From the NCBI GenBank assembly GCA_026018925.1, contig JAKSZU010000025.1, positions 26,830,696 through 26,894,695 of the forward strand: a stretch of 64,000 nt of DNA, written 5' to 3'. The position numbers and the translations under genes were made by a program. Origin of the DNA: Tupaia tana (taxonomy: Eukaryota > Chordata > Mammalia > Scandentia > Tupaiidae). Positions 1 to 64,000 of this stretch are shown one piece after another. Within the stretch, counting starts at the first letter, position 1. Every line of letters begins with the position of its first letter. The notes under the pieces are model-generated. The model was not told the origin of the DNA. It was given only the letters and a program-made list of their open reading frames with translations, and did no database searches.

Positions 1-19
1 AAAATAAGGTGGATGAATA

Positions 20-180
20 ATTCCAGGCACTGCTTCTCAGACTTCCAGGGAGATACCTGGAGTGTGTGTTTGCTTGTAGCCCTTAACTTGGTCTGGGAAG
101 GGCCTGCCATTCTGCATTTCTGACATCACCCACAGCTCCCAAGTCATGCCCAAGTTCACAGACCACACTCCAGAAAGTGA
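20..180. mobile_element. Old hAT-Charlie (MER5-like) fragment
   Basis: The words CTGCATTTCTGACATC, CAGCTCCCAAGTCATGCC and CAGACCACACTCC follow the order of the MER5/Charlie consensus ('ctgcatttctaacaagctcccaggtgatgc ... ggaccacac'). Diverged and without clear termini. Confidence 0.4.
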
Positions 181-270
181 GCATTAGCACTAACTGGACT
201 TTCTATGAGCCACTCCTGAGAGGCAAAGGCACATGGTGGGGTTCCAGAAGTGCTACCCTAAGAACTGCAG

Positions 271-535
271 TTCTGATTTTGAATTTTTTTTAAAGAGAGA
301 TTTTTGTTATAGGGAGTGTGCATTTGCTGTAGAGACAGAGAGACAGAAAGTAAGAAATCACCTCCCAGGGAAGATGGGCACGCCACAGTCCTTTCTCCTC
401 CATTCTCCTCCTGAGATTTTGGGCATGCATGCACATACACCTGGTGTGAGTTTTAAGCCACTGGGTCTGAGACTTGAACCATGGTTGGCTACATCAGAAT
501 CCAGTGATGTAAACATTATGCCAACTGCTGGTCTC
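271..535 (-). mobile_element. tRNA-derived SINE, long form (first of a tandem pair)
   Basis: Reverse orientation: T-rich tail (285-300), TTTGTTATAGGG, GA-rich stretch, body (CTTCTCCTCCATTCTCCTC), then the tRNA-like head ending CCAACTGCTGGTCTC. B-box complement GACTTGAACCATG. Flanked by AAGAACTGCAG at 260-270 and again at 536-546. Confidence 0.85.
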
Positions 536-546
536 AAGAACTGCAG

Positions 547-776
547 ATTTTTGCTATAGAGCACGTGCACTTGTCAGGGGAAGAGGGAGACAGACAGAGA
601 GACAGAAATTAATCCCCACGGGGGATGGCCATGCCAAAATCCCTTCTCCTCCATTTTCCTCTTGGGATTTTGAGCACGTATGTACATGTGCCCAGTGTGA
701 GTTTGAAGTTGCTGGATCTGAGACTCGAAACATGTGGGGGTTCAGCAATGTAACTCTTATGTCATTGGCCGGTCCC
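547..776 (-). mobile_element. tRNA-derived SINE, long form (second of the pair)
   Basis: Starts ATTTTTGCTATAGAGCACGTG and ends GGCCGGTCCC; same order of parts as the copy just before it. Followed by a third copy of AAGAACTGCAG at 777-787. It lacks its own T-rich tail and is independently diverged from its neighbour. Confidence 0.85.
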
Positions 777-787
777 AAGAACTGCAG

Positions 788-2005
788 TTTTGACATAAGA
801 ATTCTCCTCCAAGGCATCCTTATTTGAGTAGGGTCTTTGACAAAGTCCCTAAGGATGGCTGGAACTGCTTCATGGGGGTCTAAGTATCCCTGAGAGAGAG
901 ACAATAAGCATGTAGATTGAGCATGGGATGGGATTAACTTTGAAGAGAGACATGTGAATTCTCTAGAAATAGGTAGCAGTCTTAGAGACGAGTAAGAGAC
1001 CAGATATTGTCCCCACACCTTCCCAGCTCCCACAACACGGGTTTATCTTACAATGAGGCAGAGGAGAAGGCGTCTGGCAACATGTGTAGCCTGAAGCTTG
1101 GAGAGGTGCCTGGCTTGCCTGGAGTATGTGAAGCCGGGGAGAAGCAGCCAGGCTCTCTCAAACTTCTCCGTCTCTGCTGTGTTGAGTGTGGAGTACGCGG
1201 CAGTGGGGTGACCGCTGGGTGTGCATTTGGGAAGAGATTGTACGGGCCGGCAGAATAAATCCTTAGGTTTTCATGTTTCATCATCTAGTGATGCTCAAGT
1301 GGATTTTCCAATGTGCCTTGTCAGGACCAGGGTCCTCAGTCCCTGAGGAGCGTGTCATGCTTTTGACTGTCCACCCGTCCCTGAGTGACATGGACAGTCT
1401 AGGGCTGGTGGCAGTCGGTCCTCATCAACGGAAATGCAGCTGCAGTCACAGCCGAGGTGTCTTTGTTGTCCCCCTCAGGATCATGGCCCAGATAGAAGAC
1501 AAGCTCAGTGTAGATCACACTGAGAAGCCAGAGGGCCGTGCAGCTTAGGACAGAGCCTCACATGACTGCTCATTCGAGAATGGGCCTCGGTGCTGGTCTT
1601 ACCTTCAGACACTGGAGCACACGGCCTGGAGCATTACATACGACTGCTGTCACTCTACAGAGGATGGGGAAAGTGGTCACCATGAGGCAACGTGCCGAGG
1701 TACCCTGTGCCCGCCCTCCTGGTCCAGCCCCTGTTTCAGGATATCAGAGCCAGCATTCCATCCTCCTGTCCGCCCTTCACAGATTGCCAGCACTCCCAGG
1801 GAATGTTTCTTGCATGTTTGAGCCTACGCTGGGCTGTAAGTGTGAGTCACCAATAGTTTGAAAACACAGGGAAATGTGCCTGAGGGCGTGTACAGTGTCT
1901 GTGTGCTCAGCCCCAATACGAGCTGGTCCTGTTTCTTACATGGGCACATCATCCTCCCTCTTTAGCCCCGGAGGGTCACAGAGTAGGGAAAACTGGCTGT
2001 TACCT
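788..2005. other. No recognised feature
   Basis: Moderate-GC sequence with short open frames (for example 1273-1548 and 1538-1861, +) that show no recognisable family. Confidence 0.4.
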
Positions 2006-2009
2006 CAGA

Positions 2010-2170
2010 CCCATTAGGGGTTCAAATCCCAGCTCTGCTGTTTATGAATTGCATGGCCATGAGCGATTCGTTTTTCCTCTCTGAGCTCCGCTTCCTCCTC
2101 TATAAAACGGGGTCGACATTTCATCTTGGGAACATTAGGAAGATTCATTGTGAAGGGTGTGGCTTCGTCT
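2010..2170 (+). mobile_element. MIR SINE
   Basis: GGTTCAAATCCCAGCTCTGCTGT followed by a diverged TTCCTCTCTGAGCTC...CCTCTATAAAACGGGG core and ACATTAGGAAGATTCATTGTGA, in the order of the MIR consensus (tRNA B box, core, 'cctcatctgtaaaatgggg'). Confidence 0.75.
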
Positions 2171-3540
2171 TCAGCCCCTAATGAGCATCAGAAACAATGA
2201 GCATTTAGCAGCAAAGAAACACTGAAGTAGGGAACGAATATGCTATAGTAAATTGCAGAGCAGAGATTTGAACCCCAGCTTTTAGTCACCCAAATAGCAG
2301 CTCTGCCACCATGGCAGCTTCGGCTATGAGCAGATGCCCCGTTCATTCAAGAAGAGCAGAGCGTTAGAGGCTCGGTACCGGCTGGCGCGCACGGTGCTGC
2401 CTTCCAGGAGTGTTTGTAGCCAAGACTTCACCAACCAGTATCTGGGCAGCCTCTTGTCTTCTGAAGAACAGAGACCAGTTCAGCATCCCTGCATTTCTGC
2501 CTCGAAGTGCTGAGTTGCCTATATTTGGAAGGATCTATAATAGTAAATGTCAGCATACAATGAATGAGCAAATAATTATAGTCTCAAACCAAAAAATAAA
2601 TGTAATGCATGTATATATATATATATATATATATATATTGACATTTTCTGTCAATACTTTGGGCTTTCATTATTTTGATAAATGTATTTCTTAATCAAAC
2701 GTATTTATCCCAATTCGTGGTCGAAATCCACAGTCACAAGGCAAAATATATAAGCTTCTTAGAATAAAATCACAGGAATGAGCTTTGACGACGTGCCCTC
2801 CACTGCTGAGTTAACCTTCCCTAATCCCCATTCTCCTTGTCCGAGCTCCGTGGATAATGACAGACCTGTCGCACAGAAGTGCAGGGGAGGAAAGACCAAA
2901 GGAGACGACTCACACCAGCCCGTGGCGCTCAGCACGTGGTTAGTACTGACTCCCGTGGCCCAGCTGGCCCTGTGTCCTGAGGGCTGCCATCCACATTGCA
3001 TAGACTCTGAGCACGAGTAGTTTACTAGTGAGAGACCCCGACCGACTGCCTCGTTCCCTGGTCTGGGTTGCTTTATCTGGAGGATGGAGGTCATTCAGTT
3101 CAGTCTGACTCACAGGTTGGGTGGGATATGAATTGACTGACATTTATCCTGTGGCTGGCCCAGTGCCCCACATCATTATTAATTGTCCCAATTCCCATCC
3201 TCTGTGGCAGCATCTAAGGACCACAGCACGGGCAGGCAAGATGAGAAGCCACATGCAAACGTTCTCGCCTCGTGTTGGAAGCTCTGGTCTGAGAAACCCA
3301 CATGTCACTGAGGTCTCCCCTTAAATAGCACCTGCTCAGTGGAACTTTACCTGACCATCAGGGTCATTGTTGTAGTGACTGGTTAGAGAATTAACAGTCT
3401 CCAAACCCTGCTCACTTTTCCCCCGGCACTCATGACTTCTGTAAATCACCTGAGATGGACTATGACTTCCCTATTTAAGTTTTCCCATATTCAAAATTTC
3501 CACATTTGTTTACTATTTCCTCTATGACCATAAGAAACAG
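2170..3540. other. Intron with no clear feature
   Basis: Contains a possible MIR scrap near 2245-2320 (GAGATTTGAACCCCAG) and the TA repeat at 2611. The rest is unassigned. Confidence 0.35.
2611..2638. repeat. (TA)n microsatellite
   Basis: Uninterrupted alternating TA of about 13-14 units starting with GTATATA. Confidence 0.95.
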
Positions 3541-3755
3541 AATGAGAGGAGAAAAATAGAGTGACAGTAACCCCAACCAAATCTTGATACCACAACCTAA
3601 CCCTAGCCTTCCACCAGCCCCAGATGGTGGGCGAGTACTAATATAAGCCTGGGGATCTCAGGGAGGTCTCCAGACTTGAACCAGGAACCTTGGCATTTGG
3701 GACTGCCTCGGAGAATGCCACATTTCACCGCTGTGCCACTGTCTGCCCCCACTAA
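3540..3755 (-). mobile_element. Possible old tRNA-derived SINE
   Basis: Purine-rich start (AGAATGAGAGGAG) and an end with ACTTGAACCAGGAACC then CTGTGCCACTGTCTGCCCCC, resembling an inverted tRNA head. It lacks the body words of the dominant SINE, so it may belong to another family. Confidence 0.35.
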
Positions 3756-3784
3756 AATTTAACCTTCAGGAGGCCAACAACCTT

Positions 3785-3870
3785 ACTTGTTCTGTCTGCT
3801 CTTTCCTTGGGATCTAGAGAAGTGTCTGACACCTGGTAGACTCTCAGTGCATACTCTCGGTGGTTGTTTT
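3785..3870 (+). mobile_element. L2 3'-end fragment
   Basis: Resembles the L2 3' end: CTAGAGAAGTGTCTGACACCTGGTAGACTCTCAGTGCATA (positions about 3815-3855), split here as GTGTCTGACACCTGGTAG and ACTCTCAGTGCATA. Confidence 0.4.
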
Positions 3871-4008
3871 TAAACTTGCCTTGGGTCAAGTTTACACAAA
3901 CCAAAGTCTAAGTTGCTATAGAAATGGCCAATTGTGAGTGTCTCAAAAGAAGAATTAAAGTTCACTGTACAGTTTTTTTTTATCTTTTTATACACTAGAC
4001 AAATAATA

Positions 4009-4088
4009 TTGGGTTGTTGGGAAAGTCATGATACGTTTTTGCATCGAAAGACATAGAAGAATCCATCATGACTTTTCCAACTACCCAA
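4009..4088. mobile_element. Palindromic mariner-type MITE, 80 bp
   Basis: Left end TTGGGTTGTTGGGAAAGTCA, right end TGACTTTTCCAACTACCCAA: terminal inverted repeats of about 23 bp with few mismatches around a short core. Length, TTGGGTTG start and T/A-rich flanks fit mariner-derived MITEs such as MADE1 or bovine Mar-like elements. The TA duplication is not cleanly preserved. Confidence 0.75.
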
Positions 4089-4655
4089 TCAATATTTCCC
4101 CCTCTCTGGACTATGTATTCCCATTTTTGTCAGTGAGCTCTATCTTGAAACTAATAACGATGACATTTTAAATACAAGAATACCTACATAATATTCTTTA
4201 AAATAGTTAACCTTTCCATGTGACATTTCATTGGGTGTCTAATTAGCAGTAACATTTTGTTGTTTGCCATCTTTAACTTAATAGGTTCGTAAGCCTCAAA
4301 AAACTAACCTCGTTTAAAGAATCAATCATCGTAATGAGAAATTCTACCTTTAAAGTTTTCTCTTCCTTTGTCCTTCTTCCTTCATTCCTTTGGCACCAGA
4401 ATGTTCCTGCTGCAGTTTTCTGTTTGTGCTACCTTTTTGTTAAGAAGTAGGATACTTCTCTTTCATAGCTTTTTCTCCAAGGTGTGTGTGTGTGTGTATA
4501 TATTGTTCTCCAATTTAAAAAAGTTCATCCTTTTTCTACTTTCATATATACAGTAAACACTTTGACAACTAGTCTAGTAGAGCAGAAATAAGTTCTTTAC
4601 CAAGGCAGGAGAGAAAAACAAAACAAAACAAAACAAAACTTTTCGCATCACAGTT
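4089..4655. other. AT-rich intron, unassigned
   Basis: Includes a short TG run (4483-4496) and an (AAAAC)n run at 4617-4638. No gene or repeat family recognised. Confidence 0.35.
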
Positions 4656-4660
4656 GCTTT

Positions 4661-4925
4661 TATTTTTACTGATTTATTTAGATTTTTGCTATAGTTTGCT
4701 TGTGCTAACCAGAGAGAGACAGAGAGAAAGAGAAAGTAAGAAATACCTCCCCCAGCCCCAAAAGGGGATGAGCATGCCACAATCTCTTCTCCTCTATTCT
4801 CTTCTTGGAATTTTGGGCACACACACACTCCTGGCATGATTTTCAAGTTGCCAGGTCTAGGACTCAAACTGTGGTTGGTCACATGAGACTCCATTGCCTT
4901 AGGTACCATGCCATCTACGGGCATC
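4661..4925 (-). mobile_element. tRNA-derived SINE, long form, diverged
   Basis: GATTTTTGCTATAGTTTGC, GA-rich stretch, CTTCTCCTCTATTCTCTTC body and B-box complement GACTCAAACTGTG; head end decayed. Faces the + copy at 5040. Confidence 0.8.
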
Positions 4926-5002
4926 TTTGCTGGTTTTTTTATTATGTATTTCTGTCTTTTTTTTTTTTCCTTCTTTCTTCTTTTCATTTTCTTGAGATAG
5001 AA

Positions 5003-5028
5003 AAAGAGAAAGAAAGAAAGAAAGAAAG
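5003..5028. repeat. (GAAA)n microsatellite
   Basis: AAAGAGAAAGAAAGAAAG run, adjoining a T-rich tract at 4950-4969. Confidence 0.85.
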
Positions 5029-5039
5029 ATAGATTCTCT

Positions 5040-5262
5040 ACACAGTGCCCCATACCACAGTCTCCCATCTGTCAGCAGATGTTCAGCCAGGTGCATACAC
5101 ATGCATGCCCAAGATCCTAAGAAATGAATGGAGGAGAAAGGATTGTGTCTTGGCTATCCCCGGGGAGAGGTGATTTCTCACTTTCACCCTGTCTGTCTCT
5201 CTCCCTCTTTCTCTCTGGTGAGCACATGTGCCCTGTAGCAAATTTTAAAAAATAAATAAAAA
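5040..5262 (+). mobile_element. tRNA-derived SINE, 5'-truncated
   Basis: ATGCATGCCCAAGATCC, GGAGGAGAAAGGATTGTG, GGTGATTTCTCACTTTC, then GGTGAGCACATGTGCCCTGT and an A-rich tail. The tRNA head is missing or unrecognisable. Confidence 0.75.
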
Positions 5263-5265
5263 AAG

Positions 5266-5840
5266 ACGAACAATAGGAAAATGTTTTATAAAATTGGAAA
5301 ATACATAAGAGTGGCTATTTATCTTGTTTTATTCTTTTGATAAAATGTGCACTTCAGAAACCTCAGTGGAAAGAATCTGATGGAGAGGCAAGTATGAGAA
5401 GTTGGTAACCCTCTGAGGGGTTAGTCTTATGGGATCTTAGTGGTGGCTGTGTAGTGGAACAGTGTGGGAAACTAGTCTGTGCTCTATGACAAGGACAGAA
5501 TTGGCCACCTATGCCTGTTCTTAAATATTCTCATTTAAAGCCTTGTCGTTGCCATGCCTTGACTGACTAATCAAAGATTTTAATCATTAACACAGAACAG
5601 TGGCAAAGACTGATAAGTTTTTGAAAGGAGGCCAGACACTAGCCCAGCAGTAATGTGACCAAACCACACGGGAAGGGCCATTTTATGTCATAGGGCCACC
5701 TGTACATGACAACAATGAGCAGCTGCCTGCGCTCTGGGCTGGCTTAAGCTTGGGATGGATCACAGCTTGAAGATCCTGTTGGGGGTATTGTCTGCACATC
5801 TGTCTGTATCTCTGTATGTGTCTCTCTGTCATGGAAGAAA
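5266..5840. other. Intron, unassigned
   Basis: No recognised gene or repeat. Confidence 0.35.
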
Positions 5841-5844
5841 CAAA

Positions 5845-6103
5845 CTTTTTTTTTTTTTTTAAGTTTTTGCTATAGGACGCATGCTCTTACCAGGGAGAGA
5901 GAGAGAGAAAGAGGAAAAGTGAGAAATGAACCCTCAAGGGAGAAGGCCATGCCACAATCCATTTTCCTCCATTCTCTTCTTGGGATTTTGGGCACTCATG
6001 CACACATGCCTGGTGTGGTTTTCAAGGCATCAGGTCAGGGACTCGAACCACAGATTCATGTATGTGGGATCTGGCCTTAACCTCCATGTCACCTGCTGAC
6101 CCT
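5845..6103 (-). mobile_element. tRNA-derived SINE, long form
   Basis: Poly-T tail, TTTTTGCTATAGGACGCATG, GA stretch, ATTTTCCTCCATTCTCTTC, GACTCGAACCACAG and CACCTGCTGACCCT. Confidence 0.85.
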
Positions 6104-6104
6104 A

Positions 6105-7970
6105 AATAAACTGTTTTAAAAATAGATTTGGGAAAATAATTTTAAGAAATAAGTTTTCAGTGGATCATCTTGGTCTAGTTTACTCTTCCTTGTCTCACTT
6201 TCTATACTGACCCTTAATTAAACAATGAACTTATACCAAAAAAAATGCATTGTTAAAATCTTTTGTGTGTGGAAAACCCAGGGAAGGTTCAATATAAGCA
6301 CATCAAAAGAGCCATTTACATTCAAGTTCACATTTGCATGAGCGCTTTCTCCTTGGAATTTAAGGTTGTGTATTTATGAGAAAGCCTGGTCTTGCTTGGT
6401 CAGCTATTTCTTTTTGTTGTGATTTTAAAACCGAAATCACTAAATAGAATGCAGTTACCTGTTTTAGTGTCTTAAAAATCTTTGTGTGATACCTTTAAGA
6501 AAAAAAAAAAAGTAGACTTACTTTTTAAAAATACTAAGAATGTGAATTGAAGGGAGAAAGAAAGATTAAACCTATGCCTGGACTTTATTAATGGGCATTA
6601 ATAATTGTGGTCAAATTACTCAGCTTGGAACTGCTCTGGACAAACTTATTGCTAGGTTGGAAACAGAGTCGAGTCTCACCATGTGAGGGGTTGGTATTTT
6701 CATCCAGGCCAGTTCCTAACATGAATTCAGGGCCATGTGAAAACTTCTCAAAGTCTTAAAGATTGAGAAGGCTTGGTGCTTCCCTCTTATTTAATAAAAA
6801 TGCATTCTAAATGATAAAATAAATTCAAGAAAGTCTAACTGCATTTTGATCTTCCTACACTGATCACTTCAATGTTGTCTTTTGTTTCTTTTTCTTCCAA
6901 TTTCAAATTCTTTCAAGAAACTCTTTGGGTTACCTTTGGTTAGTGCACTGTGCATGTGCCTATGGTTTGATCCAACTCTGAGGAAAGGCCTTTTGGCGAG
7001 GCATTGCAATTGGCCATGTACTCTAGCTGGTGATTCAGCACTAGGCGAGTCCTTCTCCCCTGGGAAGCTTCTCTCCCTTCTTTTGTCCTGGTGACAAAAT
7101 CACAGAGAACGGAGCAAGCACCATCATAATGGCACCCTTCTCCTTCAGCTAACAGATCAGTGCACTCATCTGCCTTCCTGAGATCAGTCCCAGACAGCTC
7201 TGAGGTTTGGAAGTAGCCACAGGGAAGACTTGCAGGGATAGCTATTATTCATGTTTGCAATCTGTACTCTTTAATAATTGTACTCTTTAATAGCTTTTAA
7301 TATTAGCCATTTTTCAGGTATAAATCTTGGGCTAAATTTTATTCTAACTCAGCAGTGGGTAGAAAACAGCAAGAGAGTCAAAGATAAACAAGATACCCAC
7401 TTTTCCATTCAGTTGCTGCTGGGGTAGAGACAAGCAGGTAATATGGGAGAATGAAGACATGAGTGCAGATCAGTGGGGTAAAGAGAACATTGTATGATCT
7501 GATTACGGACATTGTAAATCTCTATCTGGTAGACCGGAACTTGGGATTCTTCCATACCTGCTTGATGCTGGGATTCAAGAAAGTGTTCTGTAAATACTTA
7601 CAGAGGGAGTGAAAATTATTTTGGATTTGTAAATAACATAGATTTGTACATTAATGTGTCTTTATGAGTGATAAAATCTTTAAGGCAGGTCCTTTTTTAA
7701 AAAATAAATAGTTGTAATCTCAGTACCTGACACATAAAAGTTCCAAGGGGAATGTCTGTTAGATGAAGGAATGAGGGGGCAGTCTACTTTCACCCTTACT
7801 TTCACACAGTGGTCGTGTTAGTTCAGTCCTGAGTCCACAGCACAGAGCTCTGACAGGACGGAAAGAGCAGCTCTTCAATGCTGTTACAGGTTCAGGACCA
7901 AGTTCAACCTGTGTAGCTCCTCTCCCTTCGGCATTACTTTCTATTCTCTCAGATGATCATAAAGTGGAGT
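6105..7970. other. AT-rich intron, mostly unassigned
   Basis: Only a possible L2 3'-end scrap near 7710-7780 (CAGTACCTGACACATAAAAG) is suggestive. Short frames here look like noise. Confidence 0.35.
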
Positions 7971-7971
7971 G

Positions 7972-8165
7972 ACTCTGAGCCAGCAGGTGGTATGGAGTTT
8001 AAGGCACTGGATTCCCGTATGGTCGCGTTCCAGACCCAGCAGTTTGAAAATCAAGCCAGGCACACATGTGTATGAGTGAGCGTGCCCAAAATCCTGAGGG
8101 GAGACTGGAGGACAAGGGATTGAGGTGTGGTCAATCACCCTGGAGGGGTGCTAAAAATACGTAAA
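7972..8165 (+). mobile_element. tRNA-derived SINE, older copy
   Basis: GAGCCAGCAGGTGGTATGG head, GCACTGGATTCCCGTATGG, GCGTGCCCAAAATCCTGAGG, GGACAAGGGATTGAGG. Pyrimidine-rich tail lost. Confidence 0.75.
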
Positions 8166-8610
8166 ATTTCTTTTAGAAAATGTTATAGAAGATGCTATAA
8201 AACTAAGAGGCATGATAAAATTGTTTTGTCCTCTAGGGCAGCATATGGAGAATTTGGGTACACATCAGAATAGCCTAAATAAAAGGTAGTAGAATTAGGT
8301 ATGGGGATATCTTGATAAATTCCTAGAAGGTAGAATTAGCAGCACTTGAAGTTCATTAGGATATAGAGATAAGTTTAGTGAGAACTGATTATCTAAGATG
8401 AGCTCCAGTTTAAGGTGAAGAACAGGATAAGTATAGGCAGGTACTGAGAAACTGGGTTTAAGAGATAGTTATAATGACCTCAGTCTGGGACCTGGTGAGT
8501 TTGAAATGCCTGTGAGCTTTTCAGATTGGAATATGGCACTGACTTCCTCATACTCTCTGCCGAACTCCATAACCAGCACCTTCCTTAGTCTCTCTAGTGT
8601 ATATAAGTAT
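8166..8610. other. Intron, unassigned
   Basis: A phrase at 8250-8285 (TTGGGTACACATCAGAATAG) hints at a hAT-type relic, but too little remains to call. Confidence 0.3.
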
Positions 8611-8611
8611 A

Positions 8612-9875
8612 TGAACAATACCACTTCTTCTTGTTTATTCATCTATCAATAGACCCTTAGGTTGTTTCCACAACTCAACCATTACAACTAATTCTACAGT
8701 AAACATGGAAGTCCAGATATCTTCATGAAGTGATTATTTTATCTCCCTTGGCTATATGCCTGGAAGAGAGTTTTCTGGCTTTTATGGCAGTTGTATTTTT
8801 ACCTTCTTCAGGAAACTCCATGCTGTTTTCTGTAGAGACTGTACCAGTCTATGGTCCCACCAACACTGTATGAGTTCCCTTTTTCTCATACCCTCACCAA
8901 CGATTATCTCTTACTTTTTGATAATGGCCATCTCAATGGCTATGAGGGTGATATATTATAGTTGTTTCATTTGCATTTCCCTTAATAGATGAATGAGGTT
9001 GAGTACTCACTACATTCTGTCATTTTTTAATGTCTTCTTTGGAGAGATGTATGTTCAGGTCCTTTGCCCATTTTTATCAAGTTACTTGTTTTCAGTTATT
9101 GAGTTGTGAGTCTTTATAAAATTTGGATATTACTCCTTTATCAGGTATGTGGTTTGCAAGTATTTTCCCCAGTCTATTGGTTGCCTTTTCATTTTTTAAA
9201 TTGTTTCTGTTACGAAGCGGAATCCTTTTAGCTTGATGTAGTCCTATTTTTGTTATATTTTAGCTGTTGCAGCTTAAGCTTTGTATGACATCCAGAAAAT
9301 CGTTGCCAAGTTCAAAGTCAAGGCCATGTTCTTATAATAATTCTTTGAATATTTAGTACAATTTAGTCATGAAGCCATCCATGAGGTTGGGACTTATTTT
9401 GTTAAAAGGTTTTTAGTTACTACTTCAATCTCTTTATTTGTAATTTGTCTGTTCAAGCTTTCTCTTTCTTCCTGCTTCAACCTTGGTAGGTTATATTTTT
9501 CTAGAAATATATCTATTTTCCTATACGTTATTATATTTGTTGACATATAATTATTTATAATGGTCCTTATGATCAGTTTTATTAATGAGACATCTGTTGT
9601 TACATCTCCACTTTCACTTCCGATTTTATTTATTTGCATCTTTCTTTTGTTTAGTCCAACCAAATGTTTGTCATTTTACTTATTTATAACCACTTTTTGT
9701 TTCATTGATCTTTTCCCATGATTTTTCTGTTCTCTATTTGATTTATCTATTTTCTGAAGTTTTATTATTTCTTTCCTTCTACTAACTTTGGGTTCAGTTT
9801 GTTATTTTTATTAAGTTTGCTTTTGATTTTTTTTTCTTTGACCCATTGGTTGCTCAGGAAAATATTATGTAATTT
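8612..9875 (-). mobile_element. Decayed L1, 5'-truncated with internal deletion
   Basis: Reads as antisense L1. First part has the ORF2 C-terminal and 3' region words (GTCCCACCAACACTGTATG, GGTCCTTTGCCCATTTT, CAGTCTATTGGTTGCC). From about 9390 an ORF2 linker/RT-start peptide is readable on the minus strand (YNLPRLKQEERESLNRQITN, 9394-9663). The RT core between the two parts is missing, so the element is dead. Confidence 0.85.
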
Positions 9876-10101
9876 TTCACATACATATGAAATTTCCAAA
9901 ATTCCTTCTGTTATTAATGGCTAGTTTCATCCTATTGTTTGTTAACTTTGATGAAAAGAATAAAATATGAAGAAATTGGAAATATATTAGAAAATCTGTA
10001 TTATTCTCTTTATGTGATTCATGATACCTAAGATAAAAGTAAGATAATGCAGCATAACATAAATACAAAGTTACAGATTGGTTTATAAATTATATCAAAA
10101 T
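9876..10101. other. Intron, unassigned
   Basis: AT-rich sequence between the L1 and the next SINE; nothing recognised. Confidence 0.3.
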
Positions 10102-10110
10102 GACATTATT

Positions 10111-10378
10111 GGGACCAGCAGTTAGTGTAATGGCTATGTCACTGGACTCCCACGTAGTCGACCACGGTTTGCGTCCCGGACCCGGTGGCTTAAAACTCAC
10201 GCCGGGTGCGTGTGCATGCGTGCCCAAGATCCCGAAAGGAGAATGGAGGAGAAGGGATTGTGGCGTGGCCATTCCCCCTGGAGGGTGATTTCTCGCTTTC
10301 TGTCTCTCTGTCTCTCTCTGTCTGTCTAGCGAGCGCACGCGCCCTATAGTGGAAACCTCTCCAAAAAAAAAAAAAAAA
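10111..10378 (+). mobile_element. Young tRNA-derived SINE, long form, with target-site duplication
   Basis: Complete from GGGACCAGCAGTTAGTGTAA to the A-tail. A-box-like TTAGTGTAATGG; B-box-like GGTTTGCGTCCCGG. Flanked by GACATTATT at 10102-10110 and 10379-10387. CpG-rich, so a recent insertion. Confidence 0.95.
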
Positions 10379-10446
10379 GACATTATTGAAGCATATAGTG
10401 AAAGATGTATTTCTTTTATATTTTTTTGTCTCTGCACATGCGCACA

Positions 10447-10472
10447 TGCACACACACACACACACACACACA
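10447..10472. repeat. (CA)n microsatellite
   Basis: About 12-13 CA units after CACATGCGCACATG. Confidence 0.95.
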
Positions 10473-11585
10473 GAGTTTGCTTTTATTCTAATGTTTCTAT
10501 TTTTCTTCTTAGAATTGAGTAAGTTAGTCCCTGGGAAACAAATAATCTCTTCAATTATTAACAAGTCCTACAATAGACATTTGAATATAATGGTGTGCAG
10601 ACAAATAATAGTTGAAAAAATACTGTTCCATTGTTTTCTAGCTTTAAAAATACACTTTAAATATATAAGTAAATGTAGAATTTTTTCCCCTGTGAGTTAG
10701 TATAACTATTCTATAATATACAACTGCAATGCATAAGGACATTATGACTAAATCCCACACACATTTTAATTTAAGCTGTAATGAATACTTTTTAAAAAAA
10801 ATCACTAGAACTTCATCTCAAATTTTTCTCTAGCAACTAAAATGTTAGCAAGAAAACAATATATTTTACCTTGACTTTTTCTGAGGAGATAAAGCTATTC
10901 CATGAAGACATTAATGTTGTGTCAAAAAAATGCAATGTTACTATTAAATCAGTTATCATTTTTAAAGAATTGTAAATGTAAAACATTTTGATCCTCAAAA
11001 ATATTTTAAGATAATGATAAATATACTTGAATTCTAAATATTGCCATTTTACCAGTTACATGTGCTATTGTGGCTGAAAAATAAATAACAATTTAAATCA
11101 CTTGTTCCCACACACTTTTTTTTCCTTTCCTTCTCACTAAAATAATCACTCACTTTCTTGGATAAAAGCCATCTAGTCACAGTTCCCAAAATAAAACCAG
11201 CAAAAATATCTTCAGAAAAATACAATTATATTGCATTTGATACTAATTGTTGATTTTAGAATTTCTTGATTTGTTTAGAGAGGTGTAAAGATTTATTTTT
11301 GGCTGTATAGTTTATATTCAGCAGCCAAAAGCTAAATTAATTGAGCAGGAGAAACTCAGTTGAAAGCACAAATACCATATGGTTATAAGAAATCCTAGAG
11401 AAACTTCTCCAAAGTCAGTAACATCCGGGCATTTCTGTACGTTGGAGTGATTTACGTAGAAACTCAACTGTTAAAAGTTCAAATGTCCAAGTGCCTTATT
11501 TTACACAATCTTAAAACACTATATTCTGAACTTATAGAATGAATGGTTAGAAGTGAACTTTATAAATAAATCTTTCACCTTCTGC
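10473..11585. other. AT-rich intron, unassigned
   Basis: No recognised gene or repeat. Confidence 0.35.
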
Positions 11586-11597
11586 AGAGGTTGATCT

Positions 11598-11875
11598 TAT
11601 TCTATTTATTTAATTTTTTATAGAGAGATTTTCGCTATAGGGCACCTGCCCTTGCCGGAGAGACAGAGACAGAAAGTGAGAAATAGTGACCCCCCCCCCC
11701 CCCCCCCGGAGGGGATGGCCACACCACAATTCCTTCTCCTCCATTCTCCTCTTGGGATTTGGGGTACAGACGCACACATGCCTGGCATGAGGTTTAAGCC
11801 ACTGGGTCCAGGACTTAAACCACAGTCAACTCCGTGAGAGTCCAACAATATAACCATTATGCCATCGCTGGTCCC
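11598..11875 (-). mobile_element. tRNA-derived SINE, long form, with 18-C run
   Basis: GAGATTTTCGCTATAGGGC tail side, GA stretch, an 18-base C homopolymer (11690-11707) where other copies have a C/G hairpin, CTTCTCCTCCATTCTCCTC, and ATCGCTGGTCCC at the head. AGAGGTTGA at 11586 and 11876 is the likely target duplication. Confidence 0.9.
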
Positions 11876-11884
11876 AGAGGTTGA

Positions 11885-13155
11885 CTTTAAATTCCAAGCT
11901 CGAATACATGTAAAGCCTAAGAACACAATGCAGGCAGTACTTTTCAGGAATATGGCTAAAGTTGTCTTGCAGTGTATAGGAGGTTTAAAATCAGCTCTGT
12001 TTACGGTGTGACAGATACTGTGATGAGCAGAAAACTCTAAAAGGAAGGCGAGGAGATGATGTAATCTATAGATTGTCCAAGCTTCATCTCCCTTCCGCCA
12101 GAAGAGAGGGAAGGTGGAGTCTCACTGTATTCTTGCCTTTATGTCAGCACCACTCACCTCTCAAGCTTTCCTTTAGTAGCAAGCATTATATAGACCCAAA
12201 AAGCCAGGTATTAATCCCAAACAAATACCTTTAAAGGACCATATAGAAAAGGGTTAACAGAGCTGACCTGAGACTGCTAAGTATAGGTTAGATTCATGGA
12301 AGGCTAACCTTTCTCTGGCATCATAACATTTGGATTTGAGGAAGGTTTTCATTATTCTCTTACTGATAAGAGTGGTTTATGGGGCCTTAATTGTTTGTAC
12401 ATAAAATATGGGTTATGTTGGACATCTGCTTTCCCCCGAAATCTTGTTAGATCTAAGGCAGAAAATGCCTGCATAAACAGTCCCTAATAGAAACCTTGGG
12501 TATCTAGACTCTAATGAGCTTTGGGGGAGAACAGCCTTGGCTCAAACTGGGGGAGCCAAGAGAATCTGACTTAGTTCCACTGTGGGAGGGTTCTTGGAAG
12601 CTTGCCCCTGTTCTTTCTCTAAACTTTGGTCCATGTGCCTTCCCCTTGGTTAATTCGGTTTTATGTCATTTTACAATGTAGAATAAATCATCGCCATGAG
12701 TGTAACTACACGCTACTCCTGCAAGTGCTCCTTGTGAACCCCTTAGCCTGTGGATGGTCTTCTCAGCTCCTAACACAGACGTCCATGCCAATGCTAGATG
12801 AGTTCTTACATACTACGCTGCTACTAGCTCTCTTTATTCTTTAGAAAACTAAGAAAGTAGTCATGAAGATCATTTTAATACTCTAACAACATTTTAAAAT
12901 GTAATAACTTGGGGACCTTATAAAGTATGATAGGCGTAGGTTCCTAGGGATTGAGTCCACATAATACTCCCTTCAGCCTCCCTGAAAGGTAAAGAAACAT
13001 AATTTACTACGCCATTCTCTGTCTTTCACAATAGACGACGAGCTAAATGAAAGATTTTCTTTTCGCTCATATATTTGTAATGTCTACAGCAGTTCCTGAA
13101 ATGTAGTTGCATTAATGCATGATGAATAAAGCATTAATTAAAAAGTTAATTTTGC
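11885..13155. other. Intron, unassigned
   Basis: Nothing recognised. Short open frame at 12626-12844 (+) has no known match. Confidence 0.35.
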
Positions 13156-13159
13156 AGTT

Positions 13160-13255
13160 TCTTTAGGATGGTAAATTGTGGAGCTGAGATTCAAACCCAT
13201 GCCTTTCAAAGCCCAAATGCATTCCATTAGTCTAAACTGCTAGGCACGTTCCCAT
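13160..13255 (-). mobile_element. MIR fragment
   Basis: GGAGCTGAGATTCAAACCCATGCC followed by CCATTAGTCTAAACTGCTAGGC matches the inverted tRNA-like half of MIR. Confidence 0.55.
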
Positions 13256-13307
13256 GTATGTTCACTACTGGGAAAATCATAGTAGAGACAGGCTTGGAAA
13301 CTGGCCC

Positions 13308-13425
13308 TAGGTTCATTCATTTAACATTTATTTTGACTCACTGTGATGCAGGTTAAAACAAACAAAACAAAGAGAAAAAAGCTTTATATTACAGTATAGT
13401 GAAATAAACAATAATAAAAATATAT
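13308..13425 (-). mobile_element. L2 3'-end fragment
   Basis: TTCATTCATTTAACATTTATT then TGATGCAGGTTAAAACAAAC, in the order of the inverted L2 3' end. Confidence 0.5.
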
Positions 13426-13430
13426 GAAGG

Positions 13431-13683
13431 GGGCTGGGACGAGTAAATGGTGTAATGGTTACATCGCCGGACTCCCACATAGTCGACTGCAGTTCAAGTC
13501 CCAGACCTGGTGGCTTAAAACTCGTGCCAGGAGCATGTGCCTGTGTGCCTAAGATCCTGAGAGGAGAATAGAGGAGAAGGGATTGTGGCCTGGCTATCCC
13601 CGTGAGGGGTGATTTCTCACTTTCTGTCTCTCTGTTTCTCCAGTGAGCACATGCACAGTGAGCAAAAATCTCTTAAAAATAAA
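13431..13683 (+). mobile_element. tRNA-derived SINE, long form
   Basis: GGGGGCTGGGACGAGTAAATG head, GTTCAAGTCCCAGACC B box, CTAAGATCCTGAGAGGAG, GTGATTTCTCACTTTC, AGTGAGCACATGCACAG and A-rich tail running into TA/CA repeats (13687-13710). Confidence 0.9.
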
Positions 13684-13900
13684 AATGATATATATATATA
13701 CACACACACATATGGAATATGTGTTCTCCTTCACGAAGGAGAACTAGAGGATTCTATGACTACGTAAATACGTAACTGGTATTTGGAAGAAATTACAAGC
13801 ATGACAAAGTTTGTCTAACACAACATTTGCTCTAAGACTCTCGGTACAACTGTTGAAAGGTTAGCCTTCCATGAGTCTAACCCACACCTAGCAGCCTCAG

Positions 13901-13970
13901 GTCTCACTTCCTGTCTCACTCTCTGTCTCTCTCCAGTGAGCACACATGCCCTATAGCAAAACAAAACAAT
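13901..13970 (+). mobile_element. SINE 3'-tail fragment
   Basis: Only the pyrimidine-rich end, CCAGTGAGCACACATGCCCT and an (AAAAC)n tail remain. Confidence 0.6.
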
Positions 13971-15274
13971 TGGATTACCTGCTTCTGAACTTTATGTTTT
14001 ATAGAAAAACATGCTTGTTTGGTTAAGTCACTGTGGTCTGGGAGAAGCTGTAAACTAGTCCTAACTCATACAGGAATCATGTCCTCGTATGTAACCTTTT
14101 GCTTCATTTGTATGACTATCCAGAGATTGTTTCTTATAAATGCCATTTTAGATTTGTCGTTACAAGTGACAAACTTGGTATCTATGGCTGTATTTGTGAT
14201 GTATCTATAAAAATACCACAAACAAGATTCTGATGACTCAAAATAACTTCATATATCTCATTTCTAAGAAAGAGTAAAATGACCAAAATATGGCAGGAAT
14301 GTCGTGGAAATTCACAAACTGACACGATAGCTGAGTGCTTTGAATGAATTCCAAGTTTTTTTTTTTCAAATATCACCATGTGGCTGGGCCACTGCGAAGT
14401 GTGTTTTCCCTTACAAATAAATGGGAAAATAAAATGACAACTTGGACTGTGAGACAGAGAAAAATATTTAGCAAACACTCTGGGGTTTCTACACGCAAAG
14501 AATTCTTAGCCTTTAATGAGATGACTCTAAAAACTGTGTTTCTGGTGACACAAAGTCTTTTGATAAATTACCCTTTTGTAATGATCTACAAAGCCAACTT
14601 ACAATCTAAGGAGGAGACTACATCTCCTCACTCTGTAGACACCTTTAAAAAAAATCAGAAGTTCAACTATGGACCAGAAAAAAAAAATCTCCTATTTTTT
14701 TTTAAGTATTTTGAAGATGCTGAGAACCTATTTTGTATATCAGGAAAGCATAACTTAAAAATAAATTCTGTAAATAATCCCATTGTAAAAGGACTACTTA
14801 ACACATTTGAAAGAATTCTGTATCTTGGGCTGTAGAAATTTTGCAAAAAAAAAAAAAAAAAAAATTCTAATAGTTTTCATGGTCATTTATTTCACATTAT
14901 ATACCAGATTTAGAGCAGATTTCCTCTAAGATAAACACAACTGTAGATGAGACAGGACTCACAGGGTAATGACCCCTACATTTTTGTTTTTTAGAAGGAG
15001 TGTCTCTGCTAACTCCTCCAGGCACTCATATCCTCTCTGTGTTCCTACGATTATCGCCTAGAAGCCTAGAATCAAGACAGCTAGTAGGTGTGTAACAACC
15101 AATTATGTCTAGAAGGCTTATCTTTGTAGTTCAGCCACAATAAAGACAATTAACTTGAATTATTGAGATTTATATGTGCTCACTGGTAATGGTCTCTTCA
15201 ATATTGATTAAAATGATTACCTGACTACTGCACTCTTATAAACTTGGAAGGTATTCAAAAATAAAAAAGTCACA
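13971..15274. other. Intron with an unexplained open frame and A-tract
   Basis: A 163-codon frame (14344-14835, +) starting at an ATG has no recognisable family and is AT-rich, with poly-K/F stretches. A run of about 21 A (14846-14866) follows about 10 nt after the stop. It may be coincidence or the tail of an old retrocopy; I do not call it a gene. Confidence 0.3.
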
Positions 15275-15275
15275 T

Positions 15276-15517
15276 GGGGACCAGCAGATGGCTTAATGGT
15301 AACATTGCTGGACTCCCCCATAGTCAACCAAGGTTTGAGTCCAGGACCCGATGGCTGAAAACTCACACGTGTGTGTATATCCCAAGAATAGCGAGAGGAG
15401 AATGGAGGAGAAGGGATTGTGGTGTGGCCATCCCCCTGGGCAGTGATTTCTCTCTCTGCTCACTGGCAAACACATGTGCCCTATAGCAAAATTCTCTCTC
15501 AAAATGAATAAATAAAC
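15276..15517 (+). mobile_element. tRNA-derived SINE, long form
   Basis: GGGGACCAGCAGATGGCTTAA, GTTTGAGTCCAGGACC, ATAGCGAGAGGAGAATGG, CACATGTGCCCTATAGCAAA and an AATAAATA tail. Confidence 0.9.
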
Positions 15518-15790
15518 ACTGTAAAGTTATATGTAATTCAATGTAATATAAAGAAGAATATGATGATAATAAAAAAATATATTAAAAAAACAGGAAAAAA
15601 AATGAACAAATAAATAAACAGCCACATATCAAATATCATGAGAATTCTAAAATGTTAATTTCGGAGACTATCAGAATATCATACAGATGAAGGTCCACAA
15701 TTCCAGGAAAACGAATTATATATTAATATAAGATTAGAGTAAAATATGCTGCATTTGGGCTACATCATCAGGTTCATATTTTACCAGAAC
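15518..15790. other. AT-rich intron, unassigned
   Basis: A-rich sequence after the SINE; no family assigned. Confidence 0.3.
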
Positions 15791-15791
15791 T

Positions 15792-16065
15792 TGTTTTTTT
15801 TTTTTTGGAAAGGGTTTTGCTATAAGGTGTGTGCGCTTGCCAGAAAGATAGAGACAGAGAGATAGAAACAGAGAGATAGAAAGCGAGAAATCACCCCCTG
15901 GGGAGATGGCCACGCTGCAATCCCTTCTCCTCCAATCTCCTCTCGGGATCTTGGGCACGCACGCACACGCACCCGGTGTGAGTTTAAGCCACTGGGTCCG
16001 AGACTCAAACCATGGTCAACTACATGAGAGTCCAGTGACATAGCCATTATGCCAACTGCTGGTCC
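15792..16065 (-). mobile_element. tRNA-derived SINE, long form
   Basis: Poly-T, GGTTTTGCTATAAGGTGTGTG, GATAGAGACAGAG repeats, CTTCTCCTCCAATCTCCTC, GACTCAAACCATGGTC and CCAACTGCTGGTCCC. Confidence 0.92.
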
Positions 16066-16084
16066 CTTTTTAAATCATTTCTCA

Positions 16085-16530
16085 TTTACATCTAACCATT
16101 ACACATCTTTATAGAGTACAATATGGTATTTCAAGGCATGCATGCAGTGCATGGTAATAAAACCAAACATATTACTATAGATACCATTTTCAACAGAGAA
16201 CTTCACATTCTTGTGTCTGTTAGATATTTTTTCTTGAGCCCCTTCTTCCTACCCCTTATTGTCCAGCCTGTCCTATGCGCACTCACGTGTCCACACTCGC
16301 CCTCCCTAATACTGTATCTCTGGGTTTTTCCATTTCTGCCATAAGGTACAGTATTTATTGAGTGGAGATATACAATGTTTGTATATCTTCTCTTAGTATT
16401 AAATCGTTCACGGTCTTCCTTCTCTCAGTATTAAATCTTTTATATTCAGCTTTTTGTGTCCAAATGACAGGGTCTCATTGTTCTTCAGGGCCGAGCAGTA
16501 TTGCACAGTCGACCTGTGGGCAAGGCTTAT
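16085..16530 (-). mobile_element. L1 3'-end fragment
   Basis: TTGAGTGGAGATATACAATG, AGTATTAAATCTTTTATATTC, AATGACAGGGTCTCATTG and AGCAGTATTGCACAGT align in order with the L1 3' regions at 37.3 and 38.3 kb here, same orientation. Confidence 0.75.
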
Positions 16531-17515
16531 CTTATTGAAAATACCAATGGATCATTGTCCTTCCCAGTGACTCTTCATTATCCACAGGGACGATGTCTTT
16601 GCCCTTCTATGTGCCATGCATGGCTGTAAAATATGACCAGACCTACTCCACGTTACACTCCCGACACCCCCCCCCCCCCAGCGTGTATCCTTGGGCCCAG
16701 ATACCTCGAACTCTGTACTACTCCATGTGTGTGCTTTGTATGATTTGCATCTATTCTGTTATTTCTCATGTGCTATATTCTTGATGGGGGACTGGATTGT
16801 GCAAAGATCGACATGAGAGCATTTCAAGAAGAGAAGTTGTGCACTTTAGAATTATTATTAATGCTATTGTACATGCCCTAATCATTTCAAAATCTTAGCC
16901 CAGATGAAAAAATATCATTTTTTTAAATCTCTATCTGTAGAAACATCCAGGAATTGTCTGGTATGTCATTTAGCCTACCAGAACTAAAGAATCACATGAA
17001 ATGAATGGCATTAAAGCTGAATAAGTATGGCAAAATAGAACATTTAAATGGATTTCTCTCTCCTATCACTTAGAAATTGCATGTAATTGCATATAATTTG
17101 ATATTATAAGTTTCAGTGCATGAAAATGACATTCTGAAGTAATTTAATTACCTAAGAATTGTGTCATGACACAGTACTTTTAATTTTTTATAATCTCCTT
17201 ATTCCATATGGCCTAAAGGCTTTTAATAAACATTTGTGATAGAAATAAGTAGAAAGTACTTTCTCTTCAGACTTCAAAGCAGGGCCCTTGCAGCTGAAGA
17301 GAATCCTTAACTACCATTATAAGCTGTAGGCAAGGCAGAAATTTGGTTTCCAAGCCATTTCCACTAATGTTTGGTGATAGAAGAATGAAGTCAGAGAGAA
17401 TAATCATGGCTTTAAAATTGCATGAATTAAGTATGAATCATGTGCTAGGTGCATGACTGACCTCCAAAGCAATGGAAAGGCCTACAGGTCTACAGGTCTA
17501 CGTCTCTTTTTTTTT
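16530..17515. other. Intron, unassigned
   Basis: Contains a 13-base C run (16667-16679). Otherwise nothing recognised. Confidence 0.35.
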
Positions 17516-17524
17516 TTTTTTCTT

Positions 17525-17880
17525 TTTTTTTTATTATCATCATAATCTTCTTTATATTACATTGAATTACATATAACTTTACAGTGTATTACATTGCTTT
17601 TTCAAGAGGGAATGCCATGCATGTCAGTCAGTACAGAGATATTAATCTCCCTACTTCAACATTCAATATCTTTTCTATGTTTTCCCCAATCATTATTATT
17701 ATTCTAATTATTTTTTAAAACAGTCAATCGCTATTTCTCATTTTGCTTGTACAAATACTTTGCCCATCATGAAATACTTCTCAGATGAATCCAGTTGAGA
17801 ATACTATACATGTCAACATCAACAGTTAACAAGCCATATCTGTTTCTCACTAACGTCCTGCCTCTCTATTGTTCACTTGC
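17525..17880 (-). mobile_element. Possible L1 3'-UTR fragment
   Basis: Begins with a T-rich tract and has ACATATAACTTTACAGTGTA, resembling the L1 tail start at 37.15 kb (GCATAACTTTACAGCGTAT). The remainder is diverged. Confidence 0.4.
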
Positions 17881-18112
17881 TATTTTGCTATAGTGGGCGC
17901 ATACCCTTGTCAGCGAGACAGAGAGAAAGAAAGTGGAGAAATCATCCCCTGAAGATATGGCCATGCCACAATCCCTTTTCCTTCATTCTCCTTTATTTTG
18001 GACATGCATGCATATGTGCCTAGCATGAATTTCAAGCCACGGGTCCGAACTTGAACCATGTTCTGTCATGTGGGAATACAATGCTTTAACCACTATACCA
18101 CCTGCTGGCCCT
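17881..18112 (-). mobile_element. tRNA-derived SINE, long form
   Basis: TTTTGCTATAGTGGGCGCAT, GA stretch, CCTTTTCCTTCATTCTCC, GAACTTGAACCATG and CACCTGCTGGCCCT. Confidence 0.88.
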
Positions 18113-18845
18113 TTAGACTCATTTTTTTTAATGTGATAAAAACAAGAGGGAGAAAAGAACCGAGAGTGTTTTGAGGGAACATGCCCTAAGGCCACAGAGC
18201 AGGGAGTCATCCATGATTCACACCCACCCATGTGACGCCTGCCTGGTCTCTGTTCCATATGAGGGCCTGGAATGCAAACAGGAGTGTACCACCAACCCTA
18301 CTCCCCAGGGGCTAATGTCTGCTGGTTGAAGTGTGCATCTGGATCCTTTCCAGTTAAAGACATACCTGCTATTATTATGTGTATTACTATCACTATTATT
18401 CTCTCTGACATCTGTCCTGCTAATAACTATGATCATCCTAACTTTAACATTGGATGTAATAGAGAAAAGAAGGAAGAGGTTCTTCTCATCATTGGACCTT
18501 CACACAGATGCCCTGTCTCAGGACCTTAGCACCTTAGCAAAGGGAGTTTTAGCCTGCAAGGTCTATGCTGCAGTTTGCATCTTATTTATACTTTCTTACT
18601 TAGCAATGGCATTTGGCTCAGAGTTTTGGTTTTTTGGACTGTTTAGACTTCCCATGTAGTTTTTTTAATTGAGTCTGGACTTGGTTATTGAGTTCCTGAT
18701 TTGATGCCAAGTATGTTGGATTTGATGCCAAGTATGGAGGATGGAGACTCCATCCTCCAACTGTAAAGCCATGGTATCTTAAAGGGAAAAATTTGAGTGA
18801 GTAGAAGAGAAGAGAGGAACAGAGAAGGCAGAGTGAAAGTACTCT
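18113..18845. other. Intron with an unexplained hydrophobic open frame
   Basis: An ATG-started 108-codon frame (18333-18659, +) has two long hydrophobic segments (residues about 10-38 and 78-103) separated by a basic EKRRKRF stretch. I recognise no family. Pyrimidine-rich DNA often gives hydrophobic frames, so this is recorded but not called as a gene. Confidence 0.25.
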
Positions 18846-18847
18846 GA

Positions 18848-18972
18848 GTAGACCATAAGCTCCAGGCAGACAGGAAACATGATTGGTTCAGTCACTGATG
18901 AATTCTCTGGGTCTAGCATGACATCTGGAATTCAGTCAAAATAGAATAAATATGTGTTGGAGGAGTGAGGCA
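18848..18972 (+). mobile_element. L2 3'-end fragment
   Basis: ACCATAAGCTCCAGGCAGAC, GGTCTAGCATGACATCTGG and AGAATAAATATGTGTTGG follow the L2 3' end. Confidence 0.65.
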
Positions 18973-19875
18973 GGCCAAGGAGAGCCATGGAGGGTTCATA
19001 GTTACGGAGTAGTTTTCATCTCCTCAGAGGAAATGAAACGAAAATGTCCCCAGAAGTGTTCAAAGGAAGAGGAGTTGCTTGGTTCGACATCAAGCCAGGC
19101 CATCTAAAGCTTGATCTCCCATTATATCTTGTACCTATAACTTCTCGTAATATCAGAGAAACCAATTATTATGAAGTATGTGAAGAGTTCTTCATCTGAA
19201 CTTAAAAATGAAGTATATGGAACTAGAGTGAAAAAAAAGGAGACGTCAAATAGCTTCCCAGTGAAGAGGCTGTAAAGCCCTGGAACATTTTACCGAGGAA
19301 GCTTTGTCGGATTAGCACCCCATCAGTTTGATGGTTTCGCAGAGTAGCCTTGTCTGGAGCCAGTAGGGAGAAGCTTGCTTCACATCTCTTTCAACTCTGT
19401 GCCTTAGTGATTTTGAACAATTCATCCCAGCGTAAATAATTCACAAAGAAGAAAATATTCCACTGGAAGCATTTTAGTCTTTTTTTGCTTTTTGTAACAC
19501 CCAGGACTTATCTTGGAAAAAAAAAAAAAGAAAAAAGAAAAACTATAATTAGAAGGTCCTCCCTGCAGAAATTAGAGCTGTGTAATGTGAAAATTAGCCC
19601 CAATCCTGAGGCATATTTGGACCAAAGGGCTCCACATTCCAGGCTCTTTCACATGCCCGTCAGTTACTGGGTTGCCTTCAGACTTGTTTGTTGACCACTT
19701 ACAACAGATTTTCATGGAAGAATCATACTTTATTTCTGTTTTCTTGAAGGACAGTGTTTCTAGTTGGTTTGAATTCAGAGTTGTTCTGTTAGGCAGATCA
19801 CTTCCAAATTTCTTTCTTGAACCTTGAGTTTTCCTAATGGAAGACAAAGTTGGACTTTAACAATTTATTTTTGAT
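18973..19875. other. Intron, unassigned
   Basis: No recognised element apart from an A-rich run at 19519-19541. Confidence 0.35.
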
Positions 19876-19879
19876 ACAG

Positions 19880-20010
19880 CTATTAAATATCTCTAAGATC
19901 TTTCTACTACATGTTCTATGCTAGGTACTCAGCAGAAAGGAAAACAGAACCTGGTTTTGCTAGAAGCATCTAGTCTAAATAATCAAATGTCAGTGCGTTA
20001 TGCGACAAAT
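19880..20010 (-). mobile_element. L2 3'-end fragment, diverged
   Basis: TACTACATGTTCTATGCTAG, GTACTCAGCAGAAAGG and AGCATCTAGTCTAAATAATC fit the inverted L2 end. Confidence 0.45.
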
Positions 20011-20276
20011 GTCTCTAGGCTCATGGAAAAAGGTTGACTGTAAGACCGTCCACATCCCAAGAGGCCATAGACACAAAATTAACATTTAGAATTAATTAAC
20101 ATTATTGAGCATTTGCAGTGACTTCATATGAAAGCCAGCATTTCCCCATGCTGACAATTTCCCACCTCAGACTGTTCTTTGCACCAGTGAAGTCATTGAA
20201 AGATTGCTATCCAATGCTGGGTGACTACCTCTAGACTTTGCAGTGTTTCCTTAGAACACTCAAATAGTAATTTCAA
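20011..20276. other. Intron, unassigned
   Basis: Nothing recognised. Confidence 0.3.
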
Positions 20277-20288
20277 AAATACCACTCA

Positions 20289-20557
20289 TGGGACCAGCAG
20301 GTAGTGTAATGGCTATGTCGCTAGACTCCCATGTAGTCGACCATGGTTCGAGTCCCGGACCCGGTGGCTTAAACTCATGCTGGGCACATGTGCGTGCGTG
20401 CCCAAGATCCCAAGAAGAGAATGAAGGAGAAGGGATTGCAGCATGGCCATCCCCCCTGGGGAGTGATTTCTCGCTTTCTGTCTCTCTGTCTCTCTCTGTC
20501 TTTCTGGCGAGCGTATGTGCCCTATGGCAAAAAACCTCTCCAAAAGAAAGGAAAAAA
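20289..20557 (+). mobile_element. Young tRNA-derived SINE, long form, with target-site duplication
   Basis: Complete, with perfect B box GGTTCGAGTCCCGG. AAATACCACTCA occurs just before (20277-20288) and just after (20558-20569). Confidence 0.96.
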
Positions 20558-20569
20558 AAATACCACTCA

Positions 20570-20780
20570 CCATCATCAACCACAGTGATAATATTGACTT
20601 GGTACCTCCTATACACTTGCATTGTGCTTAGTATTTTCCAAATACTGTCTCAAATAATCACAAGTGGGTATTATACCTGGTTGAAAGCTGAGACTCAGAG
20701 GCACTACATAGTATCTTTAATGTTGAATATCTCAAAAGACAACGATCCAGGATTCAAACTCGAACTTACCTGATTTTTAA
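20570..20780 (-). mobile_element. MIR, diverged
   Basis: TAGTATTTTCCAAATACTG, GAAAGCTGAGACTCAGAGGC and GATCCAGGATTCAAACTCGA follow the inverted MIR order. Confidence 0.5.
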
Positions 20781-21180
20781 ATTTGAATATTTACACTCTT
20801 TCTCAACGCTTACATTCCAGTGGTGGGGAGAATCACATAACAAGAGAAAAAGTATAGTTTTACGTATAAAGTGCCATGAAGAAACAAAGCATGGTGGTGC
20901 GATTAAACGGTGTCTAAGGAAGCACCCTTAAGGATCAGAGACATGAACACAAGGGCGACCCAGTGCTGAGCCATGTTAGAACGGGTCGCTCCAGAGAAAA
21001 GCAGGATCAGGAGTAGACAGAGCACCCAACACGTCCTTCCATGGAAAGAAAGCGAGGCGTGGTGCAGGAGAAGCTCCGATGATAATCTGGGCCTTAAGAT
21101 CTGTGGGAAACCATGGGAAGGTTTGGAACGGAATCCAAGGTGAGAGTGGGGGGTGATCAGATTTTGTTTCAAGGAGTGTC
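20781..21180 (-). mobile_element. Possible L2 internal fragment
   Basis: CATAACAAGAGAAAAAGTA, AAAGTGCCATGAAG, GATCTGTGGGAAACC and GTGATCAGATTTTG echo the inverted L2 segment found in many mammals. Weak. Confidence 0.35.
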
Positions 21181-21706
21181 CTCAGCTCAGAAATAACATC
21201 AAAGCTTTTTCTCAATGTCTTGTCCTGGTTCCTTTTTTTAATCGTTTCTCTCAAAACTCCTATTCCTCTTCTTCCAGGAACATTGTCTCATTTGGTTAAA
21301 TGATCATTAATATGCGTCGGTCACCAGCTCCCACTAGACCATACGCTTCCCGAGGGCAGGACCAGGTCTGTCTGCTGCCCATCGCATTCTAGGGCAAAGA
21401 TGCTTTAGAATTGGGGATGCTTATGCTCAGTATGCATTTTTAATGCAATGAGGGGAATTTTGAGAGCTGCATGAATGCTCCATCCTGGGGAGTAGAGTTG
21501 AAGTAAGAATCGTTCAACAAATACAAATGCTAAACGTAAGATGGCCAATGGTAGGAAAATTAAAAATTAAAAAAAAAAAAACATGAAAAAGAAATGAAGG
21601 GTTAGAGAGGAGAGAGGAGTGAAGGGGAGGGTGAAGAAGAAAGGACAAGAAAAAGAAGAGAAGGATAACACGAGAGGAACTGCAGCAAAGTTGAGGGGCT
21701 TAAATG
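21181..21706. other. Intron, mostly unassigned
   Basis: A possible L2 scrap at 21330-21400 (ACCATACGCTTCCCGAGGGC), then a purine-rich stretch (21580-21680). No gene. Confidence 0.35.
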
Positions 21707-21716
21707 AAAACAGTTG

Positions 21717-21980
21717 GGAACCAGCTGTAATGGCTGTTAGCGTAATGGCTATGTCGCTGGACTCCCACGTAGTCAACCGTGGTTCGCGTCCTGGACCTGG
21801 TGGCTTAAAACTCACGCCGGGCGCGTGTGCGTGCATGCCCAAGATCCTGAGAGGAGAATGGAGGAGAAGGGATTGCGGCGTGGCCATCCCCCCTGGGGGG
21901 GGTGATTTCTCGCTTTCTGTCTCTCTGTCTGTCTGGCGAGCGCACGCTCCCTGTAGCAAAAACCTCTCCAAAAAAAAAAA
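21717..21980 (+). mobile_element. Young tRNA-derived SINE with head duplication
   Basis: Complete with A-tail and flanks AAAACAGTTG at 21707-21716 and 21981-21990. The head has an extra partial copy: TGTAATGGC precedes the normal TTAGCGTAATGGC. Confidence 0.94.
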
Positions 21981-21990
21981 AAAACAGTTG

Positions 21991-23159
21991 AGTGAGTTGT
22001 GGACCTTGGTGCAGCTAACCATACCAGGGGCTACTGGAGAAAGTGTGTCCATTGTGGGTTTGGCTTATCTGTTACTGTAGGAAGGTTATGATTCAAAACA
22101 AGTGTGGTTGAGAGCTGAACAGCAGCCGTGCTTCCTGTGAGCAAAGCTTTACCCATGGGGAGGGAAAAAGATTTTTGCAATTGTAAGTGAGATTTCTATT
22201 TAGCTAGCATGAGCTGTATCCAGGACATGCTGTGATCATAAGCAATATTATTTCTGATTTTTTGAGTGGATGCTAAGGGCTACCAATTAAAATGAACTTC
22301 TAAAATCTCCTGAACTCATCTGCTCATGGAAAATTCATTTCCCCTTCCCCACTGTTTCTCTCTTATATTTTATGATACTATTATTTTTCCTCCTGGGTTG
22401 CATTCCACATCTATATTTTCTATTAGAGAATCAATCTTAGGAGACCAAGAGGCAACATCCCCACTATTTTCTGGGATGAGTCAAGTGTATCATCACAACT
22501 CCAGAGAGGTAAACATCTCTAAAAAGCCACTCTGGGGTTAGTAGACAGGAAATGTTAGGGAAGGTCAGAGGAAGGAGCTGTTCTGAGCAGGAATCAAGAG
22601 AGCCTTGAGGGAGCGGGAAGACATTTTGTGAACGTGGCACTTCTGTGTGGAGGTGGGAAGAGGCCACTGGGGCATGAACACAAAGCCTCTTGATAGATGA
22701 AAATTGGACTCATGCATCCTCTCCCTAAACTGCCTCCTGTAGGAGTGAAGTTGAGGCTATCTATCTGGGGGTATAAGCCAATTTCTTGTTTCTGTACTGT
22801 CATCAAAGAAAAGAATCCAAAAGAGGAGGATTAAAAAATTCTATTTGGAAAGACTTTTTAATTTTACTGTGTCCCAAGAAAGTGGTTTTCTGTGTATATT
22901 TAAAAAATATTCAAAATATTCCATTTCATTCATGTCTTGCAATGTTGCAATGTTAAACTGAGGGAAAAGCCTTTATCATTTTTCTGGGTAAAGAGGACAA
23001 ATTTAGAGTGATTTTTAACAATAACAGGACTGTGCTAAATATTGCATCTGAACATCATAAAATGGTAACTTCTTCACCGACTAGTGGATCAAATACTATT
23101 CTATTTCATGGCAATCCTGTATGTGTATATGTGTGTTTATATATGATCACCTATATGAA
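21991..23159. other. Intron, unassigned
   Basis: No recognised gene or repeat. Confidence 0.35.
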
Positions 23160-23278
23160 GGGACTTCAAAAATTCATGGAAGCTGGAATTAGAGTATGAG
23201 TTTATTTGTGTGTACAACACATTTTTCAAATTAATGCATAGTTTTTTCATAATACACATTTTCCATGGACATTTTGAA

Positions 23279-23282
<4 letters not shown>
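23160..23282. mobile_element. Inverted-repeat DNA transposon (MITE)
   Basis: Left end GGGACTTCAAAAATTCATGG pairs with right end CCATGGACATTTTGAACACC. The interior word ATGCATAGTTTTTTCATAAT is one I associate with a primate/mammal-wide MITE, name uncertain. Confidence 0.7.

Positions 23283-23315
<33 letters not shown>
23283..23315. repeat. (TG)n microsatellite
   Basis: About 16 uninterrupted TG units at the edge of the MITE. Confidence 0.95.
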
Positions 23316-23318
<3 letters not shown>

Positions 23319-24303
23319 ATTTGACAATGTCAGATCCTTTATAAAACAAAAAAGAAAATTATGTCCGAGAGTATCTTGAAGCTCATTTGAACAGAATATC
23401 TTAGAAAAAATATACTAGCAATGTATTTTATTCTGTAGAAAAAAAATTAATATGTTTTATTAACTGATATCATTTTAATATGCTGCTTATGAAGTTACAT
23501 ACATAAAAACTTTCCTTTAGTTACTTTTGCCAAATCTGACATTACATACCTCAGGGCAAATTTTTTCATGGTTTGAATTTTCTTTCTGAAATTGATGCCC
23601 CCTAAAAATAAGTAAGGGGCCACTTTCTCATCCTACTTTGCACTCCTGCTGAGTAGATCTGAGGATGAACTTCAAAAAGCATTGGTTATGGGTCAGGTGC
23701 AAGGGCGGGATATAGGATATGAAGCTGAATTCATTGGAGTATATTTTCTTTCCTGGGGCGTATTAGAGAAATATTCATGTGAAGAATAAACAGCATTTGT
23801 CGACACTCAAAAAGTATATGTCATGCTAGAAAATCATAAACTGATGAGCAAAATAGTCATTTGGAGAAAGAAAATTGCAGGCAAGGGAAGAGCGGAGAAT
23901 AGTTCATAATTTTTTTTTCTTAGACTCGCTTACTGCAAGGATGTGTAAGAAGTCTCTCAGGCATGCAAAAGGTCCAAGATTTCCCTATTACATCTCAGAG
24001 TTTTAAGTCCTAAAGACTGTAGTAAGAGGCAAATCTCTTTCTATGTTCACTTAAATGCTTTATTTTTAGAAGCAGATTGCAACATATTTGGTATGTCCTC
24101 CAGCTAACTGGATCTACCAAGGATCAGAACACCCCATTTTTCGATTTTACTACCTGGCCAATGACGTCATGAGCAGTCTCTGTCTCTGTAGGCACTTAGC
24201 TGTTCGTCGTTTCTAAACGACAGGTCCCAGGGTCTAATGGAAGTCATATGATAATGGCTTTAGGGCCCACAGCTCAAATACAAAGGAGACATTGCCAATG
24301 ATC
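23316..24303. other. Intron, unassigned
   Basis: No recognised element. Confidence 0.35.
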
Positions 24304-24305
24304 GC

Positions 24306-24657
24306 TGTCTTAGGTCAGACTGCTGTCAGAAAATGCCACGAACTGGGTGGCATGTGAAGAACCAATTTATTTCTCACAGTTCTGAAGACTGGACATTGCA
24401 AGCCAGAGGTGCCCGCAGAATCAGTGCCTGGTGAGGGCCTGCTTCCGGGTCCACAGGTGGCCATTTCTGTGTCCTTTCATGGAAAAAGGGACGAGAAAGC
24501 TCTCCAAGGTCCTTGTGATAAGGGCACTAATGCTGTTCATGAAGGTTCCACCCTCGTGACCTAGTCACCCACCGAAGGCCCCACTTACTAACATCGTCAC
24601 CTTATGAGTGGAGTTTAACGTGAAATTTCGAGAGACATGCATCCAATCTATAGCAGT
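24306..24657 (-). mobile_element. MLT1/MST-type LTR relic
   Basis: CTGCTGTCAGAAAATGCCAC, TATTTCTCACAGTTCTGAAG, GGTGAGGGCCTGCTTCC and TCCACCCTCGTGACCTAG are words of the inverted mammalian-apparent LTR group. Old, with no internal region. Confidence 0.6.
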
Positions 24658-24669
24658 AATAGCAAGAGA

Positions 24670-24930
24670 TGTTATATAGTAATTGTTTTCATTACAGTAA
24701 TAATAATCACTACAATAATAACTTTAGTAAGTATTTACTGAATGCCTGTACTCTGCCAAGTGCTTTGCATTGTTACTTCAGATAAACCTCACTACTTGTC
24801 TGTGCACTTTTATATTCTCATCACCTTTAGACAGATGAAGAAAGCCTTGCAAGATTAGGTAGCTTGCTCACAATCCTGTTGCTGGATAGGAACTTGAAAG
24901 TCATTCTGTGTCTACCACCCTGCTGCTTAA
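24670..24930 (-). mobile_element. MIR
   Basis: GAATGCCTGTACTCTGCC, CAGATGAAGAAAGCC, GGTAGCTTGCTCACAATCC and CTGGATAGGAACTTG in inverted MIR order. Confidence 0.6.
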
Positions 24931-25044
24931 TCACGGCACTAATTGCCTATAATTATAAGTTGCAGTGGTCTGATTGGGGAAAGAGTGAAGAGAGTGGCCT
25001 TAAGAGTGAGGAAGGTTTTCATAGAAAAGCTAATGGTTATGCTG

Positions 25045-25430
25045 AATTCCTTTTTAAATTGAGATATTATTCCCATACCATAAATTTCACCACTCTAAAA
25101 GGAAAATTTTCACTGGTTCTCAGCATATTGATGGGATGTTGCAATCGTCACCCCTAGCTAATCCCCCAACAATCCCAAGGCAGTAGCACTCTGTCTGCCC
25201 TTATCCAAGGTGCTGAAAACCACTCATCCACTCTGTCTTTGTGGATTTGCCTATCTGGACATTCTGCATAAATGGAATCATAAGCCATGTGGCATTGTAT
25301 TTCTGGTTTCTTTCACTTAGTATGATGTGAAACTTCAAGATCTATCCATGTTTCAGCGCATGTCATTATTTCATTCCTTTTTATGTCCATGTACTATTCC
25401 TTTGCTTGAATATACTGCATGGATTAAGAG
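25045..25430 (-). mobile_element. Old L1 (L1M-type) 3'-UTR fragment
   Basis: TTAAATTGAGATATTATTCC, TGTGGATTTGCCTATCTGG, AAATGGAATCATAAGCC, TCTTTCACTTAGTATGATG and TTCATTCCTTTTTATG are in the order of the L1M 3' UTR on the minus strand. Confidence 0.85.
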
Positions 25431-26183
25431 TCACATCAAGCAACCTGTAATCTCCCATTGCCAACAGAGAACAGGTTGGGCATAATCCATCCCTCTGAGG
25501 GAAATTCTCACCACCTTTAGCATCAGTGACTATTAGAGGCCATTTTAAAACACGTGAGGAAACAAATCTAAATCAGTTTTCAGCATAGTTGATAGTGTGA
25601 GAAGAGTATAATGGTAAAAATTAACATGTAAGATATCAGATTTGCATTTAAAAATGACAAAAATTTCCCCAATAGAGATAGAGCAGTTATGTCTAATTTG
25701 GTTTCTAGATTAATACGTGTAGTTAATGCGCAGGGACGTTACTAAAATGTGTGTGTTCTGGCTAAAGAATGTCTTTTATCAGAACAGGTTGTTATGAGTA
25801 ATATCTATGACGAACCAGCTAAAATACATTGATGACTGATAACACTCCACTTGTTCAAGGAAATTTGATTTATTAAAAAAAAGCCCTTAGTTTCTAAAAA
25901 TAGCATAAAAAGTAAAAACAAAGTAACAAAGTAAATAATCAGACATATCGCTAAATTACCTAATTACAAATCTTTCTTAAATTACCAGTGACAGTGTTTT
26001 CTATAAAATATGTATTTCCTACCTGAAGTTGTCAATAACAAAGTTTATTAAGAAAACAGTGTCGGTCCTTGTCAGTGTGGCTAGATATATTATCTCTATG
26101 ATATTTCATGTGTTTTATATTTATGATTTCATTATGAGGCAGTTAGATAAAACTAGATAAATGATCTAGTTTCATATATATTT
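25431..26183. other. AT-rich intron, unassigned
   Basis: No recognised element. Confidence 0.35.
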
Positions 26184-26199
26184 AAAGATATAAGGTTAA

Positions 26200-26533
26200 G
26201 GGAACCAGCAGTTAGCGTAATGGCTATGTCGCTGGACTCCCACGTAGTCGACCACGGTTTGAGTCCCGGACCTGGTGGCTTAAAACTCACGCCGGGGGAA
26301 CCGGCAGTTAGCGTAATGGCTATGTCGCTGGATTCCCGCGTAGTCGACCGCGGTTCGCGTCTCGGACCCGGTGGCTTACAACTCACGCCGGGCGCGTGTG
26401 CGTGCGTGCCCAAGATCCCGAGAGGAGAATGGAGAAGGGATTGCGGCGTGACCATCCCCCCGGGGGGTGATTTCTCGCTTTCTGTCTCTATGTCTCTCTC
26501 TGTCTGTCTGGCGAGCGCACGCGCCCTATAGCG

Positions 26534-26564
<31 letters not shown>

Positions 26565-26738
26565 ACGCCGGGTGCGTGTGCGTGCGTGCCCAAGATCCTG
26601 AGAGGAGAATGGAAGAGAAGGGATTGCGGCGTGACCATCCCCCCTGGGGGGTGATGTCTCGCTTTCTGTCTCTATGTCTCTCTCTGTCTGTCTGGCGAGC
26701 GCACACACCCTATAGCAAAAAACCTCTCCAAAAGAAAA
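26200..26738 (+). mobile_element. Young SINE interrupted by another SINE (outer element)
   Basis: Outer SINE: head at 26200-26296, remainder at 26558-26738. It has its own 16-bp target duplication, AAAGATATAAGGTTAA, at 26184-26199 and 26739-26754. The break falls after TTAAAACTCACGCCGGG. Confidence 0.95.
26297..26557 (+). mobile_element. Young SINE nested inside the outer SINE
   Basis: Full-length copy with A-tail of about 28 bases. AAAACTCACGCCGGG at 26282-26296 and 26558-26572 is the duplication made in the host SINE. It lacks the usual CCTCTCC before the A-tail. Confidence 0.95.
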
Positions 26739-26899
26739 AAAGATATAAGGTTAATAACTGAACCAAAGTTGCAAATCTAGAAGTCAACAAAGCTAGACTT
26801 AGAGCTTCTAAGTTTTTAGTCAAACGTCTTAGACTAATATATGTTAGTTGACACAGAAAAAACATTAAGAATATTCTTAAATTTCCAAATGCCACAATA

Positions 26900-27065
26900 A
26901 ATTTCCTCAGTTCTAACTGTGGATATAATTATAGGGACATTTGGGGAGTGGTCACTGAAAAGTGGGCAAGACTTAGCCACTAAATGACCTTGAAAGTCCT
27001 TAGAAAGAAATTTGGACTTTATCTGGCAGGTGATGGGAAGCGACAGAAACTTTTGACAGCTCTCT
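26900..27065 (-). mobile_element. Possible L2 internal fragment
   Basis: GACCTTGAAAGTCCTTAG, AATTTGGACTTTATCTGGC and GGTGATGGGAAGC resemble the inverted L2 segment. Confidence 0.45.
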
Positions 27066-27141
27066 CTCATGTCCCTGTATTCTGTGGTATTCCCAGACCA
27101 TGTGTTACCTGAACTAGTGAATCAATGCTGGAATTGTTTTT

Positions 27142-27390
27142 GTTTTTAGAGAGAGATTTTTGCTATAGGGCATGTGTGCTCACCAGAGAGATGGAGACTG
27201 AGAGATAGAAAGGGAGAAATCATCCCCCAGATGGGATGGCCCTGCCACAACCCCTTCTCCTCCATGCTCCTCTTGGGATTTTAGGTGCACATGCACATGT
27301 ACCTGGCACTAGCTTACGCTGCTAAGTCCGGGATTCAAACTGTGGTCGACCATGTGGGAGACGTAACCATTACACCACCTGCTGGTCCTG
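27142..27390 (-). mobile_element. tRNA-derived SINE, long form
   Basis: GATTTTTGCTATAGGGCATG, GA stretch, CTTCTCCTCCATGCTCCTC, GGATTCAAACTGTGGTCG and CACCTGCTGGTCCT. Confidence 0.9.
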
Positions 27391-27564
27391 AATGGTGGAT
27401 TTCTGTTGATGAGACTACACTTTAGAAAGAGGTCTCGTGGAATTTTGTAGCAAATGAATCTTAGTGACAAATTATAACACTATTGTAACTATTCAGTTGA
27501 AGAGTAAAAGACTGACTGCGAGGGGCAGTGTGGACCGTCAAGAGACCAGAAGACATTAACACAT

Positions 27565-27802
27565 TCCCCTTGCCACAGCCTCAGTGGTACTATTGAAGAG
27601 CACCCCCGTGGGTACTTTCCCAGGAGACAGGGTCCTTAAGATAAAATGAAGTCATTAGGGTGGGACTCTAATCCAATACAACCAATGCCCTTACAAGAAA
27701 AGAAAGAGAGGGGACCAGCAGGTGGCATGATGGTTAGAGCGCTGGACACTCCCACATGGCCGACCACGGTTCGAGTCCTGAATCTGGTGGCTTACTTTCT
27801 CG

Positions 27803-27854
<52 letters not shown>

Positions 27855-28130
27855 AATTAAAATAAATAAATGAATAAATAAAATAAATAAATCTTTTTTG
27901 AAAAAAGAAAAGGAAAGAAAAGAAAGAGATACCAGGGAGGCAACACAGAGAGAAAAGGTCCACATGCTGACACAGAGAGAAGGCAGACACCTGTGGTCAA
28001 GGAGGAGGCTTCTGAAGAAGCCAGACTCGCTCGCTTTGGTCTTGGACTTCTAGCTCCCAGAACTGTGAGACTGTTAAAGCCCCCAGTCCGCAATATTCTG
28101 TTAGGGCAACCCTAGCAAACTAATACCCCC
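27565..28130 (+). mobile_element. MLT1-type LTR split by a SINE
   Basis: GTCATTAGGGTGGGACTC, CTAATCCAATACAACC, CCCTTACAAGAAAAG, then after the SINE TCTTGGACTTCTAGCTCCC, AGAACTGTGAGACTG and GGCAACCCTAGCAAACTAAT. These are hallmark MLT1 words in order; left boundary approximate. Confidence 0.85.
27712..27914 (+). mobile_element. tRNA-derived SINE, short form, with expanded (TC)n
   Basis: GGGGACCAGCAGGTGGCATG head joined through GTGGCTTACTTTCTCGC directly to (TC)n (27805-27852) and an AATAAATA tail; the GCCCAAGATCC body is absent. AGAAAAGAAAGAG at 27699-27711 and 27915-27927 is the duplication. Confidence 0.92.
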
Positions 28131-28308
28131 TCTACACATGCAGCGCCATTTCAGCTAGCAGAACATTTTTCTTTTTCTTTTTAAGTTCTCATCATCAGTT
28201 GATATTTTACAGTTCCACTGGAAAATGCCTTTCTTAAACAACTCCTAATTCTGCTCCTATGCCTCCTGCCTCCTCCCTGACCTCTTCTTCCTTTTAATAA
28301 TGCCTTTT

Positions 28309-28550
28309 GGGGGCCAGCGGGTGGCATGGAGGTTAAGTCTCTAGATCCCACATGCCCGGTTGTGCAGTTCAAGTCCTGGACCCCGCAGCTTGAAAAGCAT
28401 GCCAGGCATGTGTGCATTCATACACGAAACCCCCAGAGGAAACTGGAGGAGAACGGACTGCAGTGTGGCCATGCTCCTGCAGGGGGTAAGAGGTGATTTC
28501 TCTCTCTCTTTCCCTCTGAGTGCACCTGCTCTATAGCAAATGTAAAACCA
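28309..28550 (+). mobile_element. tRNA-derived SINE, older
   Basis: GGGGGCCAGCGGGTGGCATG, GTTCAAGTCCTGGACC, AACTGGAGGAGAACGGACTG, GAGGTGATTTCTCTC and CTGCTCTATAGCAAATG. Confidence 0.88.
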
Positions 28551-29162
28551 CCACGACCAACAACAAAGATGTCTTCCATGGTCCTAGTGAAGAGCAGCCC
28601 CTGTGGGCACTTTCTCTTCACCGCTAAACTCTCAGATGACTTAAGACAAATATGAGTAGAATTACAACCTCATAAGTTTGTTTAGTCAGAAAAGAAATTA
28701 AATTTAAAATGTGTTTCCATGAATGTCACGATAATTCCACAGAATTTACAATATTGTCACTATTTAAGATTATATTACTGATTGGACATTTTCTAATCAA
28801 CAGTGAAGGCTTAATTAAATTAGCATTGTGTTAAGGATTTTCCAGTCAAGGGTTCCCGTGAGATAGGAGAGTTGTTTTAATGCTGCACATTAGCTAGACA
28901 TGTTGTGTATTAATGTTAAAAATCTGTAATATGCCATATTTTAGTACCCACCTTTTTAAAAAGAGATAATATGTAAATTATTGGGTTGTTTAATTATTCG
29001 ATCATAAATCCTTCGTTAGAGGATTTCTGAACCATCAAAGCATAATCAACAAATAGCTCTAAAATGAAGGGTTTGACAACTATTGGATTTTGTGAGAGTT
29101 TGGGAATAATAGTTTTAAATTAAGACACTAAATCAGTAACACCCCCTAAAATTAAACATATA
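28551..29162. other. AT-rich intron, unassigned
   Basis: No recognised element. Confidence 0.35.
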
Positions 29163-29171
29163 AGTTTCTCT

Positions 29172-29355
29172 AAATTTTTTTAAAAAATTATTTAATTTAT
29201 TTTTTATTTATTCATTCATTTATTTCAATTTGACCAGAGAGAGACAAACACAGAGAGAGAAAGTTAGAAAGCAAGCCACTATGTCCGAGACTCGAACCGT
29301 GGTCAGCCATGTGGGAGTGTCCAGCGCCTTAACCACCACGCCACCTGCTGGGCCT
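29172..29355 (-). mobile_element. tRNA-derived SINE, short form
   Basis: T/A-rich tail (TTTATTTATTCATTCATT), TTTGACCAGAGAGAG, GACTCGAACCGTGGTC and CACCTGCTGGGCC. Body absent. AGTTTCTCT at 29163-29171 and 29356-29364 is the likely duplication. Confidence 0.9.
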
Positions 29356-29364
29356 AGTTTCTCT

Positions 29365-29945
29365 GAAGTTTTGAATCTCAACTCTCAGTGATACCAACTT
29401 GACCATGAGAGCAGAAAATTATTCTACTAGAGAAGAATAACCCCACACAACAAATTGCAGGAAGTTCTGTATTGAGTAGATTTATTTCTCCCGTTGGTTC
29501 TTACTGTAGGGCTAAAGAGTGATGGAATTCTAACTGAGAAGAAAATTGGCTCAGTGGGTGAGCACCATTCTTTAAGATGCTGCTTCTCTACATCTTTGGC
29601 CAACTGAGGGGAGCCCCTCAAGGAGGGCTAGGCACCCCCCTGCTGTGGGTTATTTAATGCTGATAATCTAATAGAGAGAGACTGCTTGGGACCGGGAGGG
29701 GTTGATGACACTGCCCCAGCGACCAGCCCAGACACGTACCTACTGCCCACTTGTCACTGATTTCTGAGATCAGTTCCAGACTTTTCTTCTTTAGCTAGCC
29801 TGCCTACGCTCTCTTACGAGAAGCCACATGCCTTTGCAATGTCTTAGGAGTAATTACATAAAAATCTCTTTGAAGATATTTTTTCCTCTGACAACACTCG
29901 TATTGACCAGTTAGTGCATGATGTTCCTGGCACTGGGCAAACAAT
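29365..29945. other. Intron, unassigned
   Basis: No recognised element. Confidence 0.35.
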
Positions 29946-29949
29946 TTGC

Positions 29950-30104
29950 TAAAGGCCCTGACCCAGGTGACAGGTTTCCAGGGTTCAAATCTTACCTTTA
30001 CCACTTATAAACCGAGCGACCTGGACGAGACATTTCAGTTCTCTCCAGATCTCAATGTCCTTGTGTGTCAATGCAGATGATAATGCCTTCCTCTGAGGGT
30101 ATTT
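29950..30104 (+). mobile_element. MIR
   Basis: GGGTTCAAATCTTACC, TTTACCACTTATAAACCGAG, CATTTCAGTTCTCTCCAG and CAGATGATAATGCC follow MIR; cut by the next SINE. Confidence 0.6.
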
Positions 30105-30346
30105 GGTTTTGTTTTTGTTTTTACTGTAGGGAATGTGTGCTCGCCAAGGACAGAGAGAGACAGAGGGAGGCAGAGAGAGAAAGTGAGACATCACCTCCTA
30201 GAGGGGCTTGGACACCCCACAGCCCCCTCTCTTCCAGTCTCCTTTTGGGATTCTTGGGGATGTACACATATGCCTGGTCTGGAACTCCACCTGGGCAGTT
30301 GGCCATGTGGGGCTCAGTACCTTGTCCGCCACGCCACCTGCTGAGT
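30105..30346 (-). mobile_element. tRNA-derived SINE, long form, older
   Basis: TTTTTACTGTAGGGAATGTG, GACAGAGAGAGACAGAG, TCCAGTCTCCTTTTGGG and CACCTGCTGAGTC. Confidence 0.82.
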
Positions 30347-30427
30347 CACTTCATGGGGCGTTCCAAGAGACTGTCTGGCACATAATGTTAATAACTCGTT
30401 GTTTCTTAGACTTATATCGTCCGTATG

Positions 30428-30530
30428 AGCCTCTGAGCCAGGCCCTGGAGATATGATGAGAACGAAGGCGGCAGGGCTCTCTGCTCTCCTGGAGTGTGTG
30501 TCTTGGAGGAAAGACAGAGAGACAAAAGCA
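30428..30530 (-). mobile_element. L2 3'-end fragment
   Basis: GAGCCAGGCCCTGGAGATAT, GATGAGAACGAAGGC and CTCTCCTGGAGTGTG align with the inverted L2 end. Confidence 0.5.
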
Positions 30531-30784
30531 GGGGGCAGGAGTGGTGTCTCACCTCCACGGACCAGATTCCACACCTGCATGGCACTTGCATGATCACTCT
30601 TTCTGCATTGTATTAGAAATTAAGAGTTAAAAGTAATAAAAAAATTAAACAACAGAAAACCAAAGTAACTTGAAAATTATAAAACATGATTAAAATGAAA
30701 CACAAGGCAGAAAGAAGCAAAACTGTATCAAAATGAGAGCGATTGAAATAACTAGAACTTAAAGTCTAACAACTTGGTCTGAGG

Positions 30785-30938
30785 GGCCAGCAGGTGGCAT
30801 GGTGGTTAAAGGCGTTGGACTCCCACATGGCTGACTGCAGTTTGCGTCCCGGACCTGGCAGATTGCTCTGTCACTGTCCCTCTCTCCCTCTGTCTCTCTC
30901 TGGTGAGCACATGTGCCCTGTAGCAGATCAAAAAATAA
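30785..30938 (+). mobile_element. tRNA-derived SINE, short form
   Basis: GGGGCCAGCAGGTGGCATGG, GTTTGCGTCCCGGACC joined directly to a TCTCTCTGGTGAGCACATGT tail. Confidence 0.88.
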
Positions 30939-30939
30939 T

Positions 30940-31300
30940 ACTGATGATAAGTGAAATTAAGTAAATAATTCTTTAGAAAGAAAAAGCTTGGTCTCAACGA
31001 GAACAGTAAACAGAAGGTAGAAATGATAAATGCTAATGATATCCAAGGTATATGAATTGAGAAGAGGTAAAAGAAAAAAGCCAGACTTCAAACGTGTAAT
31101 GAAATATATTGCAAAGCGAGGAGAAGCAAGGCAACATAAATTGATCCAAGTGCAGAAATAAAAAGATAAAATAAAACTCTGTATGATATGATCATATAAT
31201 AAATAAGCACTTCATCAGTATAAATTTAAGTAGTTAAGACAAACACAAAAATCCCAAAGAAGTTAAAGAGAATTTTAAAATGTTAAAAAAAAATAGAGGT
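30940..31300. other. A-rich intron, unassigned
   Basis: No recognised element. Confidence 0.3.
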
Positions 31301-31304
31301 ACAT

Positions 31305-31548
31305 GGGCCAACAGGTGGCATGGGAATTAAGGTGGCTGCGTCCCACATGGCTGACTCTGCAATTCAAGCCCCACACCTGGTGGTTTGAAAATTACACTGG
31401 GCACGTGACGTGTGTGCCGAAATTCCTGAGAGCAGATGGAGGAGAAGGGATTGAGCTGTGACCATACCTCGGGGGTGATTTCCACTCTCCATTCTCCCTC
31501 TCTCTGTTTCTCTGGGAGCAGAGGAAAAAAATCAAAAAGAAGAAAGAA
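31305..31548 (+). mobile_element. tRNA-derived SINE, older
   Basis: GGGCCAACAGGTGGCATGGG, AATTCAAGCCCCACACC, GGAGGAGAAGGGATTGAG and GGGGGTGATTTCCACTC. Confidence 0.85.
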
Positions 31549-31922
31549 AAATAGAGACATATAAATATATATATCAAGAGTTAACCAAAGAAGCTTCCAT
31601 AAAAACCCTATAGGTGAAAAAAAAAGTGCATGAAGTAATTTGTAATAGTTTAACCCTCAGCTCTTTGGAAATATAAAGTATTTTCAAATTATTTAGTTCA
31701 GTTTTATTTCTTAAGGATATAGCTATACTCCACTTGAAAATAGAAGTTTGACTTGAGAATGAATCTTGAATAAAGTCTGCCTTTTCCTATCCATCTTCAT
31801 GATGAAGAAAAAGGATGACTTCCCGTTCCTTTAGCTAATGAAGCACATCCTCCTTTGACAAGAGGAAGACATTGAGCTGTAGTGTCATGAACAGCCCTGG
31901 CTGAGAAGGAAGGACCACTTTA
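31549..31922. other. Intron, unassigned
   Basis: No recognised element. Confidence 0.3.
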
Positions 31923-31923
31923 T

Positions 31924-32100
31924 TATTCTTTTTAAATGTAATTTATTTACATTCAATCACTGTGTATCATTACAGCATACCAAGTAAATGTTCCCGTCTC
32001 GAATAACACTGCATATTGGTTCAGTCAAAGATACTACCATACACGTTGTCACCAACAGATAATTTTCTAGTTTTATGTCTTTTAAATATTTTGTACTTTA
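31924..32100 (-). mobile_element. L1 3'-UTR end fragment
   Basis: TCACTGTGTATCATTACAGC, ATATTGGTTCAGTCAAAG and ACCAACAGATAATTTTC match, in order, the L1 3' UTR at 38005-38130 in this window. Confidence 0.8.
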
Positions 32101-33235
32101 AATCCCTGCCTGGCACTCAGTGGCCCTGCTAATATCCTCACTGTAAAAATGATGGGACAATTGTAAGCGTTAATATCAGGGTGCAAAATAAAGACCTACA
32201 GAAAGATAAGTGATTGCCGTTCAGTAGGAAAAGCAGGAGAAGGAATAAGATACTCCACTTCCATTTTGTTTACGTTAAGTTCATTGCATGCCTTTGACAA
32301 GTTGCAGTGTTTTCCAATCCTTACTCCTGGCCTGTCTTAAGAATCTGTTAGCTCCACGGAGAATAATGACTCCACATACAGAAATAGCAGGGTGTCTTGG
32401 CCTGGTTTACCCTATTTTAGCCTAGTGGGTTAGGATGTCTAATTTTAAACAGCACACCACACACGTCAAGGCTCGGACACTCTTCCCGTATGAGAAGCAA
32501 TGGCACAATGGTAGCTTAGAACTCGTCTGTTACATATGTGCTAATAAAGCATTTTCCATTTCTTGTCTCACTCAGAACAAAAGTCAGATCTTCACATCGC
32601 CTCTATACGTATCAGAGACAGCATGGCAGTTAATTTAGTCTTGATGTTTTCCTTTAGAATACCCCGAGGCATCAGCGGCATGGCCCTGGGAATGTATAAT
32701 GAGAACTCCACGGTCCCTTGTGTTCAGCTAACCCTGCTAGATCAACTTCTCAGCTCTTGCCACCTCCCTGTGACTTCCAGCACCCAGTACAGACCACCCC
32801 TTCTCTATCTTCTGTCTAAGGATCTTTGGAGGAGAACTTAACCAAGCTTCTACTCAGCTGTTAGACAGATTTTTTAAATAATTTTTAATAGCTTATAAAA
32901 TCTTGGAAGAGTCAGACTTATAGGTTCCAAAAGGTGAGAATTCAAGCCAATATACTACGTAATAATTTTGGCCTCTTAGAATATGGACATAGATGAGTAA
33001 TATCTTTAGCAAAAGTCTAGGAAATTCTTCAAGGTTTCCTTCCGGCACAATTCTCCGGAAACACACCATGCCCTTGTCCACCCTGTGGCACTGCAAGGAT
33101 TGGGGCTGACATGAAGTGAGCCTCTAAGGTTGCATTCAAAGGGCTGACTTAGTGAAGACCCAAGAGGACCTTGAAAGTTTTTATTTTTCTTTCTTGGTGA
33201 GATAGACAGCTAGAGTGAATTTCTGGTGTGTGTTA
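32101..33235. other. Intron, unassigned
   Basis: Short frames (32435-32638, 32563-32841, +) show no recognisable family. Confidence 0.35.
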
Positions 33236-33237
33236 TG

Positions 33238-33450
33238 CTTAAAATAATGAGCATTACAGCATATTCACCCTGTACTAGCTCTGCGTACTCATTTTATGTG
33301 ACCTTCACAATAACCTCCTGAGGGTGATGTGCTTATTGTATTCATCTATAGCTGTGGAGCTGAGGCTTAAAGAGTTAAGGATGTTCTCAAAGTCACATAG
33401 CAAGCAGCAAAACCGTGATTCAGAGTCCATAATCTCAGCCTATATTAGAT
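33238..33450 (-). mobile_element. MIR
   Basis: ACCTTCACAATAACCTCCTG, GTGGAGCTGAGGCTTAAAG, TCAAAGTCACATAGCAAG and GTGATTCAGAGTCC follow inverted MIR. Confidence 0.7.
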
Positions 33451-33627
33451 TGGCTTCACTGGTGCCATTAATATTTTAATCTGATTACGTTTTCAGGAAA
33501 TTCAAAGACTGGTGGTTTATTCTTATGATAGTTCCCTTTATTTACCCCTTATTTATAATGAGTTGAGATAAAATTTCAAAAGCAGGCATTCCAGATGACT
33601 AATAGGGCATGATATATATGGCGCTTT

Positions 33628-33765
33628 TCACAATTTAATGTGCATGCAAATCACCTGAAGATCGTATTAAAATGCAAATTCTGATTCCGTAGCTCAGGAC
33701 TGCATCTGAAGATTATGCATTTCTAACAAGCTCCCAGACGAGGCTGATGCTCTGAGGATCACATC
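33628..33765. mobile_element. hAT-Charlie (MER5A-like) fragment
   Basis: TTAATGTGCATGCAAATCAC, CTGATTCCGTAGCTCAGG, GCATTTCTAACAAGCTCCC and GAGGCTGATGCTCTGAGG follow the MER5A/Charlie consensus closely. Confidence 0.75.
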
Positions 33766-33767
33766 TT

Positions 33768-34012
33768 TTTAAGAGAGATTTTTTTTTTTAAACTATAGGG
33801 CGGGTGTGTTTACTGGAGAGACAGAGAGAGGGAGAAATCACCACTTGGGGGGATGGTCAGGCCGCAGTCCCTTCTCCATTCTCCTCCTGGGATTTTGAGA
33901 AAGCTTGCACATGTACCTGGAATGAGTTTCAAGCCTCCAGGTCTGAGACTTGAACCACAGTCAGCCTTGTGGGAGTCTAGCACCTTAACCACTACACCAC
34001 TCGCTGGTCCTG
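33768..34012 (-). mobile_element. tRNA-derived SINE, long form
   Basis: T-rich tail, AAACTATAGGGCGGGTG, CTTCTCCATTCTCCTCCTGG, GACTTGAACCACAGTC and CTCGCTGGTCCT. Imperfect duplication GAGGATCACATCTTTT / GAGTATCACACTTTT. Confidence 0.9.
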
Positions 34013-34104
34013 AGTATCACACTTTTGGTAACAAGAACAAAGGAACCCAGTGTGAGGGGGACTGGAAAAGAGAAGTTCAGCTAAATGGTCACTGAGTTTT
34101 ATGT

Positions 34105-34225
34105 TTTCTAAGCTTCCTCAGTTTCCTCATTTGTAATATGTACACTGTAATAGCAAACATACTTATCCCGTAGCACTTTCTTCTGAACAAATTAGATGGC
34201 GCTTTGCAAAGTCCATGAAAACAAA
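34105..34225 (+). mobile_element. MIR fragment
   Basis: CTTCCTCAGTTTCCTCATTT, GTAATATGTACACTG and GCGCTTTGCAAAGTCC match the MIR core and 3' part. Confidence 0.55.
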
Positions 34226-34865
34226 ACAAAATGGCATGAATTACTATCATCACTAACATGAAGCTCTAACTTCTTCAGTTCAATATCCCCAATCCTACAT
34301 AGACCTTGGTGTTATCGTCACTATAAATACATTTATCAGACAAATTGTCCTTCTGTTCTAGGCGTTTGTGATCCTCAGCCCATATTATATCCAATGAGTT
34401 CATTCATTCAGACAAGAAAATAGGATCCATAATTTTCTTCTACCCAGGAAGACATTTTTACAAGCTTCCAATGAAATTTTAGTTTAAGAGTATGATATTA
34501 CTTTCTCTCTGTTTGGGTAACTTTTCTCAATGTCATAACTTTAGTGTGTTACTTTTTTATAATCTAAGGCTACTTTGACAGCATTATTTTCTCAGATTAT
34601 TAAATTTGGTGATGGTGCTGGACTTCCTTGTCTGTACTCCCATCTCCCACTAACTAGTAACCTAACAGCGCCAGTTCAGAGCTGGTTCTGCAAATGTTCC
34701 AGGCTCAGCTTTCTGAATGCTCTTGTCTTCAAGTGAAAGTTAAGTTTGCCAGGATCTGGCATTTCATATCATCCCAATGCAATGCTAGTTTTTTGGGAGC
34801 CTTGAGAAATAGTCATGGTTTATTTATAAAATGAAGCCTCCTTTTCTTCTTTGATATTCAACCAA
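34226..34865. other. Intron, unassigned
   Basis: No recognised element. Confidence 0.35.
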
Positions 34866-34867
34866 CC

Positions 34868-35000
34868 TGAATTCATTCATTTAACAAATACGTACCGAGC
34901 AGCCAATGCGAGGCATTGCATGATGGGAGCAAGGCAGGGATGAACGACATGTTAATAGTGTATGAGGGGGCCTTCCTGTGGCTCACAGACCAGGCACCCA
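34868..35000 (-). mobile_element. L2 3'-end fragment
   Basis: ATTCATTCATTTAACAAATA, GCGAGGCATTGCATGATGGG, GCAGGGATGAACGAC and CTCACAGACCAGG in inverted L2 order. Confidence 0.6.
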
Positions 35001-36310
35001 CGTGTACTCTGTTAATTTTTTGACTTCTAATCTTTGGCAAGTTAAAACATTTCCAGTTCAGTTTTTTCCTTCATAAACGATTCTTAAGAAGCTTATATGT
35101 GGCAGTATTTATAACATACTTTCTCACAACAGATTTCTGAAGTATGGTGGGTTTTGGTTTCTTAAGCAACCCTGTGTTTCATTTCGTAGACATCTGGAAG
35201 ATCTAGAGTCTAAAAGATCCAACCCAGTGTAGCAAGTTCTGAATTATGGAGATAGGCACAGGATCAATACCTGTAGTAAGCTGCCTTTTCTAAATTACTT
35301 CACTTTGTGTCTAAAAAGTTCACTTTCTTTCCAGTAAAATCCTAAAGTCCCTAAGAAAAACATCAGTTGGTACTTAATGAGTCTTAAGCATCAACAGACA
35401 TTTGCAGAATTAAATTGAGTGATGCCAGGGCTTTCCGGATTAAAAATTCAGTCCCACTGTGTTTAGGATGAAACTTAGAATGAATTATATAGGGATCATG
35501 TTTTATTTGAAGAACATTTTCTTGGAGAGCTGGAGTGATTGAGGATCTTAATGGGTTTTTCCACCAGGGTAACAAGAATGCCTATAATTGGTTTATATAC
35601 TTTATGGTATTTATCATTAGACTGATATCCTAAACAGCTCACTATTTATTCAGTCTGCCAAATTTGAAGTTACAACGTTTTTGACAAATGGGACAAAATT
35701 TGAGTATTGTCTAATTTTCAAGTCTGCCCATGATACAAAGCTTTATCATTCATATGATACTATTTCCAGAGTATATACAAAACGTGACTTTGTGTAGCTG
35801 AAAACACTTTTCTTCGGCAGTATTTTGAGGTGGTCCAGAGAGTGAGAAGCAGGTATAGAAAACACCTATTTACTTTTCGTTATTTTTCTTCATCAGGACC
35901 TTGTCTCTCAGCTGCTATGATAGTTTTTAATGATAGATTTTCCTGGCTCAGATTCTAATAATAAAAGGGCTGGGCAGCAGGCAGTGCCGCCTGTTTTCTA
36001 GGACGGTATTTCACGTTGTGTACCAGCCTAAAGCCTCCGTTTCTGCAAATCACATTAGCAGGAAGAGCTACTCACATCCATCTTAGGAACGCGGACTTGC
36101 TGTCCTTGATCCTTCTGTTGTGCAGACAGAAGATCCAGGAGTAAAGCATTAGGAATCTTTCCACCCACATTATTGAATTGAATATGACTTATTCTGAAAT
36201 CACATTGACATAATTTGAGAATGTCATTTGTACCTTAACTGATACAATCAATTATATTGTTAACTAGTATTGATCATCTCAATGTATTCATTGAGGTAGC
36301 ATTTGCATTC
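35001..36310. other. AT-rich intron, unassigned
   Basis: No recognised element. Confidence 0.35.
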
Positions 36311-36314
36311 ATGT

Positions 36315-36430
36315 GATTTTCTAACTGCCTAGAATGTGCAAACATGTTTTATTTTGCATTAAGATGTACAGGCCTATGTGCTTGGGGCTGTAAGGACAGA
36401 CAGATATGGTATCTTTCCTCACCCATCCTA
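36315..36430 (-). mobile_element. Possible L2 3'-end fragment
   Basis: CTAACTGCCTAGAATGTGC, TGCTTGGGGCTGTAAGGAC and GGTATCTTTCCTCACCC are weakly L2-like. Confidence 0.35.
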
Positions 36431-37090
36431 AGGGTCATGGCTGGCACTTCCACAATGAAGGACAGGTTAGCAAGAGAAAAGTGTAACAAATTAACTTGAT
36501 CTAAGTTTTATGTGTCATGGGAGTCCTCAGAAATGAATACCCAAAGACCTAGAGAAAACTATTTATTTTTATACGTATGTTAGACAACGAATAGACAGCT
36601 ATGTAGAAATATTATTGGACAGTAGGGTATGATCTAATAGTAATTTATTGATGGGGAACAATTAAGGCCTGCTTATTCATATCCTTCTTGGCCTCTGTGT
36701 AGCTTCTTCCTTCAGGCTATAGGGCAGGACTCCTTCTGGAACGAAGGTCTTATGACCTACTATCAGAAAAGGTAGGTCAAAGAATTCCTTCTGGCTAACT
36801 CTCACAGAGAAAGAGTGGGGAAGGTTAGATTTACAGCTAACTTTGAGAATAAGGATTCTAGTTTCTATGACCTACTTGGGGTAAAAGGGATTCAAGTTTC
36901 TGTGATCACTTTGGAAGATTTGCAGAGGTAGAAGCCAGGAGGGCAGGAGAAGATCAGAATAAACTGGGCTTCTGAAGCTGCTTCTAAGGCTTTCCAACCT
37001 CCTTGTCCAAGGACTCAGCATGTCAAAGCACCGTACTTCGGGTATCATTTTCCAAGTCCAAAAGGGTACAGAAAGACATTATCTAAAAAT
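36431..37090. other. Intron, unassigned
   Basis: No recognised element. Confidence 0.35.
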
Positions 37091-37094
37091 CTTT

Positions 37095-37942
37095 GAGATA
37101 TTGGAGTATTTAAAATATTTTTTCATTTTAAATTTTATTATATGATTTACATTTATTCATTGCATAACTTTACAGCGTATACTGTGGCTTTTCTTTTATT
37201 TAGTCCCCCACTCCCATCCCACCCCTATATTGCCCATCACCCACCCACACTGTCTCCAGTATCCACAGTTACTCTCCATGTTGTTATACGTTCCAGTCTT
37301 TCAGTTTCTGCTGTAGAGTGTAGACATTTGGTATATATTAAGTGGGGACATACAATGCCTCTCTTACAAAGCCTGGATTACTTCACTTAGCATTAAATCT
37401 TCCATATTCAACCACTTTGTGTCAAATGCCAGGGTCCAGCTTTTTTGTTTGTTTTGTTTTGAGGGATTATTTTTTTCTATAAGGGCATATGTGCTCACCA
37501 GAGAGACAGCAAGCAAGAAACCATGCCCCTCTCCCCCACAGGGAGAAGGCCATGCTTCAATCTCTTCTCCTCTGTTCTCATTTTAGGATTTTGGGCATAC
37601 AGGCACATTCACGCAGCATGAGTTTCAAGCTGCTAGGTCCAGGATATGAACTGTGGTCGAGCACGTGGAAGTCCAGTGCCATAGCCACTACAACACCTGC
37701 TGGTCTCGAGTCTCATTTTTCATGGCTAAGTAGTATTCTACAGTGTATATGTGCCAAACTCTTTCAGTCCATTCATCTGGTCTTGGACATTTAGGTTGAT
37801 TCCATGTCTTAGCAATTATGAATAATGCTGCAGTAAACATGGATGTGCAAGTGTTTTTCCAACTGAGTGTATTCCTGTCCTGTGGGCAGATACCCAGAAG
37901 TGGAATTACTAGGTCAAAAGATAGTTCTACATGTAGGTTTTT
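37095..37942 (-). mobile_element. L1 3' end (outer element, left part), split by a SINE
   Basis: TTCATTGCATAACTTTACAGC 3'-UTR start, AAGTGGGGACATACAATGCC, AGTAGTATTCTACAGTG (ORF2p C-terminal EYY region antisense), AGCAATTATGAATAATGC and GTGGAATTACTAGGTC. Sequence stops at about 37942, at the T-rich tail of the next L1. Its continuation is probably 42805-43385. Confidence 0.88.
37440..37707 (-). mobile_element. tRNA-derived SINE inserted in the L1
   Basis: T/G-rich tail, TTTTTCTATAAGGGCATATG, GACAGCAAGCAAG, CTTCTCCTCTGTTCTCATTT, GATATGAACTGTGGTCG and CACCTGCTGGTCTC; interrupts the L1 word 'cagggtc...tcattttt'. Confidence 0.88.
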
Positions 37943-38544
37943 GTGTTTTGTTTTTGTTTTTGTTTTTGTTTTTGTTTTTTTGTATCCTCATCTATTTTTT
38001 TCTCTTTTTTTTACATTTATTCACTGTGTATCATTACAGCATATCAAATTAATTTTCCCATTCTAAATATATTGTATATTGGTTCTATCAAAAATATCAC
38101 TATATATATTATCAACAGTTAGTTTTTCATTTTTTGTGACCCATAAATAGTTTTCTTCTCCTTCTTTTCTTGATTTCCTATCTCTCACCCTCCCCCATTT
38201 CCTACCTTCCTCCCACATCATCTCTTATATCCTCAGTTGTTCTCCATGATTTTATGCCTCCCAGTCTTTCCGTTTTTGCATAGAGTGCAGACATTAAGTA
38301 TATACTGAGTGGGGACATACAATGCCTCTCTTTCATAGTCTAGCTTGCTTTGCTTAGCAGTAAATCTTCCATATTCATCCACTTTCTATCAAATAACAGG
38401 GTCTCATTGTTTTATATGACTAAATAGTATTCTACAGTACATATGTGCCACACTTTTTTAATCTATCCATCTATTCGTGGACATTTGGGTTGGTTCCATG
38501 CCTTAGCAATTGTGAATAATGCTGCAGTAGACATGGGTGTCTAA

Positions 38545-39972
38545 GTGTTTTTCCAACTGAGTGCATTCCTGTCCTTTGGACAGATACCTGGTAATGGAAT
38601 TGCTGAATCATATGGTAGTTTTATTTGTGGATCTTTGAGGAATCTCTACATCACTCTCCACAGTGGCTGTACTACTTTACATCCCACCAGCAGTGAAGGA
38701 GAGTTCCCTTTGAGGAATCTCTATATCACTCTCCACAGTGGCTGTACTACCTTACATCCCACCAGCAGTGAAGGAGAGTTCCCTTTGAGGAATCTCTATA
38801 TCACTCTCCACAGTGGCTGTACTACCTTACATCCCACCAGCAGTGAAGGAGAGTTCCCTTTGAGGAATCTCTATATCACTCTCCACAGTGGCTGTACTAC
38901 CTTACATCCCACCAGCAGTGAAGGAGAGTTCCCTTTGAGGAATCTCTACATCACTCTCCACAGTGGCTGTACTACCTTACATCCCACCAGCAGTGAAGGA
39001 GAGTTCCCTTTGAGGAATCTCTACATCACTCTCCACAGTGGCTGTACTACCTTACATCCCACCAACAGTGAAGGAGAGTTCCCTTTGAGGAATCTCTACA
39101 TCACTCTCCACAGTGGCTGTACTACCTTACATCCCACCAGCAGTGAAGGAGAGTTCCCTTTGAGGAATCTCTACATCACTCTCCACAGTGGCTGTACTAC
39201 CTTACATCCCACCAACAGTGAAGGAGAGTTCCCTTTGAGGAATCTCTATATCACTCTCCACAGTGGCTGTACTACCTTACATCCCACCAGCAGTGAAGGA
39301 GAGTTCCCTTTGAGGAATCTCTACATCACTCTCCACAGTGGCTGTACTACCTTACATCCCACCAGCAGTGAAGGAGAGTTCCCTTTGAGGAATCTCTACA
39401 TCACTCTCCACAGTGGCTGTACTACCTTACATCCCACCAGCAGTGAAGGAGAGTTCCCTTTGAGGAATCTCTACATCACTCTCCACAGTGGCTGTACTAC
39501 CTTACATCCCACCAGCAGTGAAGGAGAGTTCCCTTTGAGGAATCTCTACATCACTCTCCACAGTGGCTGTACTACCTTACATCCCACCAGCAGTGAAGGA
39601 GAGTTCCCTTTGAGGAATCTCTACATCACTCTCCACAGTGGCTGTACTACCTTACATCCCACCAGCAGTGAAGGAGAGTTCCCTTTGAGGAATCTCTATA
39701 TCACTCTCCACAGTGGCTGTACTACCTTACATCCCACCAGCAGTGAAGGAGAGTTCCCTTTGAGGAATCTCTATATCACTCTCCACAGTGGCTGTACTAC
39801 CTTACATCCCACCAGCAGTGAAGGAGAGTTCCCTTTGAGGAATCTCTATATCACTCTCCACAGTGGCTGTACTACCTTACATCCCACCAACAGTGAAGGA
39901 GAGTTCCCTTTGAGGAATCTCTATATCACTCTCCACAGTGGCTGTACTACTTTACATCCCCACCAACAGTGA
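38545..39972 (+). other. 475-codon open frame across the L1 array, not a gene
   Basis: Exists because the 75-bp unit is a multiple of 3 and has no stop in this frame. It encodes 17 identical-length 25-residue repeats (RNLYITLHSGC, TTLHPTSSEGEFPL) on the strand opposite to L1 ORF2. No signal, domain or homolog recognised. Confidence 0.85.
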
Positions 39973-39988
39973 AGGAGAGTTCCCTTTT
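38638..39988. repeat. 75-bp tandem array, 18 copies, inside L1 ORF2
   Basis: Unit runs AGGAATCTCTATATCACTCT ... GAGTTCCCTTTG. Copies 1-17 are exactly 75 bp; copy 18 is 76 bp (CCCC, not CCC) and passes into ordinary L1 sequence (TTCACCATAGC). Antisense, copy 18 reads GTLLHCWWGCK then VQPLW, a conserved piece of L1 ORF2p C-terminus. Units differ only at a few sites: TAC/TAT, AGCAG/AACAG, and CTTTAC in copies 1 and 18 versus CCTTAC inside. Confidence 0.97.
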
Positions 39989-42804
39989 CACCATAGCTTC
40001 TCCAGCACTTGCCATCAATATTTTTTTAATCTTAGCTATCCTGACTATTAGTTGTTTATATATCTTCTTTGGACAGTTGTCTGTTCAGTTATTTGACTTT
40101 TAATTGGATTGATTTTTTTTTTCCAAGTAAGCTGCTTGAGTTTTCTATATAGTCTGGTTATCGTTCCCTTATCTGAGATAGAATTTGCAAATATGTTCTC
40201 CCATTCAGAGAGTGGTCTATTCACTCTAATCGTTGTTTCTTTTGCTGTGCAGAAGCTTTTCAAACTGATGTAATCCCACTCGTTTATTTTCATAATGATT
40301 GCCTGTGCTTTGTGGGTCTGATTTACAAAGTTTTTGCTTACTCCAATGTATCCAAGAGTTTTTCCCTGTGTTTTCCACAAGCAGTTTTATAGTTTGGGGT
40401 TTTATGTTCAGATCTTTGATTCATTTTGAATTGATTTTTGTTAATGAGAGATAGGGGTTCAGTTTCATTTTTCATCAGATGAATAGCCAGTTTGTCCAGC
40501 ACCATTTGCTAAAGAGATTTTCTTTTCCTCATTGAATTGTCTTGTACCCTTTGTCCAAAATCAGTTGGATGCATGTCTGAAGGTTTATTTCTGGGGTCTC
40601 TATTCTGTTCCATTGGTCTACATGCCTGTTTTTGTGCCAATATCGTGTTGTTTTGATTAACTTTTTAATATATTTGGAAGTCAGAAGTAAGATGCTACCT
40701 TCTCCACTTTTTTTGCACAGTATTGCTTTTGCAATATGGGTCTTTTGTGATTCAGAAAAATTTTATGATTGTTTTGTCTAATTGTATGAAAAAGATCTCT
40801 GGTAATTTAAACAAGATTGCATCAAATTTATAAGTCAATTTGGGTAGGATTGACATTTTGATTATATTAGTTTTTCCAAGTCAGGAACATGGGATGCCTT
40901 CCCACTTTTTTGTATCATTTTCAATCTATTTTTTGAGTTTTTCATAGTTTTTCTTGTAGATGTCTTTGACTTCTTTGGTTAGTTTTATTCCTAAGTCTTT
41001 TACTGTTTTTGTGGCTATTGTAATTGGGATTGATTTCTTCAGTTCTACCTCAGTCTGCTTGTTGTTCGTGTACATAAATAAATGTAGATTTTTCTATGTT
41101 GATTTTTGTATCCTACCACTTTACTATTATTTATTTAACACTTCCAAGAGTTTTTTTTTATTCTTTTGAATTTTATGTATATATAATCATGTCATCTACA
41201 AATAGAGACAACTTTATTTCTTCTTTCCCTATTCAAAAGCCTTTTGTCTTGGGCTCTTTTCTGATTGCATTGGCTAGGACTTCCAATACTATATTTAAAA
41301 GAAGGGGAGGAAGTGGGCAGCTTTGTCTTATTCCAGTTTTGAGTGGAAAGCTTTCAGCATTTCCCCATTGACTATGATACTAGCTGTGAGTTTTTCATAT
41401 ATAGCTTTTATTGTATTGAGAAATGTCCCTTGTATGCCGATTTTGCTGAGAGCCTTAATCATGAAGGACTGTTGTATTTTATCAAATGTTTTTTCTGTGT
41501 TGATTGATATGACCATATGGTTTGTATCTTTCTTCCTATTAATATGGTGTATTACATTTATGGGTTTGCATATGCTGAACCACCCTTACATCCCCGAATA
41601 AAGCCTACCTGGTCATGGTATATCATCTTTTTAATGTGATACAATTTGCTAGTATGTTCTTGATAACTTTTGCATCTGTATTCATCTGATATATTGGTTT
41701 GTAGTTCTGTTTTTTGGTTGTTGTTGTTTCCTTGTCAGTTTGGGGATGACAGTGATGGAGGCTTCATAGAATGAATTTGGGAGGGTTCCTTCCCTTTGGA
41801 TCTTCAGAAAGAGTTTGAGTAGAAGGAAAGTTAGCTCCTCTTTAAAAGTTTTGTAGAATTCAGAAGTGAAGCCCTCAGGACCTGGACTTTTCTTTGGTGG
41901 GAGGTTATTTACTACTGATTCAATCTCATTGCTTGTTATTGGTCTACTCAAGCTTTCTATGTATTCCTGAGTCAATCTTGGTAGATTATGTATCCAGGAA
42001 TTTGTCCATCTCCTCCAAGTTTTCTCCTTTGTTGACATATAGTTGCTCATAGTGTTTTCTAAAGACCTTTGTATCTCTGTTTCCTCTGTTGTAATCTTGC
42101 CTCTTTTATTGCTGTTTTGATTTATCTGGTTCATTTCTCTCTCCTTCTAAATTAGTCTAGCTAATGGCATGTCAATTTTATTTATCTTTCTCAAAGAACC
42201 AGCCTTTGTTTTATTTATTTTCTACATAGTTTCTTTATTCTCTATTTGTTTCTGCTTGAATCGTTATTATTTCTTTTCTCCCAGTATTTTGTTGTTATTG
42301 TCCCCAGAGGTGTATTGTTAGGTCGTCTGTTGGCCACTTACCCATCTTTATCTTCTGTACACCAGTTGTTATGAACTTCCCTTTGACGATACTTTCGCCA
42401 TGTCTCATAGGGTATGGAAACACATGTGCTCATTATCATTGATTACAATGAATCTTTTTATTTCAGATTTAATTTTTTCAGTGGTTGTAAAGTCATTCAG
42501 GAGTAGATTATTTAATTTCCATGTGTTTGTGTACTTTTGAGAGTTTACTCTGTTGTTGATTTCAAGTTTAATTCCATCGTAGTCAAAGAAGATGCTGGAT
42601 ATAGTTTCTACCCATTTAAATTTGTAAAGACCTTTTTTTGTGCCCTATCATGTGGTCAGTCTTCAGAAGGTCCATGCAGGGGTGAGGAAAATGTATATTT
42701 TTTGGTTATTGAGTGGAAAGTTCAATAGCTATTTATCAATGGATTTATTTGATTTATGGCATCATTTAGATCCTGTATCTCTTTGGTTATTTTTTGTCTA
42801 TAGA

Positions 42805-43385
42805 TGATCTCACCAGCCCCTATCATTTTTTGTTTTTAATCTTAGCCATTCTGACTGGGGTAGATTGTATCTCATTGTGGTTTTGATTTGCATCTCCCTT
42901 ATGATGAGAAAATTTGAGCTTTTTTTCATGTGCTTTTTGGCTGTTAGTATGTCTTCCTTAGAGAGTTGTTTGTTCCGCTCATTATCCCATCTTTTCATTG
43001 GGTTGGGTAAGCTGCTTGAGTTCCCTGTGTATTTTGGTTATCAGTCACTTATCTGAGGCATAGTTTACAAAAGCAGTCTCCCATTCTGAAAGTTGTTGAT
43101 TAATGCTAATTACTCTGTCTTTTTCTGTGCAGAAACTTCTTAATCTGATGTAATCACACTTATCTATTTTGGGCATTATTGCCTGTGCTTTGGGGGTCTT
43201 ATTTAAGAAGAATACTCAGATGGCTACTCCGATGTCTCCCAGAGTTTCCCCAGTGTTTTCCACCAGTAGTGTTATAGTTTGAGGTCTTAGGTTTAGATCT
43301 TTGATCCACTTTGAGTTGATTTTTGTTAATGGTGAGAGATGGGGGTCCAGGTTCATCTTTCTGCACCAGTTTCTTCACCCACTCT
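42805..43385 (-). mobile_element. L1 ORF2 C-terminal fragment (probable right part of the outer L1)
   Basis: Minus-strand frame at 42810-42998 reads [20 protein letters not shown] and [11 protein letters not shown], the ORF2p C-terminal region. Continues through CTGTGCAGAAACTTCTTAAT to ATCCACTTTGAGTTGATTTT. 5'-truncated near 43385. Confidence 0.85.
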
Positions 43386-43639
43386 CTCCCTTGTTGACAC
43401 TGGATCCTGCCCCTGAGGGGCTTATGGAGATATGGGAGGTGTTTAGATTGAGTATAAAGAAGGACCATATTCAGCTTGCAAAGTTGTTGTAACAACAAGT
43501 GGTAGCATGTGAAATGCTTAGTATCCTGCCTAGCCCATAGTAGGTGTGAAATAATTGGCAGTTGTATTGACATAGATGTCTTTTATATAAAGATCCGTGA
43601 ACATCAACCCCATTCCTACAACTTACACTTATTTCTTAA

Positions 43640-43800
43640 ACATTTATTTTTATTGAGAATCTATTATATTTCAAACACTTGGGCACTTGGTATAAAGCAG
43701 TAAAAACACAAAATTTCCTACCCTTGAGTAATTTACTGTCTGGTGGAGACAGGCAGGCAGTAGTCATGTAATGAAATAAAGTGCATTATATAGTACCAGT
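43640..43800 (-). mobile_element. L2 3'-end fragment
   Basis: TTTATTGAGAATCTATTATA, AAACACTTGGGCACTTGG, TATAAAGCAGTAAAAAC and ACTGTCTGGTGGAGAC in inverted L2 order. Confidence 0.65.
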
Positions 43801-44007
43801 AACAGGTACAATGGAGAGGGCTATCAAGGGTCTTGATATAGTTGGGAAGTCACAGTCTATGCCAGCTGTCCTGATGTCATTATGAATAGTGTTTGCTTTA
43901 TTCTCGGTGCTGCTTCAGGCTGGACAGAATATTAAGTGGCTAGCTGTTCTACTTTGTTTAAGCATGTCCCCTAGTAATGGCTCTGCAAAGAAATAGACCC
44001 CTAGAAC

Positions 44008-44010
<3 letters not shown>

Positions 44011-44066
<56 letters not shown>
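44011..44066. repeat. (TC)n microsatellite
   Basis: About 28 uninterrupted TC units. Confidence 0.97.
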
Positions 44067-44070
<4 letters not shown>

Positions 44071-44079
44071 TCATATGTA

Positions 44080-44510
44080 TGTGGAGAGAGAAAAAGAGAG
44101 ATTGAGTCTGTATAGTTTTCCATGATTATGGAGACCCAGAACTCCCGGGATATGCCATCTACAAGCTGGAAGCCCAGCAGCGCTGCTGGTATGATCCTGC
44201 TGGCATCCAGTGAAGTCACTGGTGTGAGTGCAGAAGTCTCAAGTCCGAGAGCCAGGGGTGGTGATGTCCAGGGGCAAGAGAAGATGAATATCCCTGGACA
44301 AGAAGAGGGAAAACTCACCCTCTCTTTGCTTATCTTGTCTGTCTCTCAGGGGACCGGATGATGCCTACCCACCCTGGGAGAGTAGGTCTTCTTTACTCAG
44401 TCTCCCAATCCAAATGCCAATCTCTTCTGAAACGCTCTCACTGACTCACCCGCAAATACTGTTTTATGAGGTATCTGGGCATTCCTTAGTTCAGTCACGT
44501 TAATAATTTG
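44080..44510. mobile_element. Old interspersed repeat, family not assigned
   Basis: TTATGGAGACCCAGAACTCC, CAAGCTGGAAGCCCAGCAGC and TTTACTCAGTCTCCCAATCC ... GAGGTATCTGGGCATTCC resemble the family that begins 'cagggttctccagagaaacagaacc', also present at 58.3 kb. I do not recall its Repbase name with confidence. Confidence 0.4.
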
Positions 44511-44514
44511 CCAC

Positions 44515-44880
44515 CATAAGTTGCCATGGCAATATACTACAGACTGGGCAATACCAACAAGAGGTGGTTCTAGAAAATGGGAGTCCAGGGTCAAGGCGTC
44601 AGCACATTCAGCTTCCTGAGCTGTCCCTCCATGGCTAGCAGACAGCTGCTCTCACCAGTTCCTCACATGGCCGTTTCTCCGCCCTCGTGCCTCCCTGCTG
44701 CCTCGTTCTCACCTTACGAAGACAACAGCAATACTGGATTCAGTCCCTGCCCTCTTGGCCTAATTTTAACTTAATCACCTCTTTAAAGACCTTATTTCCA
44801 AATATATTCTGAGGTACTGGGAGTTGGGATTTTGTCCTACGACCTAGAGGGAAACACACTTCAGCCCATATCAACCAATC
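44515..44880 (-). mobile_element. MLT1-type LTR relic
   Basis: AATATACTACAGACTGGGC, GTCCAGGGTCAAGGCGTC, GACCTTATTTCCAAATAT and ATTCTGAGGTACTGGGAG follow the inverted MLT1-like order. Confidence 0.6.
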
Positions 44881-44894
44881 TATGTAGTAAAATA

Positions 44895-45085
44895 GAGAAG
44901 CAATTGGATGGTAGGGAGAGGCCTCCCTGAGATGGTGACATCGGAGCAAAGAGCTGACGAAGCTGAGGAGGTGCCTCCGATCCGTTCTCAGATCCGACCT
45001 TTGGCACAGGGACCATGAGAGGCACGAGCAGGATTTGGAGAGTGAAGGAGGACATGGGAAGGATAAGATGGTGGGAGGGTGCACC
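44895..45085 (-). mobile_element. L2 internal fragment
   Basis: GGGAGAGGCCTCCCTGAGAT, GGTGACATCGGAGCAAAGAG and CTGACGAAGCTGAGGAGG resemble the inverted L2 3' region ('ggcctctctgaggaggtgacatttgagc'). Confidence 0.6.
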
Positions 45086-45536
45086 ATTCGGGCAGCATAG
45101 GACATCTGGCTGTCACTGTCAAGGACATGGAAGGTCATCCAATAGTCAGTGAATATGTAGCTAATTAATTCATGAAAACCGGCACTGAGAGAGCCTTACT
45201 TCTTGTTTGTTCTTTGTGAGTGCTCATCCTGACCTGATGTTTTCCTAGCTTACTCCTGCAGAATATGGGACATGCATATTCCCCACAGGTAGAAATTCAC
45301 TCAACTCTAGTATGAGGTGGAGTAAGTTAGATATGAATACCCTTGTAGCAATTTGCAAAACTCCATCCGTCCTCACGAGACAATATCCTGAACAGAACGT
45401 CCTGCCTTAAATTGAGGAGGGAGTCTTGCCTGTGGGTAAAGACCATGCCCTCTGTAATGTAGGAGGTCAACTCATGGTCATGGTTTACTTTTATTTTCTC
45501 TGATGTTTTCAAAACTCTGCTAAGAGAAGTCTGTGT
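45086..45536. other. Intron, unassigned
   Basis: No recognised element. Confidence 0.3.
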
Positions 45537-45537
45537 T

Positions 45538-45915
45538 TGTTTCCGAGGGCTGGTGCAACACGTTATCACAGATGGGGTGGCTTTCACAAGAGGCTCTTCT
45601 TTTGCAGTTGAGGAGGCCGGAAGTTCTAGTGAAGCTGTCAGTGGGTTGGTTCTATCTGGAGGCTCTGAGGAGGAAGCTACCCCTTGCCTCTGGCAGTTAT
45701 GATCTTTGGCGTTCCTCAGCTTGTAGCTGACAGTTCCTACCGCTCTAGTTTCTACCTCCATGTTCACGTGGCCTCTTCCCTAACATTGTGTATGTGTGTC
45801 CTCTCCTCTCATAAAAATACCAGTCACCAGTTATAGGGCCCACCTTAGTCATTCCAGAGTGACCAAGTCTGGCTAATGTTGTCTAAGTCACCCTGGTGAT
45901 TCTAAAAAGAACTAA
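45538..45915 (-). mobile_element. MLT1 LTR
   Basis: TTTCCGAGGGCTGGTGCAAC, GGTTCTATCTGGAGGCTCTG, CGTTCCTCAGCTTGTAGC, CCATGTTCACGTGGCC and GGGCCCACCTTAGTC: inverted MLT1 in order. Confidence 0.8.
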
Positions 45916-45984
45916 TGAAAAATTGGGCCAAGTAATTTGTGTTCTGTAAACACTGTAACTTCGCTGAGTATCTTATTTGATTTT

Positions 45985-46062
45985 TGCCCTATATGCTTAG
46001 CACAAGGTCTACCTTGAAATATAGGCAATAAGTATTTATTGGTTAAATGAATGGACAGATAT
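45985..46062 (+). mobile_element. L2 3'-end fragment
   Basis: TATGCTTAGCACAAGGTC and GGCAATAAGTATTTATTGG then AATGAATGG. Confidence 0.5.
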
Positions 46063-46600
46063 TTTTATAGAGTAAGAACTTGGCTAGAAGATGAAGATTG
46101 ACTGTAGTGACCCAAAACGACTAAAAGTAAGAAAGTCATATCTCACATTGGAAGTTGTAATGGATTGATGATATGTTAGTTCTTGTGGCCTTCGAAGGAT
46201 TTTTCAGAAACCATTTCTCCGTTCGTCTTCTAACTTCCTTGAGATTAGTGAGTGTCACATCTTCTTAGCCCCATTTTTCAGATGAAGAAATTGGATCTCA
46301 CAGCGCAGCTTGCTCTTCAACTGCATTATAATTTGTTAATACCACCAAGAATTTGATGGATGGCCTATGAACAATGGAATTAGAGGCAGCATTCCTAGCC
46401 AAGGATCACAGTTCACACCAAATTTTCAGAATTATATTCAAGATAGGGTGATTTAAGAAGCTGCATGGATGGGGAACAAAATAAAACAAAAGAGAAACCA
46501 TTCTGTGATGTGAAACAAATATTCCGCAGCCGAAGACGGCCCAATTGCACGTGTCCAATAAACGAAGCAGTCTGTCTTGTGGAGCCATTGCATGCAGCGT
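46063..46600. other. Intron, mostly unassigned
   Basis: A short MIR-like word (CCCATTTTTCAGATGAAG, 46270) is the only suggestive piece. Confidence 0.3.
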
Positions 46601-46604
46601 AGAG

Positions 46605-46805
46605 GTCGGAGTGTCAAACACCAGAGTTAGACACGTGGACCAGTACTCACACCCAGATGTGGCCACTTATAACCTGCCTGATCTCACTACATTAATCTCC
46701 TTGGCTGTAATTTGACTTTCATAACGTTACCTGCCACGCGGGGCTCTTGTGAAGTTTAATGATAGGATGCTTACAAAGCGCTTGGCACATAAAAAGTCCC
46801 CCTCC
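46605..46805 (+). mobile_element. MIR
   Basis: ACACCCAGATGTGGCCACTT, CTCTTGTGAAGTTTAATG and AAAGCGCTTGGCACATAAAA match MIR order. Confidence 0.7.
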
Positions 46806-47815
46806 GTATTGTTGCCAGAACACTGTACTTCAGCAGCATTTATCTGTGTCTTTCCTTGAGGCAAACTCAAGGTCAAGGTGCATTTGGGGTGCTGTCTTGT
46901 TCTCTTGTTGAATTCGTTGTTCCTATTTGCCTTCCCTGTTAGATGGTAATTTATGTAATTGACTGTCAATTTCACAGGGCAGAGACTGAGCTTGTTTTCA
47001 CCAGTGCGGAGTAGGTCAAGTAAAGCATGTAGTCACATTATATCACTCCCTTGTTCTAAGACCCTCCATTCTTTCCCTATTTCATTCCAAGCAGAAGCTA
47101 AGGTTCTTACACTAGACTATAAGAATCTATGGCATTTTATACTAAGAGAAGATAAACAGAATTTAAGCAAAAGGAAATAATTTTTTCCCTGAAAAATCTT
47201 TCTAGAAAACATTTTTTATGGAAAGTCAGGTGATTGACCCTTCGTAACTTGATCAGGGGTGCGTGGGCAGAACCTACGGCTGTAACTAGTTACTACGGAA
47301 AAAGAATGAAGATCCCCGAGAAAACGGATGCCTTTACTATGTAGTGAACACTCTGTTCACTGCGTAATCCCAAATTTTATCAAATATCAACTCAGTAGTT
47401 ACATCTGTGGCCTCTTGTCATGGGAAGAATCAGTCTCACTCAATCATAACCAGCTTTCTGCTTTTTAATTAGATGATTATTTTTTCCAAAAGAAAACTTG
47501 GAGTTACTATGCTCCAGGAATAGAAATGCTTAAAACCTAAAAAAATAAAAACAATAATTAAGCATAGGTTATTTGTTATCATATCATATCACATGATAAG
47601 TTATCAGCTTGAGGAAGAAAGAAGTACACTAGGATTTAAGTTTAATTTATATTTATAATAATTTGTTATGAAAACGCTCATGATAAACATTGGGTGTGGA
47701 ATATGCTATATGGCTGCTGTATCAAAAAGATACTGCTATTATTTTGGAAATAGGTCTTTTTGCTTCGGGTTCTAGGTCACAAACACACTTTTTCATCATT
47801 CACTCTGTGAGAACA
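46806..47815. other. AT-rich intron, unassigned
   Basis: No recognised element. Confidence 0.35.
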
Positions 47816-47819
47816 GAGA

Positions 47820-48065
47820 AGTTTAGTAGCCAGCATTTGTGTATCTGTAACCTCGTTTGAACCTCGTACTCACCCGGAGAGAGCCGAGGCCTGGTGTCCC
47901 AGTGTTCTCACAATATAGGTGAGGTCAAAGCGGCTCAGTGAGGGTAAGTCACTTTTCCAGAGACCTGCAGATGAAAAGTGGCAGAGCTTAGATTCAAATA
48001 GTTCTTTCTGAGCCCCAAGCTGCGAGCCTTTCCACTCCAATGTTCCTTCATCGTGTTCCCAAATA
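47820..48065 (-). mobile_element. MIR
   Basis: CAAAGCGGCTCAGTGAGGG, TAAGTCACTTTTCCAGAG and AAAAGTGGCAGAGCTTAGAT then TTTCCACTCC. Confidence 0.75.
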
Positions 48066-48890
48066 CTTATATTTTTAGCTCCCTCTCTCATCTTTCCTAC
48101 TAATTACAGTCATTTTTAAATACCATTTTCATGACGCTTACCATTTGCACTATTTACCGTGTAATGAAATGGGCATTATGTCAATGACCACGTAAGTGCT
48201 CATCTTCAGGAACAGACGGTACTAGTAAACAGCTACTGCACTGTCATCGACAGCATGGGCCCGTTATAAATGGGACCTAAACCAGAACATCTTTGAACCC
48301 AGAAGGGAGGTGTTGACACATGGAGTTTCAGGAGAGCTGTCAGAAGCTGACAGTGCCCTGGGCAACCAGGAGCGCTTGTCACCCTACTCATGAGGAGCTC
48401 TGGGTAATTTTCATGTTCCCCAGAAAAGATATCCCCATTATAAGAACTTTCAGCAGTTTGTTCAGACAGTCAAAGGAAAACTGGGCTTCAATGAATTATC
48501 CTGAAAGATCCCCGAGGAAACGGATGCTTTTCCATGCTGCTTTCTGCTGGTTCCCTCTGACTAGCTCCGCCGATAGCAGGGCACCGGATGGCCAGCCCAG
48601 CCCGTGGTGCGTTAGGGCCGCACCGTAGCCCTGCCCACCTTGCGCTCCCTGTACTTGCCTGGAGAACTCACAGCTATTACACTGTGCTCAGCTGACCGAA
48701 GCTCTCTAGACGTTTCGAGAGGCGCACAACCACCTCGAAGGTAAGGGGTAAACAGGGTCCTCCTTTGACGGAGAGAGAAACCGAGTCAAGGACAGAGAGA
48801 GAGAGAAACAGAGTGAAGAAAGGCAGAGTCCCGGGCCAGAGGAGAGGAAGACAGAGACACAGATGGAAACAGAGGAGCACATCTGAGAAG
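48066..48890. other. Intron, unassigned
   Basis: No recognised gene. Short frames here have no family match. Confidence 0.35.
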
Positions 48891-48897
48891 AGAATGA

Positions 48898-49090
48898 AAG
48901 GGGCTGGCAGTGGGCAGTGGTCCAGCTCCCTGCTCGGTGAGGCTGCCCCAGACGGGGAGGGCCTGAGGTTCGAGTCAGAGATGCCCCGAGCACACCAGCC
49001 ATGTGCTTCCCCGCTCTGGGCTGGCCGAGGCATGGAGACCTTGTTAGGGATACCCATGTCTCTGTCTCCTCTCTTCTCTTTCTCTCTTGC
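48898..49090 (+). mobile_element. Possible diverged tRNA-derived SINE
   Basis: GGGGCTGGCAGTGGGCAGTG head and GAGGTTCGAGTCAGAG B-box-like word, pyrimidine-rich end before the purine tract. Body not recognisable. Confidence 0.4.
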
Positions 49091-49099
49091 TCATGGAAA

Positions 49100-49255
49100 A
49101 CAAGGAGAAAAAGAGGAAGAAAAGAAAGAAAGAGAAAGAGTGAGAGAGAGAAAGAGAGAAAGAAGGAAGGAAGGAAGGAAGGAAGGAAGGAAGGGAGGGA
49201 GGGAGGGAGGGAGGGAGGGAGGGAGGGAGGGAGGGAGGGAGGGAGGGAGGGAGGA
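49100..49255. repeat. Purine tract: (GAAA)n, (GGAA)7, (GGGA)15
   Basis: GGAA units at 49165-49192 pass directly into 15 GGGA units at 49193-49252. All purine on the + strand. Frames through it (for example 48706-49377, -) are repeat translations. Confidence 0.97.
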
Positions 49256-51005
49256 AAATTGAAAAAGAAAAAGAAAGGAAGGAGCAGCGAGGGAGGGAGG
49301 GAAGAAAGCTCTGGAGAAGACTGATGCCAGTGTAGAGAAATGGGCAGAGAGACCGAGGCTGCCAGACGAGCATTCATTTTATGAAAAACAGGTGTCTTTA
49401 AGTGGCAGCTCTAAAGAGAGTCAAGTTAACTCTATTTGCATGTAGATTTTGTGGATTATTCTCAGCAAGTGCAAGCACCTCCGGCGGCCCCCTCCTTCTG
49501 AATTAACTGGTAGGCCTTAGAGGGAGGAGCCTCACAGGCGACAGACAGGTCAATTAGGAAAGTCCATTTTCTGCCTCCAGCGTTCACAAAGCCCCTGAAC
49601 GAGATGCAGGCATGTCCCTTGGCAGTCCGTCAGCGCCCTGTGACTCCCTTCTTAGAGGGGAATAATTTGGCATTGGCTTCATCATCCAATGGTATGGTTT
49701 GGCAGCAATTTTCAGCAAAAATGATGAGCAGAGTGTGAACCCGACATGATCCGAGGCCATGGACTTTCAGGAGCAGATTTGAAAATCTGAAATAGATTGT
49801 GTGTGTGTCTGCGTGGATGAGCTGGAAGCTCCACGTACAAACACACATTTGGGCAGACAAGCTCACACGGGCAGCGAAGCGAGCACTCCCGCCCCAGCAC
49901 CCCGTCACTGCTAATGAGGCAGCTTGTCACGGACTCAAGGGAAACACAGGCCGCGTCGCGGTCCCTCTGAAACTCCAGATGATGCTTTGCCACCATGATT
50001 GATCCACGGGAAGACGCCATGTCTGCGGAAATGCTATTAGTCATTTTCTTGCACCAGACATCCCCGTGTTAGGATCTGGGAAGAACACTGTCCGTGATTC
50101 AAAAGCACAAGGCGACAGCAGGTCAGCGCTGTGAGTTCTAGAGCAGGGCTTTTCCTTTCCAAGCAAAGCCACAGGAGGTACGAGCTTGTGTTCTCAGTGT
50201 ACTGCGGGACAATCAGCGTGATTCTCACCACGGTGGGACTCCCAGTCCTATCACCATCCCCAGGACTTGTACAATTCCTCACTCACGCCCACCACTCAGA
50301 AGTGAAACCTGACACTGTCACGTAATGGCATTTCTGTGTGACAGAATGACCGTTTGCACATGCCACTGTGGGGATCTGCCTGCAGGATAACAGAGCGACC
50401 CAGGGGGGATGCGCTGACCTGTTTCCAGCCACGGCAGGGCCCGTGCGATGCAGTCTGTCCCGCTGGCGACCACGCTGGTCATTCAGGTTCATCCCAAAGT
50501 GGCCTACCTACTTCCACAATTCTTTATTCACTTTTAAAAATGACTCTGTTTCTTTATTTGTGAAGCGCTAGTGTACCGGTAGTGTTGTTCGGCTTCTAGA
50601 TGCAGGGAAATGGGAGCTGACTTCATCTTGAATTTTAGGCAAGTTAGTGCAGAGATCATTAGATTCAGTGGTTTCTGTAGTCAAATAAGCTAAGGTATTA
50701 ATGTGCTCATGGTAGGTCATAATAAATATTGACTTAATAAATAATATTGATCACTCGAGATATATGTATTACACTGAATATATTCCCATGTGCTAGCTGC
50801 GAACAATCAAACTACGAGATCGTCTCATCTCCTTTAGACATGTTTGTGCGTAAACGTAATTCCAGTGACGCCTCCCACGGGCACCACGTGCCAAGTTCCA
50901 ATCTTCCCCACCCCATCTCCACCCCTGTTCACCAGCAGAAGTTTTCAGACCCCATCCTCGCTTTCTGTCTCACATGTTTTACATCTTGTAATGTATGTGC
51001 GTTTA
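49256..51005. other. Repeat-poor intron, unassigned
   Basis: About 1.7 kb without an interspersed repeat that I can name. Contains an octamer ATTTGCAT (49434-49441). No exon recognised. Confidence 0.35.
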
Positions 51006-51009
51006 TGAC

Positions 51010-51190
51010 TTTTCTCTTACCGATGATGGACCGTTTACTAAAACAGGAATTTTGTTTTCTGTTTCATTCAAAGTGTTATTCCCAGAACGCAGGGCAGTGC
51101 CTAGCACGTCGGAACTTACTCACCCAGTGTTTGTTTGTTTGTTTGTTTGGTTCAACCAGTGTTTTTGAATGAATGAACTAGTGAACGAAC
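51010..51190 (+). mobile_element. L2 3'-end fragment with (GTTT)n
   Basis: CAGGGCAGTGCCTAGCACG, a GTTTGTTTGTTTG run and GTTTTTGAATGAATGAAC. Confidence 0.6.
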
Positions 51191-51755
51191 AGAACCTCCC
51201 TTTCAGAGAATTCAGTGTTTATTGAGACAAACTGACGAATACACCACACCATAGCAGGGTATGGGTATTCTGATGCAGTTGGTTAGGTTCTTGGTCACAG
51301 GGACTTTTTCCTATGAGATCATTACGTATCCAGAGTTGCAGAAAGAACATCGTAATGTGTGTAATATATGCATTATAAAAATGCCTTTTGAACAAATGAA
51401 AAAATAAATATTCATTGCATGTAATGTAATCGATCCGTCAAAGAATGCTTGCTCTCGCTGAGGGTAAGTGTCCTACAAGGAAGGCCCTTTGCTGACTGGC
51501 GCAGCACATACTCCTTTTAGTATTTCTGACGGGAGGGGGCAGTCCCACTCCCTAATTCTGTCGGGGCCGTCCTTAGAGTGCCTTTACACTCAGCTATCCC
51601 TTCAGGGTGTGGGGACAAGTGTTGTGTCCACTCAGAGGAAGCATACCACATGGGTTCTGCACGTATGCTCATGACAGGCGTGCCATCTTCTCTGTACGCC
51701 CTACTGGTCCTGTTAGATTCTGCTCTTCTATTTCTCCGTGCCTGAGTTCTTTGGA
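51191..51755. other. Intron, unassigned
   Basis: No recognised element. Confidence 0.3.
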
Positions 51756-51759
51756 GTTA

Positions 51760-52610
51760 ATTAAATATGTTTGGTATTCCACTTTAATTCTTCTATTAAA
51801 ATGTCGAGAATATCACATATTACCTTTACTTCCTACCATCCAGAGATTTCAACATGTATTTTTCAGGGATTATAGACTATAGGGTTAATATTGTACTCAT
51901 TTGTGTAAAATGGAAGGACTATCCACAAGTAAAATTCAATTACTCTCTCCTAACCTTTATGCTGTTATTGCCAGAAATTTTATATCCACACATGCAATCA
52001 ACTTCACAACATCGTTTTTGGTTGTACACAAAAAAGAATAAAAAAGAGAGGAAACAAGGTAATATTTTATATTTATTCACATCATTTCAATTTTTAGTGC
52101 TGTCTCTACCTCTAGGTTCAAGTGTTCTTATAGTCATTTCCCCTCAGCCTCAGGAGATTCCTTTAGCAGTTCTTGTAATGTAGTTCTATTAGCCATGACT
52201 TACAACAGCTTTAGTTTATCTTAAAATACCTTTATTTCACCTTCACTGTCAATGAAACTATTTTTATTAAATACAGAATTCTGAGTTGACAGTCTCTGCA
52301 TTCCCCTGAGAAATTTAAGAGAGTTATTACATTGTTTTCCGCTCTCTATTGTTTTCAGCGAGAATCCACTCTCAAATTACCTATACCTTTATATGCATGT
52401 GTATTTTTATTTGTTTTTCTTTTCCCTCAGAGGCTTTTCTTATTTTTAGTTTTCAGCCATTTAGCTATAACAGAGCTGTGTTATGTTATTCCTCTTGTAG
52501 TTATCTTGCCTGGGGTTCAGCAAGTTTTACTGATTTTTTTTTTAAACAAATGTGAAATGCTTTTGCCATTATTTCTTCAAAACATTTTTTACTCTCTTTC
52601 AGTTCTCTGA
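51760..52610 (-). mobile_element. Ancient L1-family relic (HAL1/L1M-like)
   Basis: ACCTTTATTTCACCTTCACT, AATACAGAATTCTGAGTTGAC, TTACATTGTTTTCCGC and CTTGCCTGGGGTTCAGC follow a phrase order I associate with old L1/HAL1 elements in antisense. Boundaries uncertain. Confidence 0.45.
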
Positions 52611-52655
52611 TTATGCTTACAGTGGGCTTCTTATACATTACACAGATCAATCAGG

Positions 52656-52660
<5 letters not shown>

Positions 52661-52695
<35 letters not shown>
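52661..52695. repeat. (TC)n microsatellite
   Basis: CTCTCTCGCTCTC then pure TC to 52695. Confidence 0.95.
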
Positions 52696-52698
<3 letters not shown>

Positions 52699-53039
52699 AT
52701 CTTTTTCCATCATTCAGATTGCACATGGTTTCTGTATTACACAGTTATGCCATGTCATCTCCACCCCTGCAGCGGAACCTCCTTGTCATCTTATGGTATA
52801 ACTTTATTAACTAATTTTCTGCTCCTTCCCATGTCTGGTCATTTTTGATAGCATGATGGGCATTACTAGGGTATAGTGCTGAGAGTTTCAGCTGTGTTAT
52901 TTTCCTTTAAAATGTGCTGAATATTGCTCTAGAACGCATTCCAGAGTTCAACAGCTCCTTTTGGTTTTTCCAACTGTAGTTCTATTTTTCATTAGGAAAT
53001 TATTTTTATCTCTAAAAGTGTCTTTTTTGTGTGCTCCCA

Positions 53040-53272
53040 TAGTACAATAAGTGGTTAAGGGCTGCATATGATTGAGCAGTGTTTAAGTTCCTGCCCAGAT
53101 AGTTTGAAAAACACACATGTGTACCCAGGACCCTGATGAGATGTAGAATTAAAGGGGGAAAAAATAGATTGTATGAGTGCAGGCTCTTGAGGGATGCTTC
53201 TCTCTCACTCTTCCTCTCTGTCTCAATCTTTCAGTCTCTCATGCATGTGCCCATTGGCATTACAAGAAAATA
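53040..53272 (+). mobile_element. tRNA-derived SINE, old and diverged
   Basis: AAGTGGTTAAGGGCTGCATA, GTTTAAGTTCCTGCCCAG, ACACACATGTGTACCCAGG, CTTGAGGGATGCTTCTC and CATGCATGTGCCCATTGG. Confidence 0.65.
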
Positions 53273-53350
53273 AAAAACAGCCTTTCTGAGCAATCAAGGG
53301 AATATCAGAGGTCCTCAATGTGCTTTATTCTTTCTTTTCCTTTCTTTCTT

Positions 53351-53406
53351 TTCCTTCCTTCCTTCCTTCCTTCCTTCCTTCCTTCCTTCCTTCCTTCCTT
53401 CCTTCC

Positions 53407-53470
<64 letters not shown>

Positions 53471-53471
53471 C
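53351..53471. repeat. Pyrimidine tract: (TTCC)15, (TC)n, (TTTC)n
   Basis: TTCC units at 53351-53410, TC to about 53457, then TTTC. All pyrimidine on the + strand. Frames through it (53177-53596 + and 53305-53604 -) are repeat translations. Confidence 0.97.
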
Positions 53472-53599
53472 TTCCTTTCTCTCTGTATTGGCTGCGCCCG
53501 AGCTCCAGCATTCCCAGCACCACGCGACTTCTGTTTTCTCCACTCAGTTCTTCACCTGCAGCCTCTGCCTGCTCAGGATTACAGATCTCGCCCTGAGTG

Positions 53600-54140
53600 T
53601 GCACATCTCAGTCCTCAGCCAATGACCCCACTGATCTCTGGGTGTCTCTGCTCTTCAGCGTCACAGTTCTATGCTGTTTATAATACTTAGAGTGCAGTGC
53701 TTGAAAACAGTTGGCTGATACGACTTGTTCAGTTCAATGTTTTTTTTTACAGTTGGATTGCCCATTTAGTAATATTTACTCTGGAAATATTATTTATACT
53801 ATAAATATTATAAAGGCTGGAAGGGGACATTTTCAATCTTACATGGCAGTGTGGAAGACATATGTCCAATTCACAGTTATATTATTGATTGTTTTAATTA
53901 TATTTCCTAGGAAAGAGAAAATGAAGACATTATGGGAGCGTATAATAGGTGTTCATAATCTAGTTTTGTCAATTGTATAAGGTTTTATTCAGAAAACAAT
54001 CAATAAACTAACCTCTCAAGAATGAATATGCACGAACTAGGCAAAGAGGAGGCAAAGAAAATGTTCGGATGCACATAACAGCATGTGAAAGGTCTAGAGA
54101 CAGGAGAGAACATGAACTATTCCAGTAAGTGAAAAAATGA
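53600..54140. other. Intron, unassigned
   Basis: A weak L2-like stretch at 54010-54130. Otherwise nothing recognised. Confidence 0.3.
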
Positions 54141-54144
54141 ATAT

Positions 54145-54370
54145 TTAGCATTGGTTGGGCAGCCACTGTGTGGCAGTGCCTGTGCTAAAGGCTTCATCTG
54201 TCACTGCATTACATCCTGACAACTCTGCGAGGCAGATACTGGTACTAATGCATTTCACCCATGAGAATACTGAGATTCAGAGAGATGAAGGAAATTTACC
54301 TTGAGTCCGCGGTACTTGGATCTGACTCCAGGCGCTTTGGCTCCAGTGTCTGAACACTCAACCACTATAT
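54145..54370 (-). mobile_element. MIR
   Basis: GCCACTGTGTGGCAGTGCCT, GACAACTCTGCGAGGCAGAT, ACTGAGATTCAGAGAGATG and GGATCTGACTCCAGGCGC in inverted MIR order. Confidence 0.75.
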
Positions 54371-54695
54371 TTTCAAAGGAAAAGAGCAGAATGACCTAAT
54401 AGGGAAAGAAAAGGTATGAGGGAGCACAAATTATATAATGTCTACATCCTGCCTCCCAGAAACTTGAGGTCTCATTGAAGAGAAAACGCTATAGAAACAG
54501 AATAGTAAAAAATACAAATTACAGTTAATTATACTCTTAAAATATAGCTTTAACTTTTGTTTAACAACCAAGATATATCAGCATAAATCACTATTTATTA
54601 AAAAAAAGAGGCCTCAAAAATGTTGAATGACCTATAGAGGCTCACTCAGCTAGAAGTAGTAAAACAGGAACTAACATCTTAGACTAATATTTTAA
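54371..54695. other. AT-rich intron, unassigned
   Basis: No recognised element. Confidence 0.3.
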
Positions 54696-54696
54696 G

Positions 54697-54861
54697 GATT
54701 ATTTATTTAATTTTATTCACTATTATTAAATTTGCTACGAGTCACATGCACTCACAGAAGAGGGAGAGAGTGAGAAAGCAATCACCAGGTGCTGGGACTC
54801 GAACTGCAGTCCACCACGTGGAAGGCCAGCACCTTAAGCAACATGCCACCTGCTGGCACCA
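54697..54861 (-). mobile_element. tRNA-derived SINE, short form
   Basis: TTATTTAATTTTATTCAC tail, GAGGGAGAGAGTGAGAAAGC, GGACTCGAACTGCAGTCC and CACCTGCTGGCACC; body absent. Confidence 0.85.
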
Positions 54862-55528
54862 AGTCTTAGACTTTGAACAACTGATTAAAGATAGTAACCT
54901 ACTACCATACCAAATTGCACTGAAAAAGTCCTATTAACTCTTCGGGCACCATTAGGACTCCCATGGGCCAGTTTTAAGGATGATTATGGAGCTGGGCTTG
55001 CTGTTGGGAAATCAAATCTGAAGCAAGAGAACTTGGTAGAAGATAACGATGAAGTCTCTCTTCTACTACAGAAACTGGTAGAAACTTCTCTCTCTCATTT
55101 CTTGGCAGAATAGAGTCTCATTCTACAATTGGGAGTGATATCCCAAATAGGAAGTGATGCTGGAACCAGAGGAAGAGAGAACAAGGGTGTGTAAAGGTCT
55201 TCTCTTCCCTCAGCTAGGTTGGAGAGGCAAAGGGGAGGTTTGCCAGAGTATTGGAACTGAGTTTTAAAGACTGTCTGGGAATATACAAGTTGGCCATCTA
55301 GGAAGGAAGGACCGTATTAGGAGAATAACATATATCAAGGCATGAAGGTTTGCAATGGCATAAAACGATGGGGCAGACTGCCTACTTGAGGGGCTAAGCC
55401 AAATCCCAGTGTCCCAGAGCAGTTTACGAAGGAGAGGATACTTAGGTAGAGCCGTCCTTTCAGAAGTGCAGAAAGAAGACACCAACAAAGGAATCCGTTT
55501 TAAGACATCAGATTAATTTTATAAGTTG
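54862..55528. other. Intron, unassigned
   Basis: No recognised element. Confidence 0.3.
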
Positions 55529-55544
55529 AAAAGCTTACCGGGAG

Positions 55545-55811
55545 GGAACCAGCAGTTAGCGTAATGGCTATGTCGCTGGACTCCCACGTAGTCGACCACG
55601 GTTCGAGTCCTGGACCCGGTGGCTTAAAACTCACGCCGGGCGCGTGTGCGTGCGTGCCCAAGATCCCGAGAGGAGAATGGAGGAGAAGGGATTACGGCGT
55701 GACCATCCCCCCTGGGGGGTGATTTCTCGCTTTCTGTCTCTATGTCTCTCTCTGTCTGTCTGGCGAGTGCACGCGCCCTAGAGCAAAAAAATCTCTCCAA
55801 AAAAAAAAAAA
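55545..55811 (+). mobile_element. Young tRNA-derived SINE, long form, with target-site duplication
   Basis: Most intact copy: TTAGCGTAATGG A-box region, GGTTCGAGTCC B box, CCCAAGATCCCGAGAGGAG, CATCCCCCCTGGGGGGTG hairpin, A-tail. AAGCTTACCGGGA / AAGCTTACTGGGA flank it. Confidence 0.96.
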
Positions 55812-55864
55812 AAGCTTACTGGGATGCTAATGTAGGTAATGAAACGAAATCTCCTTTAGATACC

Positions 55865-56210
55865 CATAGTGGATTTATTCGCTCATTCATTAGATGTTCA
55901 TTTCCTTCTATGATGTGTCAGACCCTCAGCCAGTACCTAGGATATCAAGTGAACAAGACCTTTCATACCGTACAAGTGTTGAGGCCAGAGGAGGATCCAT
56001 TTTGTGAATTCCGTCAAGGGCTGGAAGGGTATTTTGGCCAGGGGGCGATGGTGAGAACGAGAGGGAAGATAGTTGAAAATGCTGTCAAAGTGAGTCAGGG
56101 CCAGTTCTTGCAGGGACTGGAGTCCTTAGTAGGAAGTGTGGATTTTTTTATAAAGAAAAATATGCAGGCTTTTAAGCAGAGGAAAGATCTGACTTATATG
56201 TTTACTTGTC
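55865..56210 (-). mobile_element. L2 3' fragment
   Basis: TTATTCGCTCATTCATTAGA, GATATCAAGTGAACAAGACC and CAGAGGAAAGATCTGACTTA follow inverted L2 order. Confidence 0.55.
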
Positions 56211-56230
56211 CATTTTGTCACCCCACCTCA

Positions 56231-56258
56231 ACACACACACACACACATGCGCGTGCGC
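56231..56258. repeat. (CA)n with CG/CA end
   Basis: ACACACACACACAC followed by ATGCGCGTGCGC. Confidence 0.9.
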
Positions 56259-56259
56259 A

Positions 56260-57245
56260 CTTTAGCCTACGGATGGTAGGGTGGAACAGCCCTAAAGGTC
56301 AGTTCTGTAGTCAGGGTTATTTTATTCCAAGGTAGGAACTGGACAGTAGAAAAGGAACACGTGATACAGTTCCCAGTTTGTATTATAAAGATGGTCTAAA
56401 CTCGACTAAATAATTTCTCCTGTGGTTGCTTTGTATTTGACTACCCGCAATCTGACTGGAAGGAGTCAATATACATAAACATGCAAATTCAGCTCTGAAG
56501 GTGTAAGTCGGTGGAGTCTGGCAGTTGGCGTCTACACTGAAAGTTGCTTCCGCTGTGTGCTAGCTTGTCCATCCAGCTAGACTGATTCCCCCCGAGTCCT
56601 CTCTAACTATCAGGAGTCACAGACACTGCTCTGTCTTTTTCTGGGTTCACATTTTACAAACATACCTTGCTTCTTTTGGAGTCATCTTGCTCGAGTATGT
56701 TCCATTCGTTAACGTCCACGTGTGAAAGGCTGGCACAGCTCCCGACACGTCAGCCTGTGTGAAGAAATGCACGCAAGGACATTTATTTTCCTGCTTTCAG
56801 GGAAGGCAAAGGTACGAACAGGTGATTGCTGTGTGAATGATTATGCAAAGCAGCTACCTCCTCTGTAATCAAGGGTGGGAAGCAGTGAGAACAGAACATT
56901 GCCAGGTGGGCCCTTGATGCTGGTTTGAAGATTGGAATTCCAATCCAGCTAAGTCTTTTATTCATGATCTAAGGCCCCCAAAGCCACTAAATTTTACTTT
57001 TGCCATTCAATATCCTTTTACGATTCTGTTTTCATTTGCTAGTCACTGTCTTTAACACCTTATGGAGGTTTGAAAAGAAAACCTAAATAAGGAGGAAGAC
57101 AGATAAACAAGAATTTTGTTTCTTTTCTTTCTGGGATCCCAGCCCATTGCCTGTGCTTGCCTGAGGGATGGCTTCCTTCCCGATCCTGACTGCCTGGCTT
57201 CTCTGATAAACCCTGCAGCTGAGCCCTGCTTCCGTCTGCAGACGG
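56260..57245. other. Repeat-poor intron before the exon
   Basis: No interspersed repeat recognised in the 1 kb upstream of the acceptor, as is common near exons. Confidence 0.4.
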
Positions 57246-57275
57246 TATTAACAGAACCGATCGTGTATTTTCTAG
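57246..57275 (+). other. 3' splice site of the KCNIP4 exon
   Basis: The intron ends TATTTTCTAG just before the exon. A near-ideal branch-point TATTAAC lies at 57246-57252, its branch A about 24 nt upstream of the AG. The pyrimidine tract between them is short and interrupted by purines, which fits an alternatively used exon. Confidence 0.7.
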
Positions 57276-57377
57276 GTTTCCTCTACGCTCAGAACAGCAC
57301 CAAGCGCAGCATTAAAGAGCGGCTCATGAAGCTCTTGCCCTGTTCCGCTGCCAAAGCGTCGTCTCCTGCTATTCAAA
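57276..57377 (+). CDS. KCNIP4: KCNIP4 (KChIP4) alternative internal exon, 34 codons, phase 1-1
   Basis: KChIP4 is a neuronal calcium sensor-type EF-hand protein that binds Kv4 channel N-termini and tunes A-type potassium current; its variable N-terminus sets trafficking and gating effects. This exon reads [11 protein letters not shown] then [14 protein letters not shown] then ASSPAIQ, which I recognise as the segment joining the isoform-1 first exon to the common EF-hand core. It is 102 nt with phase 1 at both ends, so skipping it keeps the frame, as expected for a variable N-terminal exon. The LLPC cysteine matches the LLPCC region of KChIP2, known to be palmitoylated, so membrane anchoring is a reasonable inference. 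One residue (A in AKASS) differs from the T I recall in human. An ORF reading that starts at 57116 runs through the intron and should not be used. No other KCNIP4 exon was found here. Confidence 0.9.
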
Positions 57378-57383
57378 GCAAGT
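57376..57383 (+). other. 5' splice site of the KCNIP4 exon, probable GC donor
   Basis: The exon must end after the first base of the codon following CAA to join, in phase 1, to the shared next exon. That puts the boundary at CAAA|GCAAGT. Apart from C at intron position +2 it matches the donor consensus, as GC-AG introns typically do. The nearest GT (GTTTGG, 57382) would add 4 nt and break the phase. Confidence 0.65.
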
Positions 57384-58315
57384 TTGGCTTTTTTTTTTTT
57401 TCACTCCCCAAACTGTGTGTTTTGTTGGTTTAGGTCTGCATGCATTGTGGTTCTCTGCTTCAAAAAAGAATCAATATATTATATTATAAAAAAACCAACT
57501 CAATTGATGTGCTCATGCTTACCTAAATACCCAGGGGAACTTTCATACAATTATAAGACCTGTCCCATCTGGCTGGCTGATAGCACAGTGTCGATGAAAA
57601 GAGCCTGGGCTTCAAGACATTGGGATGTTTTTGTTTGATCTGAGTGGTGGGGACCAGAACCAAGGAACTCTTGACATTCCCATTGCCTGTTGTTAGCAAA
57701 ACAGCTAGAGGCTGTAAGCCATATTGCCCTATACATTTCTTGATTCACATGCACTGAGCATTAATTTAAATAATGCCAAACTTCAGCAGTATCACTAGAT
57801 TGAAAAAAAAAAAAAAATACTTGTTTTATGAGCTTCTTTCTTCTCCAGAGGGTGGGTCAAACTGAGATGCAGGGAGTTGGAAAAAGACAGGAGGCTCTGA
57901 TGTCATGTTGTTTATTGGCTGAGTTCAGGGGGCACTCACACAGCTCGTAATAGCACTTGCAAAGCTCTGCCTCCCTCTTAGAGCACACAGAGCATGGAGC
58001 TGAGCAGGGCTAGCCAGCTAACCAGGTGCTCCCTCTCTCTAAAAGGCCTGCAGACAACAGTGGCTCATTGCCAAAACCAAACTATCACACACGCACATGC
58101 ACGGTACATTCAGTGGCGTAAACAGCAGAATCATAATTACATAACAAGGACACAAGTGCACTACAGCTGAAAGCATAAATTGTTTATCCTGTGGCCTTCA
58201 AATGTAAGATGGGAAGGTAGAGAGCCAGACTAAACCATCCCAACTTCTTTTTCTCTACAATGCCACACAAAGTAAATCATTTAACAAATACATCTTTTTT
58301 CCTTTGATCATCTGG
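57384..58315. other. Intron just after the exon
   Basis: T-run at 57391-57401 and A-run at 57804-57817. No repeat or exon recognised. Confidence 0.35.
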
Positions 58316-58319
58316 TCCC

Positions 58320-58700
58320 TGTACCAGTCAGGGTTACCTTGAAAAACAGAACCAACACATACATGCATAAATACACACATCCATATGCACCTAAATATAA
58401 AGAGATACATTTGAAAGAATTGACTCAAATGACTATGGGGACTGGCATGTCAGAAATTCATAGGATCAACTGGAAGACTGAAAACCCAGGTGCGGTTTGA
58501 TGTTGTAGTCTTGAGGCAGAATTTGTTCTTCAGGAAGGCTCACTTTTTGCTTAAGGCCTTCGACTGATGAGATGAAGCATACTCGTATTATCCAGGGTGG
58601 CCTGCCCTTCACCACACGTAGATCAAATAACTGGGTCCTGCAGTCTAGCCAAGGTGACACGTAAGACTGACCAGCCCATCTTCTCTTTTTCTCCAGTTTT
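58320..58700. mobile_element. Old interspersed repeat, family not assigned
   Basis: CAGTCAGGGTTACCTTGAAA, AACAGAACCAACACATACAT, AGGCCTTCGACTGATGAG and GTCTAGCCAAGGTGACACG match the 'cagggttctccagagaaacagaacc' family. Confidence 0.6.
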
Positions 58701-58744
58701 GTGGCATTCTTAAGGAGTAAAAAAATAAAGACTAGCTGAAGCAA

Positions 58745-59175
58745 AACTCAATTTATTCTGTAAAGAAGCTATGTGTAATTTGTCATGGACATTTATAAAT
58801 ATTCTATTTTGCAAATGCTTTGTCATACACAATTTTTTTTAAGTATCAGAATGGGATCAGATGGAGAAGGTGGTGGTCTTTGCCACTGAGGAAATGGGAC
58901 ATTAAGAAGCTAGGAGAAATATCTTAGCTATGGGGCTATGGGCCAGAGTTTCTCTTCGTACTCTGCCATGCTGTTTTGTAGAATCTGTGGACTCAATTAG
59001 TGATTTAAAATTGTGAATGCCGTAAAATGTCCCTGTCCCCACAACACAAAAAACAATGAAGTATGGAAAGAACCTAAAACAACCTAATACATTCAGCAAA
59101 ATGTCCTAGACTACAGAAGTCATTTGTTTCGATGGCATTGGCCAGCGGTAATATATTATAATAATAACATGTAAT
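58745..59175. other. Intron, unassigned
   Basis: No recognised element. Confidence 0.3.
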
Positions 59176-59179
59176 TAAC

Positions 59180-59320
59180 TCACATTCATTCGAGAAATAT
59201 TTATTAGATGTCAGTTCCTGCTCCCTCCTTGTGCTGGAAGATAGAACAGTAAATAAAACAGATTAAAACAAAGCAAAGAAGAATTTTGTTCTACTGGAGC
59301 TTACATTATATTCCGTGGGG
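59180..59320 (-). mobile_element. L2 3'-end fragment
   Basis: CATTCATTCGAGAAATATTT, ATAGAACAGTAAATAAAAC and TTCTACTGGAGCTTACATTA; a clear inverted L2 end. Confidence 0.75.
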
Positions 59321-59918
59321 AGAGGAAGCAGGTCAAAATGACTGTCATTAGTAATAATCCTATATATAAAAAAATTAAAATTGTAGTTGAGATACATTGC
59401 TTTAATATTTTTTCTTTCATTGCATGCACACACACACCATCTCACAAACATAACACATCATCATCAACTTAGAAGGCGACAATCCAGAAAAATGTCAAAG
59501 CCCTAATTCCACATGACCGTAAAGCTACAGCAACCTTTATTGCCACAATTTGTCAGCGAATCTTGGTTATTAGAGTCATGGCTTTTCTCCTTTCAAGTCG
59601 GTATCAAAACTGCCAACTTACCAGATATTTACTGAAAGCACAGTCATTTGTACATTACAGACAGGTAAAATGTAATATTCAAACAGATTTCTGTATTCAC
59701 TTGGTGAAGAATAAGATCTTCATGTCCTGTGAGCACTCTGACTGTACCAGTATCTGGTAAAGCCATACCCTAAATAAATGTTCCTGGAAGATGCAATGCA
59801 TGTTTCTACTCAATGTAAGGGAACAAGATGTATCTTGTAAGGAAACAGACCTCTATCAGATACACAAAAAAAGAAAAGATCGGTGTGATTCTAACCCATT
59901 TTTATAAAAATGGGACCT
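59321..59918. other. AT-rich intron, unassigned
   Basis: No recognised element. Confidence 0.3.
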
Positions 59919-59921
59919 TAA

Positions 59922-60045
59922 GGGGCAGGCAGGTGGTCTAGTGGTTAAAGGCACTCATGTGGCCAACGATGGATTGAGTTCCAGACCTGGGGGCTTGCTT
60001 TCTCACTTTCCCTCTCTCTCTGGTCAAATTTTTAAAATAATGATA
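59922..60045 (+). mobile_element. tRNA-derived SINE, short form
   Basis: GGGGCAGGCAGGTGGTCTAG, GTGGTTAAAGGCACTC, TTGCTTTCTCACTTTCCC and CTCTGGTCAAATTTTTAAAA. Confidence 0.85.
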
Positions 60046-60071
60046 ACTAAAGTTAAATAAAATAATAATTT

Positions 60072-60328
60072 TTTCCCTGAGATTTTTGCCATAAGGATGA
60101 ATGCACTCGCAGGAGAGAGAGAGAGAGACAGAGACAGTGAGAGAGGACGTGAGAAATAACCTCCCGGGGGAGTGGCCATGCTACAATCCCTTCTCCTTTA
60201 TTATTGGGATCTTGGGCACACACGCACATGCACCCAGTGTGATTTTCAAGCCACCGGATCCAGGACTCAAACTGTAGTTGGCCATGTGGGAGTCCAGTGA
60301 TGTAACCACTCTGTTATCTGCTGGCCCC
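60072..60328 (-). mobile_element. tRNA-derived SINE, long form
   Basis: GATTTTTGCCATAAGG, GA stretch, CTTCTCCTTTATTATTGGG, GACTCAAACTGTAGTTGGCC and ATCTGCTGGCCCC. Lies about 27 nt from the + short SINE. Confidence 0.88.
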
Positions 60329-60554
60329 TAGAATAATTCTTTTTAAATCATGGGATTTTATAAAACGGGCTGATACTGAATCCATGTTAGACATGGCCTG
60401 TGATTTGAGTACTCCCAAGATCTGCAGATAGAAAACTCTCTCTTACTGGCTGTCAGTTCTCTACTAACCATCACAAGAAAGTACAACATGTAAAGGTAGC
60501 TTATTTGGAAGGGAGAAACGTTAATTACACTGCCACATTGGCAAGGTGACTTTT

Positions 60555-60796
60555 TTATTCATTTACTTTTTTAGTTTGTTAGAGTGCTCAGTGCTGGCCA
60601 GAGAGATGAGAGACCAGGGTGAGAGATGCCGGTCCAGGGCAGGCAGTGAAGAAGCAGCCATCCTTCTGGTATTTTGAGGCACATGCATGCAGTGTGTGTC
60701 CGCTGTGTTTTTCAGCCTGCAGGTCTGACACACACTGTGCGGTCAGCCATGTGGGATCCAGCTGCCTCAACCAGCAGGCCACGCCCTGGCCCAGCA
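60555..60796 (-). mobile_element. tRNA-derived SINE, diverged
   Basis: TTTTATTCATTTACTTTTTT, GCCAGAGAGATGAGAGACC, GTCAGCCATGTGGGATCC and AACCAGCAGGCCACGCCCTG. Confidence 0.65.
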
Positions 60797-60799
60797 AGG

Positions 60800-62030
60800 T
60801 CATCTTGTCCATGATCTGGGCTCTGAGAAATCGGGCACAGGACTGAAAAGATGTTATGAGAATACGAGAGGAAGGCGGGTGTTAGACCCACAGCAGCAGA
60901 GGACTCCAGAACACAGGAGGGGAAGCTCAAAGCCACGTGTCAGCATGCGGGTTGTAGGGAACCCCAGAGGGGGTGCAGGTTTGACCGGAGGGCCTCGAGC
61001 TGTGAATGAACCTGCAGTGTCCCGTAGGAGCCCACGTAGGGGGACCTTCCAACTGCAGGGCCTGAAAGGCAGTTTAGTAACGAGTCAGTACTTATCCTGA
61101 ATTCCATTTTCTCTTCCCAGAAAGGCAGTTAAGAAAGAGCTCTTTGTTCCTCACGGCGGGAATGTGAGCTTTACCGATAGTATGCAGATAATAACAAAAA
61201 ACGCATTTCCTACAGAAAAGCCCAGACCCCTGCAGAGCTATGGAGCCCTTAGATTCCCAGAATCAGAGAGGCTCCGAGTGCGAAGGGAGCATGGAGGCTT
61301 CTAGCTCTGCGTCACACTTCACAGCGTCTGCAAACTCCCTGTGCTGCCAGCAGAGCAGCTCGGCTTAGTCAGGAAGCCACCCACTTGGTTGTCATGGGCT
61401 CTTGGGGGCATTTGTCCTCCCGCTGAACCCCAGTCAGCTTTGCTCTCCATCCCCCCATATTGGTCCTAGCCCACCTCCAGTGACGGGAGTGAACCTGCTC
61501 CTTCTCCCGCGAGTTTCTCCCTCCCCTTCTTACCTCCCTTCCTCATGCCCCTCTTCCTCTCTCCCATGGGAGGGAAAGTGACTTTCATCCTGTGTACGGT
61601 CAGTCGTGGTCACAGCAGTCGGTGTGGGAAGGGCAGAAGGAGTGAAGGCACCACTGCCATCACCACCCTCGGGAGCTAACATGGGAAGAGAGAAAATAAA
61701 GATGAAAACAAAAGGAAATCTCAGGAGGGTATAAGTGCCATGAGGGGAGTACACCAGGGGTGATAAGATGGAAAGAGAATGTGGGTGGGGGGCTGCGTAG
61801 ACTGGGGCAGGGGAACCTCGCTGATGAGAGGACATTTGCGACTCTAACGAGAACACCTGCAGTGAGAGGGGCTGGATAGAGCGAGGGTTCCGTGGACCGA
61901 AGGAGCACAATTTATTGGAGGTGCAGAAAGACTGTGACCATCAGGAAAGTGAATTGTCATGGGATTAAGTAAGGTCATTCATGAACCCGTCCCCCACAGA
62001 TGCCAAGGGAAAATGATATTAGCCTATTAT
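60800..62030. other. Moderate-GC intron, unassigned
   Basis: Open frames at 60879-61100 (+) and 61530-61910 (-) have no recognisable family. Confidence 0.35.
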
Positions 62031-62034
62031 AAGG

Positions 62035-62170
62035 GAGATAGCCTATTTTATACATGAGAAAATGGAAAACTAGAGAAGGGAAAGGATTTGCCCAACATTA
62101 CAAAGCTATTAAAAAAAAAAAATCTGACATGAGAAACTCACCTCTCAGTCCAGTATTTTCAGATGCTAAA
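62035..62170 (-). mobile_element. MIR fragment
   Basis: ATTTTATACATGAGAAAATG, GGAAAGGATTTGCCCAACAT and TACAAAGCTATT then CAGTCCAGTATTTTC. Confidence 0.6.
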
Positions 62171-62174
62171 ATCC

Positions 62175-62640
62175 TGTGACTCAGGATTAGTCAGGATCCA
62201 GGCAGGAAACACAAGGCACATTTAAATGGGACGATGGAGGAAAAGCTTAAAGCTGAGATCGTGTGCAGGGTGTGAGCAGGGCTTCTGAAGTGACGAGGCT
62301 GGTGGAGCACCTGAGCTAGCAAGAGCGGAAGTGATGGTTGCCAGACCGAGGTATGCCAGCGGTAGAGAAAGCCACCACTCTCACCGTAAGGGAGCAGTTC
62401 CCACCAGGTCCCTCGCCCTGGGAAGAGAAACACAGCCATGTCGACACATCAAGGAGGGAACCCGAAGCACGGATGTCACAGCCTCTCCCTTCCCCTCCTC
62501 TCTGTCTCTTCATGGTGCTCCCCCTTGGTCACATCCAACAGGAAACCAGAAAGGGAAAGAGTCCATGTAGTATTGTCCATAGGGCTCAGCCTTCCAGACC
62601 AGAGCAGCACTGAGATGGGTGCAGGAGGACCCCGGGGGCC
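62175..62640. mobile_element. Possible old interspersed repeat, family not assigned
   Basis: GGATCCAGGCAGGAAACACA, GGAGCACCTGAGCTAGCAAG and the following phrase resemble a mammalian repeat whose name I do not recall. Low confidence. Confidence 0.3.
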
Positions 62641-63776
62641 ACGCTAAGATCTCTGCTAGCTGTGCACCTTGGGAGCTGCAGTTGGGGTTGACTGAACCAC
62701 CAGCGCGTCTCAGGGTCAGGCGTGGTGCCCCTCCTCTCTCTAGGTTTGTCCCCACTACAATGACATCTTAGAGACTGACGACTGGCCGATAAAGTCTATA
62801 TGGATGTTCAGCAGGTATTTATCGGGTGAAACAGTGTAGCTAGCTACTTTCTGGATGGCTTAGTGTCAGGAAACCCCTACCTACGAGAGTCTATGTGAGC
62901 CCGATACTTTTTCTTTAAAAATATAAGTTCTGTCCAGTGCAGAGCTTCATCTGCTCGCTGGAAAACTAATTCGCTTTCTCTCACCCTGCCCCAGTTCTCT
63001 GTTTTAAAGAATGCAGTCATCATTTTCCCTGTTTGCTCAGAGGACATTACAGTGGCACAAAGGTGACTTAGCAAATAATGGTCAGGAACTAATGCAAAAT
63101 ATAGAAGAATAAACATTGATTACTTGTTTTTATTTGAATTTGATTCATAATAACATCCAGCCAGTACTATCTCAGTGCCCTTATTCAATCAAAATAATTG
63201 ATCCACTCAATTAAAGCTTCATTCCAGGGGATTTTGTTGGGGATTTGAGCAGACACAGGAGAGCAAATGGGACATGATTGTTGTGAAAGCTGACAGCTCA
63301 TGGCCAATAAGTTGCCACCAGTACATTGCCTTGTATAATTGCAAAAATGTAATTTCCTAACTGTATTTCACATTTCTGTTGTCAAATACAACACAACATT
63401 TCAGTGTGTTTTGCTTGTCCTGGTAATATATTGACCATGGAAAGTTTTCAAATGCCTCTCTTGGCAGCAAAGTGCTCACATTTGGCTGTTGGAGGGTTTG
63501 TTTTCAAAAAGGGACTGGAACTGCCAACATGCTGTCAATTAAAAATGCAACAGTGATCTCCAGAAGAATGTTTTCCAGTGTTGAGCCTTCTGACAGTTAA
63601 TTACTCTCACGCAAACTCCGTGGTGAACTTTGCTCAGAGCTCTGACCTGGTCTTACAGTCGGGAAAAGGGATGGACGATTAGAGGCATAACCCAAGAAGT
63701 TTTTTAAACTTAATTTTTAATTCTCTCTCAGCAAAAGGCCAAGGCCCTTTTCCTTCAATTTCACTGTATTTATGAA
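62641..63776. other. Repeat-free intron, possible conserved non-coding element
   Basis: From about 63080 to 63720 the sequence has no repeat and is AT-rich with homeodomain-like sites, including AATTGA-TCCAC-TCAATT (63196-63212, inverted repeat) and TTAATTAC (63596). No exon recognised. Confidence 0.4.
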
Positions 63777-64000
63777 GCTCATCCTTACACACGGACATCC
63801 TCACCACGGCTCATCCTTACACACGGACATCCTCACCACGGCTCATCCTTACACACGGGCACCCTCACCACGGCTCATCCTTACACACGGGCACCCTCAC
63901 CGCGGCTCATCCTACACACGGGCACCCTCACCGCGGCTCATCCTACACACGGGCACCCTCACCGCGGCTCATCCTACACACGGGCACCCTCACCGCGGCT
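63777..64000. repeat. 32/31-bp minisatellite, at least 7 units
   Basis: Units 1-4 (63777-63904) are 32 bp, with GCTCATCCTTACACACGG; units 5-7 (63905-63997) are 31 bp, having lost one T (CATCCTACAC). Units 1-2 carry GACATCC, units 3-7 GGCACCC; units 1-3 end ACCACG, units 4-7 ACCGCG. Runs off the window end. Confidence 0.97.

Follow-up and report, generated by a model that had tools for sequence, protein, structure and literature searches.

The 75-bp tandem array described here is a putative single-locus minisatellite that most likely arose from a single unit within a dead L1, a reading to which we assign a probability of about 0.85. Judged by its sequence, the array lies antisense within ORF2 of a minus-strand L1 that lacks its 5' end. 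We analyzed it within the whole 64,000-base stretch of DNA in which it stands, hereafter called the window. The array fits a known kind of repeat, the minisatellite derived from a transposable element (TE), of which it is a well-preserved and clear case.

Results

An array of 18 nearly identical units

TRF reported a single array at 38633-39987 with a period of 75, 18.1 copies, 98% matches, 0% indels and a score of 2603; the second-best score within the window was 608. Cutting the units at their own start gave 18 head-to-tail units without spacers, 17 spacings of exactly 75 and a final unit of 76 bp, the count of 18 being that of one assembly. On average the units are ∼98.5% alike, and their pairwise difference has a mean of 1.5% and a maximum of 4% (153 pairs, with the extra C of copy 18 omitted to keep the units aligned). 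The initial annotation had described 17 almost identical copies of 75 bp plus one of 76 bp, in agreement with both TRF and our unit split. It had also placed the array at 38638-39988, which is the right array at positions that are 1-5 nt too high. Because CTTT is present at both ends, the span may be set anywhere between 38633-39983 and 38637-39987, a range that the earlier coordinates overshoot by one. The features are collected in Table 1.

Table 1. Coordinates of the array and of the L1 elements around it (positions within the window)
Feature	Position	Strand	Basis
Whole array of 18 units, 75 bp each except the last (76 bp)	38633..39983	- (sense of host L1)	TRF and unit split
Copy 1, 75 bp; T at site 44 common to copies 1 and 18 only	38633..38707	-	Unit split
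Last unit, copy 18 (76 bp): keeps the ancestral length and the ORF2 frame (GTLLHCWWGCKVVQPLW); site 44 is T	39908..39983	-	Unit split and protein match
CTTT at the left border, 4-bp microhomology	38633..38636	.	
CTTT at the right border, 4-bp microhomology	39984..39987	.	
Host L1 (L1#1): A-rich tail at ∼37938-37982, 3' end, broken ORF2, 5'-truncated	37938..42832	-	Eye and local alignments; borders approximate
Older L1#2, 5' side	42833..43361	-	Alignments cover 42822-42856 and 42942-43361; rest by eye
Older L1#2, 3' side, interrupted at ∼37437-37709	37191..37937	-	Alignments

The ancestral unit is a piece of L1 ORF2

We compared the translated array borders with solved L1 ORF2 proteins. The copy-18 piece at 39924-40025 (minus strand) matches ORF2p residues 1126-1155 of 9k6g with an E value of 8.2e-11, and its CWRSY aligns with CWRGC of solved ORF2p. 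The piece from the opposite flank, 38544-38645, matches residues 1158-1191 of 9k6g weakly (E 0.0059); its best chain is 8sxt (E 0.00027), with a spacing identical to that in 9k6g. The two residues between the matched ORF2p stretches correspond to the last residue of the copy-18 piece and its stop. Copy 18 and both flanks are thus collinear with solved L1 ORF2 proteins, and a single 76-bp unit is therefore ancestral. Copy 18, the terminal unit toward the 5' end of the L1, reads in the ORF2 frame and has kept the founding 76-bp length; the 1-nt deletion common to copies 1-17 is therefore derived. These matches bear out the initial annotation in that the array derives from a C-terminal segment of L1 ORF2 lying antisense, that the last copy joins normal L1 sequence and still encodes an ORF2p piece antisense, and that copies 1-17 share a 1-nt deletion.

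The host L1 is broken and every unit carries stops

The reverse transcriptase (RT) piece of the host at 41685-42146 matches solved LINE-1 ORF2 proteins, presumably human, of five distinct sequences (best E 1.7e-38). The ORF2 pieces of the host are spread over the three frames of the minus strand and are separated by stops. Over 38600-40030 these frames hold 37, 21 and 19 stops, 36, 18 and 18 of them inside the array, and each of the 18 units is hit by a stop in each of the three frames. An active L1 has an open ORF2; here the frames are broken and stops stand in every unit. One TAG in the ORF2 frame of copy 18 recurs in 18 of 18 units, and this stop therefore either predates the initial duplication or reached the other units afterwards. 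A search of 39908-40600, translated with X at stops, returned no Pfam family. Because the host L1 is broken and every unit is stopped in three frames, a unit length that is a multiple of 3 has no coding meaning for ORF2. The same stops speak against the earlier statement that the array stands in coding ORF2.

The host L1 appears to lie inside an older L1

L1#1 appears to have inserted into the older L1#2. The L1#2 stretches 43007-43361, 37710-37943 and 37191-37436 are 76.4%, 80.6% and 76.8% identical to the L1#1 stretches 40127-40473, 38401-38637 and 38162-38403, respectively. The resulting divergence of 19-24%, compared with 1.5% between units, is a rough sign of age only, as it is measured between two different elements. 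A plain insertion of L1#1 is unproved because the stretches compared for a target-site duplication (37900-37945 and 42800-42870) share no 8-mer or longer. Compared with a one-unit form of L1#1, L1#2 is short of ∼110 bp by a hand count from the alignments, and the homologue of the unit is among the lost bases. The homology between L1#2 and L1#1 (37937-37943 and 38631-38637) ends in a T-rich motif at the array's left edge; the final matched bases at the left end of the L1#2 loss are T and may come from the L1#1 tail. None of the other L1 pieces within the window covers the 75-bp unit.

Several further repeats were seen in the same window. An insert of ∼270 bp in the 3' part of L1#2 (37437-37709) resembles, by eye, a reversed tRNA-like SINE, and another L1 RT-like piece at 9342-9777 is 66% identical to 41839-42279. 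A composite SINE at 26184-26754, also tRNA-like by eye, has two tandem head copies (96-bp period) and two bodies (184-bp period), the first of them with a run of 28 A; it is flanked by a 16-base direct repeat that is perfect and looks like a target-site duplication. A 32-bp minisatellite at 63777-64000 (7.1 copies by TRF) runs past the window end, and its units 1-4 have 32 bp while the next two have 31 bp, with one T fewer. Searches over the window identified no Rfam family at the gathering score and, with ARAGORN, no tRNA. The L1 and the SINEs, whose tRNA origin is judged by eye, suggest that the DNA is mammalian. The 26-base core of the unit had no exact match in viral and prokaryotic contig collections, and a 112-residue ORF2 piece gave 7 and 43 pattern stretches there, with 0 confirmed relatives. 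As these collections hold viral and prokaryotic DNA, the misses are uninformative on mammals.

Variants among the units point to recent growth

The unit has three variable sites (17, 44 and 58), all transitions, plus one indel. Site 17 is T in copies 2-4, 9 and 15-18, site 58 is A in copies 6, 8, 17 and 18, and at site 44 all 16 internal copies have C and only the terminal ones, 1 and 18, have T; the indel is CCC in copies 1-17 and CCCC in copy 18 alone. Substitutions private to one unit number zero in 1,350 bp. The site pairs 17/44, 17/58 and 44/58 each occur in four of four combinations, hence breakpoints of exchange fell inside units or mutations were repeated. Transitions arising more than once at these three sites could produce the same pattern as exchange. 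Together, the lack of private substitutions and the combinations at the site pairs indicate that the array grew recently through slippage or unequal exchange, with breaks falling within units, and the pattern of site 44, T at the ends and C inside, fits a variant spreading through the middle of the array. Adjacent units are identical in 7 of 17 pairs, compared with 4.1 expected, a value reached in 6.6% of 20,000 shuffles; the excess of identical neighbors is slight and the clustering is not strong.

The initial annotation had listed the copies with TAT, those with AACAG and the CCC/CCCC split, all of them correctly according to our unit split, and had missed the third variable site, 44. Its statement that these variants cluster holds for the lists but not for the strength of clustering. 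Growth by block duplication, as it had proposed, is an incomplete account, since the four combinations at three site pairs need within-unit exchange or repeated mutation.

If 2.2e-9 substitutions per site and year are assumed, the count of zero private substitutions would date the last rounds of growth to less than ∼1 million years ago at the 95% limit. The same limit is 2.2 million years at a rate of 1e-9 and 0.44 million years at 5e-9. Homogenisation would make these last rounds appear too young.

Discussion

Birth of the array

We propose that one 76-bp stretch of the C-terminal region of L1 ORF2 was duplicated once, with the CTTT at both ends perhaps helping. One unit would then have acquired the 1-nt deletion, and the 75-bp form would have multiplied via replication slippage or unequal exchange, with the three variants shuffled among the 18 copies as their pattern suggests. 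The array would accordingly be a by-product of DNA copying or recombination, with no known function.

The boundary microhomology of the founding stretch is 4 bp. In the one-unit form of the host L1, at least four shared bases for a 76-bp duplication are found at 108 of 3,344 positions (3.2%; P ∼0.03), and over duplication lengths of 40-120 in 8,172 of 258,714 cases (3.2%). A birth assisted by microhomology is allowed and weakly favored by these counts. The earlier claim of CTTT at both boundaries therefore stands, and the slippage or microhomology that it was taken to suggest is weakly favored only (4 bp, P ∼0.03). We also folded six stretches as single-stranded DNA and obtained z-scores from -0.60 to -1.99. 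The strongest fold, that of a 78-base plus-strand stretch across a junction, was reached by 8 of 200 shuffles and was the best of six tries, so that a unit hairpin as the cause of expansion is at most a hint.

The L1 endonuclease prefers T-rich sites. Conceivably, though we consider it a long shot, the array was seeded by a nick of this enzyme, the T-rich motif being a recurrent nick site at two homologous positions, the left edge of the array (CTTT, 38633-38636) and the joint of L1#1 with L1#2. Nicks there may have caused one L1 to take up an insertion while losing target bases, and the other to gain a tandem duplication. The coincidence of the left array edge with the end of the L1#2 loss, within a few bases, was noticed post hoc and may be chance. 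In the literature, L1 endonuclease sites have been named as possible starts of recombination (PMC3389668), and ZNF146 binding, which we considered as a candidate function, has been reported near the 3' end of L1 ORF2 (PMC8896011), according to the excerpts of these papers used here.

Alternative explanations

The array might already have been present in a master L1 and have been spread by retrotransposition as a feature of an L1 subfamily, as some TE subfamilies (LTR12, L1PA) carry internal tandem repeats along (PMC3389668, in the sections used here). However, the three-frame stop in every unit would have disabled ORF2 of that master, and the units are far more alike than the host L1 is to the neighboring L1#2, which makes this origin very unlikely. 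We give virtually no weight to a protein of 25-residue repeats encoded by the array antisense to L1, on the plus strand. One frame of this strand runs through the array without a stop for 475 codons, and two of the three variable sites cause no amino-acid change in that frame, but it contains no ATG and is listed only from a GTG. Moreover, 4,396 of 5,000 shuffled units placed in tandem also give at least one open frame, so that an open plus-strand frame is expected.

An assembly artefact, with one, two or another small number of units at the true locus, is highly improbable in our judgment. The array, at 1,351 bp, exceeds the length of short reads and its copy number comes from a single assembly, and the exact unit number may be wrong even if the array is real. 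Repeated joining of one unit, however, would give identical units, whereas the units here differ in an orderly way, at three sites and by one indel and with end copies that stand apart, and none of the 64,000 bases of the window is an N. We retain, as the most likely reading, a minisatellite born in place from one unit of a dead L1.

Relation to known TE-derived tandem repeats

In humans, 7,276 of 31,472 minisatellites and satellites are TE-derived, with 601 from L1 outside L1PA (Ahmed and Liang 2012, PMC3389668). As far as the excerpts of that study show, 6,817 of the 7,276 were left without explanation by its authors and the majority of these have two units only, which places an array of 18 units at the long end. 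The human arrays are likewise tandem parts of a TE with similar units grown in place, the closest parallel being an AluJo array with 17 units of 52 bp; ours comes from another species and another part of a TE. That study counts arrays with units of at least 20 bp in at least two copies that are at least 95% alike, a GC content of at least 40%, and overlap with or resemblance to a TE over at least one period. Our array has 18 units of 75 bp differing by 1.5% (maximum 4%), a GC content of 48.3% over 1,351 bp, and resemblance to L1 through the protein matches of copy 18, the flanks and the RT piece, the assignment being based on ORF2p protein matches and not on a DNA consensus of the host L1. The flanking-repeat model of Haber and Louis, as cited in the excerpts of PMC3389668 and PMC6947457, has the founding unit bounded by direct repeats of 5-10 bp. 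Here these repeats have 4 bp only, and slippage with less is possible. Titles and abstract openings among the matches listed contained no published description of the present 75-bp array, which does not prove its absence.

Pvc 20 of the harbour seal is, we assume, a satellite. It is listed with PROsat of Phodopus roborovskii among new sequences from LINE-1 ORF2 in the excerpted part of a review (PMC9659126), which gives 88% similarity of ORF II to a small region for PROsat. Both share the L1 ORF2 origin of our array, but PROsat is called a satellite and here a single array of 1.35 kb is known. The common cetacean satellite in the same review is also a tandem repeat from the 3'-terminal part of L1, but its source is the 3' UTR rather than ORF2, and it is a satellite in contrast to our short array. 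The earlier description of the array as unusual was thus overstated, as minisatellites from TEs and L1 have been counted (PMC3389668) and sequences derived from L1 ORF2 have been listed (PMC9659126).

Overall, the array offers a clean, young-looking case of the start of a minisatellite inside a dead retrotransposon, one that still shows its ancestral unit, the boundaries of the founding stretch and the earliest derived change. The nick-site reading, if true, would bear on the start of most TE-derived arrays, 6,817 of 7,276 being left open in the excerpted human study (PMC3389668).
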